A stretch of DNA of 64,000 bases, taken from positions 558,001 through 622,000 of the forward strand of contig NZ_LNQS01000008.1 of the NCBI RefSeq assembly GCF_001513785.1, read 5' to 3'. This document shows, in pieces, positions 1 to 64,000 of this stretch (the stretch's first letter is position 1; each line of letters begins with the position of its first letter). The notes beneath the pieces are model-generated. The model did not search any database. It had not been told where the DNA came from and saw only the letters and a program-made list of their open reading frames with translations. The DNA comes from Rheinheimera sp. EpRS3. GTDB taxonomy: Bacteria > Pseudomonadota > Gammaproteobacteria > Enterobacterales > Alteromonadaceae. A program made the position numbers and the translations under genes.

Positions 1-1034
1 AGCTGCATTTTATGGCTACGGTAGTGGTGGCAGTTGGTACCTGGATTTCGGCTTTTTGGATTATCGCTGCCAACTCCTGGATGCACACACCGGCAGGCCA
101 CATTATTGTTGATGGCGTATTTCAGGTAGACAGCTGGTGGCAGGTGATTTTTAACCCATCGATGCCATACCGCTTTACTCATATGTTACTGGCAGCCTTT
201 ATTACCGGCACTTTTGTCGTGTTAGCCACCAGCGCCTGGCAACTGCGGCACAGCGAGCATAAAAATATGGCTCGCAAAGGCCTATCAATGACGCTGTGGC
301 TGGCGCTGATTTTAACGCCGCTACAGGCTTATGTCGGCGACTTGCACGGCCTGAATGTAAAAGAGCATCAGCCGGTAAAACTGGCCGCAATGGAAGGTAT
401 TTGGGCCGAACGTGAAGCCGGTGCACCGCTGTTGTTATTCGCTATTCCTGACAGAGCGGCCGAAAAAAACCATTTTGAAATTGGTATTCCCAAACTGGCC
501 AGCCTGATTTTAACCCACGATCCCGACGGTGAGCTGATGGGCTTAAAGGCTGTACCAGCTGATGAGCGGCCTAACGTTGCGGTGGTGTTTTTCTCGTTCC
601 GCGTAATGGTCGGTATTGGCGTGCTGATGATTTTAGTCGCATTTACCGGAGCTTTTTTACGTTGGCGCGGCAGTTTATACCAAAGCCGCTGGTTTTTAAC
701 CGCCTGCAGCTATCTGGCCCCCAGTGGCATTATTGCCGTATTGGCTGGCTGGTATGTGGTAGAGGTTGGCCGCCAGCCCTGGCTGGTATATGGCCTGGTG
801 CGCACCATTGATGTGGTGTCGCCCCTGCCGGCCGAACGAGTGCTGTTTTCACTCACCTTGTTTGTCCTGACATACAGCCTGCTGTTTGGTGTTTACCTGT
901 ACTTTATGCGCAAGCTTATCCGCAAAGGGCCGCCGCCACTGGAAAAACTGTCGCAACAGCTAATTGGTGTAAAAGCGTCAGGCTACGCCGTAGCGTTAGC
1001 CAAAAAAATAAAACCGGAACAGGAGCAACACTAA
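1..1034 (+). CDS. cydA: Cytochrome bd ubiquinol oxidase subunit I (CioA-like), 3' part
   Basis: This is the C-terminal part of the quinol-oxidising, haem-bearing subunit of cytochrome bd oxidase, an inner-membrane terminal oxidase that reduces O2 to water. The reading frame is open to the left edge, so the start and the N-terminal helices lie outside the window; about 343 residues remain. Visible are the Q-loop quinol-site segment (VKEHQPVKLAAMEGIW) and the family signature GRQPW in a segment reading GWYVVEVGRQPW, followed by VYGLVRT. The short Q-loop and this wording resemble the cyanide-insensitive CioA branch more than E. coli CydA; that is a judgement by eye. The stop codon overlaps the start of cydB, which implies translational coupling. 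Confidence 0.93.
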   Translation, partial: LHFMATVVVAVGTWISAFWIIAANSWMHTPAGHIIVDGVFQVDSWWQVIFNPSMPYRFTHMLLAAFITGTFVVLATSAWQLRHSEHKNMARKGLSMTLWLALILTPLQAYVGDLHGLNVKEHQPVKLAAMEGIWAEREAGAPLLLFAIPDRAAEKNHFEIGIPKLASLILTHDPDGELMGLKAVPADERPNVAVVFFSFRVMVGIGVLMILVAFTGAFLRWRGSLYQSRWFLTACSYLAPSGIIAVLAGWYVVEVGRQPWLVYGLVRTIDVVSPLPAERVLFSLTLFVLTYSLLFGVYLYFMRKLIRKGPPPLEKLSQQLIGVKASGYAVALAKKIKPEQEQH

Positions 1035-2077
1035 TGGAACTGCAAATGGGTTTACCGTTGTTTTACTTCCTGCTGCTGGGTTTTGCCATTCTGATGTACG
1101 TGCTGCTGGATGGCTTTGATTTGGGCATTGGCATTTTGTACCCCTGGTTTAACACTGATGCCGAACACGATCATTTAATGCGCTCTATTTCGCATGTCTG
1201 GGATGGCAACGAAACCTGGCTGGTGTTTGGCGGTGTGATCCTGTTTGGCGCTTTTCCGCTGGCGTATGCCAGCATTGCGTCGTTATTGTACCTGCCGATT
1301 ATGCTGATGTTAATTGGCCTGATCTTTCGCGGTGTGGCGTTTGAATACCGCTTTAAATCTCATACCTCTAAAGTATGGTGGAACCGCGCTTTTGCCATAG
1401 GTTCCAGCCTTGCCGCATTTTGTCAGGGCCTGATGCTGGGTGTATTGGTACAGGGTGTCGACGCAGACAGCGTAGCCTCGTCCAGCCTGCAGTGGTTAAC
1501 GCCGTTTAGCCTGTTTACCGGCTTAGCCGTTATGGCCGGCTATGCTTTGCTGGGCTGTACTTACCTGACGATGAAAAGTCGTGGCGATATTCAGCAAAAA
1601 GCAGCGCGCTATGGCCAGCGCTTGCTGCTATTCGTTATGCTGGCGATGTTGTTAGTGAGTTTATTTACGCTGTACCAACAGCCAGAAATCCGCGAGCGCT
1701 GGTTTGGCGGCGCCCACAGCCTGATATTAATGTTACTGCCACTCATGGCAATACTGGCGGCCAGACTGTTATACCGTGATTTAGGCCGCGTACAGCGCCA
1801 GTTTGCTGCTGAAGCCCATATCAGCATCCGCCACGAAAGCCGCCCGTTCTGGCTGGCGGCCAGTTTATTTTTGCTGGCGTTTGCCGGTTTGGTTGCCGGG
1901 TTATTCCCTTATTTACTGCCGCACCAAATCAGCTTTTATGCCGCAGCGGCACCTGACAGCAGCTTAAGCTTTATGCTACCGGGCATACTGATCTTTTTAC
2001 CGCTGATCCTGGCTTATACCTTGTGGGGTTATCATATCTTTCGCGGTAAGGTGGAAGACTACGAGGAGGGTTACTAA
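1034..2077 (+). CDS. cydB: Cytochrome bd ubiquinol oxidase subunit II (CioB-like)
   Basis: This is subunit II of the bd oxidase, the structural partner of CydA in the inner membrane. The 347 residues match the usual family length and consist almost wholly of hydrophobic helices. The N-terminus carries the conserved subunit II features: a DGFDLGIG segment near residue 26 and WDGNETW near residue 56. The start overlaps the last base of cydA, and the stop overlaps the start codon of a tiny membrane-peptide gene at 2077, so the three form one operon. Ordinary in every respect. Confidence 0.95.
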   Translation: MELQMGLPLFYFLLLGFAILMYVLLDGFDLGIGILYPWFNTDAEHDHLMRSISHVWDGNETWLVFGGVILFGAFPLAYASIASLLYLPIMLMLIGLIFRGVAFEYRFKSHTSKVWWNRAFAIGSSLAAFCQGLMLGVLVQGVDADSVASSSLQWLTPFSLFTGLAVMAGYALLGCTYLTMKSRGDIQQKAARYGQRLLLFVMLAMLLVSLFTLYQQPEIRERWFGGAHSLILMLLPLMAILAARLLYRDLGRVQRQFAAEAHISIRHESRPFWLAASLFLLAFAGLVAGLFPYLLPHQISFYAAAAPDSSLSFMLPGILIFLPLILAYTLWGYHIFRGKVEDYEEGY

Positions 2078-2208
2078 TGGTAAAACTATCACTGCCAAAT
2101 GGCCGGCCACTACCTAAAATAGTCTGGTTTATTCTGCTGTATCTGGTGGGTTTAGGTAGCCTGACCTTAGTAGCCCTGTTACTGAAAAGCCTGCTGTCCG
2201 GGCTGTAA
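2077..2208 (+). CDS. 43-residue membrane peptide of the bd oxidase operon (DUF2474/CydX-like)
   Basis: This short gene is easily missed. Its ATG shares a base with the cydB stop (TAATG), and cydB ends in GAGGAGGG, which can serve as its ribosome binding site. The product has a short basic and polar N-terminus (MVKLSLPNGRPLPK) followed by one hydrophobic helix of about 25 residues and ends in LLSGL. Tiny single-helix subunits such as CydX, CydS and the DUF2474 family follow cydB in many genomes and stabilise the oxidase. Position, size and topology fit that role; the choice of DUF2474 over CydX is an inference from the CioAB-like context. Confidence 0.8.
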   Translation: MVKLSLPNGRPLPKIVWFILLYLVGLGSLTLVALLLKSLLSGL

Positions 2209-2222
2209 ACGCCACTGTGTCG

Positions 2223-2264
2223 TGCAAAAATAGTCGTTAATCGCAATTCGCGGCTATTTTTGCA
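2223..2264 (+). terminator. Inverted repeat after the bd oxidase operon, probable terminator
   Basis: A perfect 11-bp inverted repeat (TGCAAAAATAG and CTATTTTTGCA) is separated by 20 bases and starts 15 bases after the stop of the small peptide gene. The 3' arm supplies a run of five T. The stem is AT-rich and the loop long, so this is a weaker candidate than the hairpin at 3325. Confidence 0.45.
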
Positions 2265-2351
2265 GCGCCCCCTTGCGCCAGGTGTAACAAGCGCTCATTA
2301 TCAAATGGCATCGTGTTACTTTAAAACGATGTCTTAAGTGAATGAGGGTGT

Positions 2352-2669
2352 ATGCGCTGGCTAAGTAGTTTTGCCTTACTGTTGTATCTAAGTTTATTGT
2401 GCACGCCGCAAGCCTTTGCTGTGCATGATCAGCGCTTGTCGCCGCTGGCAGATACGCAGTTTCATGCCCTCACGCCGTCTGTTTCACACCACACGGTAAC
2501 AACAGAACAAGACAGCACAGACGAACCCCAACCGGTGTTGCCGGTGTCTGCCGGTGCTGCCACTTTAGCTTTTTTCAGCACAGTTTATGCTGTGCGCAGT
2601 GTATTTAACAAAGCACCGTTCTTAGTTTCACTACAGGCCCGCGCCCCGCCCGTTTTTTCCTCACATTAA
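2352..2669 (+). CDS. Small secreted or membrane protein of unknown function
   Basis: This 105-residue product is not recognised. It has a Sec signal peptide (hydrophobic stretch to about residue 22, with a likely cleavage after AFA), then a polar region rich in His, Thr and Ser, and a second hydrophobic stretch around residues 68-82 (AGAATLAFFSTVYAV). The C-terminus reads QARAPPVFS, a proline-rich ending seen on other small envelope proteins of this group. GAGGG precedes the ATG at a suitable distance. It lies 85 bases upstream of the CBS protein on the same strand and may be co-transcribed with it. Confidence 0.65.
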   Translation: MRWLSSFALLLYLSLLCTPQAFAVHDQRLSPLADTQFHALTPSVSHHTVTTEQDSTDEPQPVLPVSAGAATLAFFSTVYAVRSVFNKAPFLVSLQARAPPVFSSH

Positions 2670-2754
2670 GTTTCAGCCAGAACAGCGCTGCTGTTCACAC
2701 TTAAATTATTTTTTAGCTGGTATGGCCTCTGCGTGCCGGCATGTGAGGAACACC

Positions 2755-3315
2755 ATGAAAACATTAGCATTATATTCTGTTGAAGCCATTGATCATTTAG
2801 TACAACCCACTGATTTCGATGGTATGACGTTAAACTCACCAGCCCTGACGGTGGTAACCGATTTTAAACACAGCCAGCCTAATATTGTGGCGGCATCGAC
2901 CACAGCACGTGATGCGCTGGACATGATGCAACAAGAGCAAACCAAACTTAAGCTGGTAGTAGACCACGACGCCGAATTAGTAGGGTTATTGCACCTTGAC
3001 CAGTTGTCAGATCAGTCGATTATGCGCCGCATTGCCTTTGGTGACAGCCGCGATGACATCACAGTAGCTGACTTAATGCGCCCGCGTGAACGTATTAAAG
3101 CACTGGCGTATCAGCAATTGCAGCACTGCAGCATTGCCGATGTGGTTAATACCCTGCAATCAAGTGGTGAACAACACTGTGTGGTAGTTGACCGTGAATC
3201 ACACCAAATCCGTGGTGTAATAAGCGCGCAGGATATTGCCCGGCGCTTACGCATGCAGCTGCATATTCAGCAAGCGCCCACTTTTTTGCATATCTTCGAC
3301 AGCTTATCAGCCTGA
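2755..3315 (+). CDS. CBS-domain protein
   Basis: The product has 186 residues and two tandem CBS motifs, roughly residues 40-95 (ending LVGLLHLDQLSD) and 105-165 (ending IRGVISAQDIARRL). CBS pairs form one Bateman module that binds adenine nucleotides and regulates a partner; here no catalytic domain is attached, so it is probably a free-standing sensor or regulatory protein. The frame is open from 2722, but the ATG at 2755 is preferred because GTGAGGAA lies just before it and the upstream residues look non-native. A strong terminator follows at once. The partner is unknown. Confidence 0.82.
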   Translation: MKTLALYSVEAIDHLVQPTDFDGMTLNSPALTVVTDFKHSQPNIVAASTTARDALDMMQQEQTKLKLVVDHDAELVGLLHLDQLSDQSIMRRIAFGDSRDDITVADLMRPRERIKALAYQQLQHCSIADVVNTLQSSGEQHCVVVDRESHQIRGVISAQDIARRLRMQLHIQQAPTFLHIFDSLSA

Positions 3316-3324
3316 AGCTAAAAC

Positions 3325-3352
3325 GGCTGGCCTTAGCGCCAGCCTTTTTCTT
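3325..3352 (+). terminator. Rho-independent terminator after the CBS gene
   Basis: A perfect 7-bp GC-rich stem (GGCTGGC and GCCAGCC) with a 6-base loop is followed directly by TTTTTCTTT. It begins nine bases after the CBS gene stop codon. Confidence 0.9.
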
Positions 3353-3434
3353 TGCCGTATTACCACAGCATATTAGCTATGCCGCTTAAAACCCGCGCTT
3401 TGCCGCTGTGGGGTTTGTACTTCTGTCTGGATCG

Positions 3435-3474
3435 GGTTAGGTTTAAACAAAAATAAACTTAAATAAACCTATCC
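3435..3474. repeat. Imperfect inverted repeat upstream of the S9 peptidase gene
   Basis: GGTTAGGTTTA at 3435-3445 and TAAACCTATCC at 3464-3474 pair at 10 of 11 positions around an AT-only spacer. The right arm ends 9 bases before the ATG of the S9 peptidase and overlaps its CGGGAG ribosome binding site. It could be an operator or a leader hairpin that hides the ribosome binding site; no function is shown. Confidence 0.35.
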
Positions 3475-3483
3475 GGGAGCATT

Positions 3484-5583
3484 ATGCGTACATTTACCCG
3501 CTCAGCATTGCTGATTAGCACCAGCTTATTACTGAGCAGCCCTGCCTTACTGGCTGAAGAGCCTGTTGCCAGCTCTGGCGCGAACAGTGCAAACACCACT
3601 GCCAGCAGCCGTTATTTTGAAGCCGAAGATATTTTTGCACTGGAGTATGCCGCCGATGTGCAAATATCGCCTGATGGCAGCAAGATTGTCTATGTGCGCG
3701 CCAGTAACGACATTATGACCGACAGCACCCGCAACAGCCTGTGGTTGCTGGATGTAAAAACCGGCCAGCAGTTGCCGCTGTTTGCCGACCAGTTTAATTA
3801 CAGCCAGCCGCGCTGGTCTGCGGATGGCAAACAACTGGCATTTATTTCTGATATCAGCGGCTCACGGCAAATTCACCTGCACTGGCTGGCAGAAAATAAA
3901 ACCGCCCAGTTGTCTAAATTACGGCAAAGCCCGTCTAATCTGGTTTGGTCACCGGATGGCAAACAGCTGGCTTTTACCATGAATGTAGACGCCAGCGAGG
4001 CCGCTGTTAAACAAAGCGTAAAACGGGTAAAAAAACCTAACGGTGCCAAATGGTCTGAACCTGCGATAGTGTTGGACAGGGTGCGTTATCAGGCCGATGG
4101 CCAGGGCTTTTTAAAGCCACAGTTCCGGCAGATATTTATATTACCGGCCAGCGGCGGTATTGAGCGCCAGCTAACTCAGGGCGACTTTAATTACGGCAGC
4201 GATTTAAGCTTTACGCCGGATAGCAAAGCGCTGGTATTTTCTGCCAACCTCGACCCGGAGTGGGAATACCAGCCACGTGACAGCAATTTATACCAGTTGG
4301 ATTTAGCCACCGAACAGTTAACTGCCCTGACTACCATGCCCGGCAATGAATCGTCGCCGGTGTTTTCACCCGACGGTAAACAGCTGGCGTTTTTATGGCA
4401 AAACAATGCGCTGGTGCCTTACAGCAACAGCAAGCTGAAAATTCTAAACCTGAACTCGAACAAAATCAGCGATATTGCCGCAGACTTTGATCGCAGCGTT
4501 GAACAACCAAACTGGCTGAACAATTCCAGCTTTGTGGTGCAATACGATGATCGTGGTCAGCGCAAGCTGGCCACCCTGAACAGTAGTGGTAAAATTACTG
4601 ATCTCACTGCCAGTTTAGGTGGAGTATCACAGCCGCAGCCTTATTTAAGTGGTTCATACTCGGTGGCCAATAATGGTGCCATCGCATATACCCACGGCAC
4701 CAGCCAGCGGCCAAGTGAGGTTGCCGTACTACAAAAAGGTAAAACTACCGTACTTACTACACTAAACGAAGATTTGCTCGGCCATAAAAAGCTGGCACAG
4801 GTACATGAAATTACTTATAAATCGTCTTTTGATGGTGAAGAAATACAAGGCTGGTATATGACACCGCCAGATTTCGACCCGGCGAAAAAATACCCGCTGC
4901 TGCTTGAAATTCACGGCGGCCCGCACTTAGCCTATGGCGCCCAATGGAGCGCAGAAATGCAGCGTTATGCCAAAGAAGGTTATGTGGTGTTTTATGACAA
5001 CCACCGCGGTAGCTCATCTTACGGCGAGCGTTTTGCCATGTTGCTGCACAATAAATACAGCTCACCGGAAGACTATGCCGACCACGACAGCGGCGTAAAT
5101 GCGATGCTGGCACTGGGCTTTATTGATGAAAACAACCTGTTTATCGGCGGCGGCTCGGCCGGTGGTATTGCTACCGCTTATGCCATAGGCCTGACCGACC
5201 GTTACAAAGCCGCCGCAGTGGTAAAACCGATTATTAACTGGTTGAGTAAAGTACTGACCGGTGATAGCTACACTTATCAGACCTTCCACCAGTTCCCCGG
5301 CGTGCCGTGGGAAAATGTCGAGCACTACTGGCAGCGCTCGCCGCTTAGCCTGGTGGGCAATGTAAAAACCCCGACAATTCTGATCACCGGTGAAGCAGAC
5401 CGGCGCACACCTATTTCAGAATCTGAACAGTTTTATCAGGCGCTGAAACTGCGCCGGGTTGATACCACGTTGGTGCGGGTACCGGGTTCACCACACGGTA
5501 TTTCTAACCGCCCCAGCCGGATGATTGAAAAAGTCGAATATATGCTGGCCTGGTTTGAAAAATACCGCACGCCGTCAAATTAA
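3484..5583 (+). CDS. Secreted S9 family prolyl-oligopeptidase-like peptidase
   Basis: The gene encodes a 699-residue serine peptidase of the S9 family (acylaminoacyl-peptidase/dipeptidyl-peptidase type) that cleaves oligopeptides, probably in the periplasm or outside the cell. A signal peptide covers about residues 1-24. Residues 40-430 form a beta-propeller built of TolB/PD40-type repeats (several SPDGKQLAF-like blades). The alpha/beta-hydrolase domain follows, with nucleophile Ser558 in GGGSAGG, Asp639 in GEADRRTP and His671 in GSPHG, so the triad is complete. It is a single-gene unit, with CGGGAG before the start. Confidence 0.93.
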   Translation: MRTFTRSALLISTSLLLSSPALLAEEPVASSGANSANTTASSRYFEAEDIFALEYAADVQISPDGSKIVYVRASNDIMTDSTRNSLWLLDVKTGQQLPLFADQFNYSQPRWSADGKQLAFISDISGSRQIHLHWLAENKTAQLSKLRQSPSNLVWSPDGKQLAFTMNVDASEAAVKQSVKRVKKPNGAKWSEPAIVLDRVRYQADGQGFLKPQFRQIFILPASGGIERQLTQGDFNYGSDLSFTPDSKALVFSANLDPEWEYQPRDSNLYQLDLATEQLTALTTMPGNESSPVFSPDGKQLAFLWQNNALVPYSNSKLKILNLNSNKISDIAADFDRSVEQPNWLNNSSFVVQYDDRGQRKLATLNSSGKITDLTASLGGVSQPQPYLSGSYSVANNGAIAYTHGTSQRPSEVAVLQKGKTTVLTTLNEDLLGHKKLAQVHEITYKSSFDGEEIQGWYMTPPDFDPAKKYPLLLEIHGGPHLAYGAQWSAEMQRYAKEGYVVFYDNHRGSSSYGERFAMLLHNKYSSPEDYADHDSGVNAMLALGFIDENNLFIGGGSAGGIATAYAIGLTDRYKAAAVVKPIINWLSKVLTGDSYTYQTFHQFPGVPWENVEHYWQRSPLSLVGNVKTPTILITGEADRRTPISESEQFYQALKLRRVDTTLVRVPGSPHGISNRPSRMIEKVEYMLAWFEKYRTPSN

Positions 5584-5795
5584 CTGACCGGCTGAAGCAA
5601 ATAAGCTTAGCAGAACCGGCTTGCCCTAAACTAACCGTTGCAGGCCAGGATGGCCGAATCGAGCCCCCAGGGATGGGTTTACGGCGTGTTAGTGTGGGCA
5701 ACCGGTTCAGGCTCAAACCTCAAAGTGCTTTTATATTGTGAATTTGCGGCCTGCATGCTAGTTTGCGGCCAGTTGTATTTGCCGGAGTGTCTGTG

Positions 5796-6257
5796 ATGGT
5801 GGCCAAGCTTATTATTTTTAGTATCCGCTCGCTTATTTCCCTGCTGCTGGGCGTGGCGCATGTATATTTTGTTATTTTGTGCTTTGGTTTTATCGCCACT
5901 ATAAACCCGGTGCAACTGTGGATCATGGATTCCAATACCTTACGCGGCTCAGCACTGCTATGGCTTTCCATTATGGATTTAGCGCTACACCTGTTGCTGG
6001 CTATTCCGGTTACCGTCGCCCTGTTGTATCTGCAAACCCAGCTACGCCGTTACCATTTGTGCCTGGTTGCCATGCCAATACTTGGCTTTGGTTTATATAG
6101 TATGTGGCAGCTGTTTAGCCAGCGGCACGAGCTTAGCCTGACCTACCTCAGCTACATCAACACCCTGCTGCCGGCTTTTGCTTTACTGCTGATTGGCTTT
6201 TTGGCATTAAAACACTTTAGCCATATCAAACCTGCAGCTGCATCCGTGCGGCTGTAA
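5796..6257 (+). CDS. Small four-helix membrane protein of unknown function
   Basis: The product (153 residues from this ATG) is not recognised. It has four hydrophobic segments, near residues 5-30, 45-70, 80-97 and 120-140, with a basic loop (LQTQLRRYH) between the second and third, so it is an inner-membrane protein. The frame is open from a TTG at 5763, but the ATG at 5796 has GGAG eight bases upstream and is preferred. It faces the DUF4862 gene tail to tail with 35 bases between. Confidence 0.6.
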   Translation: MVAKLIIFSIRSLISLLLGVAHVYFVILCFGFIATINPVQLWIMDSNTLRGSALLWLSIMDLALHLLLAIPVTVALLYLQTQLRRYHLCLVAMPILGFGLYSMWQLFSQRHELSLTYLSYINTLLPAFALLLIGFLALKHFSHIKPAAASVRL

Positions 6258-6292
6258 TGTTTGCTGTTTTAACATGTTAACGCGATAACAGA

Positions 6293-7267
6293 TTAACGCG
6301 GTAAAAAGTAACGGTCTAATATCGCCAGAGTATCGCGGACATACCCCATGCGCTGGCCAATATCGGCGCTATGTGGCCGGATACCAATTTTTGCCCCCAG
6401 CACCGGCAAGCCTGCCGCATCATTACATGCCGCCAAACAATTGTGCATCGCCTGCTCTGTCATCCAGCTACCGGGTTCACCATTTACGACCAGCTCGCTG
6501 TTGCGCGGCGGTTGATGGCTATCGCGCCAGGCGCCGTATTCGCTATCCTGATCCGATACCCCGGAGAACATCAGCCCGCTTAGCACACCTGCTGCCTGTG
6601 CGGCCTGAATATGCTCAACAGCACCTGCAACCCGGCGGGTTTCAAATACCGAGCGGCCCCAGTTAATGACCATACCCAATTGCTGCTCTTTGCTTAAAGC
6701 GGCATTTAACTGCGTGATAACGTCCAGCTCATCACTTAGTGCTAAAAAGCCTTTCGACGGTGTCTGGCTGTCAACATAAGCATCGCAATGCTCAATCACA
6801 ATACGGACACCATGCCAGTTCCAGCTAAGCATAGTTTGCAACGATGCCAGCAGCGACGCTTTGGAAGACGCCGCCTTATGCCGTGCCGGTGCGGTTTGAA
6901 TTTGAATTGCAGTTACCGCCTGGCGCCCCAAATGCGTGTTTAATTTGCCAATCGCTGCACAGGCTTGTTTTATAAATGCCAGCGCTGCCTGGCGCCCGGC
7001 TTCATCATCAGAGGCAATACCAAACATTGGGTTTTGCCCCAGTGCATTCATAATGCCGGGAATACAGGTAAACACGTAATTCCACTGCGGCGCGATATTG
7101 GCCAGAAACCAGTTGTCATCGTGCTGATGTAAAACACCCCAAAACGGATGCTCCAGGCCTTTTATATTCGGCAGCGCTTTTAACTCGTTGTAATAAGCAG
7201 TTTCCAGTATTGGATCCCAGCCACTATGGTTGGGCGAAGCGGCATAAGCGCCCAGATAATATTGCAC
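6293..7267 (-). CDS. DUF4862 family protein, putative TIM-barrel
   Basis: This 324-residue cytoplasmic protein matches the pattern I associate with DUF4862: an opening YLGAYAASP, an early ...KGLEHPFWG segment, later HGVRIVIEHCDAY and INWGRSVFE, and a closing IGIRPHSADIGQR. The spacing of beta-strand ends carrying Glu, His, Asp and Asn is what one expects of a xylose-isomerase-like TIM barrel. The catalytic role is unknown. The start is GTG with AAGGAAA eight bases upstream. It stands alone between a convergent gene and the S8 terminator. Confidence 0.72.
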   Translation of the reverse strand: MQYYLGAYAASPNHSGWDPILETAYYNELKALPNIKGLEHPFWGVLHQHDDNWFLANIAPQWNYVFTCIPGIMNALGQNPMFGIASDDEAGRQAALAFIKQACAAIGKLNTHLGRQAVTAIQIQTAPARHKAASSKASLLASLQTMLSWNWHGVRIVIEHCDAYVDSQTPSKGFLALSDELDVITQLNAALSKEQQLGMVINWGRSVFETRRVAGAVEHIQAAQAAGVLSGLMFSGVSDQDSEYGAWRDSHQPPRNSELVVNGEPGSWMTEQAMHNCLAACNDAAGLPVLGAKIGIRPHSADIGQRMGYVRDTLAILDRYFLPR

Positions 7268-7401
7268 AATAAATTTCCTTAACTGATGCGAGAACTGACA
7301 AAATGCAGGCCGGATAAAACGCCAAGATTACCATGTTGCCAGCGTTTTGCCTGCCAAGACTGCAGTATTTGTTACCCGGTGACAATTCCGGCCGGCTAAA
7401 T

Positions 7402-7430
7402 AATAACGGCCAGCTTAGCTGGCCGTTATT
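7402..7430 (-). terminator. Terminator of the S8 protease genes
   Basis: A perfect 13-bp inverted repeat (AATAACGGCCAGC and GCTGGCCGTTATT) has a 3-base loop and lies 42 bases beyond the stop of the active S8 protease. On the minus strand the stem is followed by a T-rich tract (TTATTATTT); it could also work on the plus strand (TTATTTT). Confidence 0.8.
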
Positions 7431-7471
7431 TTAAAGGGCGCATCTTAGAGGCTGAATGGCAAACCCTGTAG

Positions 7472-10400
7472 TTAACGCGCGCGTTTAAACTGTGGCACAA
7501 CACGCAGTAGCAACAGCATTGCCAGCCACCAGCCTGTCATTGCACCACCGCCACTTTTAGCCGGTGCGGCAATGCTGATATTGGCGCTGGCCGTCTGGCT
7601 TTGCCCCAAAGCATCAGTTGCCGTTAAGCTAAGCACTACCGCCTGAGCAGCTTGCACTTCGGGTAACGTAAAGTTAATTTCGGCAGCTGTTGGCTGGCTA
7701 AGTGGCACAGCAGGTCCGCTGCTTTGTTGCCAGTTCAGGCTGGCTGGCGTATTGGTTTGCGCCCGCAGTGTCACTTTATCGCCGGCTTTACCGCTGATGC
7801 TAAGCGCTGTTTCGCCATTAATTAAAATAGCCAGCGGCGGAATAATCTCAATCTCCGGGGCATAAGCCGCTTCGGTCTGGTTATCCGCAAGCTGGTAATT
7901 AACTTTAAGGCGTACATTGCCGCTGGCTTGTGGCGTGCTGACAAAGTGTAGCGTCAAGTTTTTCGCCTCAGCACCAGTTGCTTGTGCCAGCACAAAAGTG
8001 ATAGTGCCTGTTTGCTGGCTATACTCTGCGCCTTCTAGTGCACTTAAGCTAAGCCCTTCAGGTACAGCCAGGCTAAATGCCACATTACGCGCTGTCGCTG
8101 TGGTATTCGCCGCCAGCGTTAGCTGGTAACTCAGCGTTGTGCCCGCCCCTACCTTTTGTTGTGCAGTGCTTAATGCCACAACTGACTCAGCAATGTGAAT
8201 ATCCAGTGCTGTCAGACCAAACCGCTGCCCTGTCACCGTTTCAGCGGCAACCACACCGATATAATCATCGCCCGGTTGTGCCTCGGCTAATTGCCAGTCA
8301 GCCCGCAGAGCAAATTGCTGAGCTGTGCCCGGTACCAATGTCAGCGCCAGATTGGCTTCATCTTTATCACTGATCACCGCCACCGATAAGCTGACATCAT
8401 CCATTGCACCGGCGGCTGAACCCTTAAAATTATGCAGTGCAATATAATAAACACCGGGAGCGGGCGCCAGAAGGTCACAGCTTTCATTGGAGTCGACACC
8501 GGCGCTTATGCACAATAAGCTTGTCGTGCCTTCCCCGGCGCTAATATCGCCATCCAAATCTTCATCCGGGCCAATATATAAGTCCAGATCCGGGCTGCTG
8601 GTGCTGTCTACTTTTACCCGCACCCGTTGGGTACTGTTGGTAACGATTAGCGGCAGTACAAAGCGGTTATCTTTGTTGTAAGTCCATTCCAGATCATAGG
8701 GTTGGGTAGTGGGTGCTAACAGCTGAATATTATAACGCTCAGCTTTTACCAGACCACGGGCAACCGGTTGCAGTTGGTCAATAGACGCGCCGCTACTAAA
8801 GCCACCAACCAGTATTTCACCTTCAGGGCTGTGTGCGGTCAGGCTGGCCTGCTCAGGCCCCGTACCGGCAACAAAACTGGCAATAACCGGCAGGTGCAGT
8901 GTTTGCTCCTGGTTGCCATTGCTTAGCACCAGTTGGCCAAATTGCCATTTGCTGGCCGACGTAAAACCAGAGCTGGCGGTAATGGTGAGTACCTGAGTTT
9001 CACCCTGATTCAGGCTAAAACTGGCCGGGCTGGCACTAATGCTGATATCGCCCTGCAATGTAGCAGAACCCGCGCTCCAGTTACCGCTTTCAGTAGCAGT
9101 AAAGGTGCGTGTCCAGGAACAGGTTACAACACAACGCGGTTGAACCATACTGGCCAGGTTAAGCTCTGTCGGGTTACCACCTAACTCTGGATCGGCAGCC
9201 AGATAATTATCGCGGCTTTCATCCAGCAGCAAACCGGCTTTTACGGCTTTGTCTACCCGTACCATGCCAGCGCCCATATCAAAGAACGTGGCCTGCTGTT
9301 TGTTGCCGCTTAACTCATCGTCTTTATAAGCCTGGCTGTTGGCTGTCATCATTAGCGCCGATTGTGCCTGAGCCGGTGTCCAGTGCGGATGTACTGCCTG
9401 AATAAGCGCCAGCGCCCCGGCCACATGCGGGCTGGCCATAGAGGTACCATCTAAAAAGGCGTAAGGGGCTTCGTTTTTCTGGTTACTGAATGGCTGATAT
9501 GGCGTATAGGCTGCATAAATACTGACACCCGGTGCGGCAATGTCCGGCGATAAGTAGCTATCATAAGGATAGCCGGGGCCGCGGGACGAAAACACACCAG
9601 CAACTGAACCCAGCTCATCATCCTGAACAAGCTCTGATGCACTGATGCTAACCTGCTGCCCGCCATTTGTTTCCAGCCAGGTTAATAAGGTTTCGCCGTC
9701 TGCAGCGCTAAGGTTAATGCCGGGCAACACATGAAAATCATCATCTACGCTGGCGGCTTCACCTGCTACGTTAACCAGCACAATACCGCCCGCACCACCG
9801 GCTTTAACATTGCTGCCTTTTTCAACCCGGGCAATCACCCCTCGGCGACATAGCACAATTTGGCCATCAAAGGTTCCGGCAGCAAAAGGCGTCATACAAT
9901 CGGCATCGCCATAATCAGCGGCGTTAACCAAGGTTGCATTAACAGCACCGCTGGCACTGCGGCCGCTAAGCTCCAAACCATTGGCGGTTAGTGTTTTGGC
10001 CGAAAAAGCCCGGTTGTGGGTAAAGGCCGCAACCGTAGTTACCCAGGGCAAGTTGCCCGGTGAACCGATAGTCTCATTATCAGGCCCGGCATTACCGGCA
10101 GATGTAGCAACATGAATACCAAAATTACGGGCATTAAGAAATGCCTGCCCCTCAAACGAACGCCAAGGGCTGTCTGCCGGCCCGCCGACAGAGTAGTTCA
10201 GTACCTTTACACCGTTGGCTATGGCATGTTCAACCGCATTGAGTGACAACTCGGGGTAGCAACCGGCCAGATAGTCATCACCGTTGCCCGGTAAACACAC
10301 CTGATACGACACTATATTCGCATGCGGCGCCATGCCGCTTATCTGGGCAAACTGATAGGCAGATTCTTCGCCCACCGCATTGTAAGCCGGTACGTTTTTC

Positions 10401-11230
10401 AGCACATTGCCCGCAACCGTGCTGGCAACATGGCTACCGTGGCCGTTAAAGTCAAAGCCCAGCTGTAACCTGTCACCCAGATCTGGGTACTGCACGGTAT
10501 CTACCGGTACTAACGAATAGGCATTAATAATATCGGGGTAACTGACAATACCAATCAGCTTGCTGTTACAAAACTGGCTGTATGTTTGGCAATCACCGAG
10601 ATAATTGCCTTCACCCAGCGGATTCACATGCTGATAGCCATCGCCACCGGTTGCAGCAAAACTGGGGTGATCAGCATTAATACCGGTATCCAGAATACCG
10701 ACGATAACGCCTTCCCCTTTGCTGGCAACACCGGTCTGGCTTTGCCAGATTGCCGGAGCACCGGTATAAGCCGGGCCGGAATCGGTATGCAAATAGTGAA
10801 TTTGCCGTTTTACTACAGCTTTTACACCCGGTTGCTTTGCCAAAGCAGCAGCGCCCTGCGCCGACACCCTTACCGCGGCAGCATTAACACTGTACTGGTA
10901 CTGAAACAAGGTGTGTACCGGCTCGCCGATACGGCTACCTGCACTGCTAAGCACCTGTGTCTGAGTGGTTCTCAGGTTGCCAGCATAGCGCTGCACAGCT
11001 GCCGATTTAGCATTAAGCAGTTGCCCATTGCGGGCAATACCGGCCGTGGCAACAGCGGGTTCGTCAAACAGGACAAAGTAAACATCATCATCACGGCTGG
11101 ACAGGCTTTTTTGCGCCGCTTTAGGCACATAATTCATTGGGTTTTGGCTTAGCCGGTTCTGGCCATCATCAGGCTGTGCTGCCACTGCTGGCAAACTCAG
11201 CAAAGCGGCCAGTAATAAGGTCTTTTTCAT
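7472..11230 (-). CDS. Secreted subtilisin-like S8 serine protease with GlyGly-CTERM tail
   Basis: This 1252-residue exported protease should degrade proteins outside the cell. The order is: signal peptide (residues 1-18), I9-type propeptide (about 45-145), then a complete S8 domain with Asp181 (GILDTG), His264 (GHGSHV), oxyanion Asn380 (SAGN) and Ser597 (GTSMASPHVAG). A PA (protease-associated) domain is inserted at about 425-530. Downstream come beta-sandwich domains, one of which (about 1020-1120) looks like a DUF11-type repeat. The C-terminus has the GlyGly-CTERM arrangement: SGGG, a hydrophobic helix, then basic residues (FKRAR), the sorting signal handled by rhombosortase. The dead S8 relative lies 42 bases upstream on the same strand. 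Confidence 0.95.
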   Translation of the reverse strand: MKKTLLLAALLSLPAVAAQPDDGQNRLSQNPMNYVPKAAQKSLSSRDDDVYFVLFDEPAVATAGIARNGQLLNAKSAAVQRYAGNLRTTQTQVLSSAGSRIGEPVHTLFQYQYSVNAAAVRVSAQGAAALAKQPGVKAVVKRQIHYLHTDSGPAYTGAPAIWQSQTGVASKGEGVIVGILDTGINADHPSFAATGGDGYQHVNPLGEGNYLGDCQTYSQFCNSKLIGIVSYPDIINAYSLVPVDTVQYPDLGDRLQLGFDFNGHGSHVASTVAGNVLKNVPAYNAVGEESAYQFAQISGMAPHANIVSYQVCLPGNGDDYLAGCYPELSLNAVEHAIANGVKVLNYSVGGPADSPWRSFEGQAFLNARNFGIHVATSAGNAGPDNETIGSPGNLPWVTTVAAFTHNRAFSAKTLTANGLELSGRSASGAVNATLVNAADYGDADCMTPFAAGTFDGQIVLCRRGVIARVEKGSNVKAGGAGGIVLVNVAGEAASVDDDFHVLPGINLSAADGETLLTWLETNGGQQVSISASELVQDDELGSVAGVFSSRGPGYPYDSYLSPDIAAPGVSIYAAYTPYQPFSNQKNEAPYAFLDGTSMASPHVAGALALIQAVHPHWTPAQAQSALMMTANSQAYKDDELSGNKQQATFFDMGAGMVRVDKAVKAGLLLDESRDNYLAADPELGGNPTELNLASMVQPRCVVTCSWTRTFTATESGNWSAGSATLQGDISISASPASFSLNQGETQVLTITASSGFTSASKWQFGQLVLSNGNQEQTLHLPVIASFVAGTGPEQASLTAHSPEGEILVGGFSSGASIDQLQPVARGLVKAERYNIQLLAPTTQPYDLEWTYNKDNRFVLPLIVTNSTQRVRVKVDSTSSPDLDLYIGPDEDLDGDISAGEGTTSLLCISAGVDSNESCDLLAPAPGVYYIALHNFKGSAAGAMDDVSLSVAVISDKDEANLALTLVPGTAQQFALRADWQLAEAQPGDDYIGVVAAETVTGQRFGLTALDIHIAESVVALSTAQQKVGAGTTLSYQLTLAANTTATARNVAFSLAVPEGLSLSALEGAEYSQQTGTITFVLAQATGAEAKNLTLHFVSTPQASGNVRLKVNYQLADNQTEAAYAPEIEIIPPLAILINGETALSISGKAGDKVTLRAQTNTPASLNWQQSSGPAVPLSQPTAAEINFTLPEVQAAQAVVLSLTATDALGQSQTASANISIAAPAKSGGGAMTGWWLAMLLLLRVVPQFKRAR

Positions 11231-11248
11231 TACAGGGATCCTTTATTG

Positions 11249-11267
11249 GCGGGGTCTATGGCCCCGC
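11249..11267 (-). repeat. GC-rich hairpin between the two S8 genes
   Basis: A perfect 6-bp stem (GCGGGG and CCCCGC) with a 7-base loop fills most of the 42-base gap between the two S8-family genes. No T-run follows, so complete termination is unlikely; it could protect one part of the transcript or tune the ratio of the two products. Confidence 0.5.
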
Positions 11268-11272
11268 TTAAG

Positions 11273-14200
11273 TCAAATACGATGAGTAAAGCGGCGACGC
11301 AGAGCAACCAACAGCATCAGCAGCATACCGGTGCCAAAAGCACCGCCACTGCTGCCACCGGAGGGCGCAGCTTTCAGGTTCAGAGAAAAGGCAAAAGCAA
11401 CCTGATGCCGGCCATCGCTAACGTTAACAACAAACTCGTAGTTTCCGGCGGTGGCAATGCGGCCACTGAGTTTGCCGCTGCTGGTATCCAGCGTCAGGCC
11501 CTGCGGCAAAGCTGTTGCTGAAAAGCTCAGCGTGTCATCATCGGCATCGTCAAACAGCGCTAACAAATCAAAGTTCAGGCTGGCTCTGGCAGTACCAGTC
11601 AGCTTTGCACTGGCCGGGTTATTAAGCTGCGGCGCAGAAATATTGCTGCTGCTCACCTTCACCAATACTTCAACAGTAGGGCTGATAAGTATTTCGGAAC
11701 CATCTATCTGGCCAAACACTTTTAAGTGATAGGTGCTAATGCCATCTGCATTGAGTACTGAGGCATCATCAACCAGAATTTCACCCTTTTTGGTGATCCG
11801 CAGTGCGTTATCCGGCAGCGGGCTAACCAGTTGCACTTCATAACCAGGTGCGGCTTCACCTCCGGCCATATTAAAAAAGGCGTTAGATTCAAGCTGAATA
11901 ATACCTACCAGTTGGCCGGATTCAGCGTTATCCACAACATTAAACTGCTGCCCGCGGCGTGGGGAGGCAACAAAGGCATGGTCATTACCTAAAGTCAGTG
12001 CAGACCAGATATGGTAATCAGCCGCTTCTGCCAGCAGCACAAAGCCTTTACCGCACTGGCCGGCATATTCACAAAAGCCATCCATTACGCCCGTTAACGT
12101 GGCACGCTCCCCCGGTGCCAGGGTTATTTCATTTACGTAATCAGTTACTGGTGTGCTGCCGCCTTTTTCGCTTAAAGCAACATAGTTGGCCTGATTACTT
12201 ATTACTTCAATCAGGTTGCCAAACCAGTCGTACTCGTAGCGTATTTCTATTGGCCCCATATTTACCGGGTTAAAGGCAATAAATGGCTCCCGGTTCGATG
12301 CCGGCATAGCATCCCGCTCAGTCTCAACCAGATAGCCGAGGTTTTTGTTCAAATCTGCCAGTGTTAAGTCATCACGCAGCAGCTCTTCCAGACAGTAATC
12401 CACCATTAAATTGCGGCTGTCGGTGGCAAAGCGTACTGGTAATTTACTGGTTTTCAGGCTGGCCGCAGGATCGGCCGGGTTAATGGGAATATTCAGATCA
12501 TGGTAATAATTTACCGGCACTCCGGCTTCATCCAGGCTGACAAAACTCTCCAACACCAGATCTTTATCTTCAATAAAAGAAAACAGTTCCTGCACTGACA
12601 AATCCGGGTAATCGGCCAGGATTTCATTACGCACGATATACATATCCAGCGAACCGTTAAGTGCCTTATCAAAATAACTGCGAAATGGCAAAGCGCGCGG
12701 GTTAAACAACGTAACCGCTAAAGTCAGCTTCTGGCCCGCTTCACAGCGCCCATCAGCGACTACGGCACTGGCCAGGTTCTGCAGTATCATACCGCCCTTA
12801 GCACCCACAGTGCTGTCACGGGGCTGAACATTACGTGCCACCACCGGCAGTACAGTAAAGGTCATATCATGGGCCGAAGTATTTTCAAATTCCTGCTCAC
12901 GGCTAAAGTAATTGTTAGGAAATAGCGCTTCGCCTAAAGGGAAATCAGGCCCTTCTGTAGTAAACGACGGTAATACCTCACGATAGGTGTCAAAATGCAC
13001 CTGAATATCGGCAGCAGGCCGCGGCCGCACCAGCCAGGGCAGCTGAATAGCAGGGATATTCTCACCCGCGCTTAGTGTCAGGTAGCCATCCATCTCACTG
13101 GCACGCCATTGTGCGTGGTTATAATCAACTGCGTTTTTAAGTGGCCACTTCGGCAGCAAGCTGCCATCAATAATCAGCGTAACCGGCACTGTTACCGCCC
13201 GTTTGGCCGGAACAGTAACCTCAGGCGGCAACTGCCAGCTTAGTGCACTGGCGTCTGGCCCATCTTCACGGCTGTGTGCACTAAGGGAGTATGTCAGCGG
13301 CTGCTCACTCAGGTTACGGATATAAAGCTCGCGCCGGATCTCAATATGCTTACCCGGCAATACTTCAGGGTTGCCAAGATGCAGGCTGGGCAACCCACTG
13401 GCCAGCTCCCAGGCTACCGCCGGGCTGGCAGCGGCTACGGTAGCATCTTCCAGACCTGCGCCAATCCAGCTGATCTCTGCCAGTTTTTCACTGTCTGCGG
13501 CACTTATCTGGTTATTGGCGGTATTCATCAGCAAGGCTTTTAGCTCAAGGCTGTTCAGCTCAGGCCGGGCACTTTTTAATGCTGCCGCGCTGGCTGCAGT
13601 TCTGGCCAATGCAAATACATTATCACTGGCCATGCCTTCACCCGAGCCGGTGCCTACCAGTGCAATTTGCTGATCCTGGTACAAACCAACAAGGTCGGGT
13701 TTAATCGCATTTACATCGCCACGCACCGGCCCGTGCAATGAGTTAGCCGCTACCTCAGGCAGCTCCTGCCCGGCTTGTGCCACACCTACTGCCAAAGCGG
13801 CAGGCGCTAAAGCCTGAATAGGTGTCATATAACTGCTTTGATGTTCAGCTACACCCTGTGGCACCAGCACCAGAGTGCCTAACGAAGCCGCTTTTTGGAT
13901 ATTTTGCGCCATCGCGACATAGGTATCGGTCCAGATATCTTGTTCAGAGTAAAAGCCGGGGCCAAAACCAGCCAAATCCAGCACAATAATGTCGGCTCGG
14001 TCACTGGTATCGCCATCGCGGTTTGGGTCCAGTGCCCACTCCAGAGCGTCTTTTACCTGATCAGTATTCGGCCCAAGCGGATACACCGAACTACCCACTC
14101 GCGATGCCCGGTAGATTTTGCCTGCCCACAACTCGGCACCCGGCGCCAGCTGATGAATAATCGATGCTAACGCGGTACCACGACCGCCGCTGGTGTTACT

Positions 14201-14902
14201 ACTGTCGAGCGCAGAATCTATCGGGTTAATATCCGCAACAATCATCTGCGGCTCACGTTCACTGAAAAAATCCCAGCCTTTGGTAACCACACTGGTAGGA
14301 AAACTATCGAAGGGCACACCAGCATACTGCCAGGCCTGCTGGTAAGCTTCTGGTGTACCGGGGCCACCCAGGCTGGCGTGGGTGTAATCAACCCCGGAAG
14401 ATATCAGCGCAATTTTTACGCCCTTGCCCACATTGGCGTCAGCAGCCGATACGCTAGCAACCGCACGGAGCTGCTGCACTGCTAGACTTAGCGGTGCTGG
14501 CAGCGGCAAAGCGGCGCTGGCCAGGCTAATTTGCTTAACCCCTTCCATCCGGCTTACTTCCTGCGCCTGAGCAGCGGTAAGTTTTACTGTAATACTGTTG
14601 CCCAGTAGTTTGCTGCGGCTATGTAGCTCTACACCGGCAAAACGAACATATAACTGTTGCAGCAAATCTTCCTGTTGCTGCTGCAATCCAGCCTGCGTAT
14701 TCGGATTAACACTGCCGTTTTCCACAGCAGGTGCCGCGCTTAGCTGCACAACATAGAGGTTTGGCTCGACGGATTCAGCCGGAGGCCGGGTTAAACTCCC
14801 GCTGTTAGCAGGCACAGGCGTTGCCAGAGCCGGCAAACTAAGCAGGCCCAACCCGCCAAGAACCAGGTAGCGTGGCAACCAGGGAAATAAAGCTTTATGC
14901 AT
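11273..14902 (-). CDS. Catalytically dead S8-family protein with GlyGly-CTERM tail
   Basis: This 1209-residue exported protein (signal peptide about 1-27) has a propeptide-like region (about 48-130) and a recognisable S8 fold, but the catalytic positions are changed. Where active relatives read IDTGVDYTH, this reads ISSGVDYTH (Ser168 for Asp); HGTHVAG is RGTALAS (Arg241 for His); AGN is QGV, losing the oxyanion Asn; GTSMA is GEGMA (Gly423 for Ser). The frame is intact, so it is a pseudoprotease rather than a decayed gene. Near 1090-1180 is a dystroglycan/He_PIG-type Ig fold (LPQGLTLDTSSGKLSG). The tail (GGSSGG, hydrophobic helix, RRRFTHR) is again GlyGly-CTERM. It probably shares a transcript with the active protease. 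Confidence 0.88.
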   Translation of the reverse strand: MHKALFPWLPRYLVLGGLGLLSLPALATPVPANSGSLTRPPAESVEPNLYVVQLSAAPAVENGSVNPNTQAGLQQQQEDLLQQLYVRFAGVELHSRSKLLGNSITVKLTAAQAQEVSRMEGVKQISLASAALPLPAPLSLAVQQLRAVASVSAADANVGKGVKIALISSGVDYTHASLGGPGTPEAYQQAWQYAGVPFDSFPTSVVTKGWDFFSEREPQMIVADINPIDSALDSSNTSGGRGTALASIIHQLAPGAELWAGKIYRASRVGSSVYPLGPNTDQVKDALEWALDPNRDGDTSDRADIIVLDLAGFGPGFYSEQDIWTDTYVAMAQNIQKAASLGTLVLVPQGVAEHQSSYMTPIQALAPAALAVGVAQAGQELPEVAANSLHGPVRGDVNAIKPDLVGLYQDQQIALVGTGSGEGMASDNVFALARTAASAAALKSARPELNSLELKALLMNTANNQISAADSEKLAEISWIGAGLEDATVAAASPAVAWELASGLPSLHLGNPEVLPGKHIEIRRELYIRNLSEQPLTYSLSAHSREDGPDASALSWQLPPEVTVPAKRAVTVPVTLIIDGSLLPKWPLKNAVDYNHAQWRASEMDGYLTLSAGENIPAIQLPWLVRPRPAADIQVHFDTYREVLPSFTTEGPDFPLGEALFPNNYFSREQEFENTSAHDMTFTVLPVVARNVQPRDSTVGAKGGMILQNLASAVVADGRCEAGQKLTLAVTLFNPRALPFRSYFDKALNGSLDMYIVRNEILADYPDLSVQELFSFIEDKDLVLESFVSLDEAGVPVNYYHDLNIPINPADPAASLKTSKLPVRFATDSRNLMVDYCLEELLRDDLTLADLNKNLGYLVETERDAMPASNREPFIAFNPVNMGPIEIRYEYDWFGNLIEVISNQANYVALSEKGGSTPVTDYVNEITLAPGERATLTGVMDGFCEYAGQCGKGFVLLAEAADYHIWSALTLGNDHAFVASPRRGQQFNVVDNAESGQLVGIIQLESNAFFNMAGGEAAPGYEVQLVSPLPDNALRITKKGEILVDDASVLNADGISTYHLKVFGQIDGSEILISPTVEVLVKVSSSNISAPQLNNPASAKLTGTARASLNFDLLALFDDADDDTLSFSATALPQGLTLDTSSGKLSGRIATAGNYEFVVNVSDGRHQVAFAFSLNLKAAPSGGSSGGAFGTGMLLMLLVALRRRFTHRI

Positions 14903-15181
14903 GACAGTTTCTCTTATCGTTATGGTTAATACCCTGCGGCCAGGGCAATAGGCAGAACTGTCAGGATTAATGCTCCGTTGCTATAACAAAGGCTATCTTT
15001 TGAGCATTATTTATTTATCTTTTTTATATTTTTAGAGTAAAAACAAATGCTTGAATAAATTCCGGCCAATTTGATTCAGGTTTACCAATATCCGACAAAC
15101 GCAACTATTTGTAACCGCAGTTGATACTGACATCTAAATGTAATAGAACCATTAGCAACAAAAATAACCCGAGCCATTCCC

Positions 15182-17248
15182 TTGTCCAGCCGCACCCGCA
15201 CCAGTCAATGCTGTTACCAGATAAGCCATTGGACTATTCTCCCTGCCAAGCTGCAGATCCGCGGGCCACAGGGCCAGGCAATACTGCCGGCCAAAGCATT
15301 TGAAGTAATAAAACAGCTGATAATCCAGCCAGGCGAAACCGTTAGCCGTGAACAATTTGTCGCAGCCATCTGGCGGGGCCATAAAGACGTGGGTGACAAA
15401 GCGCTAAACCAGGCCATCTGGCAGTTACGTAAAGCCTTTGCCGAGACCGGCGGCGACAGTGAAGTGATTGGTACCGTTGCCAGAATAGGCTACGTATTGC
15501 AGCACGGTGTTACAGAAGCAGCAGACCTTAGCGCGCAACCCCGTGCTGCGCACAATCAGCCTTGGTGGCTGCTTGCTGCTTTGGCACTGGTGCCAGTTGC
15601 AACTGTAGTATGGGCATTAAAGCCGCAAGCCCTGCAACCAACACCGTTACAGCAGCGCCCGGTGATCCTTAGCCATTATAAAGGTGCCGAAGAAACCCCG
15701 GCCTTTACCGCCGATGGCCGCTTTATGGCATTTCAATGGGATAAAGGCCGTGGTTTACCGGGCATTTATACCGTTGATTTGGCGCAAACAGGCAGCGAGC
15801 CACAGCGGGTATCGGCCAATGATGAATTTGGCGCCTCGCCGACCTTCTCGCCAGACGGCAGTCAACTGGCCTATGCGGTCATTAACGGCAAAGACTGCCG
15901 CGTGAAAATTCAGCACTTGTCTGGTGGCACCAACCAGTTTATTGACAACTGCTACGGCGAGAGCATAGTTAACACCCTAAGCTGGTCCAGAACCGGTAAT
16001 CAGCTGGCGTATGCTTATAAAAATGCGAAGGGTGGCATCAGCATTAAAGGCTATAACGCCGATAATGCCCAGTTTAGCCAGCTAAGTGCAGAGCAAAGCG
16101 ACTTTGACGATTACCCGCTGGTATGGGCCAACCACAGCGACACTCTGGCTTATGCCAGCCTGAAAGGCGGCCTGGGCAATATTTACCTGCGAGCTAAAAA
16201 TGGTCGCATCCGTGCACTGCTGAAAGAACCTCAGGCCATTTACTCGCTGGCATTCAGCCCGGCCGATTCCCATTTGTATTTCAGTACCGTTTGGCACTCT
16301 GAGGTGACTATTTTGCAGGTGTCACTTAAAGACGGCAGCATATCGCCATTATCGTTTGAAGCCACCCCAGGCCGCATTGCAGTAAGGCCAGGCAAACAGC
16401 CACAACTGGTTTACCCACGTTATACCTCGATGGAACAGCTGGTTAAACTGCAGCCAGATGGCACAACCAAACCCTTGCCGTTTTCGTATGGCCGCGAGCT
16501 TTACCCGCTTTACTCCGCCAGCCAGGATAAACTAGTGTTTTTTAGTAATAAAAGCGGCAGTTTTCAGTTATGGACGGCCGCTGCCGACAGCGAATTTGCC
16601 AGTAAAGTTGCTGATATCAGTGGCTCAGCCTACATTCATGCACTTTCTAATAAAGGTGATAAATTTTTGCTGCCGGTAAAACAAGACGGCGACAACTACT
16701 ACCGCCTGTATCTGGGAAATTTTGACGAACAACCCTTACAGCAACTACCGCAAATTAATTACTCAGCCAAAAACTTCAGCTGGGGTGTCAATGATGATTC
16801 CATCCTGTTTAGTTCTGATTTGAACGGCCACTGGCAAATCTGGCGCCACTATCTGGCAACCGGCATTCGCGAGCAACTTACCCTCAACGGCGGGCTGTTT
16901 GCCCAAGATGGGCGTAACAATGAACTGTTTGTTGTTAAACCTGGCGGGGGGATTTGGCGCTTAAGTGCCGGCCAGCCTGCCGAACTACTGGTAAAACAGC
17001 TTAGCAGTTTGGATTGGGGCAACTGGCTACTGCGCGAAGACGGTATTTTGTATCTGCAGCGCACCGCAGCAGCAGACCTGATCAAACTGCAAAGCTGGGC
17101 CGGCGAGCAGCAACTTATCGCCAGCCTGCCACCAAGGACAATAAAAACGGGCCGCTCGATGACCCAACTACCTGATGGCAGCCTGATCTTATCAATGTAT
17201 CAGTCAAAAGAAGCCGATATTGTGGCTATTGATTTAGCAATACCTTAG
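15182..17248 (+). CDS. Membrane-anchored winged-helix regulator with TolB-like propeller
   Basis: The product resembles CadC/ToxR-type one-component regulators. Residues about 15-108 form an OmpR/PhoB-type winged helix (LPAKAFEVIKQL, then VSREQF, ALNQAIWQLRKAF, and IGTVARIGY). One transmembrane helix lies near 121-140 (WWLLAALALVPVATVVWAL), placing the rest, a beta-propeller of TolB/PD40 repeats up to residue 688, in the periplasm as a sensor. The start is uncertain: this frame offers only a TTG at 15182, while an ATG at 15208 in the next frame begins MLLPDKP, the usual start of such regulators. It is divergent from the S8 pair and is the likely regulator of it, by position only. Confidence 0.83.
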   Translation: MSSRTRTSQCCYQISHWTILPAKLQIRGPQGQAILPAKAFEVIKQLIIQPGETVSREQFVAAIWRGHKDVGDKALNQAIWQLRKAFAETGGDSEVIGTVARIGYVLQHGVTEAADLSAQPRAAHNQPWWLLAALALVPVATVVWALKPQALQPTPLQQRPVILSHYKGAEETPAFTADGRFMAFQWDKGRGLPGIYTVDLAQTGSEPQRVSANDEFGASPTFSPDGSQLAYAVINGKDCRVKIQHLSGGTNQFIDNCYGESIVNTLSWSRTGNQLAYAYKNAKGGISIKGYNADNAQFSQLSAEQSDFDDYPLVWANHSDTLAYASLKGGLGNIYLRAKNGRIRALLKEPQAIYSLAFSPADSHLYFSTVWHSEVTILQVSLKDGSISPLSFEATPGRIAVRPGKQPQLVYPRYTSMEQLVKLQPDGTTKPLPFSYGRELYPLYSASQDKLVFFSNKSGSFQLWTAAADSEFASKVADISGSAYIHALSNKGDKFLLPVKQDGDNYYRLYLGNFDEQPLQQLPQINYSAKNFSWGVNDDSILFSSDLNGHWQIWRHYLATGIREQLTLNGGLFAQDGRNNELFVVKPGGGIWRLSAGQPAELLVKQLSSLDWGNWLLREDGILYLQRTAAADLIKLQSWAGEQQLIASLPPRTIKTGRSMTQLPDGSLILSMYQSKEADIVAIDLAIP

Positions 17249-17261
17249 TCATCAGGGCTAG

Positions 17262-17570
17262 CTAATCGTCAGGTGAGCTAAGCGTAAACACCAGATGCTT
17301 GCGCATATCTTTTAGCACTATGCCTTTTTTCAGCAGCAAACCGCTTAAGCGCCTCTGCCACGCCAGCAACTGCGGCTGCGCCGCATCCAGCATCGCTTGC
17401 TCAGTAAACTGCAACCGCACCAGTAGCGACATCGGAAAAGCTTCATATTCCAGGCTAAACCAGCACTGTATCGCGCCGGGTAAATCTACCAGCGCCTGTT
17501 GCTCCAGAGTGGTTACCGCATCCAGCACAGCAGCCTGTTGTTTTTGTTGTACTATAGAGAGTTTTTTCAC
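17262..17570 (-). CDS. Small conserved protein, function unknown
   Basis: I do not recognise this 102-residue soluble protein. It has no signal peptide or membrane helix; the middle (IQCWFSLEYEAFPMSLLVRLQF) suggests a beta-sheet and the flanks are helical and Gln/Leu-rich. Translation appears to start at GTG with GGACGGGG before it. It is the last gene of the leftward lipopolysaccharide operon, 13 bases after the YhiN-like gene, so it is probably co-transcribed. Confidence 0.6.
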   Translation of the reverse strand: MKKLSIVQQKQQAAVLDAVTTLEQQALVDLPGAIQCWFSLEYEAFPMSLLVRLQFTEQAMLDAAQPQLLAWQRRLSGLLLKKGIVLKDMRKHLVFTLSSPDD

Positions 17571-17583
17571 TTTGCCCCGTCCT

Positions 17584-18765
17584 TTAACAATACTGCCCCG
17601 CTACCCAGCCGGACGCCCAGGCCCACTGGAAGTTATAGCCACCGAGCCAACCGGTTACGTCGACCACTTCGCCGATAAAATACAAGCCGGGTTGTTGTTT
17701 GGCTTCCATGGTTTTGGAAGATAAATAATCGGTATCTACACCGCCGATGGTCACCTCTGCAGTGCGGTAGCCTTCAGTGCCGTTGGGTTTAAATACATAA
17801 GCATGCAGGCTGTCGGCAAGCTGTTTAATGCTTTTCGGGTTTAACGCTTTCAGCGGCTGGTTAGTAAAAACTTTTAGCTCCAGTAGTTTTTCTACCAGCC
17901 GTTTTGGTAGCAATTTAGCCAGTGCGGTTTTTACTTCCTGCTCCGGGTGCGCTTGCTGTTGCGCCGATAAAAACTCTGCCACATCAGTTTGCGGTGCCAT
18001 ATTCACTATTACTTCATCACCAGGCTGCCAGTAGCTGGAAATTTGCAGTATGGCCGGCCCGCTTAAACCGCGGTGGGTAAACAGCATATCTTCCGGGAAT
18101 ACGGTGCCATTCGCTTCAGCGGTGACCGGTAAGGACACACCGCTGATTTCTTCAAACACCGCTTTGTCGCTGGGTTGCCAGGTTAATGGCACTAAGGCGG
18201 CGCGCAGCGGCAGTACTTTTAAGCCAAACTGTTCGGCCAGCTGAAAACCAAAGGCGGTAGCACCTAAATTCGGCAGGCTTAAACCACCGCTGGCCACCAC
18301 TAAACTGTGGCACTGGCGGCTAAGCTCTGCCGTAGTAACGGTATATTGGCCATCGCCAAAGCTGACGCCGGTAATGCTTTGCTGCAGGGCAATTTGCACA
18401 TTGGCGGCTTTGACCTCGCTTAGCAGCATATCAACAATATCTTTGGCGGAATCATCACAGAACAGCTGGCCAAGCGTTTTCTCGTGGTAGGCAATAGCAT
18501 GCTTTTGCACCATAGCGATAAAATCCCACTGCGTATAGCGGCTAAGAGCCGATTTACAGAAGTGTTTGTTTTGCGACAGGAAGTTTTCCGGCCCGGCATA
18601 CATATTGGTAAAATTACAGCGGCCACCGCCCGACATCAGAATTTTACGGCCAACCCGCTTGCCATTATCCAGCAGCAAGACCTTACGGCCACGTTTACCG
18701 GCTTCTATCGCGCACATTAAGCCCGCTGCGCCGGCACCTATGATTATGACATCCCACTGCTGCAT
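17584..18765 (-). CDS. YhiN/HI0933 family FAD-dependent flavoprotein
   Basis: The 393-residue protein belongs to the YhiN (BaiN-like, HI0933) flavoprotein family. It opens with the FAD-binding fold DVIIIGAGAAGLMCAIEAG (residues 5-23), followed by the family signature RKILMSGGGRCNFTN (about 41-55), GQLFCDDSAKDIVDML, and the closing GLYFIGEVVDVTGWLGGYNFQ. It is a cytoplasmic NAD(P)-type oxidoreductase with no agreed substrate in proteobacteria. The start overlaps the stop of the waaA-kdkA gene (TAATG). Confidence 0.93.
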   Translation of the reverse strand: MQQWDVIIIGAGAAGLMCAIEAGKRGRKVLLLDNGKRVGRKILMSGGGRCNFTNMYAGPENFLSQNKHFCKSALSRYTQWDFIAMVQKHAIAYHEKTLGQLFCDDSAKDIVDMLLSEVKAANVQIALQQSITGVSFGDGQYTVTTAELSRQCHSLVVASGGLSLPNLGATAFGFQLAEQFGLKVLPLRAALVPLTWQPSDKAVFEEISGVSLPVTAEANGTVFPEDMLFTHRGLSGPAILQISSYWQPGDEVIVNMAPQTDVAEFLSAQQQAHPEQEVKTALAKLLPKRLVEKLLELKVFTNQPLKALNPKSIKQLADSLHAYVFKPNGTEGYRTAEVTIGGVDTDYLSSKTMEAKQQPGLYFIGEVVDVTGWLGGYNFQWAWASGWVAGQYC

Positions 18766-20828
18766 TAATTTATACTCTTTTCTATCCGGGTTGCCGGGAG
18801 TTGGCTGGCTTGCTGATAACCCAGCTCAAGCACGGCGAATTGCTCACTCTGCCAATGGAAGACCGGCAGCTGCTGTTTTTCTTTATTTAAAGAACGTAAT
18901 AAACGCTGTACATTCTGTTGTTTCCAGCTTTGATCCGCAAAGTCGGCGCTGCTTCGAATAGCACATTTATCAAAATCTATCAGCCAAAACTGGCCCTGCT
19001 TATCCAATAAAATATTGTGACAGTTTAAATCGGAGTGATACACATTGTGCTGATGGAAACGTGCGATTAAAGCCCCCAGTTGCTGCCACTCAGCGCGGCT
19101 TAAAGCACGTTGTTGCAATAGATGGGCAAGGTCGGTGGTGCCAGGTATAAGTTCAATCAATATATCGGCGCTATAGCCAAAGAGATGTTGTTGATACAAA
19201 GCCGCACAGGGCCGGGGCACAGGTAACCCCCACTGCCGCATTTGCCAGAGTAAACTAAATTCTGCCATAGCCCGGCTTTGTGTTACCGGCTGTGGCCAAA
19301 ACCGGTCTTGGTTGATTTTACCCACCAGGCCACCACGATAATAATGTCGCAGTACCGCCTGTTTGCCATGCTGCTGCACAAACCATACAGTATTGCGCCC
19401 CTTCGACTGGCCTGTTACTAAACCTTGCTGCTGCCAATATTGCGGCTGAAAATACTGCAGTTCAAACTGCGGATAAAACACCGGGTCAAACCACGCCATA
19501 GCCTTGTCATTGTTAATTATGCTGACATCAGCCAGCGGTACTAATGCCCGCACCTGTGCCATGATGCGCGACACTGCACCTTGCTGCTGCTGATACAGTT
19601 TTAAACCTTTTGCACCGGCCTCAATAGCCAGCTCTGGTTGCTGAATAAGTTGAGTGACTGTGCCAACCAGATCAGCAACCGCAGCAACCTGAAAATATGC
19701 TTGCTGTTGTTGCAATAATTGAAATACCAACTGAAAATTAAATACATAAGGGCCTGATAATACGGCTTTAGCAAACGCCATAGCTTCCAGCGGATTATGG
19801 CCGCCGCGCTCAATCAGGCTACCGCCGATAAAGACAAAATCGGCCAGCTGATACCAGCTTAATAACTCGCCCATTGAATCACCAAGCCAGACTTCGGTAT
19901 TGGCAGCTGGCATCTGGCCCTTACTACGGCGGATAAACTTAACTTGCTGTTGCTGCAAGAGCTGCGCGACAACATCAAAACGCTCCGGATGGCGGGGCAC
20001 CAACACCAGCAATAGCTGCGGAAACTGGTTTTTTAACTGCTGATAAGCCTGAATAAGCAGCTCATCTTCACCGGCATGACTGCTGCCCGCCACCCAAACG
20101 ATACGGCCTTGCAGCACTGGTTTTAAGCTTTGTGCCAGTTGCACACTACTTTCTGGCACGTCCAGTTCAAACTTTATATTGCCTGCGACACTAACCTGCT
20201 GAGCCCCAAGGGCTTGAAAACGCCGGGCGCTGTTTTTATCCTGAGTCAGAATTTGGCCAATGCTTTTCAACATAGGCTGCGTCAAGGCACTACAACGCTT
20301 ATAACCTTTGGCTGAACGTGCTGATAAACGGGCATTGACGATCAAAGTGGGAATAGACAGCGCTTTACAATTGGCTAGCAGATTAGGCCAAAGTTCAGTT
20401 TCTAAAATCAGTAACAACTGCGGCTGCATCCACTTCAGCCAGCGGCGCATCAGTAGCGGGTAGTCAAAAGGCAGGTAACAATGCTCAAGGGTTCTGCCCA
20501 GCTGCTGCTGTTCAGCCTGCAATTTTTCAATAGCGGCAGAGGCTGTAGGTGTGGTGCAGCTAATAGTGAAAGGCAAATGCGGATACTGCTGTAACAGTTG
20601 CTTAATCAAAGGTTTGGCAGCGTTAAACTCACCCACTGAGACAGTATGCAGCACTATGCCATTTTTGGCAGACGCAGCAGGCAGCTTCAGCGCAAAACGC
20701 TCAGCAAAGCGCTGGCGATAGCCAGGGTCTTTGCGCGAGCGCAGCAATAAATACAGTACAAGCAAGGGCGTCAGCGCCACAACCACGGCGCTGTATAGCA
20801 ATCTTAACAGCAGAAAAACAGGCTGCAT
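18765..20828 (-). CDS. waaA-kdkA: Fusion of Kdo transferase (WaaA) and Kdo kinase (KdkA)
   Basis: One 687-residue frame joins two lipopolysaccharide enzymes. Residues 1-425 are WaaA, which moves Kdo from CMP-Kdo to lipid A: N-terminal membrane anchor, catalytic Glu67 (SVGEFNAAKPL), ILETELWPN near 141, NIKFE near 217, and the GGSLIERGGHNPLE segment at 335-348. Residues 440-680 are KdkA, which phosphorylates Kdo: WFDP at 446, VLRHYYRGG at 492, GLPVPRP, then kinase motifs HSDLNCHN (Asp600, Asn605) and IDFD (Asp618). KdkA is normally a separate protein of about 240 residues. A linker near 428-442 joins them with no stop. It implies a single, phosphorylated Kdo in the core. Confidence 0.95.
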   Translation of the reverse strand: MQPVFLLLRLLYSAVVVALTPLLVLYLLLRSRKDPGYRQRFAERFALKLPAASAKNGIVLHTVSVGEFNAAKPLIKQLLQQYPHLPFTISCTTPTASAAIEKLQAEQQQLGRTLEHCYLPFDYPLLMRRWLKWMQPQLLLILETELWPNLLANCKALSIPTLIVNARLSARSAKGYKRCSALTQPMLKSIGQILTQDKNSARRFQALGAQQVSVAGNIKFELDVPESSVQLAQSLKPVLQGRIVWVAGSSHAGEDELLIQAYQQLKNQFPQLLLVLVPRHPERFDVVAQLLQQQQVKFIRRSKGQMPAANTEVWLGDSMGELLSWYQLADFVFIGGSLIERGGHNPLEAMAFAKAVLSGPYVFNFQLVFQLLQQQQAYFQVAAVADLVGTVTQLIQQPELAIEAGAKGLKLYQQQQGAVSRIMAQVRALVPLADVSIINNDKAMAWFDPVFYPQFELQYFQPQYWQQQGLVTGQSKGRNTVWFVQQHGKQAVLRHYYRGGLVGKINQDRFWPQPVTQSRAMAEFSLLWQMRQWGLPVPRPCAALYQQHLFGYSADILIELIPGTTDLAHLLQQRALSRAEWQQLGALIARFHQHNVYHSDLNCHNILLDKQGQFWLIDFDKCAIRSSADFADQSWKQQNVQRLLRSLNKEKQQLPVFHWQSEQFAVLELGYQQASQLPATRIEKSIN

Positions 20829-21608
20829 TTAGCTTTTTGCTTTGGCTTTAGCATCAGCCACCATAGTGGCTAAAGCGGCATATTTATGAAAAGCATACTG
20901 GCCCAGCACTATCGCCATCAGTAAACCACGCCAGCCGTCAAGGAAACCTAAACGCAGTACATATTGCTGAATAAAATCGGTGAAAAACCGCAAAATGGCA
21001 TAACTCAAACCAGCCTTTTTACCGCGGGCAAATTTATCTTCAGCGCCTAAACAAGCATATTTCACATGCTTTTCCTGGCAATGCTGATAACTGCGCCAGC
21101 TGTGGTGAATAATGGCCGATTTCAACACCCGCACTTTTTCGTAAGGCAATAACAGGGTTTCATGCACCTGCCGATCTTTAAAACTGGCGCCTGTTTTTAA
21201 AAACAATTTGCCCTGCGGTGTGGAGTAACGACCATGTTTAAGCAACTTGCCAAAGAAGTAAGTGTGCCATGGCATTTTGATAAAATTGGCGTCTAAATCA
21301 GGCTCTGCCAATACCTGATCAATTTCCACTTTAAGTTCAGGCGTCAGCACTTCGTCGGCGTCTATGCTTAGCACCCAGTCATGTTCACACCAGGCCAAAG
21401 CACGGTTACGCTGCGGGCCAAAACCCGGCCAGTCGGTTTGATATACTTTATCGGCATACTGTTCGGCAATTGCCACTGTTCTGTCTTTACTGCCTGAGTC
21501 GACCACTATCAGTTGATCCACCCAGCCAGAGAGCGACTGTAAACAGGCTTCAATGCGGTCTTCTTCATTGCAGGAGATCACAAAACAGGAAATTTTACGG
21601 CTACGCAT
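20829..21608 (-). CDS. Family 2 glycosyltransferase, lipopolysaccharide core (WaaE/KdtX-like)
   Basis: The 259-residue enzyme is a GT2 family, GT-A fold transferase of the WaaE/KdtX type, which usually adds a glucose to the first heptose of the inner core and sits next to waaA. Seen: ISCNEEDRIEACLQSL near the start, IVVDSGSKDRT (nucleotide-sugar site), the SIDADEVLTPEL DxD metal motif near residue 82, and QVHETL near 144. It abuts waaA-kdkA without a gap and follows the GT25 gene after two bases. Donor and acceptor are inferred from relatives and place, not proven. Confidence 0.88.
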   Translation of the reverse strand: MRSRKISCFVISCNEEDRIEACLQSLSGWVDQLIVVDSGSKDRTVAIAEQYADKVYQTDWPGFGPQRNRALAWCEHDWVLSIDADEVLTPELKVEIDQVLAEPDLDANFIKMPWHTYFFGKLLKHGRYSTPQGKLFLKTGASFKDRQVHETLLLPYEKVRVLKSAIIHHSWRSYQHCQEKHVKYACLGAEDKFARGKKAGLSYAILRFFTDFIQQYVLRLGFLDGWRGLLMAIVLGQYAFHKYAALATMVADAKAKAKS

Positions 21609-21610
21609 GC

Positions 21611-22390
21611 TTAAACCTCTTCCTGTTTGGCGGGATTAAACTGTACCTGCGACACATCGCCTGACAGATGCTTGTTACGGATAGATTTCAGCTGGAAACG
21701 GTATTTCAGGTTACGCCAGAACGAGGTGCCCCCTTTACGGCTGCCGCCACTCATTTTGTCAATTTCACTTTCAAAACGGCTGGCCGACCATAAGCGATAA
21801 GGCAAGATTGAATACACCGTCAGGTTCAGCTCCGGATAAAACTGTAAGTCGACATCTACGGGGCGGAAAAATTTCGGCCGGCTGAGCAGCTTTTTCGCGC
21901 CTTCCAGCGTCAGGGCATAAGCTGTGGTGCAGTTCGGTACTTTAGCAAAGTTCACCAGTTGATAGCCATCACCCAGATCTTTTTTCTGCTCGCCCTGGCC
22001 TGCTCTGTCATCGGCCAGTTTAATCATATCCCAATGCTTTAGCTGGGTAATTTTTTCCAGCACGGTCAGAAATTCAGGCTCAAGGTCAATGTCGTCTTCC
22101 AGAATAAAAGCCATGGCGATGTTTTCATCCACCATACGTTGCCACAAAGTACGGTGACTCAAATAACAGCCAATTTCGCCGGGAGACAAAGGCCGGCGGA
22201 ATTTTTTCTGGTTAAGCGCAGGATCATAACAAGCTGCCACGTCGCCGGGGCTAAGGTTTTTACCATAAATGGCACTAAAGCGCTCTGCGTCCAGCCCCAG
22301 CTTGTGCAGTTGCTTTTTAGCAGACTCATAACGCTCTGGGTTAGAATCCAGATTAATTAACCAGATTGGGTATCCAGCATACTGTCCCAT
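21611..22390 (-). CDS. Family 25 glycosyltransferase (LPS/LOS biosynthesis)
   Basis: The 259-residue protein is a GT25 family transferase of the LgtB/Lex2B type that extends lipopolysaccharide or lipooligosaccharide, commonly by adding galactose. Motifs: WLINLDSNPERYE near the start, GEIGCYLSHRTLWQ, and the acidic metal motif AFILEDDIDLEPEF. The frame is open to 22546, but the ATG at 22390 is preceded by GGAAGAA and the product then begins with the usual family N-terminus, so this start is used. It is first in the leftward core operon and divergent from gmhA, with about 176 bases between for both promoters. Confidence 0.88.
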   Translation of the reverse strand: MGQYAGYPIWLINLDSNPERYESAKKQLHKLGLDAERFSAIYGKNLSPGDVAACYDPALNQKKFRRPLSPGEIGCYLSHRTLWQRMVDENIAMAFILEDDIDLEPEFLTVLEKITQLKHWDMIKLADDRAGQGEQKKDLGDGYQLVNFAKVPNCTTAYALTLEGAKKLLSRPKFFRPVDVDLQFYPELNLTVYSILPYRLWSASRFESEIDKMSGGSRKGGTSFWRNLKYRFQLKSIRNKHLSGDVSQVQFNPAKQEEV

Positions 22391-22566
22391 GTATTTCTTC
22401 CGTTTTGTGTCGCGAATATGCAACGATTTTACCTGAACGACTTCTAAAGGCAGAGCTTTTTTTCCCTGCGCAGGCCTTGCAGACACAGAGCATTGCGAAA
22501 AAGTTCTTTTGCAATAAACAAGATCCGTTAAAATGCCTTTATTCAAGCAGCCAAGCCGAGCCTTAT

Positions 22567-23148
22567 ATGTCAGATTTAGAACAGAGTTTTTTACAGAGTT
22601 TAAAACGTCACCGTGATGCCTTTGCCACGGTGGAGGCTTATCATGGCCAGGCTATGCAATTACTGGCCGCCGTGCAGGACTGCTTAAAACAAGGCGGCAA
22701 AGTGGTCTGGATGGGCAATGGCGGCAGCGCGGCCGACAGCCAGCATTTAGCCGCCGAGTTTATGGTGCGTTACAAAGCCGAACGTGGCCCGCTGGCATCT
22801 ATTGCCTTAACCACAGACACGTCTATTCTGACAGCCCATGCCAACGACTACCATTTTGACAGCGTGTTTGAGCGTCAGGTGTTAGGTTTAGTGCGGCCAC
22901 AAGATGTGGTGATTGGTTTAACCACGTCGGGCAAAAGCCCGAATATCAATTTAGCCTTAAAAGCCGCCAATGAATTAGGCGCTTTTACCGTAGCCCTGAC
23001 CGGCCGCGATGGAGGCTTAGTTAAAGATATTGCCAAACTGCCGATTATCGTTAAAAACGACGAAACGGCCCGCATTCAGGAAATACATATGTTTATTGGC
23101 CACTGGCTATGTGAAGCTTTAGACCTTGCCATCGTAGGTAATAACTAA
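22567..23148 (+). CDS. gmhA: Phosphoheptose isomerase
   Basis: GmhA converts sedoheptulose 7-phosphate to D-glycero-D-manno-heptose 7-phosphate, the first step of ADP-heptose synthesis for the inner core. The 193-residue product is a standard SIS-domain protein: [16 protein letters not shown] (about 51-66), TTSGKSPN (about 119-126), and the [14 protein letters not shown] helix near the end. The frame runs open from 22366, but the ATG at 22567 gives the family N-terminus ([12 protein letters not shown]). The stop overlaps the hldE start (TAATG). Confidence 0.95.
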
Positions 23149-24608
23149 TGATTAACCTGAGCCTGCTGCAAAATTTGTCTTCGGCTTCTGTACTGGTAGT
23201 AGGTGATGTGATGCTGGACCGTTATTTTAATGGCGACTCGCAGCGGATATCACCGGAAGCGCCGGTGCCTGTGGTAAAAATCAGCAAAATAGAAGACAAA
23301 GCCGGTGGCGCTGCCAACGTGGCACGTAATATCGCCCATCTGGACGGTAAAGTGGGCTTATTAGGTATTATTGGTAACGACAGCGCCGGTGAGTCGTTGC
23401 AACAGTTGCTGGCGGGTGAACAAATTCACTCCGAGCTGTTTAGTCAGGATCATAAACCTACTATCGCTAAAATGCGGGTGGTGTCGCGCCAGCAGCAAAT
23501 AGTGCGGCTGGATCAGGAAGAAATGTTCAGCAGCGAAGACGCCGAACTCTTGGCTGAGCGTTTTGCCACTGTGTATCAGAACTACGATGTAATTCTGTTC
23601 AGTGATTACAACAAAGGCTCATTGCAGCATATTGCCAAAATGATCAAACTGGCCAAAGCGGCGGGCAAAACCGTATTGGTCGACCCAAAACAAGCCGATT
23701 TGTCGGTATATGCCGGTGCTGATGTGATTACGCCGAATTTAGGCGAATTTAAAAGCGCTGGCGGTAAAATCGGCTCGGTGGATGAGATGCTAAGTTCAGC
23801 CCGCGAGCTGATGCAAAAAGCCGGCGTAGCTTCTATTTTATTAACCCGCAGCGAACAAGGCATGAGCCTTATTACCGCCACTGAACATTTTCACTTCCCG
23901 GCACAAGTGCTGGAAGTCAGTGATGTTACCGGTGCCGGCGATACCGTGATCGCCACGTTGGCGGTGATGTTAAGTGCTGGTATGTCTTTGCATGACGCCA
24001 CTCAGTTGGCGAACTTAGCGGCAGGTATAGTGGTGGGCAAAGTAGGTGCCGCTACGGTTTCACCTGAAGAGCTGGCCGCTAAGCTAAATAAAGATCTATT
24101 CCGTCAGGGCGATTTTTACCAGACGCCTTTTGACAAAGTCCTGCAGCATATTCAGTTTGCCCGGCAAAACGGCGAACGTATTGTGTTTACCAATGGCTGC
24201 TTTGATATTTTACACGCTGGTCATGTGCGTTATTTAGCGCAGGCTAAAGCGTTGGGTGACCGTTTAGTGGTGGGCCTGAATTCAGATGCTTCAGTGCGCC
24301 GCTTAAAAGGCGAACAGCGCCCTATCAATACTTTGGAAGACCGCGCCACTGTGCTGGCAAGTTTGGCTAGTGTCGACTGGGTGGTGCCTTTTGGCGATGA
24401 CACAGCCGAAAACGATACGCCGCTCAAATTAATCAGCACCATATTGCCTGACGTATTGGTAAAAGGTGGCGACTACAGCATTGCAACCATAGTAGGCGCT
24501 GACGTGGTGATTGCTCATGGTGGTGAAGTGCAGATGCTGACTTTTGTTGATGGCCGCTCCACCAGCAAAGTGATACGCAAAATTCAGGACTTGCAGGGAA
24601 ATAACTGA
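23148..24608 (+). CDS. hldE: Bifunctional heptose 7-phosphate kinase / heptose 1-phosphate adenylyltransferase
   Basis: HldE catalyses two steps of ADP-heptose synthesis. Residues about 1-320 are a PfkB/ribokinase-type kinase ([13 protein letters not shown] near 50; TGAGDT, with the catalytic Asp, near 263), and about 340-486 a cytidylyltransferase-like adenylyltransferase ([16 protein letters not shown], with the HxGH nucleotide motif near 357). The length of 486 is close to E. coli HldE (477). It overlaps gmhA by one base and is followed immediately by the heptosyltransferase. Confidence 0.96.
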
Positions 24609-24609
24609 T

Positions 24610-25671
24610 TTGTCGCAGCCCATAAAATCTATTTGTATTCTGCGTTTATCTGCTATTGGCGATGTCTGCAATGCAGTGTCTGTAGTGCAGTCTATTCAGC
24701 GTCAGCACCCGCAGGCGCAGATCACCTGGATTATCGGCAAAATCGAAGCCCGTTTGCTGGAGGGTTTGCCCGGTGTACGTTTTGTCGTGTTTGATAAAAA
24801 GCTGGGCAAAGCAGCCTACAGCCAGTTAAAGCAGGATTTAAAACACGACTATTTTGATGTGCTGCTGCATATGCAGGTAGCCTTTCGCGCGAATGTCGCC
24901 TCTTTGTGTATCAAGGCGCGCAAAAAAATTGGTTTCGACTGGCATACCGCCAAAGAGTTACATGCGCTTTTTATGCGTCACCGTATAGCACCTGCGCCAC
25001 GCAGCCATGTGCTGGATGGCTTTCGCCAGTTTGCCAAAGCTATTGGGGTTACAGAACAACAGCTTGGTAAAACACCTACATGGCAACTGCCCATCCCTGA
25101 AGCAGACGAGTTATGGGCTAAACAGCAGTTAGCAGCCAGCGGTAATTCCAGAGTATTAGTCATTAGCCCCGCAGCGTCAAAAGCAGAACGTAACTGGTTA
25201 CCAGAACGTTATGCAGCCTTGGCCGATTATGCGCATACCAAAGGCTTTGCAGTGATTTTATCTGGTGGCCCGACAGAGCTGGAACGCAGTTTAAGTCAGG
25301 CTATTTTGGCATCGGCACAGCATCCAATCACAGACCTGACCGGCAAAACCAATTTAAAACAGCTGCTGGCTTTATTGAAACACGCAAGTTTAGTCTTAGC
25401 ACCAGATACAGGCCCTACTCATATGGCTGTGGCTGTTGGCACTCCGGTCATTGGTTTATATGGCCACAGCAATCCGGACCGCACCGGGCCTTATTTATTC
25501 CGTCAGTATGTGGTCGAGGCCTATCACCAATCTTTGCTGGAGCAGCAGGGCAAAACTGCAGCAGAATTAAAATGGGGCACCCGCGTCAAAGGCAGCGATA
25601 TTATGCAAAAAATAGCTGTAGAGGCCGTGACCGCCATGTTCGATAAAGTAGTGGCCGAACAGAAATTATGA
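24610..25671 (+). CDS. ADP-heptose:LPS heptosyltransferase-like GT9 protein
   Basis: The 353-residue enzyme belongs to GT9, the family of WaaC, WaaF and WaaQ, which move heptose from ADP-heptose to the lipopolysaccharide core. It opens ILRLSAIGDVCNAVSVVQ and carries ISPAASKAERNWLPERYAAL and APDTGPTHMAVAVGTPVIGLYG, the usual donor-site segments. The start appears to be TTG, two bases after the hldE stop. Its stop overlaps the gmhB start by four bases (ATGA). Whether it adds heptose I, II or another sugar cannot be told from sequence alone. Confidence 0.9.
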   Translation: MSQPIKSICILRLSAIGDVCNAVSVVQSIQRQHPQAQITWIIGKIEARLLEGLPGVRFVVFDKKLGKAAYSQLKQDLKHDYFDVLLHMQVAFRANVASLCIKARKKIGFDWHTAKELHALFMRHRIAPAPRSHVLDGFRQFAKAIGVTEQQLGKTPTWQLPIPEADELWAKQQLAASGNSRVLVISPAASKAERNWLPERYAALADYAHTKGFAVILSGGPTELERSLSQAILASAQHPITDLTGKTNLKQLLALLKHASLVLAPDTGPTHMAVAVGTPVIGLYGHSNPDRTGPYLFRQYVVEAYHQSLLEQQGKTAAELKWGTRVKGSDIMQKIAVEAVTAMFDKVVAEQKL

Positions 25672-26231
25672 GCCAGCCGCTAACCCCAAAACCTAAAGCT
25701 GCCTTTTTAGACCGTGATGGTGTCATTAATGTCGATCATGGTTACGTCAGCAGCCCGGAGCAATTCGAGTTTATTGACGGTGTATTTGATGCTTGCCGCC
25801 ATTTACAGCAACAAGGTTATTTGCTGATAGTAGTGACTAACCAATCTGGTATTGGCCGGGGTTATTACAACGAGCAGCAATTCCATCTGTTAACTGACTG
25901 GATGAAAGCTCAGTTTAAGTCGCATGGCGTGACTCTGACCGATGTATTTTTTTGCCCTCATCATCCGCTTAAGGCCAATCCACCTTATCAAATCGACTGC
26001 GATTGCCGTAAACCAGCCCCAGGCATGTTATTGCAGGCCATCAACAAGTATCAGCTAGACCCAAGCCAAAGCCTGATGTTAGGCGATAAAAAAGCTGATA
26101 TGCAGGCAGCAAAAGCTGCTGGTGTTGGCCGTAAGGTGCTGGTGTTATCAGGCCAGAGCCTGACAGAAGAAGATAAGGCCAGCGCAGATGAAATCTGGCC
26201 TTCGGTGAAAACTGCCCTGACAGCAGTGTAA
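25668..26231 (+). CDS. gmhB: D-glycero-D-manno-heptose 1,7-bisphosphate 7-phosphatase
   Basis: GmhB removes the 7-phosphate between the two HldE reactions. The 187-residue HAD-superfamily phosphatase shows FLDRDGVIN (nucleophile and general acid Asp near residues 15 and 17), VVTNQSGIGRGYY, the zinc loop CPHHP...CDCRKPAPGM, and LGDKKADMQAA. It ends the rightward heptose operon gmhA-hldE-GT9-gmhB and meets the peroxiredoxin gene tail to tail. Confidence 0.95.
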   Translation: MSQPLTPKPKAAFLDRDGVINVDHGYVSSPEQFEFIDGVFDACRHLQQQGYLLIVVTNQSGIGRGYYNEQQFHLLTDWMKAQFKSHGVTLTDVFFCPHHPLKANPPYQIDCDCRKPAPGMLLQAINKYQLDPSQSLMLGDKKADMQAAKAAGVGRKVLVLSGQSLTEEDKASADEIWPSVKTALTAV

Positions 26232-26253
26232 ATATACTAACCTGAGCGCTAAC

Positions 26254-26727
26254 TTACAGCGCGGCCAATACCACTTCAGCTTTGCTTACTTCAAAGGTTT
26301 TTGGTGCTTCAACATTGAGCAGCGTAACTACGCCGTTTTCAACGATCATGGCATAGCGTTGTGAGCGTACACCGCCAAAATCACCGGTTTCCATGGTCAG
26401 GCCAATCGCTTTATGAAAGGCAGCACCACCGTCGGCCAAAAATACAATTTCTTCGGCATTCTGGCTCTTGGCCCAGGCACTCATAACAAAAGCATCATTT
26501 ACTGCGGTGCAAACAATAGTATCAACGCCTTTGGCTTTGATCTGGTCGGCCAACGTAATATAACCCGGTAAGTGTGCAGCTGAGCAGGTAGGTGTAAAAG
26601 CACCAGGCACAGCAAACAATACCACTTTTTTGTTAGCAAAAATCTGGCTGGTGGTGGGGTTCATTACACCCTCTTTGGTCAGTTGCGAAAAACTCACCTC
26701 AGGTAACTTGTCGCCGGTTTTGATCAT
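26254..26727 (-). CDS. Peroxiredoxin, Prx5 type
   Basis: This 157-residue cytoplasmic thiol peroxidase reduces hydrogen peroxide and organic peroxides. It has the Prx5/AhpE-like pattern with peroxidatic Cys48 in PGAFTPTCS, and the later Arg in GVRSQRYAMIVENG. A second Cys lies at 73 (TIVCTAVND); the glutaredoxin domain fused to some relatives is absent, so the reductant must be a separate protein. It is 41 bases downstream of rsmJ on the same strand. Confidence 0.93.
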   Translation of the reverse strand: MIKTGDKLPEVSFSQLTKEGVMNPTTSQIFANKKVVLFAVPGAFTPTCSAAHLPGYITLADQIKAKGVDTIVCTAVNDAFVMSAWAKSQNAEEIVFLADGGAAFHKAIGLTMETGDFGGVRSQRYAMIVENGVVTLLNVEAPKTFEVSKAEVVLAAL

Positions 26728-26768
26728 GGTATTTCCCCTGTTTAATTAATCTGCTGTCAAAAGTATCA

Positions 26769-27518
26769 CTAAATTGCTGCATTAATATACACATCAAAGC
26801 GGTTATTCTTGCCGGTTACCGACATTGTCGGTGTTGTAGCGGCTAAAAAGTCGGCATAACCCGGCCGTTTTACCACCACGCGCTTTTGTGCCAGCTTAAG
26901 TGCCGGTGCCAGTAAGGCATCAGCATCAATATCACTGCCCACTACATCATGAAAAGCGCGCATTTCTTTTTTTACCAGCGCCGTTTTATCCCGCGGCGGA
27001 AACATAGGGTCCAGATACACCACATCAACAGCGCCATGCTGCTGCAGTGCTTCCAGCGCGCTGCTGTGCAGCAGTTGCATACGCTCGCCCAGCCAGTTAA
27101 GTTCAGTTATCGTCGCTGCCCGGCGCAAACCGTCAAACAGTAAAGCCGCCACTGCCGGGTTACGCTCAACCAGGGTTACCTTAGCACCCAGGCTGGCTAG
27201 TACAAAAGCATCACGGCCCAGGCCCGCAGTGGCATCTAATACGGTGAGATCGCGCTTTTTGTTCAGCCCGCAAGCTTTGGCAATTGCCTCACCTTTGCCA
27301 CCGCCATGCAAGCGCCGGTAACTGGCAGCACCGCTGGCAAAGTCGACCTGTATATCGCCTTGTTTGGGTAGTTCACTGTGGCGCAATACCAACGCATTAT
27401 CCTGCCAGGCCAGATGCCAGCCAACGGCCTCTGTGGCTAAGGTTAAACCAAACTGCTGACAGAGGCTGGCAGCATAGTCTGCATTAAGCTCAGGGCTGTG
27501 TAATAAATTCAGCGACAT
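26769..27518 (-). CDS. rsmJ: 16S rRNA (guanine1516-N2)-methyltransferase
   Basis: RsmJ methylates G1516 of 16S rRNA. The 249-residue protein contains the family block [13 protein letters not shown], the SAM-binding motif [18 protein letters not shown], and the catalytic DPMFPPR followed by KKEMRAF. Its start overlaps the stop of the Tag-like gene by one base (TAATG), so the two are translationally coupled. Confidence 0.94.
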
Positions 27519-28231
27519 TATTGCTGCATACCAACAATATTTTCGCCAACGCTTAAAGCAATAATCTGGCTGATATGTGTCAGGCTGCGGCCCGACTGCT
27601 TATGCCACAGATTAAACTGCTGCTGGATCTGATTTAAACTGCGTTTGCTGCTAAGGCCGCCGTCAAATATGTTGGTTGCCCGCAGGTAAGCTTCTACATC
27701 ACCACTTAAGATAAAGGTATCTTTACCAATGGCCCGCAGCGCATAAGGCCCGGTATTACCACCGAGGCGGGCGCCGTGCTGTTTAAGGTAGGCCCATAAA
27801 CCGATAATATCGGCTGTTGGCCAGTCGGCAATAAAACGGCCGAAGCTACCATGTTTACGGGCAATATCATCAATCATCAGCGCATTATGGCGAATGGTAA
27901 ACACTTTAGCGGCATTGCGGATAATACGTTCATCGCGGGCTTTAGCTTCAAGCATTTCATCGCTCATCAGCAGCATTTTTTCGATATTAAAATCAAAAAA
28001 CACTTCACAAAAGCCAGGCCATTTTTGTCGCACCACGCGCCAGACAAAACCCGACTGAAACACTTTTTTGGTTAGCTCGCCCAGTAATAAGTTGTCTGGT
28101 ATGGCGGCAATATCATCACTGCTGGCACTTTGCCCCAGCAATGCTTCAAGTGCTGCAGCGCCGCCTTTACGCTCGCAGGCGCGCTGATAGATACGGTCAA
28201 AGGGTTCTGCGGTCGTCAAAATTGTACTCAT
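27518..28231 (-). CDS. Tag-like DNA-3-methyladenine glycosylase I family protein
   Basis: The 237-residue protein has the helical fold of the Tag family of alkylation-repair glycosylases ([17 protein letters not shown] near 58-74; [18 protein letters not shown] near 99-116). It lacks two Tag hallmarks: the Cys/His zinc ligands at the two termini, and the adenine-recognising Glu of E. coli Tag (Glu38), where a by-eye alignment puts Lys56. It may therefore have a different substrate. A terminator ending the previous lipoprotein gene sits just before its start, and its ribosome binding site is poor. Confidence 0.75.
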
Positions 28232-28237
28232 CTTCAG

Positions 28238-28269
28238 TGAAAAAATAAGGCAACACGGTAACGGTTGCC
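28238..28269 (-). terminator. Terminator after the lipoprotein gene
   Basis: On the minus strand a 6-bp stem (GGCAAC and GTTGCC) with a 9-base loop is followed by TTATTTTTTC. It lies 33 bases beyond the lipoprotein stop and only 7 bases before the ATG of the Tag-like gene, which leaves no room for a promoter in between. The loop arm also forms a 9-bp inverted repeat with 28285-28293, a possible alternative fold. Confidence 0.7.
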
Positions 28270-28301
28270 TTTATGCTTATCATTGTAACCGTTACTGCAG
28301 G

Positions 28302-28799
28302 TTAATAGGCTGCGGTTTCACCGCCCTCTTTTAACGTACACACACCATTTTGCAGCACTACGGCAGGTTTAGGCACTACGGCACAATCAGACATCAGGCC
28401 AAGCCGCTCGTTCTCTGCTTTGGCAGCAGAATTATACTTGCCTATCAGAGCCATAATTTCAGTTTCATTGCCGCCTTTGGTAGACACCGCTATGTAGCTG
28501 GCCGGGCCGCCGCATGGTTTGCTGCCAAACCCGACTACCCGACATTGCTCAACGTTATCTGCTTTTGCATCGCCAACCAGCGCCATAATTTCAGCCCGCA
28601 TGGCGCTGAGGTTTACTTCATCAGCCATTTGTTGCTTCCTCGCTTTTACCGCACTTACCGGATCTTTGCTTGGGTCTATCGGCTCTATCAATGGTTTAGG
28701 TGGCAACCGCTCTGCAGTGGTATCACTGCCTGCCTGGCCCTGCTGACACGCTGCCAGCGTTAAAGCCGTCATGATTACTATCAATACCTTAGTGCGCAT
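28302..28799 (-). CDS. Small lipoprotein of unknown function
   Basis: The 165-residue product has a type II signal peptide ending in a lipobox LAAC (Cys18), so it is predicted to be lipidated and membrane-anchored in the periplasm. The mature part starts with a Pro/Asp-rich linker and then has one folded domain with four Cys (VEQCRVVGFGSKPCG, MSDCAVV, NGVCTLKEGG), which could form two disulfides. I do not recognise a family. Confidence 0.72.
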   Translation of the reverse strand: MRTKVLIVIMTALTLAACQQGQAGSDTTAERLPPKPLIEPIDPSKDPVSAVKARKQQMADEVNLSAMRAEIMALVGDAKADNVEQCRVVGFGSKPCGGPASYIAVSTKGGNETEIMALIGKYNSAAKAENERLGLMSDCAVVPKPAVVLQNGVCTLKEGGETAAY

Positions 28800-28885
28800 A
28801 TTTATTCCTCCGCGTTCGGCTTCAGCTTGGCAGAGCTGGTCTGAATTCGCAATGAATTGTTAAGTTTAAATTAACCACGCCGGCA

Positions 28886-30934
28886 TTAACCGGCGATACC
28901 CATATGACGCAACAAAGCTTCGTTCGATGGCTCGCGGCCACGGAAACCTTTAAATAACTCCATTGGCTCGGCACTGCCGCCGCGCTCTAAAATCCAGCGC
29001 AAAAAGTCACGGCCGGTGTCGGCATTAAAAATGCCCTCTTCCTCAAAACGGCCAAAGGCATCAGCTGATAACACTTCGGCCCACAGGTAGCTGTAATAAC
29101 CGGCGCCATAACCGCCGGCAAAAATATGGCTGAAACCATGCTGAAACCGGTTAAAACGTGGCGGCACAATAACCGACACTTCATTACGCACTTCGTCCAG
29201 CATCTGCTGTACACGGCCGCCCTGCGCCGGATCGTACTCGGCGTGTAAACGAAAATCGAATAAGGCAAATTCAAGCTGGCGCACCAGAAACATCGCCGAC
29301 TGGAAGTTTTTCGCCGCCAGCATTTTATCCAGTAAATCGTGCGGTAATGGCTCGCCGCTTTCATAATGGCCGGAAATAATCGCCAGCGCTTCACTTTGCC
29401 AGCACCAGTTTTCCAGAAATTGGCTGGGCAGCTCTACCGCATCCCAGGCCACACCGTTAATACCGGCGACCGCGGCAGCATCCACTTTGGTGAGCATATG
29501 GTGAATGCCATGGCCAAATTCGTGGAATAACGTAACCACTTCATCATGGGTAAACAGTGCCGGCTTGCCGCCCACCGGTTTATTAAAGTTACAGGTTAAA
29601 TAAGCCACCGGCGTTTGCACGCTGCCATCGGGCAAAATACGCCGCCCCTGACAGTCGTCCATCCAGGCACCGCCGCGCTTTTTCGCCCGGGCGTATAAAT
29701 CCAGATAAAAACTGCCACGCAAGGTGCCGGTGGCATCAATAATGTCGTAAAACTTAACGTCCGGGTGCCATACATCAACGCCATCGCGCTGCTTTACTTC
29801 TACACCAAACAACTTGTTCAGTACGGTAAATAAACCGGCTACTACTTTGTGCTCAGGGAAATACGGCCGCAATTGTTCATCAGAAATAGCGTATTTGGCC
29901 TGTTTTAGCTTTTCGGCATAGTAAGTAATGTCCCAGGCCGCCAGTTCTTTCACAGCGTATTCGCTTTGGGCAAAAGCCCTTAACTCCGCTAAATCCTGCT
30001 GCGCCTGAGGTTTGGCGCGGCGGGCTAAATCCTGCAGAAAATCCAGCACATGTGCCGGGCTTTGCGCCATTTTTGTTGCCAGTGACTCTTCCGCAGCGTT
30101 GTTAAAATCCAGCAATTGCGCCAGCTCATGCTTTAGTGCCAGCGTTTCTTCAATAATGGCGCTGTTATCAAACTGGCCCGCAGTCGGGCCCTGATCAGAC
30201 GCACGGGTGCAATAGGCGCTGTACAGCTCTTCACGCAGCTCACGTTTGTCTGCGTAGGTCATTACGGCAATGTAACTGGGAAACTCCAGCGTAAACACCC
30301 AGCCGGTCAACTCACGGCTTTGTGCTTCTTCGGCAGCGGCCAGTTTGGCATCGTCGGGCAAGCCCACCAAATCTGCTGCATCGGTGATGTGCTTAAACCA
30401 GGCCTGGGTAGCGTCCAGCGTGTTATTGGAAAATTGCGAACTTAAATCTGATAAACGGCTTTGAATTTCGCCGTAGCGCTGCTTTTTCCCGGCTGATAAG
30501 CCAATGCCCGACAGCTTAAAATCACGCAGGGCATTTTGAATCACTTTTTGTTGCGCCGCCGTTAAGCCAGCATACTGCTGGCTTTGCGCCAGTTGCTGGT
30601 ACTTCTGGTACAGGCCTTCATGCTGGCCAACCCAGGTGCTGTATTCAGACAGCAACGGCAGACAGCTTTCATACGCTTCGCGCAGCTCGGGGGTATTCAC
30701 TACCGAATTCATATGCGACACAGGTGACCATAACTTACCTAAGCGCTCGCTGTCCTGATCCAGCTGTTCTATCAGTGTTTGCCAGCTAACGTCCGGCAGT
30801 GCCACTGCAGCTTCTACCGCAGCCCGTGCCTGTGCAATAGCCTGTTCAACCGCAGGCTTAACCTGCTCTGGCGTAATGTGGGAAAACGGCGGTAAATCCG
30901 GGAACGACAACAAAATATTTTGGGTAGCAGACAT
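28886..30934 (-). CDS. prlC: Oligopeptidase A (M3 zinc metallopeptidase)
   Basis: PrlC is a cytoplasmic zinc peptidase that degrades short peptides, including cleaved signal peptides. The 682 residues from this start match the E. coli length. The zinc site is HEFGH (His471, Glu472, His475), with FENWCW-like LENWCWQ further on and GYGAGYYSYLWAEVL near 610. The frame is open to 30958, but the ATG at 30934 has AAGG at proper spacing and the family N-terminus (MSATQNILL), so it is preferred. A weak hairpin (CGCCGG/CCGGCG, 28878-28895) spans the stop codon. Confidence 0.95.
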   Translation of the reverse strand: MSATQNILLSFPDLPPFSHITPEQVKPAVEQAIAQARAAVEAAVALPDVSWQTLIEQLDQDSERLGKLWSPVSHMNSVVNTPELREAYESCLPLLSEYSTWVGQHEGLYQKYQQLAQSQQYAGLTAAQQKVIQNALRDFKLSGIGLSAGKKQRYGEIQSRLSDLSSQFSNNTLDATQAWFKHITDAADLVGLPDDAKLAAAEEAQSRELTGWVFTLEFPSYIAVMTYADKRELREELYSAYCTRASDQGPTAGQFDNSAIIEETLALKHELAQLLDFNNAAEESLATKMAQSPAHVLDFLQDLARRAKPQAQQDLAELRAFAQSEYAVKELAAWDITYYAEKLKQAKYAISDEQLRPYFPEHKVVAGLFTVLNKLFGVEVKQRDGVDVWHPDVKFYDIIDATGTLRGSFYLDLYARAKKRGGAWMDDCQGRRILPDGSVQTPVAYLTCNFNKPVGGKPALFTHDEVVTLFHEFGHGIHHMLTKVDAAAVAGINGVAWDAVELPSQFLENWCWQSEALAIISGHYESGEPLPHDLLDKMLAAKNFQSAMFLVRQLEFALFDFRLHAEYDPAQGGRVQQMLDEVRNEVSVIVPPRFNRFQHGFSHIFAGGYGAGYYSYLWAEVLSADAFGRFEEEGIFNADTGRDFLRWILERGGSAEPMELFKGFRGREPSNEALLRHMGIAG

Positions 30935-31079
30935 AGCAAACCTTAAGCAAAGTAACAAACATTAGCCATAATGTTGGGGCAAACACGGCCATTGTCAATG
31001 CTAAAACGGCCCTATTGGCAGTAACTAATGCCGTTGGCTATACTGTGCAAAATTTGTTAATCAAAGGAATGAAACTGAA

Positions 31080-31655
31080 ATGAAAATACTGCAAAAAACC
31101 GCTGTCAGCTGCCTGTTACTTAGCTGCCTGAACCTGTCGGCCAGTGCCAGTGAAATAGACGAAGCCATAACAGCTGCCACCAAACATTATAAAGCCGGAG
31201 AGTTGTCGCAGGCCATAGCGCAACTGGATTATGCCAGCACGTTAATTCGCCAGGAAAAAGGCGAACAGGTAAAACTGGCCTTCCCAGCCGCACCCAGCGG
31301 CTGGCAGGCGCAGGATGCCAGTGCTGAAGTGGCTGGCGCAGCGATGTTTGGCGGCGGCATCAGTGCCTCGCGCAATTACTACAACGACAGTGACAGCATT
31401 GATATTGAACTGATGATGGATTCTCCGATGTTACAGGCCTTTGCCATGATGCTGAGTAACCCGTCGATGATTGCCATGTCTGGCGGCAAACTGACCAAAA
31501 TTCAGGGCCTGCAGGCCGTGCAACGTTTAGAGGGCAATAGCCTGGAAATTCAGTTTGTTACCCAGGGCGGCGCCATGATTACCGTGCGCGGCAATAATGA
31601 CAACCAAAGCACTATGTTAGCGCTGGCCAACAGCATTGATTTAAAAAAGCTGTAG
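31080..31655 (+). CDS. Periplasmic protein of unknown function
   Basis: The 191-residue protein begins with a clear signal peptide (hydrophobic core then SASASE, cleavage near residue 24). Residues 25-60 form a helix pair (ITAATKHYKAGELSQAIAQLDYA) reminiscent of one TPR unit; the rest is a Met-, Gly- and Ser-rich globular domain (FGGGISASRNYY, DIELMMDSPML). I recognise no family. AAAGGAATG precedes the start. It stands alone between prlC (divergent) and gor. Confidence 0.68.
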   Translation: MKILQKTAVSCLLLSCLNLSASASEIDEAITAATKHYKAGELSQAIAQLDYASTLIRQEKGEQVKLAFPAAPSGWQAQDASAEVAGAAMFGGGISASRNYYNDSDSIDIELMMDSPMLQAFAMMLSNPSMIAMSGGKLTKIQGLQAVQRLEGNSLEIQFVTQGGAMITVRGNNDNQSTMLALANSIDLKKL

Positions 31656-31759
31656 CCTCGGTCTTACGCCCTGTAGCCGGAACTGCCTGGCAACAGGGCT
31701 TGTAAAACACTGTCAGAACCCCTATAACCGCAGTAATGTCTACTTTGCGGAATTGTCTG

Positions 31760-33115
31760 ATGTCTCGTCATTTTAACTATTTGTCCATTGGTGGCGGCAG
31801 CGGTGGTATTGCCAGCGCCAACCGTGCGGCTATTCGTGGCGCAACTGCTGCAGTGATTGAAGCAAAAGCCGTCGGCGGCACCTGCGTTAATGTCGGTTGC
31901 GTACCAAAAAAAGTGATGTGGTACAGCGCGCACATTGCCGAAGCACTAAAGTACAGCCCGGCCTATGGCTTTGACATTACACAAAACAGCTTTAACTGGG
32001 CCACGCTGGTAAAAAACCGCGAAGCTTATATCCAGCGCATTCATGGCAGCTATCACAAAGGCTTTGAGAATAATGGCGTAACCTATATTGAAGGTTTTGC
32101 CCGCTTTATTGACGAGCGCACCGTTGAAGTTAACGGCGAGCGTATTACTGCCGATCATATTACTATCGCCACCGGCGGCCGCCCGGTACTGCCTGATATT
32201 CCAGGCGCAGAGCACGGCATAGATTCAGACGGCTTTTTTGCCTTAACAGAGCAGCCGAAAAAAGCGCTGGTAATAGGTGCCGGTTATATCGCGGTAGAAG
32301 TTGCCGGTGTGCTGCATGCACTTGGCACAGACACACATTTGTTAATACGTGGCGATAAGCCACTGCGCAGTTTCGACTCTGACATTACCGATATGCTGCT
32401 TGAGCGTATGACACAGGATAAGCTCAAACTGCATAAACAAACCAACGTGATTAAAATAGAGAAAATCAGCGACGGCAACTTAACGGTGCATTGCGATAAC
32501 GGCGTTGAGTTTACCGAAGTAGACTGCGTAATTTGGGCCATCGGCCGTGAACCTGTCAGTGACAAACTTAACCTGGCTGCCGCCGGGGTACAAACAGATA
32601 AAGATGGCTTTATCAGCACCGATAAATACCAGAATACTAATGTAAAAGGCATTTACGCCGTAGGCGATATTACCGGCGAAGCACAGTTAACCCCGGTAGC
32701 CGTTAAAGCCGGCCGCCTGTTAGCAGAGCGTTTATTTAATAAAAACATGCCCGATGCGCATATGGATTACGCGCTGATCCCAACCGTAGTGTTCAGCCAC
32801 CCGCCCATTGGCACCATTGGGCTAACCGAAGCAGAAGCCATTGAAAAGTATGGTGCGGCCAATGTAAAAGTGTACCGCTCTGGCTTTGCTGCTATGTATA
32901 ACGCCATAACCGAGCATCGCGCCCTTAGCCGCTTTAAGCTGGTATGCACAGGCAAAGACGAAAAAGTGGTCGGCCTGCACGGTATTGGCGAAGGTATGGA
33001 TGAAGTGCTGCAAGGCTTTGCTGTAGCAATAAAAATGGGCGCCACCAAGGCTGATTTTGACGCCACTGTGGCACTGCACCCTACCAGTGCGGAAGAATTT
33101 GTTACGCTACGCTAA
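31760..33115 (+). CDS. gor: Glutathione-disulfide reductase
   Basis: Gor uses NADPH to reduce glutathione disulfide. From the ATG at 31760 the product has 451 residues, like E. coli Gor (450). It shows the FAD fold [15 protein letters not shown], the redox-active disulfide [13 protein letters not shown] (Cys42, Cys47), an NADPH fold near [15 protein letters not shown], the [14 protein letters not shown] flavin segment, and the catalytic HPTSAEE at the C-terminus. The frame opens at 31736, but the later start gives the family N-terminus. Confidence 0.96.
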
Positions 33116-33130
33116 CTGAGCACAACTGCA

Positions 33131-35086
33131 ATGGCAGTAACAGCACAACATCCGCCACTGCCATTAGTGTTGGCAGGGCCATTGCTGCGGGCAGTCACAC
33201 CGAACAGCGTAAGTTTCTGGTTGGCCACCAGCACCCCCGTGCAACTGCAATTATCTCTTAGCCCGAATGGCGAGGCAAGCCGCCACTACAACAACACGCA
33301 AATGCAGCAGTATTGCCAGAGTATTCGCTGCGCCGGCAAGCTGTTTTTGCAGCTGATACATATTCCCCTGCAACAGACACTACCAACTGGTTGCTGGATT
33401 GGCTACGACTTACGCCTGGCCGCGACAGATGGCAGTATTGAACCTGCCTGGCAAGGCTGGCAGCAATGGGCTCCGGATCTGGTATATCCGGGCAGCGATA
33501 GTCCGGGTTTTGTTATACAACCCAAACTAACCCGCCTGCTGCATGGCTCGTGCCGTAAACCGCACTATGATACTGACGATGGTTTGCTGGCAGCTGATTT
33601 ATACCTGCAGCAGCACGCGCCTGAGCAGTGGCCGGCGCTCTTGTTACTCAGCGGCGATCAAATTTATGCCGATGATGTGGCAGCCCCCATGCTGCGTGCC
33701 ATTCATCAGCTTATTACCCGGCTGGATTTTACCGACGAAAGCCTGCCATGCTCAGCGGTAAGCCAATCAGCAAAGTTGCATACAGACAGCCCTTATTATT
33801 ACCGGCGCGATACCTTACTACCAAAAACAGATGGCAGTAAGGCTGTTTTGACACAGGTATTTAAAGGCGCGAAAAAGCCGGTATTTACCTCAGACAACGC
33901 CCGCAACCACCTTATCAGCCTGGCTGAAATGCTGGGTATGTACCTGCTGGTTTGGTCTCCTGCCGGCTGGCAGGCTAACGCTACTGAACTAACTGCAGAG
34001 CTGGAAGCCACACTTAGTGCAGAACAGCAGCAAACTTATAGCAAACATCAGCATATTATCGGGCAATTTGCTGCAGGCCTTGGCAAGGTGCGCCGTTTGT
34101 TGGCTCACCTGCCCAGCGCAATGATCTTTGATGATCATGATGTAACCGACGACTGGAACCTGACTGCTAAATGGGAGCAAACGGCTTATGGCCATGACTT
34201 CTCCCGCCGGATTATTGGCAATGCACTAATCAGTTATTTATTATGTCAGGGCTGGGGCAATACACCAAAACGTTTTGATAGTGCGCTGCTACATCAAACC
34301 GAGCTGGCGTTTGGCAATAGCGGCTCTGCGCAACACCAGCAACTTATTACCGACTTATTGTGCTTTAATCAGTGGCATTATCAGTGGCCAACAGAACCGC
34401 CGCTGCTGGTGTTAGATACCCGCACCCGGCGCTGGCGCTCTGAGGTTGCCATGGATAACCCCTCCGGCCTGCTTGATTGGGAGGCGATTACCGAATTACA
34501 GCAGGATTTAATCGGCCATGACGCTGTGGTACTGGTATCACCTGCGCCGGTATTTGGTGTTAAGCTGATCGAAGGTATTCAAAAACTGTTCACCTTCTTT
34601 GGCAAACCCTTGTTGGTAGACGCCGAGAACTGGATGGCGCACCGCGGCACTGCTTATGCGCTGATGAACTTATTCCGCCACCCGAAAACCCCAAAACACT
34701 TTGTTATTTTATCCGGCGACGTGCACTACTCTTTTGTTTACGAAGTAAACCTGCGTGGCCGCCAGCGCGGGCCGGATATCTGGCAAATTACCAGTAGTGG
34801 CTTAAAAAACCAGTTCCCTGCACGCCTGCTGGATGTATTAGACCGGCTTAACCGCTGGCTTTACTCGCCGCGCTCACCACTGAACTGGTTTACCAAACGG
34901 CGGCGGATGAAAATTGTGCCGCACAAACCCGACAACGCCAAAGCCGGCGAACGCTTGCTGAATCAATCCGGCATAGGTTTGGTTGAACTAAACAGCGACG
35001 GTTCACCAAAGCGGGTTATACAATTAACCGCCAAAGGAGAGGCTATTACTTTTAATATCAGCGAAGATGAAGCCCGCTGGGAGTAA
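33131..35086 (+). CDS. PhoD-like metallophosphatase
   Basis: The 651-residue protein is a PhoD-type metallophosphoesterase (alkaline phosphatase D superfamily) that hydrolyses phosphate mono- or diesters with bound metal ions. An N-terminal beta domain (about 10-110, with PNSVSFWLATSTP) precedes the catalytic domain, with metal-binding segments LLHGSCRKP, LLSGDQIYADD (about 178), FDDHDVTDDWN (about 335) and LSGDVHYSF (about 532). No signal peptide is visible, so unlike Bacillus PhoD it looks cytoplasmic. It follows gor by 15 bases and may be co-transcribed. Confidence 0.88.
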   Translation: MAVTAQHPPLPLVLAGPLLRAVTPNSVSFWLATSTPVQLQLSLSPNGEASRHYNNTQMQQYCQSIRCAGKLFLQLIHIPLQQTLPTGCWIGYDLRLAATDGSIEPAWQGWQQWAPDLVYPGSDSPGFVIQPKLTRLLHGSCRKPHYDTDDGLLAADLYLQQHAPEQWPALLLLSGDQIYADDVAAPMLRAIHQLITRLDFTDESLPCSAVSQSAKLHTDSPYYYRRDTLLPKTDGSKAVLTQVFKGAKKPVFTSDNARNHLISLAEMLGMYLLVWSPAGWQANATELTAELEATLSAEQQQTYSKHQHIIGQFAAGLGKVRRLLAHLPSAMIFDDHDVTDDWNLTAKWEQTAYGHDFSRRIIGNALISYLLCQGWGNTPKRFDSALLHQTELAFGNSGSAQHQQLITDLLCFNQWHYQWPTEPPLLVLDTRTRRWRSEVAMDNPSGLLDWEAITELQQDLIGHDAVVLVSPAPVFGVKLIEGIQKLFTFFGKPLLVDAENWMAHRGTAYALMNLFRHPKTPKHFVILSGDVHYSFVYEVNLRGRQRGPDIWQITSSGLKNQFPARLLDVLDRLNRWLYSPRSPLNWFTKRRRMKIVPHKPDNAKAGERLLNQSGIGLVELNSDGSPKRVIQLTAKGEAITFNISEDEARWE

Positions 35087-35108
35087 AGCCGCAGTTTAGC
35101 TGTTCCCG

Positions 35109-36491
35109 TTAAACGACGACGTTATCGTCAGCACGAAACAGTAAGCGAAACTGCAACCCCGGCTGCATTTTATGGGCTGATAACGCCCAGCCATGAGCCC
35201 GGGCAATTTCGCGGCAAATGGTCAGGCCAAGCCCGGCTCCAGTATCGCGCTTGTGCGCGCCGCGCCAGAAGCGGTCGAACAACTTTAGTAATTGAGCGTC
35301 TTCAATACCCGGGCCGTGGTCGCGCACGGTGATATTGTCAGAGAACACATCTACCGACACAGCACTGCCTTCAGGCGCATGTTGTATGGCATTTTCCAGC
35401 AGGTTTTTTAACAGGGTAAATAATCCGCCCTTATCAGCCTGTAACAAAATGCCGGTAGCATGCAGTTCCAGATTAAGCTTAACCTTTGCAGTGTCTGCCA
35501 TGCGTTGCAGGTAGGCAACGGCCTCTGCTACCTGTTGCGGCATATTGACCCGGATAAACTTGTAGTTCTGCCGTTCACTGGCCTCTGCCAGCAATAACAA
35601 TTGCTGCACCTGACGCGACATATAACTGACATCATGCAATAACCAGTTACGCTGTTCTGTCTCTGGCATCAATTCAAGTTGGGCGCGGATTAATGCTAAT
35701 GGGGTTTTTAGTTCATGCGCAGCGGTGGCCAGAAACTCCTGTTGTACACGATAACCATGCTCCAACCGCTCAAGTGCCTGATTAAAGCTGTTTACCAGGG
35801 GCGTAAGCTCGTTAGGCACGCCTTTAACCGGCAGACGAACATCCAGAGAATAAGGAGAAATAGTGGACGCAGACTGAGAGATATCTTTTAGCGGCCTTAG
35901 GGTATAGCGCAGAGTAATGTAAGCGAACAAACCGAAAGCAAGCAACGACACCACACTAAACAGCGTAACACCAGCACCCACCAGCGGCAGTGCAATATGG
36001 CGATGCATAAGCTCCATAAACCTTGTGCTGGCGGTAAGCTGCAAATACCAGATTTTACCATTGTGCATAATTGGCTCAGTTGCTCCATGCATAGTAAGCC
36101 CATTATGCTCAAAATCAAACCGGCCGCGCACCAGGCTGAGCAGTTCTTTGCTCTGTGGCCAGACTGACTCGCCGGTGCCTGATTGCAACACCACGTTACC
36201 GGCCTCGTCCAGTACCCGGTACGCCGTTTCACGCGAGATACTGTCAAACAACCATGTTACATCCTCTACTTTCGCAGCAAATCCAATCGGCGTACCTTCG
36301 TCATCGTACCTGATATCATCTGCGATCCCGGCAGCGGCATCTGCCAGGTCCATTCTGGCAAGCGTATTATCTTGCAACACCCAAACCGCAGCCAACACCA
36401 GCAATGTTACGCTCAGAATCATCCCGCCGAGATACGACAGTAATACCTGCAGTCGTAAACTATTGAAATGACGCATCGTCACGAAGCGCAT
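35109..36491 (-). CDS. Sensor histidine kinase of the MipA/RND locus
   Basis: This 460-residue inner-membrane kinase pairs with the response regulator just upstream. Two transmembrane helices (about 15-37 and 160-190) enclose a periplasmic sensor domain of about 120 residues; a HAMP linker, HisKA with AAHELKTPLALIRAQ and the HATPase boxes (NLLENAIQHA, DHGPGI, GAGLGLTICREIARAHG) follow. The ATG at 36491 has GAGG eight bases upstream and overlaps the regulator gene by 32 bases; an internal ATG at 36476 lacks such a site. The signal is unknown. Confidence 0.92.
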   Translation of the reverse strand: MRFVTMRHFNSLRLQVLLSYLGGMILSVTLLVLAAVWVLQDNTLARMDLADAAAGIADDIRYDDEGTPIGFAAKVEDVTWLFDSISRETAYRVLDEAGNVVLQSGTGESVWPQSKELLSLVRGRFDFEHNGLTMHGATEPIMHNGKIWYLQLTASTRFMELMHRHIALPLVGAGVTLFSVVSLLAFGLFAYITLRYTLRPLKDISQSASTISPYSLDVRLPVKGVPNELTPLVNSFNQALERLEHGYRVQQEFLATAAHELKTPLALIRAQLELMPETEQRNWLLHDVSYMSRQVQQLLLLAEASERQNYKFIRVNMPQQVAEAVAYLQRMADTAKVKLNLELHATGILLQADKGGLFTLLKNLLENAIQHAPEGSAVSVDVFSDNITVRDHGPGIEDAQLLKLFDRFWRGAHKRDTGAGLGLTICREIARAHGWALSAHKMQPGLQFRLLFRADDNVVV

Positions 36492-37146
36492 AGCCTATAC
36501 CTCTTATATTTACTATCCGCTGCTGCGAACCAATGGCCTGCAATTTGCGCCGTATCCGATGTAAGGCCACATCCAGTGCATTGGGTGTAACTGCCTCGCT
36601 AAAGCCCCAACCGGCGGCTTCCAACGCACTGTGGCGCACCGATTCATTACATCTACGCACCAGCAATAGCATAATTTGCATTTCGGCCTGCGCCAGTATC
36701 TCGCTTTTATCACCACAGCACATCAGGCTGTCGGCCGGGCGCAAAGTTAAATCACCACATTGCGGCGCCAGCGAGCGAACTTCCGCCGGCCGGCGCAGCA
36801 GCGCCCGCACCCGCGCCAGCATTTCTTCCATGGCAAAAGGCTTGGCCAAATAGTCATCAGCGCCTGCATCTAGCCCTTCAACCCGATCGTTTAGTGCGGT
36901 GCGTGCAGTTAGTACAAGACAGGGAATAGTATTGCCCGCCTCGCGCAAACGCCGCAGCAACGATAAGCCATCACCGTCCGGTACACCGCGGTCAATCACC
37001 AATGCCTGATAAGGCACTTGCTGTAAAGCAAGCCAGGCATGGTCAATACGGCTGAAAACGTCGGCGACAATACCAGCCTGTGCCAGCCCTTCGCATATCA
37101 GCCGGGCTAAACGCTCGTGATCTTCAAGTAACAGAATACGGTTCAT
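36460..37146 (-). CDS. OmpR-family response regulator (QseB/PmrA-like)
   Basis: The 228-residue regulator has a receiver domain with acidic pocket LLLEDHE and phospho-acceptor Asp52 (VIDRGVPDGDG), Lys in KPFAMEE, and a C-terminal OmpR-type winged helix (NALDVALHRIRRKL, then RGIGYALR). It lies between mipA and the kinase gene: the mipA stop overlaps its ATG (ATGA) and it overlaps the kinase start. The direct repeat CTTACC-N5-CTTACC at 38039 has the 11-base period such regulators bind. Confidence 0.94.
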   Translation of the reverse strand: MNRILLLEDHERLARLICEGLAQAGIVADVFSRIDHAWLALQQVPYQALVIDRGVPDGDGLSLLRRLREAGNTIPCLVLTARTALNDRVEGLDAGADDYLAKPFAMEEMLARVRALLRRPAEVRSLAPQCGDLTLRPADSLMCCGDKSEILAQAEMQIMLLLVRRCNESVRHSALEAAGWGFSEAVTPNALDVALHRIRRKLQAIGSQQRIVNIRGIGYALRDDASFQ

Positions 37147-37967
37147 CAGAAGCTGTAAATATAACCGAGCATCAGCCGGTTTTCTGTTGAGCTGTCTACC
37201 AGAGGGCTGTCTTTGATTTCTGACGCCAGGCTGGTAACGCTAACATCCAGAAACACAAAATGCTTTTGCTTAAACATATAGCCCCCACGTGCGCCTACCT
37301 CAATATTTACCGCAGACTCACCCTGATAATAAGCTCTGTCAGCCGTCACTTCATTGGCGCGCACACCATAGTAGTAATCGACATACTTTTTATCCAGTAA
37401 GCTCACCATCACCCGCGGGGTAAACATAAACTGTTGTTTAAAATGCCAGGTTCTCTCTACAGCAAAATTAAATGCACTGCCTTCGCTGTCGCCAGCCACC
37501 TCAGTAACATATTCGGCACTGATATCAGCCAGGCTGTTTTGCCATTCTGCTTTAAAGCCCGCCCAGAAACCACCATCGCGATCCTCCATACCATTAAGAA
37601 TTGGCGCATCGTTTTGTTCGTAGTCGGTAAAATCATATTTGCCGATAATACTGAAATTAATTTTATTCGACTCGCTAAACTGATAACCCGGCAACTTAAC
37701 TGCCAGCTCCGGCCCGGCCAGCCGGATATAACGGTTTTCGTAGCTCAGTATCGGTAATACCTTATTATCACGGTCAATATCAGTATAAGCCTTCTGGCTG
37801 GTGACGACTGCCAACCCCAGCCCCCAAGATGACTCAGATGAATCATCATCTACTTGCTGTGCCGTAACAGCCAAAGGTAAACCTGCTCCAAGCAGCATAA
37901 ACGAAGCCGCAACAGTGCGGGTAATTGCCGTTTTCAAATAAGGCACAGTTGAGATCACTAAGCGCAT
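37146..37967 (-). CDS. MipA/OmpV family outer-membrane protein
   Basis: The 273-residue protein from the ATG at 37967 (AGGAAG before it) is a MipA/OmpV beta-barrel. It has a signal peptide (ending VTAQQ near residue 37), then alternating beta-strands, including WGLGLAVVTSQKAYTDIDRDNKVLPILSYE shared by the family in spirit, and ends in an aromatic residue (YIYSF), as outer-membrane barrels do. Some relatives scaffold murein enzymes, others respond to antibiotics or osmotic change. It heads the operon mipA-regulator-kinase, divergent from the RND efflux genes. Confidence 0.9.
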   Translation of the reverse strand: MRLVISTVPYLKTAITRTVAASFMLLGAGLPLAVTAQQVDDDSSESSWGLGLAVVTSQKAYTDIDRDNKVLPILSYENRYIRLAGPELAVKLPGYQFSESNKINFSIIGKYDFTDYEQNDAPILNGMEDRDGGFWAGFKAEWQNSLADISAEYVTEVAGDSEGSAFNFAVERTWHFKQQFMFTPRVMVSLLDKKYVDYYYGVRANEVTADRAYYQGESAVNIEVGARGGYMFKQKHFVFLDVSVTSLASEIKDSPLVDSSTENRLMLGYIYSF

Positions 37968-38038
37968 AGATAACTTCCTTTCAGGTGATGTATAGGTGGC
38001 GTTGTATGTAAAAACAGCCTCCATCATCCACCGCCTGA

Positions 38039-38055
38039 CTTACCTAAAACTTACC
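38039..38055 (+). promoter_or_regulatory. Candidate response-regulator operator (CTTACC-N5-CTTACC)
   Basis: Two exact CTTACC hexamers sit 11 bases apart in the 183-base gap between mipA and the RND genes. OmpR-family regulators bind as head-to-tail dimers to hexamer repeats of this period, as PmrA and QseB do. Its place between the two divergent operons suggests that the adjacent regulator controls both. Confidence 0.5.
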
Positions 38056-38150
38056 AAAACATTTTTTTGTTGTTTTTGCGTCAGTAAGTTTGCTGAAAGG
38101 CAACTTGCCGGACAGTAGCTGCTATACCCGGTAAAATAAGGAAGCAGAAA

Positions 38151-39329
38151 ATGAAAAGGTCACACCAGGTTGTTTTAATTGCCACCGTGTTCGTAGTGGC
38201 AATTACTGCAGCCATTGTCATCGCTGCTGATGGCGCTGATACGCCAGCAAACACCCCCAGCATTGCACCCGCTAAACCCACACTGACAGTTAACCTAACT
38301 ACACCGCAAGTTATGGTGTTGCCGCTGACAATATCAGCCAATGGCAATATCAGCGCCTGGCAGGAAGCCATTATCGGTAATGAAACCGAGGGTTTAAGGC
38401 TGGAACAGGTAAACGTGAACGTAGGTGATATCGTACAGCGCGGCCAGGTGCTGGCAACCTTCGCCAAAGATACGGTTAAGGCAGAACTGGCGCAAAGCCA
38501 GGCTGCAGTGGCAGAAGCCGAAGCGGTGCTGGCCGAAGCAGCCAGCGACGTAAAGCGTGCTACTGAATTGCAAGCCAGCGGGGCGCTGTCAGCACAGCAA
38601 ATTCAGCAATACCGCACCACAGAAAAGACCGCCCAGGCCCGACTTAAATCGACACAAGCTGATTTGGACACCCAACAACTCCGCCTGAAACAAACTCAGG
38701 TGCTGGCACCGGACAACGGCATAATTTCTGCCAGAACCGCCACTGTCGGGGCAGTGTTGCCGGTAGGTCAGGAATTGTTCCGGCTGATCCGCGGCAACCG
38801 GCTGGAGTGGCGGGCAGAGGTGTCAGCACAAGATCTGGCAAAGCTGCAGCCGGGGCAAGTGGTGCAGGTTACGCCTGTCGGCGGTAACACTATTACAGGT
38901 TCACTGCGCATGGTGGCACCGGTAGTAGATACCCAAACCCGTAACGCTTTGGTTTATGTTGACCTGCCTGTTGATAACGCCACCCGGGCCGGCAGCTTTG
39001 CCCGCGGCCAGTTTGAGCTGGGTGCGACGAGGGTGCTAACACTGCCACAAAGCGCCGTGCAACTGCGCGACGGTTTTAGCTATGTGATGCGTGTGGGCAC
39101 GGATGCCAGAGTGATACAAACCAAGGTAAGTACCGGGCGGCGCACTGCTGAGCTGGTAGAAATTACCAGCGGTATTACGCCTGCCGATCAGGTGGTTGCA
39201 GCAGGCGGTGCCTTCCTTGGTGATGGCGATTTGGTGCAGATTGCCTCCCGGCAACCCGACGCACAGCAGCCTGCAAAACCCAGCGCGACAACAGCGGCTT
39301 TAACCGCGCCATCAGACGACGTGATGTAA
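38151..39329 (+). CDS. RND efflux periplasmic adaptor (membrane fusion protein)
   Basis: The 392-residue protein links an RND pump to an outer-membrane channel. It has an N-terminal signal anchor (residues 7-26), a split lipoyl/barrel-sandwich domain (GLRLEQVNVNVGDIVQRGQVLATF near 82-105 and LAPDNGIISARTATVGAVLPVGQELF near 184-209), and between them an Ala/Gln-rich coiled-coil hairpin (about 106-180). No Cys lipobox is seen. It is followed by the pump gene after 14 bases; no outer-membrane channel gene is present nearby. Confidence 0.92.
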   Translation: MKRSHQVVLIATVFVVAITAAIVIAADGADTPANTPSIAPAKPTLTVNLTTPQVMVLPLTISANGNISAWQEAIIGNETEGLRLEQVNVNVGDIVQRGQVLATFAKDTVKAELAQSQAAVAEAEAVLAEAASDVKRATELQASGALSAQQIQQYRTTEKTAQARLKSTQADLDTQQLRLKQTQVLAPDNGIISARTATVGAVLPVGQELFRLIRGNRLEWRAEVSAQDLAKLQPGQVVQVTPVGGNTITGSLRMVAPVVDTQTRNALVYVDLPVDNATRAGSFARGQFELGATRVLTLPQSAVQLRDGFSYVMRVGTDARVIQTKVSTGRRTAELVEITSGITPADQVVAAGGAFLGDGDLVQIASRQPDAQQPAKPSATTAALTAPSDDVM

Positions 39330-39343
39330 AGCCGGAGTATAAA

Positions 39344-42300
39344 ATGAATTTGAATATCTCTACCTGGGCCATACGCAACCCTACGCCGGCTATCCTGCTG
39401 TTTATTTTGCTGACCTTTGCCGGAATTTTTAGTTTTCGCGCGATGAAAGTGCAGGATTTACCTGATCTGGATTTACCCACAGTTACGGTAACAGTCGAGC
39501 TGCCGGGGGCTTCACCGTCACAGCTTGAAACCGATGTAGTACGTAAAATCGAAAGCTCTCTGGCTACCGTGCAGGGCGTTAAACATATTTACAGTAATCT
39601 GACCGATGGTGAAGCCGGTATTTCGGTGGAGTTCCGGCTGGAGCGTTCAATACAGCAGGCCGTTGATGATGTGCGTGATGCGGTATCGCGCATCCGGGCC
39701 GATCTGCCGTCAGATTTGCGCGATCCGGTAATAAAAAAGCAAGAATTATCCGGCTCACCTATTCTGACTTACAGCCTGAGCTCAGCACAAATGGATAACG
39801 AAGCCTTATCCTGGTTTGTTGATAACGATATCAGCAAAACCCTGCTGGCGGTCAGAGGTGTCGGTGCTATCACCAGAGTGGGTGGCGTTAACCGGGAAAT
39901 ACGCGTTGATTTGGATTTTGCCAAACTGCTGGCATTTAATACTACGGCTGCCGATATTTCCCGCCAGTTACAACTGGTGCAGCAGGAAGCTGCCGGCGGC
40001 CGTGCCTATTTTGGCGGTATGGAACAATCGGTAAGAACCATTGCTACCGTGCAGTCGGCTGAAGAATTCGCTGCGATGGAAATTACGTTAACTGATGGCC
40101 GCCGGCTGCGGCTGGACCAGATAGCCACAGTGTCTGACACCTTAGCAGAGCAACGTTCTGCGGCCTTTCTTAACGGCGAGCCGGTGGTGGGCTTTGAGAT
40201 AACACGCGCCATCGGTTACGGCGAACTTGAAGTTGCAGAAGGAGTGCGTGCCGCACTGCAGCAGCTACAAACACAGCGGCCGGATATTAGCGTAACAGAA
40301 GTATTTAACCTGATTGACCCGGTAGCCGAGAATTATGCCGGCTCCATGCAGCTACTGTATGAAGGTGCCTTGCTGGCAGTATTAGTGGTATTTCTGTTTT
40401 TACGCGACTGGCGGGCCACCTTTATTTCTGCACTGGCACTGCCTCTGTCTATCATTCCCACCTTTTGGCTGATCCATATGATGGGCTTTTCGCTCAATAC
40501 CGTCACCTTATTATCGCTATCGCTGGTAATTGGCGTGCTGGTGGACGATGCTATCGTTGAAATAGAAAACATTGAGCGCCACTTGCTAATGGGCAAAACG
40601 CCGTTTAAGGCCGCTATGGAAGCTGCCGATGAAATTGGCCTGGCAGTGGTTGCCACTACCTTTACCCTGGTAGCAGTATTTCTACCCACCGCCTTTATGA
40701 GCGGTGTAATCGGCAAGTTCTTTGTGCAGTTTGGTTGGACAGCAGCTATAGCAGTGTTATTTTCCCTGCTGGTGGCCCGGCTACTTACGCCGATGATGGC
40801 TGCCTATCTGCTGCGCTCACCTGAGCAGAATAATAAACAGCAGATTAAACCGGAGCCGGGCTGGGTTCGCTACTACCTGCATCTGGTCACCTGGTGCTTA
40901 CAACACAAAGGCACAACCCTGAGCGCTGCGGCGGTATTTTTTGCTGGTGGTATTATGCTGGCGATGGCACTGCCCGGGGCTTTTATGCCAGCAGATGACA
41001 ATCAGCAAACTCAGGTTACGCTTACGCTGCAGCCCGGCACTAAGCTGCAGAATACCATTGCCCTGGCTGAACAGGCGCGCCAGATACTGCAGCAAAATGA
41101 GCATGTAAAACAAATTTACACCGCTATCGGCAGTGGCAGTTCCGGTGCATCAGATAACACTGGCAGCACAGCAGCCAGCGTGCGCTCTGCAGTGCTGACA
41201 CTTAGCCTGACCCATCGCAGTGAGCGGGCTGGTTTACACAAGCAACAGATTGAACAGCAATTACGCGAAATGTTAAGCGCCCTGCCCGGCGCCAGAATTA
41301 AAGTGGGTATGGGCGGAAACGAAAATTATATGCTGGTGCTGGCCGGCGAAGATAGCCGCATACTGCAACAACATGCGCTGCAGGTAGAGCGCGAGCTTCG
41401 GGCTATCCCGGGCATTGGCGCTGTCACTTCCAGCGCCAGCCTGGTCCGGCCGGAGCTGATTGTTACCCCCGACTTTGCCCGCGCAGCCGACCTTGGTGTA
41501 ACGTCATCGGCGATTGCCGATACACTGCGGGTTGCCACCGCCGGCGACTATGAGCAGAATTTACCCAAGCTTAACCTGAGTGAACGCCAGGTGCCGGTAG
41601 TGGTGCGTCTGAATGATATTGCCCGCGAAGACTTTGACACCTTTAAACGCTTACCGGTACCCGGCGCCCGCGGCCCGGTAGCACTTGAAAACGTCGCCAG
41701 CCTGGAAATAGGCAGCGGCCCGGCTGAAATCGCCCGCTTTGACCGGATGCGCAATATCAACTTTGAAATAGAGCTAAACAACCTGCCACTGGGTGTGGTT
41801 GAGCAGGCCGTATTGGCGCTGCCAAGCCTGCAAGCTCTGCCACCGGGCGTATCCCAAACTACACTGGGCGATGCAGAAATGATGGGCGAACTCGCCAGCG
41901 GTTTCGCCGTGGCCATGTTAACCGGCGTATTCTGTATTTATATGGTACTGGTACTGCTGCTAAAAGATGTTGTTCAACCGGTCACCATTCTTGCTGCACT
42001 GGTGCTATCGGTACCGGGGGCCTTTCTGGCGCTGTTTTTAACCAATGCCGCACTGTCGCTACCGGCGATGATTGGCTTAATCATGTTAATGGGCATCGCC
42101 ACCAAAAACTCTATCCTGCTGATTGACTACATCATCATTGCCAGACGCGATCACCAGCTAAACCGCTGGGACGCCGTTATCGACGCTTGCCGCAAACGAG
42201 CGCGGCCAATAGTGATGACCACTATTGCCATGGGCGCCGGCATGATGCCGATCGCCTTAGGTATGGGTGGCGACCCCAGCTTTCGCGCACCGATGGCAAT

Positions 42301-42433
42301 TGTCGTGATTGGTGGCCTTATCACCTCAACCTTCCTTAGCTTGCTAGTAATACCGGTGGTGTACAGCTGTGTCGATGATGTCGTGCAATGGCTAAAACCG
42401 CGTTTGCACCGTTTTTCACCGCTTAACCACTAA
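39344..42433 (+). CDS. RND efflux permease (HAE1-type)
   Basis: The 1029-residue inner-membrane pump is a typical resistance-nodulation-division antiporter that exports drugs or other toxic compounds with proton uptake. It has 12 predicted helices in two halves with large periplasmic loops. In helix 4 the proton-relay pair is intact (GVLVDDAIVEIEN, near residue 400), and the family sequence LPDLDLPTVTVTVELPGASP near residue 40 is clear. It is more like MexQ/MdtBC-type members than AcrB, by eye. The substrate is unknown; control by the adjacent two-component system is inferred. Confidence 0.94.
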   Translation: MNLNISTWAIRNPTPAILLFILLTFAGIFSFRAMKVQDLPDLDLPTVTVTVELPGASPSQLETDVVRKIESSLATVQGVKHIYSNLTDGEAGISVEFRLERSIQQAVDDVRDAVSRIRADLPSDLRDPVIKKQELSGSPILTYSLSSAQMDNEALSWFVDNDISKTLLAVRGVGAITRVGGVNREIRVDLDFAKLLAFNTTAADISRQLQLVQQEAAGGRAYFGGMEQSVRTIATVQSAEEFAAMEITLTDGRRLRLDQIATVSDTLAEQRSAAFLNGEPVVGFEITRAIGYGELEVAEGVRAALQQLQTQRPDISVTEVFNLIDPVAENYAGSMQLLYEGALLAVLVVFLFLRDWRATFISALALPLSIIPTFWLIHMMGFSLNTVTLLSLSLVIGVLVDDAIVEIENIERHLLMGKTPFKAAMEAADEIGLAVVATTFTLVAVFLPTAFMSGVIGKFFVQFGWTAAIAVLFSLLVARLLTPMMAAYLLRSPEQNNKQQIKPEPGWVRYYLHLVTWCLQHKGTTLSAAAVFFAGGIMLAMALPGAFMPADDNQQTQVTLTLQPGTKLQNTIALAEQARQILQQNEHVKQIYTAIGSGSSGASDNTGSTAASVRSAVLTLSLTHRSERAGLHKQQIEQQLREMLSALPGARIKVGMGGNENYMLVLAGEDSRILQQHALQVERELRAIPGIGAVTSSASLVRPELIVTPDFARAADLGVTSSAIADTLRVATAGDYEQNLPKLNLSERQVPVVVRLNDIAREDFDTFKRLPVPGARGPVALENVASLEIGSGPAEIARFDRMRNINFEIELNNLPLGVVEQAVLALPSLQALPPGVSQTTLGDAEMMGELASGFAVAMLTGVFCIYMVLVLLLKDVVQPVTILAALVLSVPGAFLALFLTNAALSLPAMIGLIMLMGIATKNSILLIDYIIIARRDHQLNRWDAVIDACRKRARPIVMTTIAMGAGMMPIALGMGGDPSFRAPMAIVVIGGLITSTFLSLLVIPVVYSCVDDVVQWLKPRLHRFSPLNH

Positions 42434-42509
42434 GCCCAGGTTGTTCACTAACAATGTTGCTGATATTTTTTAGTCTGTTTGAACATTTATTACTGAAATA
42501 AGCAGGTAA

Positions 42510-42629
42510 AGCGCCAGAAAGCGCTGCAAACATATGTTGCATTAGGTTAATATTCTGTCTTTACCAGCTAACATAAAAAGTGCTGTTTCAGCTGAGCTGA
42601 AAGCATAAAAACAAGTCTTCTACTTGTTT
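42510..42629. repeat. Cluster of three short inverted repeats in an AT-rich gap
   Basis: The 267-base gap after the RND pump holds AGCGC/GCGCT (42510-42525), the near-continuous palindrome TTTCAGCT-G-AGCTGAAA (42586-42602) and AAACAAGT/ACTTGTTT with a 5-base loop (42609-42629). None is followed by a good T-run. They may be weak terminators, protein sites or part of a small RNA; no open frame fits the gap. Confidence 0.4.
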
Positions 42630-42700
42630 AAAAACAATATGTTAACTCTGCGTGATGAATTTAAAGGCTATATGCTTAAATACAGCCATATTGGTGATTG

Positions 42701-43633
42701 ATGAAAACTGCTATGACAATAGGTGCGGTGCTGCCGCTTAAAGTAACCGGCAGCTACGGTGTCGACGATTTAAACCGGGCGCATATTTTATTTAGCTCAC
42801 TGCAACGCTTTGCTGAGCCAGGCTTGTTCAGTGAATTTTATGTGGTGGTACCTGCTGCTGAAGTGGAACAAGTCAGTTCGGCCTTTGCCCGCTGGCAGTC
42901 GCTGGGTATTCAGGTGATATCTGAAGACACCCTGGTGCCGGAGCTGGCAAAGTATCCCAAAATGCGCGGTTGGCGTAAGCAGCAAATCGTTAAACTGGCG
43001 ATAGCCGCAAAAATGCAGGCAAAATTTTATTTAACCTTTGATGCCGATGCTATTTGCCTGAAACCCTTAAGCGCAGAAAAACTTATTATTGATGGCAAAG
43101 CCTTGTTGCAATACGAACAGCGCGCCCAGCACCCCAAATGGTGGAAGGCGTCTGCCCGTATCTTAAAAATGAATGCCAACGTTGGCGATCCGCAACTGGG
43201 CATGACAGTAACACCGGCTATTTTGGCTACTGATATTGTTAAAAGCCTGATACAACAACTCACGCCAAAAACAACGCAACAAAGCTGGGTAGACTGGCTA
43301 TGCCAGTTACATTTACCTAAACACCCGAAAAACTGGCTGCTGCACCGGTTTTTAATGCTGAAGTGGACTGAATATTCGCTGTACTACCTGTGCGCCCATA
43401 AGCTGGGATTACTGGATAAATACCATGTTACCGCCGGCACCGCCGAGCTGCCACAGCGATTGCTGGTGCATGAGTCTCACCCTTACGAGCAGTGGGATGT
43501 TGCGCGCAGTTTCAGCAACAACTGCCCGGGTTTATTTTGTGTTGTTGGCAGTAAAACCTTTTTACCCCCTGCAGAGGTATGGCAGAAGGTAAGGCCCTTC
43601 ATTGCAACGCAGCAAAATACCGGGCCTTTATAA
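42701..43633 (+). CDS. DUF6492-like putative glycosyltransferase
   Basis: The 310-residue cytoplasmic protein looks like a GT-A-type sugar transferase of the DUF6492 group: MRGWRKQQIVKLAIAAK is followed by YLTFDADAICLKPL, whose DAD is a likely metal and nucleotide-sugar motif, and later by the WTEYSLYYLCA helix and a His-rich LVHESHPYEQW. A TTG at 42698 precedes the ATG chosen here. It does not belong to an operon with other surface-polysaccharide genes. Substrates are unknown. Confidence 0.68.
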   Translation: MKTAMTIGAVLPLKVTGSYGVDDLNRAHILFSSLQRFAEPGLFSEFYVVVPAAEVEQVSSAFARWQSLGIQVISEDTLVPELAKYPKMRGWRKQQIVKLAIAAKMQAKFYLTFDADAICLKPLSAEKLIIDGKALLQYEQRAQHPKWWKASARILKMNANVGDPQLGMTVTPAILATDIVKSLIQQLTPKTTQQSWVDWLCQLHLPKHPKNWLLHRFLMLKWTEYSLYYLCAHKLGLLDKYHVTAGTAELPQRLLVHESHPYEQWDVARSFSNNCPGLFCVVGSKTFLPPAEVWQKVRPFIATQQNTGPL

Positions 43634-43644
43634 CGGACCACAAC

Positions 43645-43663
43645 GCCGGGCTAATACCCCGGC
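43645..43663 (+). terminator. Weak terminator after the DUF6492-like gene
   Basis: GCCGGG and CCCGGC form a 6-bp GC stem with a 7-base loop, 12 bases after the stop codon, followed by TATTGTT rather than a full T-run. Confidence 0.4.
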
Positions 43664-43857
43664 TATTGTTCAGCATAACTTAAGCTCAAAACGACAAAAT
43701 AGCCCCATACCCTGGTGCTATAGCGGCGGGCAGATTTCAGCGTTAACACAGCCTTAGTTGTAATTAAGATAACAGCTTAATTACAAAGTCACACAATCTG
43801 CCACCAATCACCGCTTTATATTACCGCCAATAAATACAATGCGCAGCGGTGTAACTG

Positions 43858-44655
43858 ATGATCCCGAAAATAATTCATTATGTCTGGGTAGGCAATGCGC
43901 CCAAGCCCGAACTGGTACTCAAATGTATTGCCAGCTGGAAAACTCACCTGCCCGACTATCAGATTGTAGAGTGGAATAACGACAGCGTGCATGCGCTGGA
44001 CAATACCTATATGCAACAGGCTTTTGCGGCCGGTAAATGGGCTTTTGTTTCTGATTATCTGCGACTTTACGCTTTACAGCAGTACGGTGGCTTCTACTTT
44101 GATACTGATCTGGAAATTACTGCAGATCTTGATGCATTCCGCCAGCATGATTTTGTTACCGGTTTTGAACAGTTTAAAAAGCGTCTGGCTCCGGTAACGG
44201 CATTAATGGGCGCCACCGCCAACAATCCAGTGATCCGGCAACTGCTGCAACCTTATACCAGCAAGCAATTTATTAAGGCTGACGGCCAGTTTGATTTAAC
44301 ACCGAATACCGGGCTGATCAGTGATATTTTTGCCGCAAAGTTTGGCCTAGTTAAGCCCTACAACGCCAATCATATTAACAAACTGACAGACAACGCCTTT
44401 ATCTACCCCAGCCATTACTTTTGCACGCCAGAGGCGGGCAAACCCGGTTATGCCATTCATCACTTTAATGGCTCATGGTTTGAAGAGTACAGCCGTAAAC
44501 TACTGTTTAGTATCAAAGAATATAAATTTATCCGCTTAAAGCGCAACAAAATACGCTCGGCATTACTACCATTACAAAGCGGTGAAACTAAAATATGGCA
44601 GTTAGGCTTAAATGCCAGATACAGCCTGTTAGTTGTGCATAGCAGCCATAGTTAG
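43858..44655 (+). CDS. GT32-like glycosyltransferase (Gly_transf_sug family)
   Basis: The 265-residue protein carries the signature of OCH1/GT32-like sugar transferases found in bacterial capsule and lipopolysaccharide synthesis: IPKIIHYVWVGNAPKP at the start, WAFVSDYLRLYALQQYGGFYFDTDLEI with the DxD motif near residue 82, and AIHHFNGSWF near residue 200. It is cytoplasmic and ends in a basic tail. It stands alone on the plus strand, 224 bases after the DUF6492-like gene; the gap contains only the weak hairpin listed at 43645. Confidence 0.85.
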   Translation: MIPKIIHYVWVGNAPKPELVLKCIASWKTHLPDYQIVEWNNDSVHALDNTYMQQAFAAGKWAFVSDYLRLYALQQYGGFYFDTDLEITADLDAFRQHDFVTGFEQFKKRLAPVTALMGATANNPVIRQLLQPYTSKQFIKADGQFDLTPNTGLISDIFAAKFGLVKPYNANHINKLTDNAFIYPSHYFCTPEAGKPGYAIHHFNGSWFEEYSRKLLFSIKEYKFIRLKRNKIRSALLPLQSGETKIWQLGLNARYSLLVVHSSHS

Positions 44656-44840
44656 ATAACTTAATCAACACTACGCTGTTACCCGTGGTATCACTGATGC
44701 CACGGGTAAATGTAACGGCCCACTCCCCGCCTTGTCGCGCTAACAGATTCACCTGCTGTATCTTTGTTTCGGTTGTTACAACACCTTTGCCCAATGTTGA
44801 CTAAGCTGATTGCAGCTGTAACCGCAAACAGGATTAGAAA

Positions 44841-45812
44841 ATGGCGTTTATCAATGAGTTGTTGAACGGCGATTTTATGCCGCATGGCCATTGTTTGTTA
44901 TGGCGTACCGATTTATTGCTGCTACATGTGGGTGGCGATACGCTGACATTTATCGCCTACATGCTGATCCCGATAGCCTTGATAAGGCTGGTCAGGGCAA
45001 GGGATGACCTGCGCTTTGACTGGATGTTTCTGCTATTTGCCGGTTTTATTTTTTTCTGCGGCGCCACCCATATTCTCGGCATTATCAATGTCTGGCATGG
45101 CTATTACTATATTCACGGCATTATAAAGTCGATGACCGGCATTATCTCCATTCTGACGGCAATATTACTCTGGTACTTGCTGCCGCAGGCGATAAGCTTG
45201 CCCGGCAAACGAGCTATGGAGGCTAAAATTGTCGAACTGATGCGGGCTGAACATGAGCTGGCAGCATCAAACCAGCGGCTGGAAGCTGAGGTAAAAAAAC
45301 GTACTGCACAGCTGGAAAAAATGGCCACCACTGATGAACTGACAGAGCTGTTAAACCGGCGCGAAATTATGCGCCTGCTTGAGCTGGAGATTGCCCGCGC
45401 TGATCGCCAGGGTACTGCGCTGAGTATTATGATGCTGGATTTGGACCACTTTAAGGCGATAAACGACAGTTATGGCCATCAGGCCGGCGATCGCGCATTA
45501 AAAAATGCCGCAGAAAACTTTAAACAACAGCTGAGGAAGACCGACTTTATTGGCCGTATTGGCGGCGAAGAGTTTCTGGTTCTTTTGCCCGACACCGGTA
45601 TCAGCAGTGCTTGCGTGCTTGCCAACCGCATTCGTCAGGCTTTGGAACAGCAAACCACCGACAACTCTGCAATACCAAGCTGCACCGCCAGCATAGGGGT
45701 GACGCAATATATCGCCCCTGACGATCTGCACAGTTTAATTCAGCGCGCCGATGAGACCCTGTATCAGGCAAAATCCAATGGCCGTAACTGTGTGTATCAG
45801 TCACCAGCCTAA
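44841..45812 (+). CDS. Diguanylate cyclase with ETR1-like copper/ethylene-binding domain
   Basis: The 323-residue protein should make cyclic di-GMP. Residues 25-115 form three membrane helices that match the plant ethylene receptor ETR1: Asp33 (GGDTLTFIAY), then Cys73 and His77 (FFCGATHILG). ETR1 uses Asp25, Cys65 and His69 around its Cu(I); the spacings (40 and 4) are identical. A coiled coil (about 125-160, VELMRAEHELAASNQRLEAE) leads to a GGDEF domain with the active GGEEF at 241-245 and an inhibitory RxxD site (RKTD, 232-235). The output thus looks functional and feedback-inhibited. Whether ethylene, copper or another small ligand is sensed is unknown. Confidence 0.9.
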   Translation: MAFINELLNGDFMPHGHCLLWRTDLLLLHVGGDTLTFIAYMLIPIALIRLVRARDDLRFDWMFLLFAGFIFFCGATHILGIINVWHGYYYIHGIIKSMTGIISILTAILLWYLLPQAISLPGKRAMEAKIVELMRAEHELAASNQRLEAEVKKRTAQLEKMATTDELTELLNRREIMRLLELEIARADRQGTALSIMMLDLDHFKAINDSYGHQAGDRALKNAAENFKQQLRKTDFIGRIGGEEFLVLLPDTGISSACVLANRIRQALEQQTTDNSAIPSCTASIGVTQYIAPDDLHSLIQRADETLYQAKSNGRNCVYQSPA

Positions 45813-45854
45813 CGCTGCCACAGCCGTAGTTGCATACTGCGCTGCAAAGCAGGG

Positions 45855-46859
45855 TTATAGTTTGCCCGGCTGCAGCTTAATCCGCAGTAAATAACGGCTG
45901 GCGGTGATATACAGCCAGCTGTTGTCATGGCTTAACGCCACATTGGCCGCGGCTACGCCGGTTTGTATTGTGCCAAGGTGTTCACCCTGGGGTGATAGCA
46001 GCCAAACGCCACCCGGCCCGGTGGCCAGCAAAACGCCTGATGGCAGCACTTTTAAGCCATCGGGCAGGCCGCTGGCAGCTTTAGTGGCTGCTGTGGCATC
46101 AAAAAACAACTCACCGTTAGCCAAACTGCCGTCGGCGTTAACAGCATAACGCCACCACTGCGCGGCCGCCGGGTCAGAATTGGCAACATACAGCCATTGC
46201 TCATCCGGTGAAAACGCCAGGCCATTTGGTCGCGTTAAATTGTCAGTCAATAGTGTGATCTTGCCATCTGCGGCCAGCCGGTATACGCCATTTACGCTTT
46301 GCTGTTTTTGTGCTGAATCATCACCGCCTTTTAAGCCATAAGGCGGATCTGTAAAGTAATAGGCACCGCTGCTATGCTGCACCAGATCATTCGGGCTGTT
46401 GAGCAGTTTGCCCTGATAATGACTCACCAATGTCTGATAACGCGGTAATTTACCGGAGGCGTCCTGCAACACCGCCAGGCGCCGGTCACCGTGCTGCGCC
46501 AGCACCAGCTTATTGTCAGCGTTAAACATCAGGCCGTTGGCACCTTCCTGCAGATTATTCTCCGGGTACAGGCCACTATAGCCAGAAGGCTGCAGATATA
46601 CCGCTAAACCGCGTGCTTCACTCCAGCGGAAAACTTTATTCTCCGGTACATCGGAGAACAGAATATCGCCGGTATCAGGCTCGGCTACCGGCCCTTCTGC
46701 CCAGCGAAACCCTGTGGCCAGCTGCTCCAGCGTTGCATCTGCAGCTATTAGCTGTTGCATCTGAGGTTTAAGTGTTAATACCGGCTGTGCCGGCCAGGGC
46801 GGGTTGGCAGCCAGTGCCGGGGCAATAAGTAAACACAGTGCAAAAGCTGAAAAACGCAT
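45855..46859 (-). CDS. SMP-30/gluconolactonase family protein, exported
   Basis: The 334-residue protein has a signal peptide (residues 1-18, ending ALA) and a six-bladed beta-propeller of the SMP-30/gluconolactonase/LRE-like family: GFRWAEGPVAEP with the metal-binding Glu near residue 55, SPNDLVQHSSGAYYFTDPPYG near 155, and TRPNGLAFSPDEQWLYVANSDP near 210, which provide the conserved Asn and Asp ligands. It probably hydrolyses a sugar lactone or similar ester in the periplasm. It is a single-gene unit. Confidence 0.9.
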   Translation of the reverse strand: MRFSAFALCLLIAPALAANPPWPAQPVLTLKPQMQQLIAADATLEQLATGFRWAEGPVAEPDTGDILFSDVPENKVFRWSEARGLAVYLQPSGYSGLYPENNLQEGANGLMFNADNKLVLAQHGDRRLAVLQDASGKLPRYQTLVSHYQGKLLNSPNDLVQHSSGAYYFTDPPYGLKGGDDSAQKQQSVNGVYRLAADGKITLLTDNLTRPNGLAFSPDEQWLYVANSDPAAAQWWRYAVNADGSLANGELFFDATAATKAASGLPDGLKVLPSGVLLATGPGGVWLLSPQGEHLGTIQTGVAAANVALSHDNSWLYITASRYLLRIKLQPGKL

Positions 46860-46950
46860 AAAAATTCCGCTAAGTCAGGTCAAGTACTTACAGGCTAGCA
46901 TTAGTACCCGTTTGAAGAAATGCTCAATTTTGCTGTTTTGCTTATGTTTA

Positions 46951-47733
46951 TTAACACAATAAGGCTTGTTCTTCCGGTCGCAGCGTTAACACCTCTACCC
47001 CGCTTTCGGTTACCGCAATGGTATGCTCCCACTGTGCCGACAACTTTTTATCGCGGGTTACTACTGTCCAGCCATCTTTTTTGGTTTTAACTTTAGCACT
47101 GCCCTGGTTCAGCATCGGCTCTATGGTAAACACCATACCGGGCTTTAACAGCATACCAGTGCCGGCGGCACCATAATGCAGTACCTGTGGCTCTTCGTGC
47201 ATTTCACGGCCAATGCCGTGGCCGCAATATTCGCGTACCACACTGTAGCCCTTGCTGCGGGCAAACTGTTCAACGGCAAAGCCGATATCGCCTAAACGGG
47301 CGCCGGGTTTTACCGCCTTAATGCCAAGCCATAGCGCGCTGTAACAGTCGTCTATTAACTGGCGCGCCAGAAAACTCAGCTCGCCAATGCCATACATCTT
47401 GCTGGAATCAGCAATAAATCCATGTTTTTCCAGCGTAATATCGACATTAACAATATCACCGTCTTTCAGCACCTGCGTAGCGGATGGCACGCCATGACAT
47501 ACCACGTCGTTAACCGACGTATTCAGTACATAAGCAAAACCATACTGGCCTTTGCTGGCCGGGCGCGCCTGTAATTCATCAACAATATAGCGCTCTGCCA
47601 AATCATTGATCTGCAAAGTAGACATGCCCGCTACGATGTTTTTATCCAGCATGGCAAATACCTGCGTCAGTAAGCGGCCGGCTTCACGCTGCAGCGCCAG
47701 CTCGGCGGCAGTTTTAAGCTGAACGGCGCTCAT
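46951..47733 (-). CDS. map: Type I methionine aminopeptidase
   Basis: Map removes the initiator methionine from new proteins. The 260-residue enzyme shows the five metal ligands in order: VDITLEKHGFIADSS (two Asp), GHGIGREMHEEP (His), FTIEPML (Glu) and WEHTIAV (Glu). It overlaps by 20 bases the gene of a ParD-like protein upstream. Since the window lacks rpsB/tsf, which usually flank the main map gene, this may be a second, dedicated copy; that is an inference. Confidence 0.93.
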   Translation of the reverse strand: MSAVQLKTAAELALQREAGRLLTQVFAMLDKNIVAGMSTLQINDLAERYIVDELQARPASKGQYGFAYVLNTSVNDVVCHGVPSATQVLKDGDIVNVDITLEKHGFIADSSKMYGIGELSFLARQLIDDCYSALWLGIKAVKPGARLGDIGFAVEQFARSKGYSVVREYCGHGIGREMHEEPQVLHYGAAGTGMLLKPGMVFTIEPMLNQGSAKVKTKKDGWTVVTRDKKLSAQWEHTIAVTESGVEVLTLRPEEQALLC

Positions 47734-47932
47734 CGCTGCCTCCCGCCAATTTAAACTCTGCCTGCTGTAGCAGCATTTGCACCAACTGCTGATAATTATG
47801 TGTTGGGTGCAGTTCAGCCAGCATACCCATTTTCAACCAGAATTCGGCCTGCGCATTAATTGAGCGTGACATAGCGCCGCTGGCTTTACGAATTTCTTCA
47901 TGCAGTTCATCTGCAATTTTAACAATACCCAA
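47714..47932 (-). CDS. ParD-like antitoxin-family protein
   Basis: The 72-residue protein matches the ParD-like antitoxin family: an N-terminal VKIADELHEEIRKASGAMSRSINAQAEFWLKMG segment, which is a ribbon-helix-helix DNA-binding fold, then a helical tail. No ParE-type toxin gene follows; instead map overlaps it by 20 bases. The start is TTG with GGAG at seven bases. AT-rich inverted repeats at 47958-47987 lie just upstream and could be its operator, as ribbon-helix-helix proteins often repress their own genes. Confidence 0.8.
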   Translation of the reverse strand: MGIVKIADELHEEIRKASGAMSRSINAQAEFWLKMGMLAELHPTHNYQQLVQMLLQQAEFKLAGGSDERRSA

Positions 47933-47957
47933 GGTGATACTCCGCTATTGGGTTAGA

Positions 47958-47987
47958 ATATACGAAGTATATATAAAACATATATAC
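47958..47987. promoter_or_regulatory. Palindromic AT-rich cluster upstream of the ParD-like gene
   Basis: ATATAC-gaa-GTATAT (47958-47972) overlaps GTATATAT-aaaac-ATATATAC (47967-47987), both perfect inverted repeats, 26 bases or more upstream of the TTG start. TATATT on the minus strand can serve as a -10 element. The arrangement of repeated half-sites is what a dimeric ribbon-helix-helix repressor would bind. Confidence 0.45.
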
Positions 47988-48111
47988 CGGTAAAGTCAGG
48001 CGTGTAATTTCGGTTGCGCTAGTTTTCAATTGTACTAATTTTAAGTTGCACTGCGGCGGTTATTTTCGCAAAGTAAACACCTATGTTAATAAGCGCGAGA
48101 TCAATATACCA

Positions 48112-49152
48112 ATGGCTGCAAAACTGCGTACCCTGCTGGTAGGTTACGGTTATGCCGGTAAAACCTTTCACGCGCCGCTGCTGCGCTCAACTACAGGCCT
48201 TGAGCTGACGCATGTCGCGTCATCGCAGGCAGCACAGGTTAAGCAACAGCTGGGCTTTGATGTCACGGTATTGGCCGATTACACCGCCGCTGTGCAACTG
48301 GCGGATATTGATCTGGTGGTCATTGCCAGCCCGAACGACAGCCACGCCCCGCTGGCTGAACTGGCCCTGCGCGCCGGTAAGCATGTAGTGGTAGATAAAC
48401 CCTTTGCCCTCACCTTTAAAGAAGCCACAGCGTTAACCGCACTGGCGACAGAACAAAAACTGCTGCTGTCGGTATTTCATAACCGCCGCTTTGATGCTGA
48501 TTTTCTCAGCCTGCAGCAACTGCTAAACAGCGCTCAGCTGGGCCAGGTAGCACATTTAGAGTCACGCTTTGACCGCTTCCGGCCACAGGTACGCCAGCGC
48601 TGGCGTGAACAGGCCGGGCCTGGCGCCGGTTTATGGTTCGATTTAGGCCCGCACCTGCTGGACCAAAGCCTGGTGTTATTTGGTCTGCCACACAGCATTA
48701 CGGCCAGCTTAAAAACGCTACGGCCAGATGCCACAGCCACCGACTGGTTCTCGGTGCTGCTGGATTATGGCAATTTTAGTGTAACCCTTGGCGCCTCTAT
48801 GCTGGCCGCCGCACCTTCGCCACGTTTTACCTTGCAGGCTCAACTGGGTAACTGGCAAAAATTTGGCCTGGATATACAGGAAGATCAGCTAAAGCAAGGC
48901 TTAACACCCGCAGATACCGGCTGGGGCATCGAAACGCAACCCGGCTTGCTGTATCAGGCAGATCACGTCACCCCCTACAGCACAGCAGTAGGCTGTTATC
49001 AGCATTATTACGCAGCCATTGTTGCTGCCATAAACGGCCAGGGCCCAAACCCGGTAACTCCACAACAAGCCTGTAACGTAATGTGGCTACTTGAACTGGC
49101 TGTACAATCGGCGGCTGCGGGTAAAACTTTGCCGGTTACCACTGCTTACTGA
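48112..49152 (+). CDS. Gfo/Idh/MocA family oxidoreductase (YdgJ-like)
   Basis: The 346-residue NAD(P)-dependent dehydrogenase is close to E. coli YdgJ by eye: an N-terminal Rossmann fold (LLVGYGYAGKTFHAPLL), SPNDSHAPLAELALRAGKHVVVDKPF with the EKP-like catalytic DKP, FHNRRFDADF, and ESRFDRFRPQVRQRWREQ...LWFDLGPHLLDQ. It should oxidise a sugar or cyclitol in the cytoplasm; the substrate is not known. The frame runs open from 48046, but the ATG at 48112 gives the family start. The 3' end overlaps the chemotaxis gene by 7 bases, tail to tail. Confidence 0.92.
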   Translation: MAAKLRTLLVGYGYAGKTFHAPLLRSTTGLELTHVASSQAAQVKQQLGFDVTVLADYTAAVQLADIDLVVIASPNDSHAPLAELALRAGKHVVVDKPFALTFKEATALTALATEQKLLLSVFHNRRFDADFLSLQQLLNSAQLGQVAHLESRFDRFRPQVRQRWREQAGPGAGLWFDLGPHLLDQSLVLFGLPHSITASLKTLRPDATATDWFSVLLDYGNFSVTLGASMLAAAPSPRFTLQAQLGNWQKFGLDIQEDQLKQGLTPADTGWGIETQPGLLYQADHVTPYSTAVGCYQHYYAAIVAAINGQGPNPVTPQQACNVMWLLELAVQSAAAGKTLPVTTAY

Positions 49153-50441
49153 ATAGCGGATACCGATTCAACTACCCGCTGTGCGCCACGTTCAATATCG
49201 TCAATTATCGCCGATAGCTGTTTAATTTTATCGCCGTTTTGCTTACTTAAACCATCGATAGAATTAATGGCCTGCAGTACATTTTGCGTAACTTCAAGGT
49301 TTCTGCTGACAACACTGGAGATATCGCTGGTGGCCTGGCTGGTTCTGGATGCCAGTTGTCTTACCTCATCGGCTACCACGGCAAAACCGCGGCCGGCTTC
49401 GCCAGCTCTGGCGGCTTCAATCGCTGCATTTAATGCCAGAAGGTTAGTTTGCTCTGCCACGCTGCGGATAATGCTTACCATATTGGCAATTTCTTTTGCC
49501 TGCTCGTTCAGGCTTTGGATCACGCTGTCGGTTTGCAGCACAGTGGCAGAAATTTCTGTTGCCAGCGCGCTAGATGAGGCAATATGCAATTTGCCCTGCT
49601 CTGCCACATTAAAGGTTTCTGTCGCGGTTTCATGGGCTATGCGGGCAGCTTCGCGGGTGCGCATGGCCTGCATAACCCGGTTGGTGATCAACGTAGCAAA
49701 CTTAATCACCTTATGCACTTTACCCTGCGCATCCAATACCGGGTTGTAGGTTGCCTCCAGCCATACTTCATTACCGCGGGCATCAACCCGCTTAAACTTA
49801 CCGGAACTGACTTTACCCTGCGCCAGCTTACTCCAGAAGTCGGGGTTTTCACGGTAGAAACTGTCGTCACAAAACATACGATGATGTTTATGCTGAATTT
49901 GTTCCAGCGTATAACCCATAGACTGCAGAAAATTTTTATTAGCATTAACAATGTGGCCATCTGGCGTAAACTCAATTACCGCCATAGCCTGATCTATCGA
50001 GGCATAAATCGCTTTTTGCTCGTCAGCTTCCTGTGTTTGCCGGGTTACATCGTAAGCTATTTTCATTACCGAGCGCACTTTGCCATTGTCGTCCCGCACC
50101 GGAAAATAGGTGGCCTCCAGCCATATTTTTTTGCCACCGTTGGTTTTACGCGAAAAGGTACCATGTTTAGCCTCGCCACGGCCTAAAAACTGCCAAAATG
50201 CTCTGTACTCGCCACTGTTGGCATAAGCACTTTCACAGAACATCGAATGATGCTGCCCTTTGATCTGCTCAAGCGAATAACCCACGGCACTAAGAAACAA
50301 CGGGTTGGCATCTTGAATAATGCCGTCGGCGCTAAATTCGACCAGAGCAACACTATTGCGTACTGCAGCGATTACTGCGGTTTTATATGCCAAATCCGTT
50401 TGTGCCGACAACAACTGAGCTTTTAACTGTTTGTTAAACAT
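49146..50441 (-). CDS. Soluble PAS-PAS methyl-accepting chemotaxis transducer (BdlA-like)
   Basis: The 431-residue protein lacks membrane helices. Two PAS domains of near-identical layout (about 18-130 and 140-255; each has ANPLFLSAVGYSLEQI or NANKNFLQSMGYTLEQI, then KIWLEATYFPV or EVWLEATYNPV) precede an MCP signalling hairpin with the hallmark AEQTNLLALNAAIEAARAGE and GFAVVADEVRQLA. Such proteins couple a cytoplasmic redox or ligand signal to CheA; BdlA of Pseudomonas governs biofilm dispersal. No CheB/CheR docking pentapeptide is seen at the C-terminus. Single gene. Confidence 0.92.
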   Translation of the reverse strand: MFNKQLKAQLLSAQTDLAYKTAVIAAVRNSVALVEFSADGIIQDANPLFLSAVGYSLEQIKGQHHSMFCESAYANSGEYRAFWQFLGRGEAKHGTFSRKTNGGKKIWLEATYFPVRDDNGKVRSVMKIAYDVTRQTQEADEQKAIYASIDQAMAVIEFTPDGHIVNANKNFLQSMGYTLEQIQHKHHRMFCDDSFYRENPDFWSKLAQGKVSSGKFKRVDARGNEVWLEATYNPVLDAQGKVHKVIKFATLITNRVMQAMRTREAARIAHETATETFNVAEQGKLHIASSSALATEISATVLQTDSVIQSLNEQAKEIANMVSIIRSVAEQTNLLALNAAIEAARAGEAGRGFAVVADEVRQLASRTSQATSDISSVVSRNLEVTQNVLQAINSIDGLSKQNGDKIKQLSAIIDDIERGAQRVVESVSAIQ

Positions 50442-50638
50442 GATTTTCCCGATTTAAGCAGCGTGTTCTGATACAAACCATCGAATTTTGGTTGAAATAG
50501 AAACAACATGATACTGGTACGCAGTGAGCCACCAATACGGAGCAACATTCACTTTTGATCAGCAGGAAAAACAAAAAGGCTAAAACCGGCGGCTATCCCC
50601 GCCAGTGTGTTTAAGCAGATTTAATATACGACGTTTAA

Positions 50639-52678
50639 TTATTGGCTTAGTTCGCTAAGGCTGCCGTTGGTTAAATCCAGCATAAAATGCGCATCGCTCT
50701 CACCGTGGCGAAAGGCCTGTAGCAGCTGAAACACGCCGCCAAACTGCCGGGCAAAGCTGTCGTGGCCGGTTTCGGCTTTCGCCGCCAGTAAACGTGTAAG
50801 CAGTTGGTACTGTGCCAGCCGCTGCGGGCTGATATCCTGCAACGCCAGGCTGCCAGCATTGCGCAGGCGGTAAAAATCCAGCGCTAAATCAAAGCCACTC
50901 CAGTTGGCAAAATCTTCAGCATCAAAGCCCGCCTCTATTATCATCGTATTGGCTTTCGTTGCTGCTTGCTGCCAGTTTGGGCTTTGCTGCAAGGTTGGTA
51001 GCTCTGCCAATAGTTGTGCTAAAGGCTGTGGGCTTTGCAGTTGTGATAACACCAGCATTTGCCAGCCATTTAATGCCAGCAGGTTATCGCGCAGCGGCGC
51101 TGGCCAGTCTTGCGGTAAAAAGCGTTGCCGGGTTAATTCGCTAAGGTGCCAGTTGGTAAATTCGCGGTAGTTTTTTGCCGTTAAAATCGCGTTATTCCAC
51201 AACTGTGCGCCCTGCTGAGCCAGGGTGCTATGCTCTTGCTGATAGTGCTCAAACAGCTCGTTATAACGCGGAACATCATCCAGTACCACCGTTTGTACTT
51301 CAACTTTTTGCTGTGGTTTTATGCTCACCAGCTTATACGCCGGTACATAAGCGGCCAGCGACGGTGCCTGTACATTAACCAGCACTTTGCCATCCGGGCT
51401 TTTGCTAATGCCGGTGTCGTTAAAATGCATATGGCCGCCGATATGCAGTTTTAAGCCGGTGGCAGCCAGCAACTGGCTGACATTATCGGCCGGGCGGCGC
51501 GCCAGCTGAAAACTGTCGGCGCCAAACTGTTCGGCTATCGCATCCGACTGACCATTGTAAAACTCGGTCATCGGGTAATGACTAAAAGCGATTAAGGTTT
51601 TACCGGTTTGCTCAGCGCGCTGCACAACCTGTGTTATCCAGTCGGTTACCTGGGTTTTATGGCTGAACATACGGTTGTAACCGGCATTGCCGGCCCCGGC
51701 ATAACTGCTGCCACCGGCCTGCGGCAAATAAACGTTGGCATCTATTGCCAGCAACCATACACCGGCCACCGGCTCTACCAGATAACTGCTGTCAGGCACC
51801 ATACTGCACTGGCTGAAACCGGGTTGCTTGTAACGCCCGCCGGTGCCTTGCAGGCATATTTCATATTGGCGCTGCTTGTAGGTAGCTTGTTCTTTGGCGA
51901 GGTTAGCGCTGTAGTTATGTTCGGTATAATCGCTGTACGGCGTTTCCCAATAGATATAATCCGGCTGCGGGTAAAAACCAAACGGCGCCAGCTGCGCCAT
52001 AATCTCTTTATAGCCCAGCTCTTTTACCTCTTCGCTGCAAATGGTGCTGAGTTTGCTGTGGCTTTGTACTGCCGGTAATTTAGCTGAGCACGCTGCACTG
52101 CCGGGGCTGTAGATGGGTTGCTCGTAGCCATTAACGCCTAAATAATCGCTTTTACCGGCCGGGCGGCTAAAGGGCCGTACCGGATCATGGTTACCGGGAG
52201 CGGCAAAAAACTGCATGCCGTAAGTGTCACTGTAATGCTGCAAAATGGCCGCCAGACCACGGATATGCAGCGGCTGGCCGTCATCGCTAAAATCACCCGG
52301 CAGCGCTATCAGCTTAACACCGCGCGCGGCGGCATCGTCCAGTGCGGCCAGTAAAGCAAAGTAGTTTTCGTTAAATAACCGGGTCGATTTAAGCTGTGCC
52401 GCCATACTGCGGATAGTGGCATTTTTACCGCTTTGGCTGTTAGGTAAACCGGTAAATGCCGCATCGCTGAAACTGGCGTAAATATCGTGAAAATGAATAT
52501 CCGGCATAAAAGCGATTTGCAGCTCCTGGCCGGTGGCTAACTCAGTAGATGTTATTGATGTTGGTACTGATGTTAAAGCGGGTGTTGAGGCTGGCGGCGA
52601 CGAACAGGCGCTGATACTAATACCTAGTACGGTACTTACTGCTGCCAGAGAAAAACCGGAAAAATGCTTAAACTGCAT
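50639..52678 (-). CDS. Metallophosphoesterase lipoprotein
   Basis: The 679-residue protein is an exported calcineurin-type phosphoesterase. From the ATG at 52678 it has a lipoprotein signal with lipobox ISAC (Cys25), a Ser/Thr/Pro linker, then metal-site motifs DIHFHD (about 60-65), GDFSDDG (about 128-134), GNHD (162-165), FSHYPM and GGHMHFND. A helical C-terminal region of about 200 residues follows. The frame is open to 52738, but that start falls inside the hairpin at 52721 and would mask the signal. It lies behind a TonB receptor gene and probably releases phosphate or a phospho-compound for it. Confidence 0.88.
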   Translation of the reverse strand: MQFKHFSGFSLAAVSTVLGISISACSSPPASTPALTSVPTSITSTELATGQELQIAFMPDIHFHDIYASFSDAAFTGLPNSQSGKNATIRSMAAQLKSTRLFNENYFALLAALDDAAARGVKLIALPGDFSDDGQPLHIRGLAAILQHYSDTYGMQFFAAPGNHDPVRPFSRPAGKSDYLGVNGYEQPIYSPGSAACSAKLPAVQSHSKLSTICSEEVKELGYKEIMAQLAPFGFYPQPDYIYWETPYSDYTEHNYSANLAKEQATYKQRQYEICLQGTGGRYKQPGFSQCSMVPDSSYLVEPVAGVWLLAIDANVYLPQAGGSSYAGAGNAGYNRMFSHKTQVTDWITQVVQRAEQTGKTLIAFSHYPMTEFYNGQSDAIAEQFGADSFQLARRPADNVSQLLAATGLKLHIGGHMHFNDTGISKSPDGKVLVNVQAPSLAAYVPAYKLVSIKPQQKVEVQTVVLDDVPRYNELFEHYQQEHSTLAQQGAQLWNNAILTAKNYREFTNWHLSELTRQRFLPQDWPAPLRDNLLALNGWQMLVLSQLQSPQPLAQLLAELPTLQQSPNWQQAATKANTMIIEAGFDAEDFANWSGFDLALDFYRLRNAGSLALQDISPQRLAQYQLLTRLLAAKAETGHDSFARQFGGVFQLLQAFRHGESDAHFMLDLTNGSLSELSQ

Positions 52679-52720
52679 ACTTTTGCCAATTGCTACTACA
52701 AAATAAAAACAGTGTACCGC

Positions 52721-52751
52721 CAGCGCTGTAACATGCAAAGTTACAGCGCTG
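52721..52751 (-). repeat. Intercistronic hairpin between receptor and phosphoesterase genes
   Basis: A perfect 12-bp inverted repeat (CAGCGCTGTAAC and GTTACAGCGCTG) with a 7-base loop lies 16 bases after the receptor stop. The T-rich stretch TTTTTATTTT follows 8 bases later on the minus strand, so it may be a leaky terminator or an mRNA-stability element giving more receptor than phosphoesterase. Confidence 0.6.
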
Positions 52752-52767
52752 CGGTGCTTTTAGGCGG

Positions 52768-55563
52768 TTAGAAATCCGCGCGGATGCCTAAACTAATACG
52801 GCGGCCGGAGAACTCATTCATCACCGGGAACAACGGGCTTAATGTATAGCCGGTCGCTTCTTCGTCGGTAATATTAATACCTTTTAAGCTCAGCTTGATA
52901 TTGTCGGTAAGGTTATAGCCAATAGCGATATCGACCTGGCCATAAGCATCACGGTATACCGGGTACATATTCAGGTGAATATATTCTACGTACTTATCTT
53001 TGTAGTTATAAGAAATGCGGGTATCGAAGCTGTCATTCTCATAATACAGCGTAAAGTTGTAGGTTGTATCGGCCAGGCCTTCCGGCGGGGTGGGAATATC
53101 CAAATCAGAAGCGCCGGTTAAGGAGTTATCCAGCATGGTGTAGTTGCTGTTAATACCAAAACCTTCCAGCGCTGGATGCAACACGCTTAGCGGCAGTTGA
53201 GCAATCAGCTCCAGCCCGGTTACTTTATACGAGCCTTCAGCATTTACCGGCTGAAATACTTCAAAATCGTAGTAACCATCTAAAGTACCGTTGGCGTTAA
53301 GCTTTTCCACATCTTCTACCACACCGGTCAGGGCTTCACGCACCACACCGTCAATTTCTTTCCAGAAGTAAGACGCCGCCAGAATACCACCGTTTTCCAG
53401 ATACCATTCCACACCGGCTTCCCACTGCTTGGCCGTAGTCGGTTTAAGATCCGGGTTGCCGTCTTTAAAGCGGAATTCACTCCAGCTAACCGAGCGCTTA
53501 TAAGCAATATCACCCAGTGCCGGGCGCATCAGAGTTTCTGACGCTGCAGCGCGTAATAATACGCCGTCGGCCAGCTCCATGGTCATATTCAGGCTGGGTA
53601 GCACGTCGTTGTAGCTGCCATCTTTCGAAATAGGCGTATCGGTATAACCGTTAGAGCCGTCGTCGTTTTGCACCTGGTGGTAACCAAAAGACAATACCGA
53701 GGTATCTACTGCCCGCACACCGGCGTTCAGTGTTACCGGCATGCCGGCCAGGTCAAAGTCCAGGTTTGCCATGGCATATAGGCTAAGCACTTCTTCATCT
53801 ACGCGGTAGTAATCGCCTTCGTTAAACGGCGTGCTAAAACCGGCATAGCGAAAGGTGTTGCGGGCGTAATCGTTCGCTACCTGCATCCAGTTCAGATCTT
53901 TAGCTTTGTAAGCACCGCCTGGCACTATATCCGTTACCCATTGCAGCTCGCTGTCGGCCAGGGTGCGGGTGTTTACCCAGGACGAGTCACCTGCAGCCGG
54001 GCCCTGAATTTTAGTACCGCCAAACTGGCGCTCTTTTGATTTATCGGTGTAACGCACACCAAACTGCACACTGCTCAGCGCTGGCATAAATGACAGCTCA
54101 AGCGACTTTTTAAAATCAAGCTGGGCGGCATATTTATCGTCAGTAACACTTTCCAGCTCGGTTTCGTATGCCTCAAACAGGTAGCTTTGCGGCGAGTTGT
54201 ACATATCAATACTGGCCGGGTTATCGCTGACAATGGTTTCACCGCCCGTCGCTGTCCAGCGCGTACGTGAAGGCGCATAGGCTACATGTTTCAGGTTAGC
54301 GTAATCCTGATCTTTTTCCGCACCGGAAAAACCTAACAGGCCGTTAATATCCCAGCCGTGGGTTTGCCAGTCCAGCGCCAGGCTGTACTGCGAGTAATCG
54401 GTTTCGTTAATACGCTCTTTACTTAAAAACTCGTGCTGTGTCGCCGTGTAAGACACATCGGTCAGTACCACTATGCCGTATTGCGCCAGCGTGGTGTCAT
54501 CGTAATCGTGGATGGTTTCCAGCGTGCTGCGGCTGGATGCCGAATAAGCCGCGGCATCATACTCATCTTCTGTGACATCGTAGCCACCTTTCATCGCATC
54601 AAAGGTCAGGCTGAAATCATTGCCTGGCTTGTATTGCAGCGATGCGGTAGCGCCCCATTTATCCTGATCATTCAGGTATAGCCGGTCGCCGACTTTATCC
54701 TGAAAAATAATCCGGCTGGTTTCGTTTTTATCTCTGCGATCTGCTACCACTACACCGGCATCACGTTCCAGCACAGCTGCGGCCTGATCAGAGCGCGTGC
54801 CTGTAGCTTCCAAAAAGCGGCCCATTGGCCGAAAGTTAATACCGGAGTTAGCGTCGGTTCTGTTAGTACGCGTAGCTTTAGAAAACGATACCAAAGCGCC
54901 CCAGTCACCAAAAGTATCGCTGGCTAAAAAGGAAAACTTAGGATCAATTTCTTCTGAAATAGAGTTATGCGCACCTTCAGCCGACACAATCAGCTTGCGC
55001 TCGCTGTAATCAAATGGCCGCGCGGTAGAGATCATTACCGAACCGGCAATACCGCCTTCTTCATCAGCGGCTGTCGGCGATTTTTGCACAGTAACGCTTT
55101 GAATAATTTCTGAGGCAAAAATATCAAATTCCACATCGCGGCCACCACTGCCTGATGCTGTCGCCAGGTTGTTTATCGACACATGGGTAAATTCACTTGG
55201 CAGGCTGCGCACGTTAATTTTACTGCCCAGGCCTTTATTGCGCTCTATGGTAACGCCCGGCATCCGTTGTAGCGCTTCGGCCAGGTTTTGCTCGGGGAAA
55301 TCGGCTACATCGGTAGCAACGATAGAATCAGAAAAACCAATATTGGTTTTTTTCAAATCGATGGCTTTTTCCAAACTGCGGCTATAACTGCCGGTAACTG
55401 AAATCACCTCAACAGCTTGCTCTGCATTGTTGTCTGCGGTTTGCGCCAGCACTGGCGTTGCAGCGGCAACCAGCGCAGCACCGATTAAAATTTGCTGCAC
55501 TGCACGGCTTAATGGTTTTTGTTGTAATTTGCTGATGTCGTTGTGTTTAATAGAGGACTGCAT
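52768..55563 (-). CDS. TonB-dependent outer-membrane receptor
   Basis: The 931-residue protein is an active-transport outer-membrane barrel. It has a long signal peptide (to VLAQ near residue 40), a TonB box region (EVISVTGSYSRS), a plug domain (DFPEQNLAEALQRMPGVTIERNKGLGSKINVRSL and EGGIAGSVMISTARP), and a 22-strand barrel ending in IRADF, with the usual C-terminal Phe. It belongs to the group of TonB receptors in which ligands are oligomers or organic phosphates and sugars; the ligand here is unknown. The ATG at 55563 is preferred over one at 55575. The phosphoesterase gene follows. Confidence 0.93.
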   Translation of the reverse strand: MQSSIKHNDISKLQQKPLSRAVQQILIGAALVAAATPVLAQTADNNAEQAVEVISVTGSYSRSLEKAIDLKKTNIGFSDSIVATDVADFPEQNLAEALQRMPGVTIERNKGLGSKINVRSLPSEFTHVSINNLATASGSGGRDVEFDIFASEIIQSVTVQKSPTAADEEGGIAGSVMISTARPFDYSERKLIVSAEGAHNSISEEIDPKFSFLASDTFGDWGALVSFSKATRTNRTDANSGINFRPMGRFLEATGTRSDQAAAVLERDAGVVVADRRDKNETSRIIFQDKVGDRLYLNDQDKWGATASLQYKPGNDFSLTFDAMKGGYDVTEDEYDAAAYSASSRSTLETIHDYDDTTLAQYGIVVLTDVSYTATQHEFLSKERINETDYSQYSLALDWQTHGWDINGLLGFSGAEKDQDYANLKHVAYAPSRTRWTATGGETIVSDNPASIDMYNSPQSYLFEAYETELESVTDDKYAAQLDFKKSLELSFMPALSSVQFGVRYTDKSKERQFGGTKIQGPAAGDSSWVNTRTLADSELQWVTDIVPGGAYKAKDLNWMQVANDYARNTFRYAGFSTPFNEGDYYRVDEEVLSLYAMANLDFDLAGMPVTLNAGVRAVDTSVLSFGYHQVQNDDGSNGYTDTPISKDGSYNDVLPSLNMTMELADGVLLRAAASETLMRPALGDIAYKRSVSWSEFRFKDGNPDLKPTTAKQWEAGVEWYLENGGILAASYFWKEIDGVVREALTGVVEDVEKLNANGTLDGYYDFEVFQPVNAEGSYKVTGLELIAQLPLSVLHPALEGFGINSNYTMLDNSLTGASDLDIPTPPEGLADTTYNFTLYYENDSFDTRISYNYKDKYVEYIHLNMYPVYRDAYGQVDIAIGYNLTDNIKLSLKGINITDEEATGYTLSPLFPVMNEFSGRRISLGIRADF

Positions 55564-55752
55564 GTGTGTACCCACTGCTAATAGCTATCGCCGGCCCGGC
55601 CGCTGTTATAGCAACCCGGCATAGCGCGCACGGTTATTATCGGATTGGTGACTAAGTGCAGTGCTCCCGGGTGACAATAACTCAGAATTACCGTAGCACT
55701 GCGTCCTGCTAACAGGAACGCCGCTACAGTACAGTAGCTATATGATGGTTTT

Positions 55753-55781
55753 CTTACAGTAAAATTAATGATTTACGACAG
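55753..55781 (-). promoter_or_regulatory. Candidate Pho box upstream of the receptor operon
   Basis: On the minus strand three 7-base units, CTGTCGT, CATTAAT and CTGTAAG, are spaced by exactly 4 A/T bases, giving the 11-base period of PhoB sites (consensus CTGTCAT). The outer two match 6 and 5 of 7; the middle is weak (4 of 7). CATATA follows about 8 bases further on as a possible -10. The site is about 190 bases upstream of the receptor start. Confidence 0.45.
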
Positions 55782-55812
55782 CGAAGTGCTCCGGCAATCC
55801 GCAGGCAGCGGG

Positions 55813-56793
55813 CTACTCGGCCCAGCGTTGGCGGATAGCCAGAATGTCAGGCAGGTGTTGCTCCAGCAAATCGACCAGCCGGGGCTCAAAATGCAGGCCT
55901 TTTTGCGCCCGCATATACTGCAGTGTTTCTTCAATACCCCAGGCTTGTTTATACGGCCGCGCACTGGTTAGCGCATCAAATACATCCGACACCGCCACAA
56001 TACGGGCTTCAAGCGGAATAGCCTCGCCCGCCAGGCCATGCGGATAACCGCTGCCATCCCATTTTTCGTGATGATACAGCGCCACCACTTTTGCCATACG
56101 CAGCAGATCAGAATCACATTCGCCGATAATTTCTGCGCCTATCAGCGGGTGTTGTTGCATCTGCTGATACTCTTCTGCAGTAAGCTTGCCGGGCTTAAGT
56201 AAAATACTGTCGGCGATGCCTATTTTGCCAATATCGTGCATTGGCGCGGCGTGCAGTAAGTCTTCTGCCTGGTGCGCAGATAAACCATAAGCCAGTGCCA
56301 GTACCTGGGCGTAGTGGCTCATACGCATAACATGCAGGCCGGTTTCGTTATCTTTATATTCTGCCGCCCGGCCCAGGCGCTGAATAACCTGCAGCCGGGT
56401 TTGTTTCAGCTCGTCGGCGCGTACCAGCGACAAATGGGTTTTAACCCTGGCCCTCACTACAGCAGGTGATACCGGTTTGGTAATGTAATCTACTGCCCCC
56501 ACCGCAAAGCCTTTGGTTTCGTCTATCTCGTCTTTTAACGCGGTAACAAAAATAACCGGCAGCCGCTGGGTCGCCGGGCTGGCTTTTAAGCGGGCGCACA
56601 CATCGTAGCCGGTCATCCCCGGCATCATCACATCCAGCAAAATCAGATCCGGCTGCTGCTGTTGCACTAACTGCAGCGCCTCTTCACCACTTTTGGCAAA
56701 CAGCAGCCGATAGTCGTCCTGCAATATAGTGCGCAGCACCCGCAAGTTGGTTGGCTCATCATCTACCAGCAACAATGTTTGCTTGTCGGCCAT
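55813..56793 (-). CDS. Response regulator with HD-GYP cyclic di-GMP phosphodiesterase domain
   Basis: The 326-residue protein (RpfG-like) has a receiver domain with phospho-acceptor Asp54 (LILLDVMMPG), Lys in TKPVSP near 107, and an HD-GYP domain from about 135. The active-site residues are present: HD at 186-187 (MHDIGKIG), the HHEKWDGSGYP block at 241-251 (GYP 249-251). It should cleave cyclic di-GMP when phosphorylated by a partner. Its start codon shares a base with the stop of the MHYT hybrid kinase, so the kinase is the likely partner. Confidence 0.94.
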   Translation of the reverse strand: MADKQTLLLVDDEPTNLRVLRTILQDDYRLLFAKSGEEALQLVQQQQPDLILLDVMMPGMTGYDVCARLKASPATQRLPVIFVTALKDEIDETKGFAVGAVDYITKPVSPAVVRARVKTHLSLVRADELKQTRLQVIQRLGRAAEYKDNETGLHVMRMSHYAQVLALAYGLSAHQAEDLLHAAPMHDIGKIGIADSILLKPGKLTAEEYQQMQQHPLIGAEIIGECDSDLLRMAKVVALYHHEKWDGSGYPHGLAGEAIPLEARIVAVSDVFDALTSARPYKQAWGIEETLQYMRAQKGLHFEPRLVDLLEQHLPDILAIRQRWAE

Positions 56794-59753
56794 CAGTGTT
56801 GTCCTGTATTGATATGCTGTTGCAGTTGCTCCAGTACCGCTAAAGCATGGGCAAAGTCAAAATCATTTACTGCATCCAGCAGTGATAAGATCAGCGTCTC
56901 GTGTTTACCACTGTATATTTCCAGCTGTTTTAGTACATTGTCGTCCAGCTCGTGGCGCTGCAGCGCCAGGTGCAGGGGGGTAAGCAACGCTGCCAGTGCA
57001 TTATCATCAAACTGCTGCAGAGTTTTCGCCGCACCGTTACCGGCCTGTTGTTGCAACTGCTGGCATGCCGCCTGATATTGCGGCCAGTTTTGCATAATCT
57101 GTTGTAAGGTTTTATCTGCCCGCTGATGCTGTTGCTGCCGGGCAGCCTGTTCTAACTCACCACATAACTTACTCAGTTGCTCTAATGCCAGGTTACCACT
57201 TACGCCTTTAATGGCATGCGCCACTTTTTGCAACTCGTCAAAACGCTGCGCCTGCAGATACTCTGCCGCTTTTGTCAGCATCGGTTGTTGCTGTTGCAAA
57301 AACTGCTCAAGCTGCTGCTGGTAATGTGCTACCGAGCCCCACAATTGTAGCGCTTTTGTCATATTCAGCAGTTGCAATACCGCAGGCTCTGCTGCTGCAA
57401 CAATAGCCGTTGGGCCGGCATTAAGCTGCAGCACCCGTGCTATTTCGTTAGTTAGCACAGCAAAATCAACCGGTTTGCTGGCGAACCCCTGCATACCAGC
57501 CTCTTTGGCGGCAACCTTATCTTCATCCAGTACACTGGCGGTTAGCGCAATCACCGGCAACGGCTTACGCTGCTGCGCCTGTTCCCATTGGCGGATCAGT
57601 CTGCAAGCCTCCAGGCCATCCATTACCGGCATCTGAATATCCATCAGTACCACATCAAAATGCTGCTGTTGCACTGCAGCTACCGCTTGCTCGCCATCGG
57701 CCACGGCAACCACCGTATGCCCGGCGCGTTCCAGCATCAGCTGCAGCAGTTCCAGATTTTGCGCTATGTCATCGGTTATCAGCACAGATAACGCCGGCAG
57801 CGCCAGCGCCTGGTCAGTATTGTGTTGCACCAGGGCCACTCCCGGTTGCAGCGGTACAGTAAAGCTAAAACAGCTACCCACGTCTTCGGTGCTTTGTACG
57901 CTGATCTGGCCGCCCATCAGCTCGACTAACTGTTTACTGATGGTGGTACCAAGGCCGGTACCACCGAAGCGGCGGCTCATTGAGGCATCAGCCTGAGTAA
58001 AAGCGTCAAAAATGTACGGCAAACGCTGCGGTGAAATACCAATACCAGTATCAACAATGCTGAATGTCAGCTCTGACGGTGCACTTAACTGCACTTTTAC
58101 CCTGACACTGCCCTGCTCAGTAAATTTAATCGCATTGCCCAGCAGATTGGTAAGCACCTGGCGCAACCGGTCTGGCGCACCGTAATAAAACTCGCCCGCC
58201 GCCGGGTCCAGCTCCAGCGTCAGTTGCAGTTGTTTTTTGCGGGCCTGCAGCCACAAAGTAGACACCACGGTATCCAGCAGCGCCGGTAACGAAAAGTCGG
58301 TGTACTCAAGCTCCAGCTTGCCTTTTTCCAGTTTGGCGCTGTCAAGAATATCGTTTAGCAGGTGCAGCAAAGAGCGCGCAGCACTGTGGATGGTTTGCAG
58401 GTGTTTATGTTGCTGCGGGGGTAAATCGTCCGACAGCATTAAATCGCTAAAACCAATAATGGCATTCATTGGTGTGCGGATCTCATGGCTCATATTGGCT
58501 AAAAAGGCGGCACGGGCTTCGGCAGCCTGCTCTGCCGTATCTTTGGCCAATACCAGCTCTTGTTCCATCTGTTTGCGGGTGGTGATATCCATTAAGAAGC
58601 CGTCTAACCAGATAATATCGCCGTTGTCTGATTTAATCGCTTCGCCGTGCTCTAAAATCCAGCGCCAGCTGCCATCATGATGGCGGATGCGGTATTCCAG
58701 CGTAAAACTGCCCTGATACAAGTCCAGCTGGGTAGTGGTAGCTTTATCGGCCGGGTGCACTAAATCAGACCAGCTGCGCTGTGGCGATGGCAGCATAAAA
58801 TCGCTGGGCGGGTAACCCGACAACAATTCAACGGCATCGCTGATAAACAACATGTCCCAGTTGTCATTGTGCAAACAACGGTAAGCCGCACCGGGAATAT
58901 TGCTGATTAACGAGCGGTACTTTTCTTCATTATCTCTGGCCAGAATTTCTTTGGCCTTAACCTGCTGGTTCAGCTCGCGGTATTTAAACAGCAAATTCAC
59001 CGCCACCACCAGGCCAGTGATCATCAGCGTAATAAAAGCTACCGCCAGTGACAGCTGCCAGGAAATATCGTTGTTGTCGCTCATAGCTGTAAAGCCCGGC
59101 GGCGGTACAAAACGGGCTGCAGCCATACCGGTATAATGCATACCGCTGATTGCCGCTCCCATCACCACACTACTTAGCAACGTAAGCCAGTGCGGTGCCA
59201 GATTAAAACGGCGCAAGCCAAAGCGCACCCATAGCGCAATAATGGCCAGCACTACCGCCACCAGAATAGACAACAAAAACATCGGCAAGTCGTAGCGCAG
59301 CGCCACCGACATCTGCATGGCTGCCATGCCCATATAATGCATGGTACCAATACCGGCCCCCACGAGTACGCCGCCGCTCAGCAGTTGTAAGCTACGCAGT
59401 TGCTTTTTACTGATCAGGTCAAGCGCTACCCAGGAGGCGGCAATACTGGGAATCATAGATAAAAAGGTTAAACCTGGCTGATAACTGACACCGGTACACA
59501 AGGCAAACGCCAGCATACCGATAAAATGCATCGACCAGACACCGCCACCCAGCGCAATACTGCCGCTGCCCAGCATCAGCAGGCGCAGATTTTTTTTCTT
59601 AACACTGATAGCCTGGGCGGTAATATGAATGGCAATCGCAGAAGAAAATACCGCAATCAGAAAAGACAGCAGCACCAAGCTGGGGTCATAACTGCCGGCA
59701 AGCAGCAAAGGGTCGGCCGGATGCTCAAACCACTGACGTAACCAATCCAACAT
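56793..59753 (-). CDS. MHYT-PAS hybrid histidine kinase with receiver and HPt domains
   Basis: The 986-residue membrane kinase has an MHYT sensor of seven helices with the three repeats MHFIGM (75-80), MHYMGM (138-143) and MHYTGM (205-210); such domains are proposed to bind copper or gases. Then follow a PAS domain with PAC (about 275-390), HisKA (His423 in SHEIRTP), HATPase (about 515-630), a receiver (Asp705 in LMDIQMPVMDG), and an HPt (His846 in AHAIKG). This is a complete phosphorelay able to pass phosphate to the REC-HD-GYP protein encoded just downstream (overlapping start). Confidence 0.94.
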   Translation of the reverse strand: MLDWLRQWFEHPADPLLLAGSYDPSLVLLSFLIAVFSSAIAIHITAQAISVKKKNLRLLMLGSGSIALGGGVWSMHFIGMLAFALCTGVSYQPGLTFLSMIPSIAASWVALDLISKKQLRSLQLLSGGVLVGAGIGTMHYMGMAAMQMSVALRYDLPMFLLSILVAVVLAIIALWVRFGLRRFNLAPHWLTLLSSVVMGAAISGMHYTGMAAARFVPPPGFTAMSDNNDISWQLSLAVAFITLMITGLVVAVNLLFKYRELNQQVKAKEILARDNEEKYRSLISNIPGAAYRCLHNDNWDMLFISDAVELLSGYPPSDFMLPSPQRSWSDLVHPADKATTTQLDLYQGSFTLEYRIRHHDGSWRWILEHGEAIKSDNGDIIWLDGFLMDITTRKQMEQELVLAKDTAEQAAEARAAFLANMSHEIRTPMNAIIGFSDLMLSDDLPPQQHKHLQTIHSAARSLLHLLNDILDSAKLEKGKLELEYTDFSLPALLDTVVSTLWLQARKKQLQLTLELDPAAGEFYYGAPDRLRQVLTNLLGNAIKFTEQGSVRVKVQLSAPSELTFSIVDTGIGISPQRLPYIFDAFTQADASMSRRFGGTGLGTTISKQLVELMGGQISVQSTEDVGSCFSFTVPLQPGVALVQHNTDQALALPALSVLITDDIAQNLELLQLMLERAGHTVVAVADGEQAVAAVQQQHFDVVLMDIQMPVMDGLEACRLIRQWEQAQQRKPLPVIALTASVLDEDKVAAKEAGMQGFASKPVDFAVLTNEIARVLQLNAGPTAIVAAAEPAVLQLLNMTKALQLWGSVAHYQQQLEQFLQQQQPMLTKAAEYLQAQRFDELQKVAHAIKGVSGNLALEQLSKLCGELEQAARQQQHQRADKTLQQIMQNWPQYQAACQQLQQQAGNGAAKTLQQFDDNALAALLTPLHLALQRHELDDNVLKQLEIYSGKHETLILSLLDAVNDFDFAHALAVLEQLQQHINTGQH

Positions 59754-59962
59754 TTCTACCCTACACTGCTTATGCTTTGAGCAAATGTTAACAGATTACA
59801 GCTAGAAGGCTATGTCAGTTGCGCTGGTATAGCAGTATCCTCCGTCAAATAACGGCCAGACTCGCTTACAGCGCTATTGCTAAGCCGCAGCGTTAACAAC
59901 TGGCACAATTTCTGCTTTATTTCGGTACAGGCAAACATTCCAGCCACAGCGGAGCGCATCGT

Positions 59963-60469
59963 ATGACAGTGTCAGGCCTTAGTATCAATAACTATCAGCT
60001 GCAATATCAGTTGTTAAAACCAGAAACCGAAGCTTTCGACAGCAGCGCACAGCGGCAAGAAATTGCCGGCATAGCCACAACTGCGGCAACCCCGGCAACA
60101 CAACAAGCGCCGCAGCAGCAGGATGAAACCAGCAAGCAGCAAGAAGCGTTCTTAACTCAGCTGATGGAGCAAATGCTGGCTAACCGCATCGGGCTGGATA
60201 AGCAAAAGTACGATGAAATACAGCAGAAAATAGAAGAAGCCCAGGCCGAAAAAGAAGCCCTGCAACAGCAACCACAAAGCCCGGAGCGCGACGGTAAAAT
60301 AGCCGCCTTAGATGCAAAGCTGGATAAACTCGGCAAAGCTCTCGAAGGCCTGTTAGCAGAAGCCAACCGCAACCGCGAAGCTAAAGAACGCGAAAAGCAA
60401 ACAGTAAATGCCGTGCAGCAATATCAGCTAACAGCGGCAACAGACAAAGAGCCAACGCTGTTTTTGTAA
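59963..60469 (+). CDS. Gln-rich coiled-coil protein of unknown function
   Basis: I do not recognise this 168-residue protein. It is strikingly rich in Gln, Lys and Glu; residues 60-150 form a predicted coiled coil (QQKIEEAQAEKEALQQQ, and LDAKLDKLGKALEGLL). The first 30 residues resemble the N-terminal starts of cytoplasmic or flagellar-associated proteins (LSINNYQLQYQLL), which is only an impression. No signal peptide. It stands alone, ending 11 bases from the MesD gene, tail to tail. Confidence 0.6.
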   Translation: MTVSGLSINNYQLQYQLLKPETEAFDSSAQRQEIAGIATTAATPATQQAPQQQDETSKQQEAFLTQLMEQMLANRIGLDKQKYDEIQQKIEEAQAEKEALQQQPQSPERDGKIAALDAKLDKLGKALEGLLAEANRNREAKEREKQTVNAVQQYQLTAATDKEPTLFL

Positions 60470-60479
60470 CAGCTGTTAG

Positions 60480-61529
60480 TTATCTGGCCAGTAATTCATT
60501 TCGCACAATCTCTGCCCCTGCCGCTAAGGCATTCAGCTTGCCGGTAGCAACGTCACGGGATAACGGCGCCATACCACAGTTAGTGCAGGGGTAAAGCTTG
60601 TCGGCATCGACATACTGCAGCGCTTTTCTCAGCGTCGCCGCCACTTGCTCCGCTGTTTCTATGGTGTCAGTTGCCACATCAATGGCGCCTACCATCACTT
60701 TTTTACCGCGGATAAGCTCCAGTAGCTCAAGCGGTACCCGCGAGTTGTGGCACTCCAAGGATATAATATCGATATTGGATTGTTGCAGTTTGGGGAATAC
60801 CGCTTCGTATTGGCGCCACTCGGAACCCAAGGTTTTTTTCCAATCGGTATTGGCTTTAATGCCATAGCCATAGCAAATATGTACTGCCGTTTCGCATTTA
60901 AGCCCTTCGATGGCGCGCTCTAAACACTTAATGCCCCACTCATTGACCTCATCAAAAAACACATTAAAGGCCGGTTCATCAAACTGAATAATATCCACAC
61001 CGGCAGCTTCTAAGTCTTTTGCTTCCTGGTTCAGTATCTTGGCAAATTCCCACGCCAGTTGCTCACGGCTTTTATAATGGTCATCGTACAGCGTGTCGAT
61101 CATCGTCATCGGGCCAGGCAGCGCCCATTTTATCGGCTGGCTGGTTTGCGCGCGTAAAAACTTAGCATCTTCAACAAACACCGGCTTTGGCCGCGACACC
61201 GGGCCCACTACTGTGGGTACACTGGCATCATAGCGGTTACGAATTCTGACCGTCTTACGCTGGTTAAAATCCACACCGCTTAAGTGTTCTATAAAGGTGG
61301 TGACAAAGTGTTGCCGCGTTTGCTCGCCATCACTGACAATATCAATGCCGGCCAGTTGCTGCTGTTGCAACGACAGCCGCAGCGCATCCTGTTTGCCATC
61401 AGCGAGTTCTTCACCCTGCAACTTCCACGGTGACCAAAGTGTTTCCGGCTGTGCCAGCCAGGATGGTTTAGGTAAACTGCCGGCCGTTGAGGTAGGTAAT
61501 AATACTTTTTGTAGTAAATGCTTGTTCAT
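60480..61529 (-). CDS. mesD: Folate-independent methionine synthase (core-MetE, MesD-like)
   Basis: The 349-residue protein is a core-MetE: the catalytic domain of cobalamin-independent methionine synthase without the N-terminal folate-binding half. The homocysteine zinc site is complete (HICYGYG with His and Cys, SLECHNS with Glu, PCTNCGMAP with Cys), and IQFDEPAF is conserved. It lies directly behind a DUF1852 (MesX) gene; that pair is the MesD/MesX system, which makes methionine with an unidentified, non-folate methyl donor and needs O2 in studied cases. The ATG at 61529 gives the natural start; the frame is open to 61619, overlapping mesX. Confidence 0.9.
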   Translation of the reverse strand: MNKHLLQKVLLPTSTAGSLPKPSWLAQPETLWSPWKLQGEELADGKQDALRLSLQQQQLAGIDIVSDGEQTRQHFVTTFIEHLSGVDFNQRKTVRIRNRYDASVPTVVGPVSRPKPVFVEDAKFLRAQTSQPIKWALPGPMTMIDTLYDDHYKSREQLAWEFAKILNQEAKDLEAAGVDIIQFDEPAFNVFFDEVNEWGIKCLERAIEGLKCETAVHICYGYGIKANTDWKKTLGSEWRQYEAVFPKLQQSNIDIISLECHNSRVPLELLELIRGKKVMVGAIDVATDTIETAEQVAATLRKALQYVDADKLYPCTNCGMAPLSRDVATGKLNALAAGAEIVRNELLAR

Positions 61530-61551
61530 AATTCGTATTTTATCCGGGTTA

Positions 61552-62526
61552 TTAAGCGTAGTTAGCCGACCATTGTTCCAGCGTTGCGCGGTGCGGTTTA
61601 ATAAAGTGCTCTTCAGCAAACCGGCCCTGGGCTATAGCTAACTTGCTGCGCTCTTCGCGGTCATACACAATTTGCGTAATGGAATGATCCTGATTTTTTA
61701 AATCCGGTTTATAGCTTTTGCCTGCAACCGCATTGGCGTTATAAATCTCCGGCCGGTAAATTTTTTGAAAGGTTTCCATGGTGCTGATGGTGCTAATCAG
61801 CTCAAGATTGGTGTAATCGTTAAGTAAGTCACCGACGAAATGGAAGGCCAAGGGCGCGACACTGTTTGCCGGCATAAAATAGCGTACCTGCAAGCCCATC
61901 TTTCTAAAATACTGCTCGGTTAACGACGACTCGTTTGCCAGGTACTCCACTCCCAATACCGGATGCTGGTTTTCCGTGCGCTGATAGGTTTTGTTATCCG
62001 ATACACTCAGGCAGATAACCGGCGGCTTTTTAAAATGCTGCTTGTAAGCACTTGAGTTAACGAAATATTTAAACAGCTTGCCATGCAGCTCGCCAAAATT
62101 CTCCGGGATGCTGAACTGGGCTTGCTGCTTATTATGCTCCAGCAGCAATACGCTAAAATCATAGTCCCGCACATAAGAGGAAAAGTTATTACCCACTATG
62201 CCTTCAATGCGCTCGTTGGTTTTATGATCAACAATATTGGTTTTTAATACTTCAATCGACGGGAAACTTGAGCCATTGCCGTCAATGTCCACATCAACCG
62301 AAACGATGTCCAGCTCGACAGAGTAACGATCGCCTTTGGGGTTATCCCATTGCGCTAAGGCGTTAAAACGGTTGTTAATCATCGTTAAAGCGTTACGCAA
62401 ATTCTGCTGGCGGCACTCACCTCTTGCCAGGTTAGCAAAGTTAGTGGTGATACGGGTACTGTCCGCCGGCTGATAATGTTCATCGAACCGAATACGCTTA
62501 ATGGTAAAAGTGAAATCTTTGTTCAT
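61552..62526 (-). CDS. mesX: MesX-like DUF1852 protein
   Basis: The 324-residue soluble protein belongs to DUF1852, known as MesX, which works with MesD-type methionine synthase. Motifs visible include TTNFANLARG near the start, NRFNALAQWDNP, SVDVDIDGNGSSFPSIEVLKT, and DHSITQIVYDREERSKLAI. It is first in a two-gene operon with mesD (22 bases between) and has MetJ boxes just before it. Its exact chemistry is not established; an O2-dependent step feeding the methyl group is a reasonable guess. Confidence 0.88.
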   Translation of the reverse strand: MNKDFTFTIKRIRFDEHYQPADSTRITTNFANLARGECRQQNLRNALTMINNRFNALAQWDNPKGDRYSVELDIVSVDVDIDGNGSSFPSIEVLKTNIVDHKTNERIEGIVGNNFSSYVRDYDFSVLLLEHNKQQAQFSIPENFGELHGKLFKYFVNSSAYKQHFKKPPVICLSVSDNKTYQRTENQHPVLGVEYLANESSLTEQYFRKMGLQVRYFMPANSVAPLAFHFVGDLLNDYTNLELISTISTMETFQKIYRPEIYNANAVAGKSYKPDLKNQDHSITQIVYDREERSKLAIAQGRFAEEHFIKPHRATLEQWSANYA

Positions 62527-62557
62527 GCTCTGCTATCCCCTGTGCTAACCGTCGAAA

Positions 62558-62589
62558 AAACATCTAGACGTCTAGACTTAAAGCCATGT
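62558..62589 (-). promoter_or_regulatory. MetJ operator (tandem met boxes) upstream of mesX-mesD
   Basis: A perfect met box AGACGTCT lies at 62566-62573. The adjacent 8-base units are AAACATCT at 62558 (6 of 8), AGACTTAA at 62574 (5 of 8) and AGCCATGT at 62582 (5 of 8). MetJ binds two or more such units in tandem, and this site sits 32-63 bases before the mesX start, where it would overlap the promoter. It should repress the operon when S-adenosylmethionine is abundant. Confidence 0.85.
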
Positions 62590-62768
62590 GTAATTTATAC
62601 ACCCGGGGCTGCATGAATAAAAATGATATTATTTCATTAACCCATGAGTAAAAGTCATAGTTAAGCCGTAACGAACGCTTAGCAGGAGGATGACGGGATA
62701 TCAGATGCTGCGGTCAGCAACGCCCCCTGAGTAAAAGGGGCGGCTGGTATGTAAATGCGTTGGCTAAC

Positions 62769-63164
62769 TTATGCCATCGAGTGCAGGCCGATTAAATTAC
62801 CTTCACAGTCGCGCACCACGGCGCAAAAGCCATGTTCACCAATCGACATTTTCGGCTGCTGTATACTGCCGCCATTGGCTGCTGCGCGCTCAGCCTGTAC
62901 TGCACAATCCTCGCAGCCAAAATACACCAAGGTGCCACCGCCGCCGGGGGTAAAACCATCCATTTTTACCAGGCTGCCGCCGGCACCGTAATAACTCATG
63001 CCGTTTTCTTTATCCATTGGGAAGAACCACATCTCCATCTCAACCTCCGGCGTGGGTGACGGCATGTGTTCCAGCTTGATATCAAACAGCGCCTGATAAA
63101 ACGCTATGGCGCGCTGCATATTTTCTACGTAAATTTCAAAATGTACTACCGGGTTAAATTTCAT
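62769..63164 (-). CDS. VOC-family (glyoxalase/bleomycin resistance-like) protein
   Basis: The 131-residue protein is a single vicinal-oxygen-chelate domain with two beta-alpha-beta-beta-beta halves: VVHFEIYVENMQRAIAFYQALF at the start and TLVYFGCEDCAVQAERAAANGG with EHGFCAVVRDCEGNLIGLHS at the end. The metal-site pattern His, Glu near the start and Glu in the second half is partly kept, but the substrate is unknown. The frame opens at 63197; the ATG at 63164 has GGAG seven bases upstream. It is the only gene between mesX and hsdR. Confidence 0.88.
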   Translation of the reverse strand: MKFNPVVHFEIYVENMQRAIAFYQALFDIKLEHMPSPTPEVEMEMWFFPMDKENGMSYYGAGGSLVKMDGFTPGGGGTLVYFGCEDCAVQAERAAANGGSIQQPKMSIGEHGFCAVVRDCEGNLIGLHSMA

Positions 63165-63483
63165 CGCGTTGCTCCTAAATTTGGCAATACCTTGCACAGC
63201 CAGCTGATGCTGCAGTAAAGGTAGCAGTGATTAACTCACGGTACTTAGTCGGATGGTGACGGATAAGATCGACGAGCGTTTGGCAGGATTTTAGTAATTT
63301 TTCTTAGGCTATTGTTTTACATAACTGAAATTTCTGTTCTGGTTATCTCAGCGTCAGCAGCAAGAGGCTGCGCCACAAGGGCGAGGCTGCTCGAAAAGTA
63401 GCAAAGCAGGTTAATTTTGTTCTGTCCCCGATAACCCTACTTTGGAAATAAGCCTTTGCTTTGTATTACGTGAAAAGTAAACA
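63165..63483. other. Gap of 319 bases without a supported gene
   Basis: I see no open frame, tRNA or strong terminator here. There is a short direct repeat of GAGGCTGC (near 63364 and 63383) and an AT-rich stretch at about 63290-63350. It separates the VOC gene from the hsdR 3' end. Confidence 0.5.
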
Positions 63484-64000
63484 TTAATAATGCTCTTCAA
63501 TATACGCGTATGCCTTGGTGAACAACTCTTTGTCTTTGCCCAAGCCGAACTGTGCCAGCGTTAGTAGCAGGGCTTTCTGTATCTCACGCGGGCCGCTGTT
63601 GGAGTTTTGCCAGCCGTCGAAGCGGGTTGCTTTTACTATTTTGTCGATTTGCTCTACTACGTCGCCAATTAGCTTAGGCGTGGTCTCAGGCCGGGTTTCT
63701 AGAAAGAGTTTGGTTAGTGCTTGTTTATTATCTTCCTGTGTAACAACTTTATCGCCACTTTCGCGCTCAGCCTGTACGGTGTCTTTGGCTGCGTCTAAAA
63801 GGCCTTTTAGCCAGTCTATGGCTTTGATAACTCCGGCTTCGTAGTCTTGACGTAGTTTCTCTAACCGTTCGCCCAACGCAACGAATTTAGGGTCGTGACT
63901 GCCACGTAGGCGACCCATCAGGTCGATTTCTAATTTACGCGCCCGCTGTTCTTGCTCTTTATCTGTCAGGGTAAAGATGGCGTGCTCATCCATTACCAGC
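63484..64000 (-). CDS. hsdR: Type I restriction enzyme R subunit (HsdR), C-terminal fragment
   Basis: The frame is open to the right window edge, so only the last 172 residues are seen. They form the helical C-terminal domain of type I restriction-modification HsdR, which translocates and cuts DNA and contacts the HsdMS methylase: LRQDYEAGVIKAIDWLKGLLDAAKD, then PKLIGDVVEQIDKIVKATRFDGWQNSNSGPREIQKALLLTL. The motor and nuclease domains, and probably hsdM and hsdS, lie beyond the edge. This marks the start of a defence region. Confidence 0.85.
   Translation of the reverse strand, partial: LVMDEHAIFTLTDKEQEQRARKLEIDLMGRLRGSHDPKFVALGERLEKLRQDYEAGVIKAIDWLKGLLDAAKDTVQAERESGDKVVTQEDNKQALTKLFLETRPETTPKLIGDVVEQIDKIVKATRFDGWQNSNSGPREIQKALLLTLAQFGLGKDKELFTKAYAYIEEHY

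Follow-up and report, generated by a model that had tools for sequence, protein, structure and literature searches.

The closest described systems are the ethylene receptors of plants and bacteria, which share an ethylene-binding domain (EBD). For plant ETR1, one copper per monomer and intermolecular disulfides formed by residues 4 and 6 are reported (PMC6586836), and it has been inferred that D25 positions H69 and contacts K91 (PMC11819568). Among bacterial proteins, residues 1-130 of AzoEtr1 fused to GST bind ethylene when produced in Pichia, and both ethylene and loss of the receptor lower biofilm in Azospirillum brasilense (PMC11819568). In Synechocystis, ethylene is reported to raise biofilm (PMC6682694, PMC11819568). 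Published bacterial EBD proteins carry output domains of many kinds (PMC7700396), and in the literature searched the case nearest to the one described here is from cyanobacteria, where an EBD gene is grouped with a second gene that encodes a diguanylate cyclase domain (PMC6682694). The original prediction for our locus, made from its sequence, held that receptors of this type are known from plants and some cyanobacteria. This is too narrow, given ethylene binding by Azospirillum AzoEtr1 (PMC11819568) and ETR1_N domains in 49 of the 196 family genomes that we searched. Bacterial EBDs thus look widespread and of a known kind, while the short direct fusion of an EBD to a GGDEF domain looks little studied: we found no description of it in the literature searched, and reviews may already list the architecture.

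Such a fusion lies in the DNA that we analysed, a window of 64,000 nucleotides from Rheinheimera sp. EpRS3. The open reading frame originally proposed for it was confirmed exactly, and its parts are as follows.

44841..45812, + strand: EBD-GGDEF gene, ATG start, 323 amino acids (open frame, Pfam, alignment with relatives, dN/dS)
44883..44903, + strand: N-terminal motif H15-G-H-C18-L-L-W21, predicted periplasmic, outside the Pfam model (conserved 18 residues before D33)
44907..44999, + strand: TM1, residues 23-53, with D33 (codon 44937-44939), Y40, I43 and P44 (AF2/DSSP, conservation)
45018..45095, + strand: TM2, residues 60-85, with I70, C73 (45057-45059) and H77 (45069-45071) (AF2/DSSP, conservation)
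45105..45197, + strand: TM3, residues 89-119 (89-118 in the EBD-only model), with K96 (AF2/DSSP, numbering against AzoEtr1)
45207..45329, + strand: predicted signalling helix or coiled coil, residues 123-163 (AF2 helix, heptad-like pattern, constant length, fold matches to GCN4-WspR and DgcB)
45324..45788, + strand: GGDEF diguanylate cyclase domain, residues 162-316 (PF00990, 154.6 bits)
45534..45545, + strand: RKTD inhibitory (I) site, residues 232-235 (motif reading)
45561..45575, + strand: GGEEF active-site motif, residues 241-245 (motif reading)

We predict that this protein is a one-component Cu(I)/ethylene receptor with cyclic di-GMP (c-di-GMP) output, a reading to which we give a probability of roughly 60%. 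Its domain identity is almost certain. The ETR1_N model (PF25487) matches residues 25-120 with 110.2 bits against a cut-off of 27 (E = 6e-32), and the GGDEF model (PF00990) matches residues 162-316 with E = 2.5e-45, values that make a chance assignment of the two domains untenable. The proposed fusion of an ETR1-type domain to a GGDEF domain with canonical motifs therefore stands, borne out by the Pfam matches, key residues, constant spacing, purifying selection and AF2 helices. The GGDEF domain follows the EBD, with no Pfam match to a GAF or histidine kinase domain in the 323 residues. Both cyclase motifs named at the outset are present, RKTD lying five residues upstream of GGEEF, together with LDLDHFKAINDSYGHQAGD from residue 199, SIGV, and ADETLYQAKSNGRN from residue 303. 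The roles of these motifs are general knowledge for GGDEF domains, and the RxxD I-site is found in many diguanylate cyclases, if not all. With its canonical motifs, the domain is very probably a working cyclase.

The metal-site residues agree equally well with characterized receptors. D33, C73 and H77 are spaced by 40 and 4 residues, as had been pointed out for ETR1, and the spacings equal those of D25/C65/H69 in AtETR1 and D35/C75/H79 in AzoEtr1, as checked against the published residue numbers (PMC11819568). The local wording that had been noted (CGATH and IAY..IP) is there as CGATH and IAYMLIP, and K96 is the equivalent of AzoEtr1 K98 and ETR1 K91. Residues Y32, I35, P36 and I62 of ETR1, which we take to be needed, have their equivalents Y40, I43, P44 and I70 all in place. 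Across 154 aligned EBDs, C73 is conserved in all 154, H77 in 152 and D33 in 148, and the ethylene-pocket residues are nearly as constant (Y40 in 150, I43 in 142, P44 in 136, I70 in 147). From these residues we expect with good confidence that the EBD binds Cu(I), and we regard ethylene as its probable physiological ligand.

Structure prediction agrees with an ETR1-type domain. A full-length AF2 model was made from an alignment of 80 rows (A1) and an EBD-only model from one of 72 rows (A2), a relative with N stretches (L111) being excluded from both. The full-length model (mean pLDDT 88.3, pTM 0.58) has helices at residues 23-53, 60-85, 89-119 and 123-163, followed by the GGDEF fold; the EBD alone reaches a mean pLDDT of 89.4 and a pTM of 0.76. 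We infer that the three EBD helices are inserted in the membrane. The TM1-TM2 loop is rich in arginine (R52, R54, R58), which suggests that it is cytoplasmic and the N-terminus periplasmic. Counted along the AF2 helices, 10 residues separate D33 from the outer end of TM1, while H77 and C73 are 8 and 12 residues from that of TM2, so that the three would sit at similar depth. GGDEF proteins run throughout the best 50 of 449 fold matches to the full model, with GCN4-WspR first and the coiled-coil DgcB among the top. When the EBD alone was compared with the PDB, there was no fold match at E <= 0.001 and no significant sequence match.

Covariation gives an indication of the helix packing. Mean-field DCA was run on 253 rows (Neff 192, 5356 pairs) and repeated on the 229 rows that keep all motifs; the best of five column shuffles, taken as noise level, scored 2.07 for all rows (exceeded by 13 real pairs) and 2.76 for intact rows (exceeded by 10). 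Antiparallel TM1-TM2 pairs (41-75, 37-78, 26-84) and parallel TM1-TM3 pairs (50-117, 25-90, 29-93, 28-97, 32-100) exceed the shuffle maximum, and they stay at the top when intact rows alone are used. The TM1-TM2 register is predicted to set D33 approximately opposite residue 80, within one turn of H77, in agreement with the inferred D25-H69/K91 arrangement of ETR1 (PMC11819568). This position of D33 rests on the register of its neighbours, since its own pairs fall below the shuffle maximum: D33-76 ranks 26 of 5356 with all rows and 68 with intact rows, and D33-K96 ranks 33 and 37. At the level of AF2 helix positions and covariation register, as distinct from interatomic distances, we saw no fold that would separate D33, C73 and H77.

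A further conserved element, HGHCLLW (residues 15-21), precedes TM1 and escapes the Pfam model, whose match begins only at residue 25. HG.C..W is found in 231 of 249 distinct EBDs, cyanobacterial ones included, and invariably 18 residues before D33; nine of 258 EBD frames had been dropped from this count (D33 unaligned, or fewer than 20 residues upstream), which puts the worst case at 231 of 258. It reads HGVC in the A. brasilense Sp7 frame (L228) that fits AzoEtr1, and it is wholly absent from three cyanobacterial GGDEF frames (L293, L295, L296). Its retention in the 80 loci found by pattern proves nothing, because the search patterns included DFMPHGHC. The genome sets found with Pfam are the fairer sample, as the ETR1_N model starts after the motif. 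In these, before cyanobacterial loci were added, H15 is kept in 93, C18 in 92, C73 in 94 and H77 in 92 of 94 distinct rows. Three of 157 rows had been dropped for scoring below 60 bits (L143, L144, L170), all without the motif, so that H15 stands at 93 of 97 in the worst case; the weak Pfam places L136, L145, L147 and L171, below or just above the cut-off, gave no usable frame. A literature text search met the string PHGHC in no paper, and since figures are unsearchable the motif may still have been published.

We hypothesize that HGxC is functionally linked to the C73/H77 site. The motif is present in 229 of 234 EBDs with both C73 and H77, and in 2 of the 15 that do not have both (these 15 include one truncated frame). 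In raw counts, the H15/C18 pair is lost in 12 of 14 broken EBDs and in 5 of 234 intact ones; the truncated L297 was left out of the column count and the phylogenetic test. The motif is not strictly needed for an EBD to persist, since five (L167, L247, L284, L302 and the phage protein L229) keep C73/H77 without it. Co-loss was tried as proof of a single metal site and was set aside, being not significant after phylogenetic control. Four supported independent pairs gave a mean of 2.5 in the same direction, 1.0 in the opposite direction and 0.6 without difference, and the reverse test, on six pairs, gave 1.8, 1.0 and 3.2, again not significant. Loss per column in the 14 degenerate EBDs ranges from 1 to 11 (H15 9, C18 9, P14 10, I70 11, T99 9, T106 9), and as these domains have also lost further conserved positions, general decay accounts for much of the pattern. 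The same holds for covariation with C73 (18-73 at rank 32 and 15-73 at rank 44 of 5356, all rows), which stems from the degenerate rows, the H15/C18 and C73/H77 columns being constant and hence uninformative in intact ones.

Two neighbouring positions are of more use for placing the segment. Positions 19 and 20 covary with position 90 (ranks 15 and 9 with all rows, 16 and 7 with intact rows; only 20-90 beats the shuffles), which puts the HGxC segment on the outer side, at the loop between TM2 and TM3. The AF2 models do not place it confidently, given pLDDT below 50 at residues 10-15 in the full-length model and a mean of 59 at residues 11-20 in the EBD alone. HGxC may be a periplasmic copper-entry site. 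A more specific proposal, which we consider doubtful, is that HGxCxxW forms a second metal element over the mouth of the known site, where it would take up periplasmic Cu(I) and either pass it to C73/H77 or add ligands in the dimer. Plants would then have exchanged it for Cys4/Cys6 once RAN1 delivered copper; the intermolecular disulfides of ETR1 residues 4 and 6 lie in the region of the bacterial motif (PMC6586836).

In the mechanism that we envisage, by homology to ETR1, a dimer would hold Cu(I) at C73/H77, with D33 placing H77, and the copper would reach the site from the periplasmic side. Binding of ethylene or a similar small ligand to Cu(I) would shift TM3 and the coiled coil, alter how the two GGDEF domains pair and so change c-di-GMP output, with product inhibition at RKTD. 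By analogy to AzoEtr1, we lean towards ethylene lowering cyclase activity, since there both ethylene and disruption of the receptor cut biofilm. Eight PilZ matches lie above the cut-off in the host genome, two of them in equal-length frames close together on one contig, one with an internal stop; the PilZ proteins include candidate c-di-GMP readers. The effect of the cyclase could be local or small, as the genome holds many GGDEF matches: 48 matches to the whole protein including itself, nearly all via GGDEF. Two Cu-ATPase loci above the cut-off could supply periplasmic copper, an argument that is weak because 13 of 14 control genomes have such ATPases too.

Would copper itself be the signal? 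The EBD might be a periplasmic copper sensor, in which Cu(I) filling HGxC and C73/H77 would switch the cyclase and ethylene would be irrelevant. The thiol and imidazole residues H15, C18, C73 and H77 are nearly invariant among the collected EBDs, and ETR1 is reported to be rigidified by Cu(I) itself (PMC12643061). An RND pump and a HlyD/CusB-type adaptor are encoded upstream, the pump standing beside the gene in L040-L043 and L050 as well; this pump, however, fits multidrug RND models better than CusA/CzcA, each score being below cut-off. The reported Cu(I) affinity of ETR1, ~1e-15 M, suits a permanent cofactor better than a sensor, and the ethylene-pocket residues Y40, I43, P44 and I70 are largely conserved too. 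We consider this alternative unlikely. Somewhat less likely still is that ethylene is a minor ligand and that the small gas or alkene sensed at the Cu(I) site is a different one (CO, NO, O2 or propylene). Sequence searches do not separate such ligands, and Rheinheimera is mainly aquatic, with no evident plant source of ethylene, yet the residues match those of AzoEtr1, a bacterial EBD shown to bind ethylene.

A cyclase that is constitutively active, its membrane part a mere anchor or in decay, would suit the 14 of 31 genus genomes with no above-cut-off gene; the constraint on the EBD makes it very improbable. Against eight of the 20 named relative loci, picked for gap-free comparison, EBD dN/dS was 0.040-0.063 in six; the two comparisons with the lowest dS, L043 and L050, gave 0.098 and 0.173. 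The linker and cyclase gave 0.093-0.203, so that the EBD value was below that of the cyclase half in seven of eight. All seven key residues (D33, Y40, I43, P44, I70, C73, H77) are intact in each of the 23 GGDEF-bearing alignment rows. A one-component receptor in which Cu(I) is the cofactor and ethylene the ligand is the reading that we prefer.

The host genome (4.40 Mb, 14 contigs) has ETR1_N in this gene only, and the nearest named EBD, that of R. pacifica, is 98% identical. ETR1_N matched above cut-off in 17 of 31 genus genomes, where every match sits in an open frame (322-352 aa). The order sample gave 13 of 295 and the phylum sample 28 of 398; these three samples and the family set overlap. 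The cyanobacterial sample gave 44 of 146, and none of 14 control genomes had a match. The lack of an above-cut-off match in the remaining 14 of the genus indicates that the gene is dispensable. One genus genome without an intact copy has a weak sub-cut-off ETR1_N trace with four TGA (L136, G196:C26:277555-277758), either a remnant or chance.

Of the 20 nearest named loci (L040-L059), 19 have the fusion and one, L056, runs off its contig; the GGDEF motif pattern is found in none of 60 others (L060-L119, of which at least L071 is cut by a contig end). Pfam assigned 16 relatives as six EBD-GGDEF proteins, seven with HisKA and HATPase_c, one with PAS only and two (L137, L176) with ETR1_N alone. 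The last two, with L181, L182 and L183, are short EBD proteins (frames of 185-230 aa), possibly partner subunits. Of 258 EBD frames that differ over the domain end, 32 carry GGDEF: 23 from the family and close relatives, Rheinheimera, Arsukibacterium and Paraglaciecola among their sources, and nine from cyanobacteria. The distances from HGxC to CGxxH (58) and from CGxxH to GGEEF (168) are the same in all 22 complete family-type fusions. A tree of EBDs only was built from 248 rows, 29 of the 32 GGDEF frames among them; in it the 23 short EBD-GGDEF sequences form one clade with moderate support (SH-aLRT 85). Parsimony requires five changes of the GGDEF trait, with support of 13 to 96 at the other placements, so the coupling probably arose more than once. 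A short cyanobacterial EBD-GGDEF protein (L283, G972:C8:147155-147439; 357-aa frame with HGSC, CGIGH and GGDEF, linker 25 residues shorter) branches beside the Rheinheimera-type clade with support 83. Other cyanobacterial EBDs are degenerate, without C73 and/or H77 and often without H15/C18 (L278, L279, L281, L282, L286, L288-L292), and several of these genomes also carry intact copies.

Neither plasmids nor phages offered a source for the gene. The 18 plasmid records are EBDs of 35.5-51.4% identity whose products, in the records that annotate them, are of PAS or kinase type, none a near copy, and the phage matches are eight Maribacter phage records at 34.6%. In Maribacter phage Molly_1 (L229:2872-3741; Molly1_65, QQO97550.1), a hypothetical protein encoded between tail-protein and amidase genes has ETR1_N at 60.9 bits against the cut-off of 27. 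It keeps CGIGH, but D33 is replaced by N and HGxC is missing; the match recurs in all eight Molly/Colly records listed. The only viral fold match below 0.001 is a BFVD model of 289 aa (A0A8E4UZR7), which may be this protein. An ethylene-binding-type domain borne by a phage would be unusual.

Neighbouring genes were tried as a functional clue and gave no clear hint, synteny holding in 6 of 23 compared loci only (~5 kb per side, E 1e-20, two of the loci duplicating others). These six, L040-L044 and L050, keep all or some of the series RND, two glycosyltransferase-like genes, EBD-GGDEF, SGL, MetAP. The other 17 loci share no window neighbour at that threshold, except an SGL relative on the opposite side in L057; matches to the window's chemoreceptor-type gene below 50% identity were not counted. 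Directly upstream of our gene (window 42698-44655) are a DUF6492 gene and a DXD-sugar-transferase-like gene, a pair that recurs beside the gene in L043 and L050 and is absent at the other 21 loci. Further upstream (35109-42433), genes for a HATPase-bearing sensor kinase, a 228-aa frame, a MipA-like outer membrane protein, a HlyD-type adaptor and an RND pump stand in a row. A scan for promoters and terminators gave no more signals than shuffled sequence.

If our reading is correct, a single protein of 323 residues lets a gas receptor of the plant-hormone type control a bacterial second messenger with neither kinase nor response regulator in between. The protein would then be a simple test bed for signal transfer by Cu(I) and ethylene, since both ends can be assayed and no solved structure matches the EBD significantly by sequence or fold. 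Ethylene, which comes from algae, plants and light-driven chemistry, would become a candidate cue for the biofilm choice of aquatic bacteria. The HGxC motif makes it possible to ask, by specific mutations, how bacterial receptors acquire copper.

Among the closest known systems, AzoEtr1 resembles our protein in its sensor. The A. brasilense Sp7 EBD, in a frame that fits the AzoEtr1 residue numbers, shares 43.6% identity across residues 12-121. Its D, C, H and K are spaced alike and it has HGxC (HGVC in the matching frame), and AzoEtr1 influences biofilm formation (PMC11819568). Its output, in contrast, is PAS, histidine kinase and probably a response regulator, whereas the Rheinheimera protein has GGDEF and no phosphorelay. 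SynEtr1 (Slr1212) of Synechocystis is a bacterial ethylene receptor as well, and ethylene affects biofilm there too (PMC6682694, PMC11819568). The plant ETR1 family shares the three-helix domain with matching spacings of D, C and H, but differs in having GAF, kinase and, in some members, receiver domains, in its location in the ER membrane, and in the disulfides of residues 4/6 (PMC6586836) where bacterial EBDs have HGxC. On the output side, cyclases of the WspR, DgcB, SadC and SiaD type, among the top fold and sequence matches, likewise join a helical or coiled-coil segment to GGDEF, and they have a different sensor domain or none.
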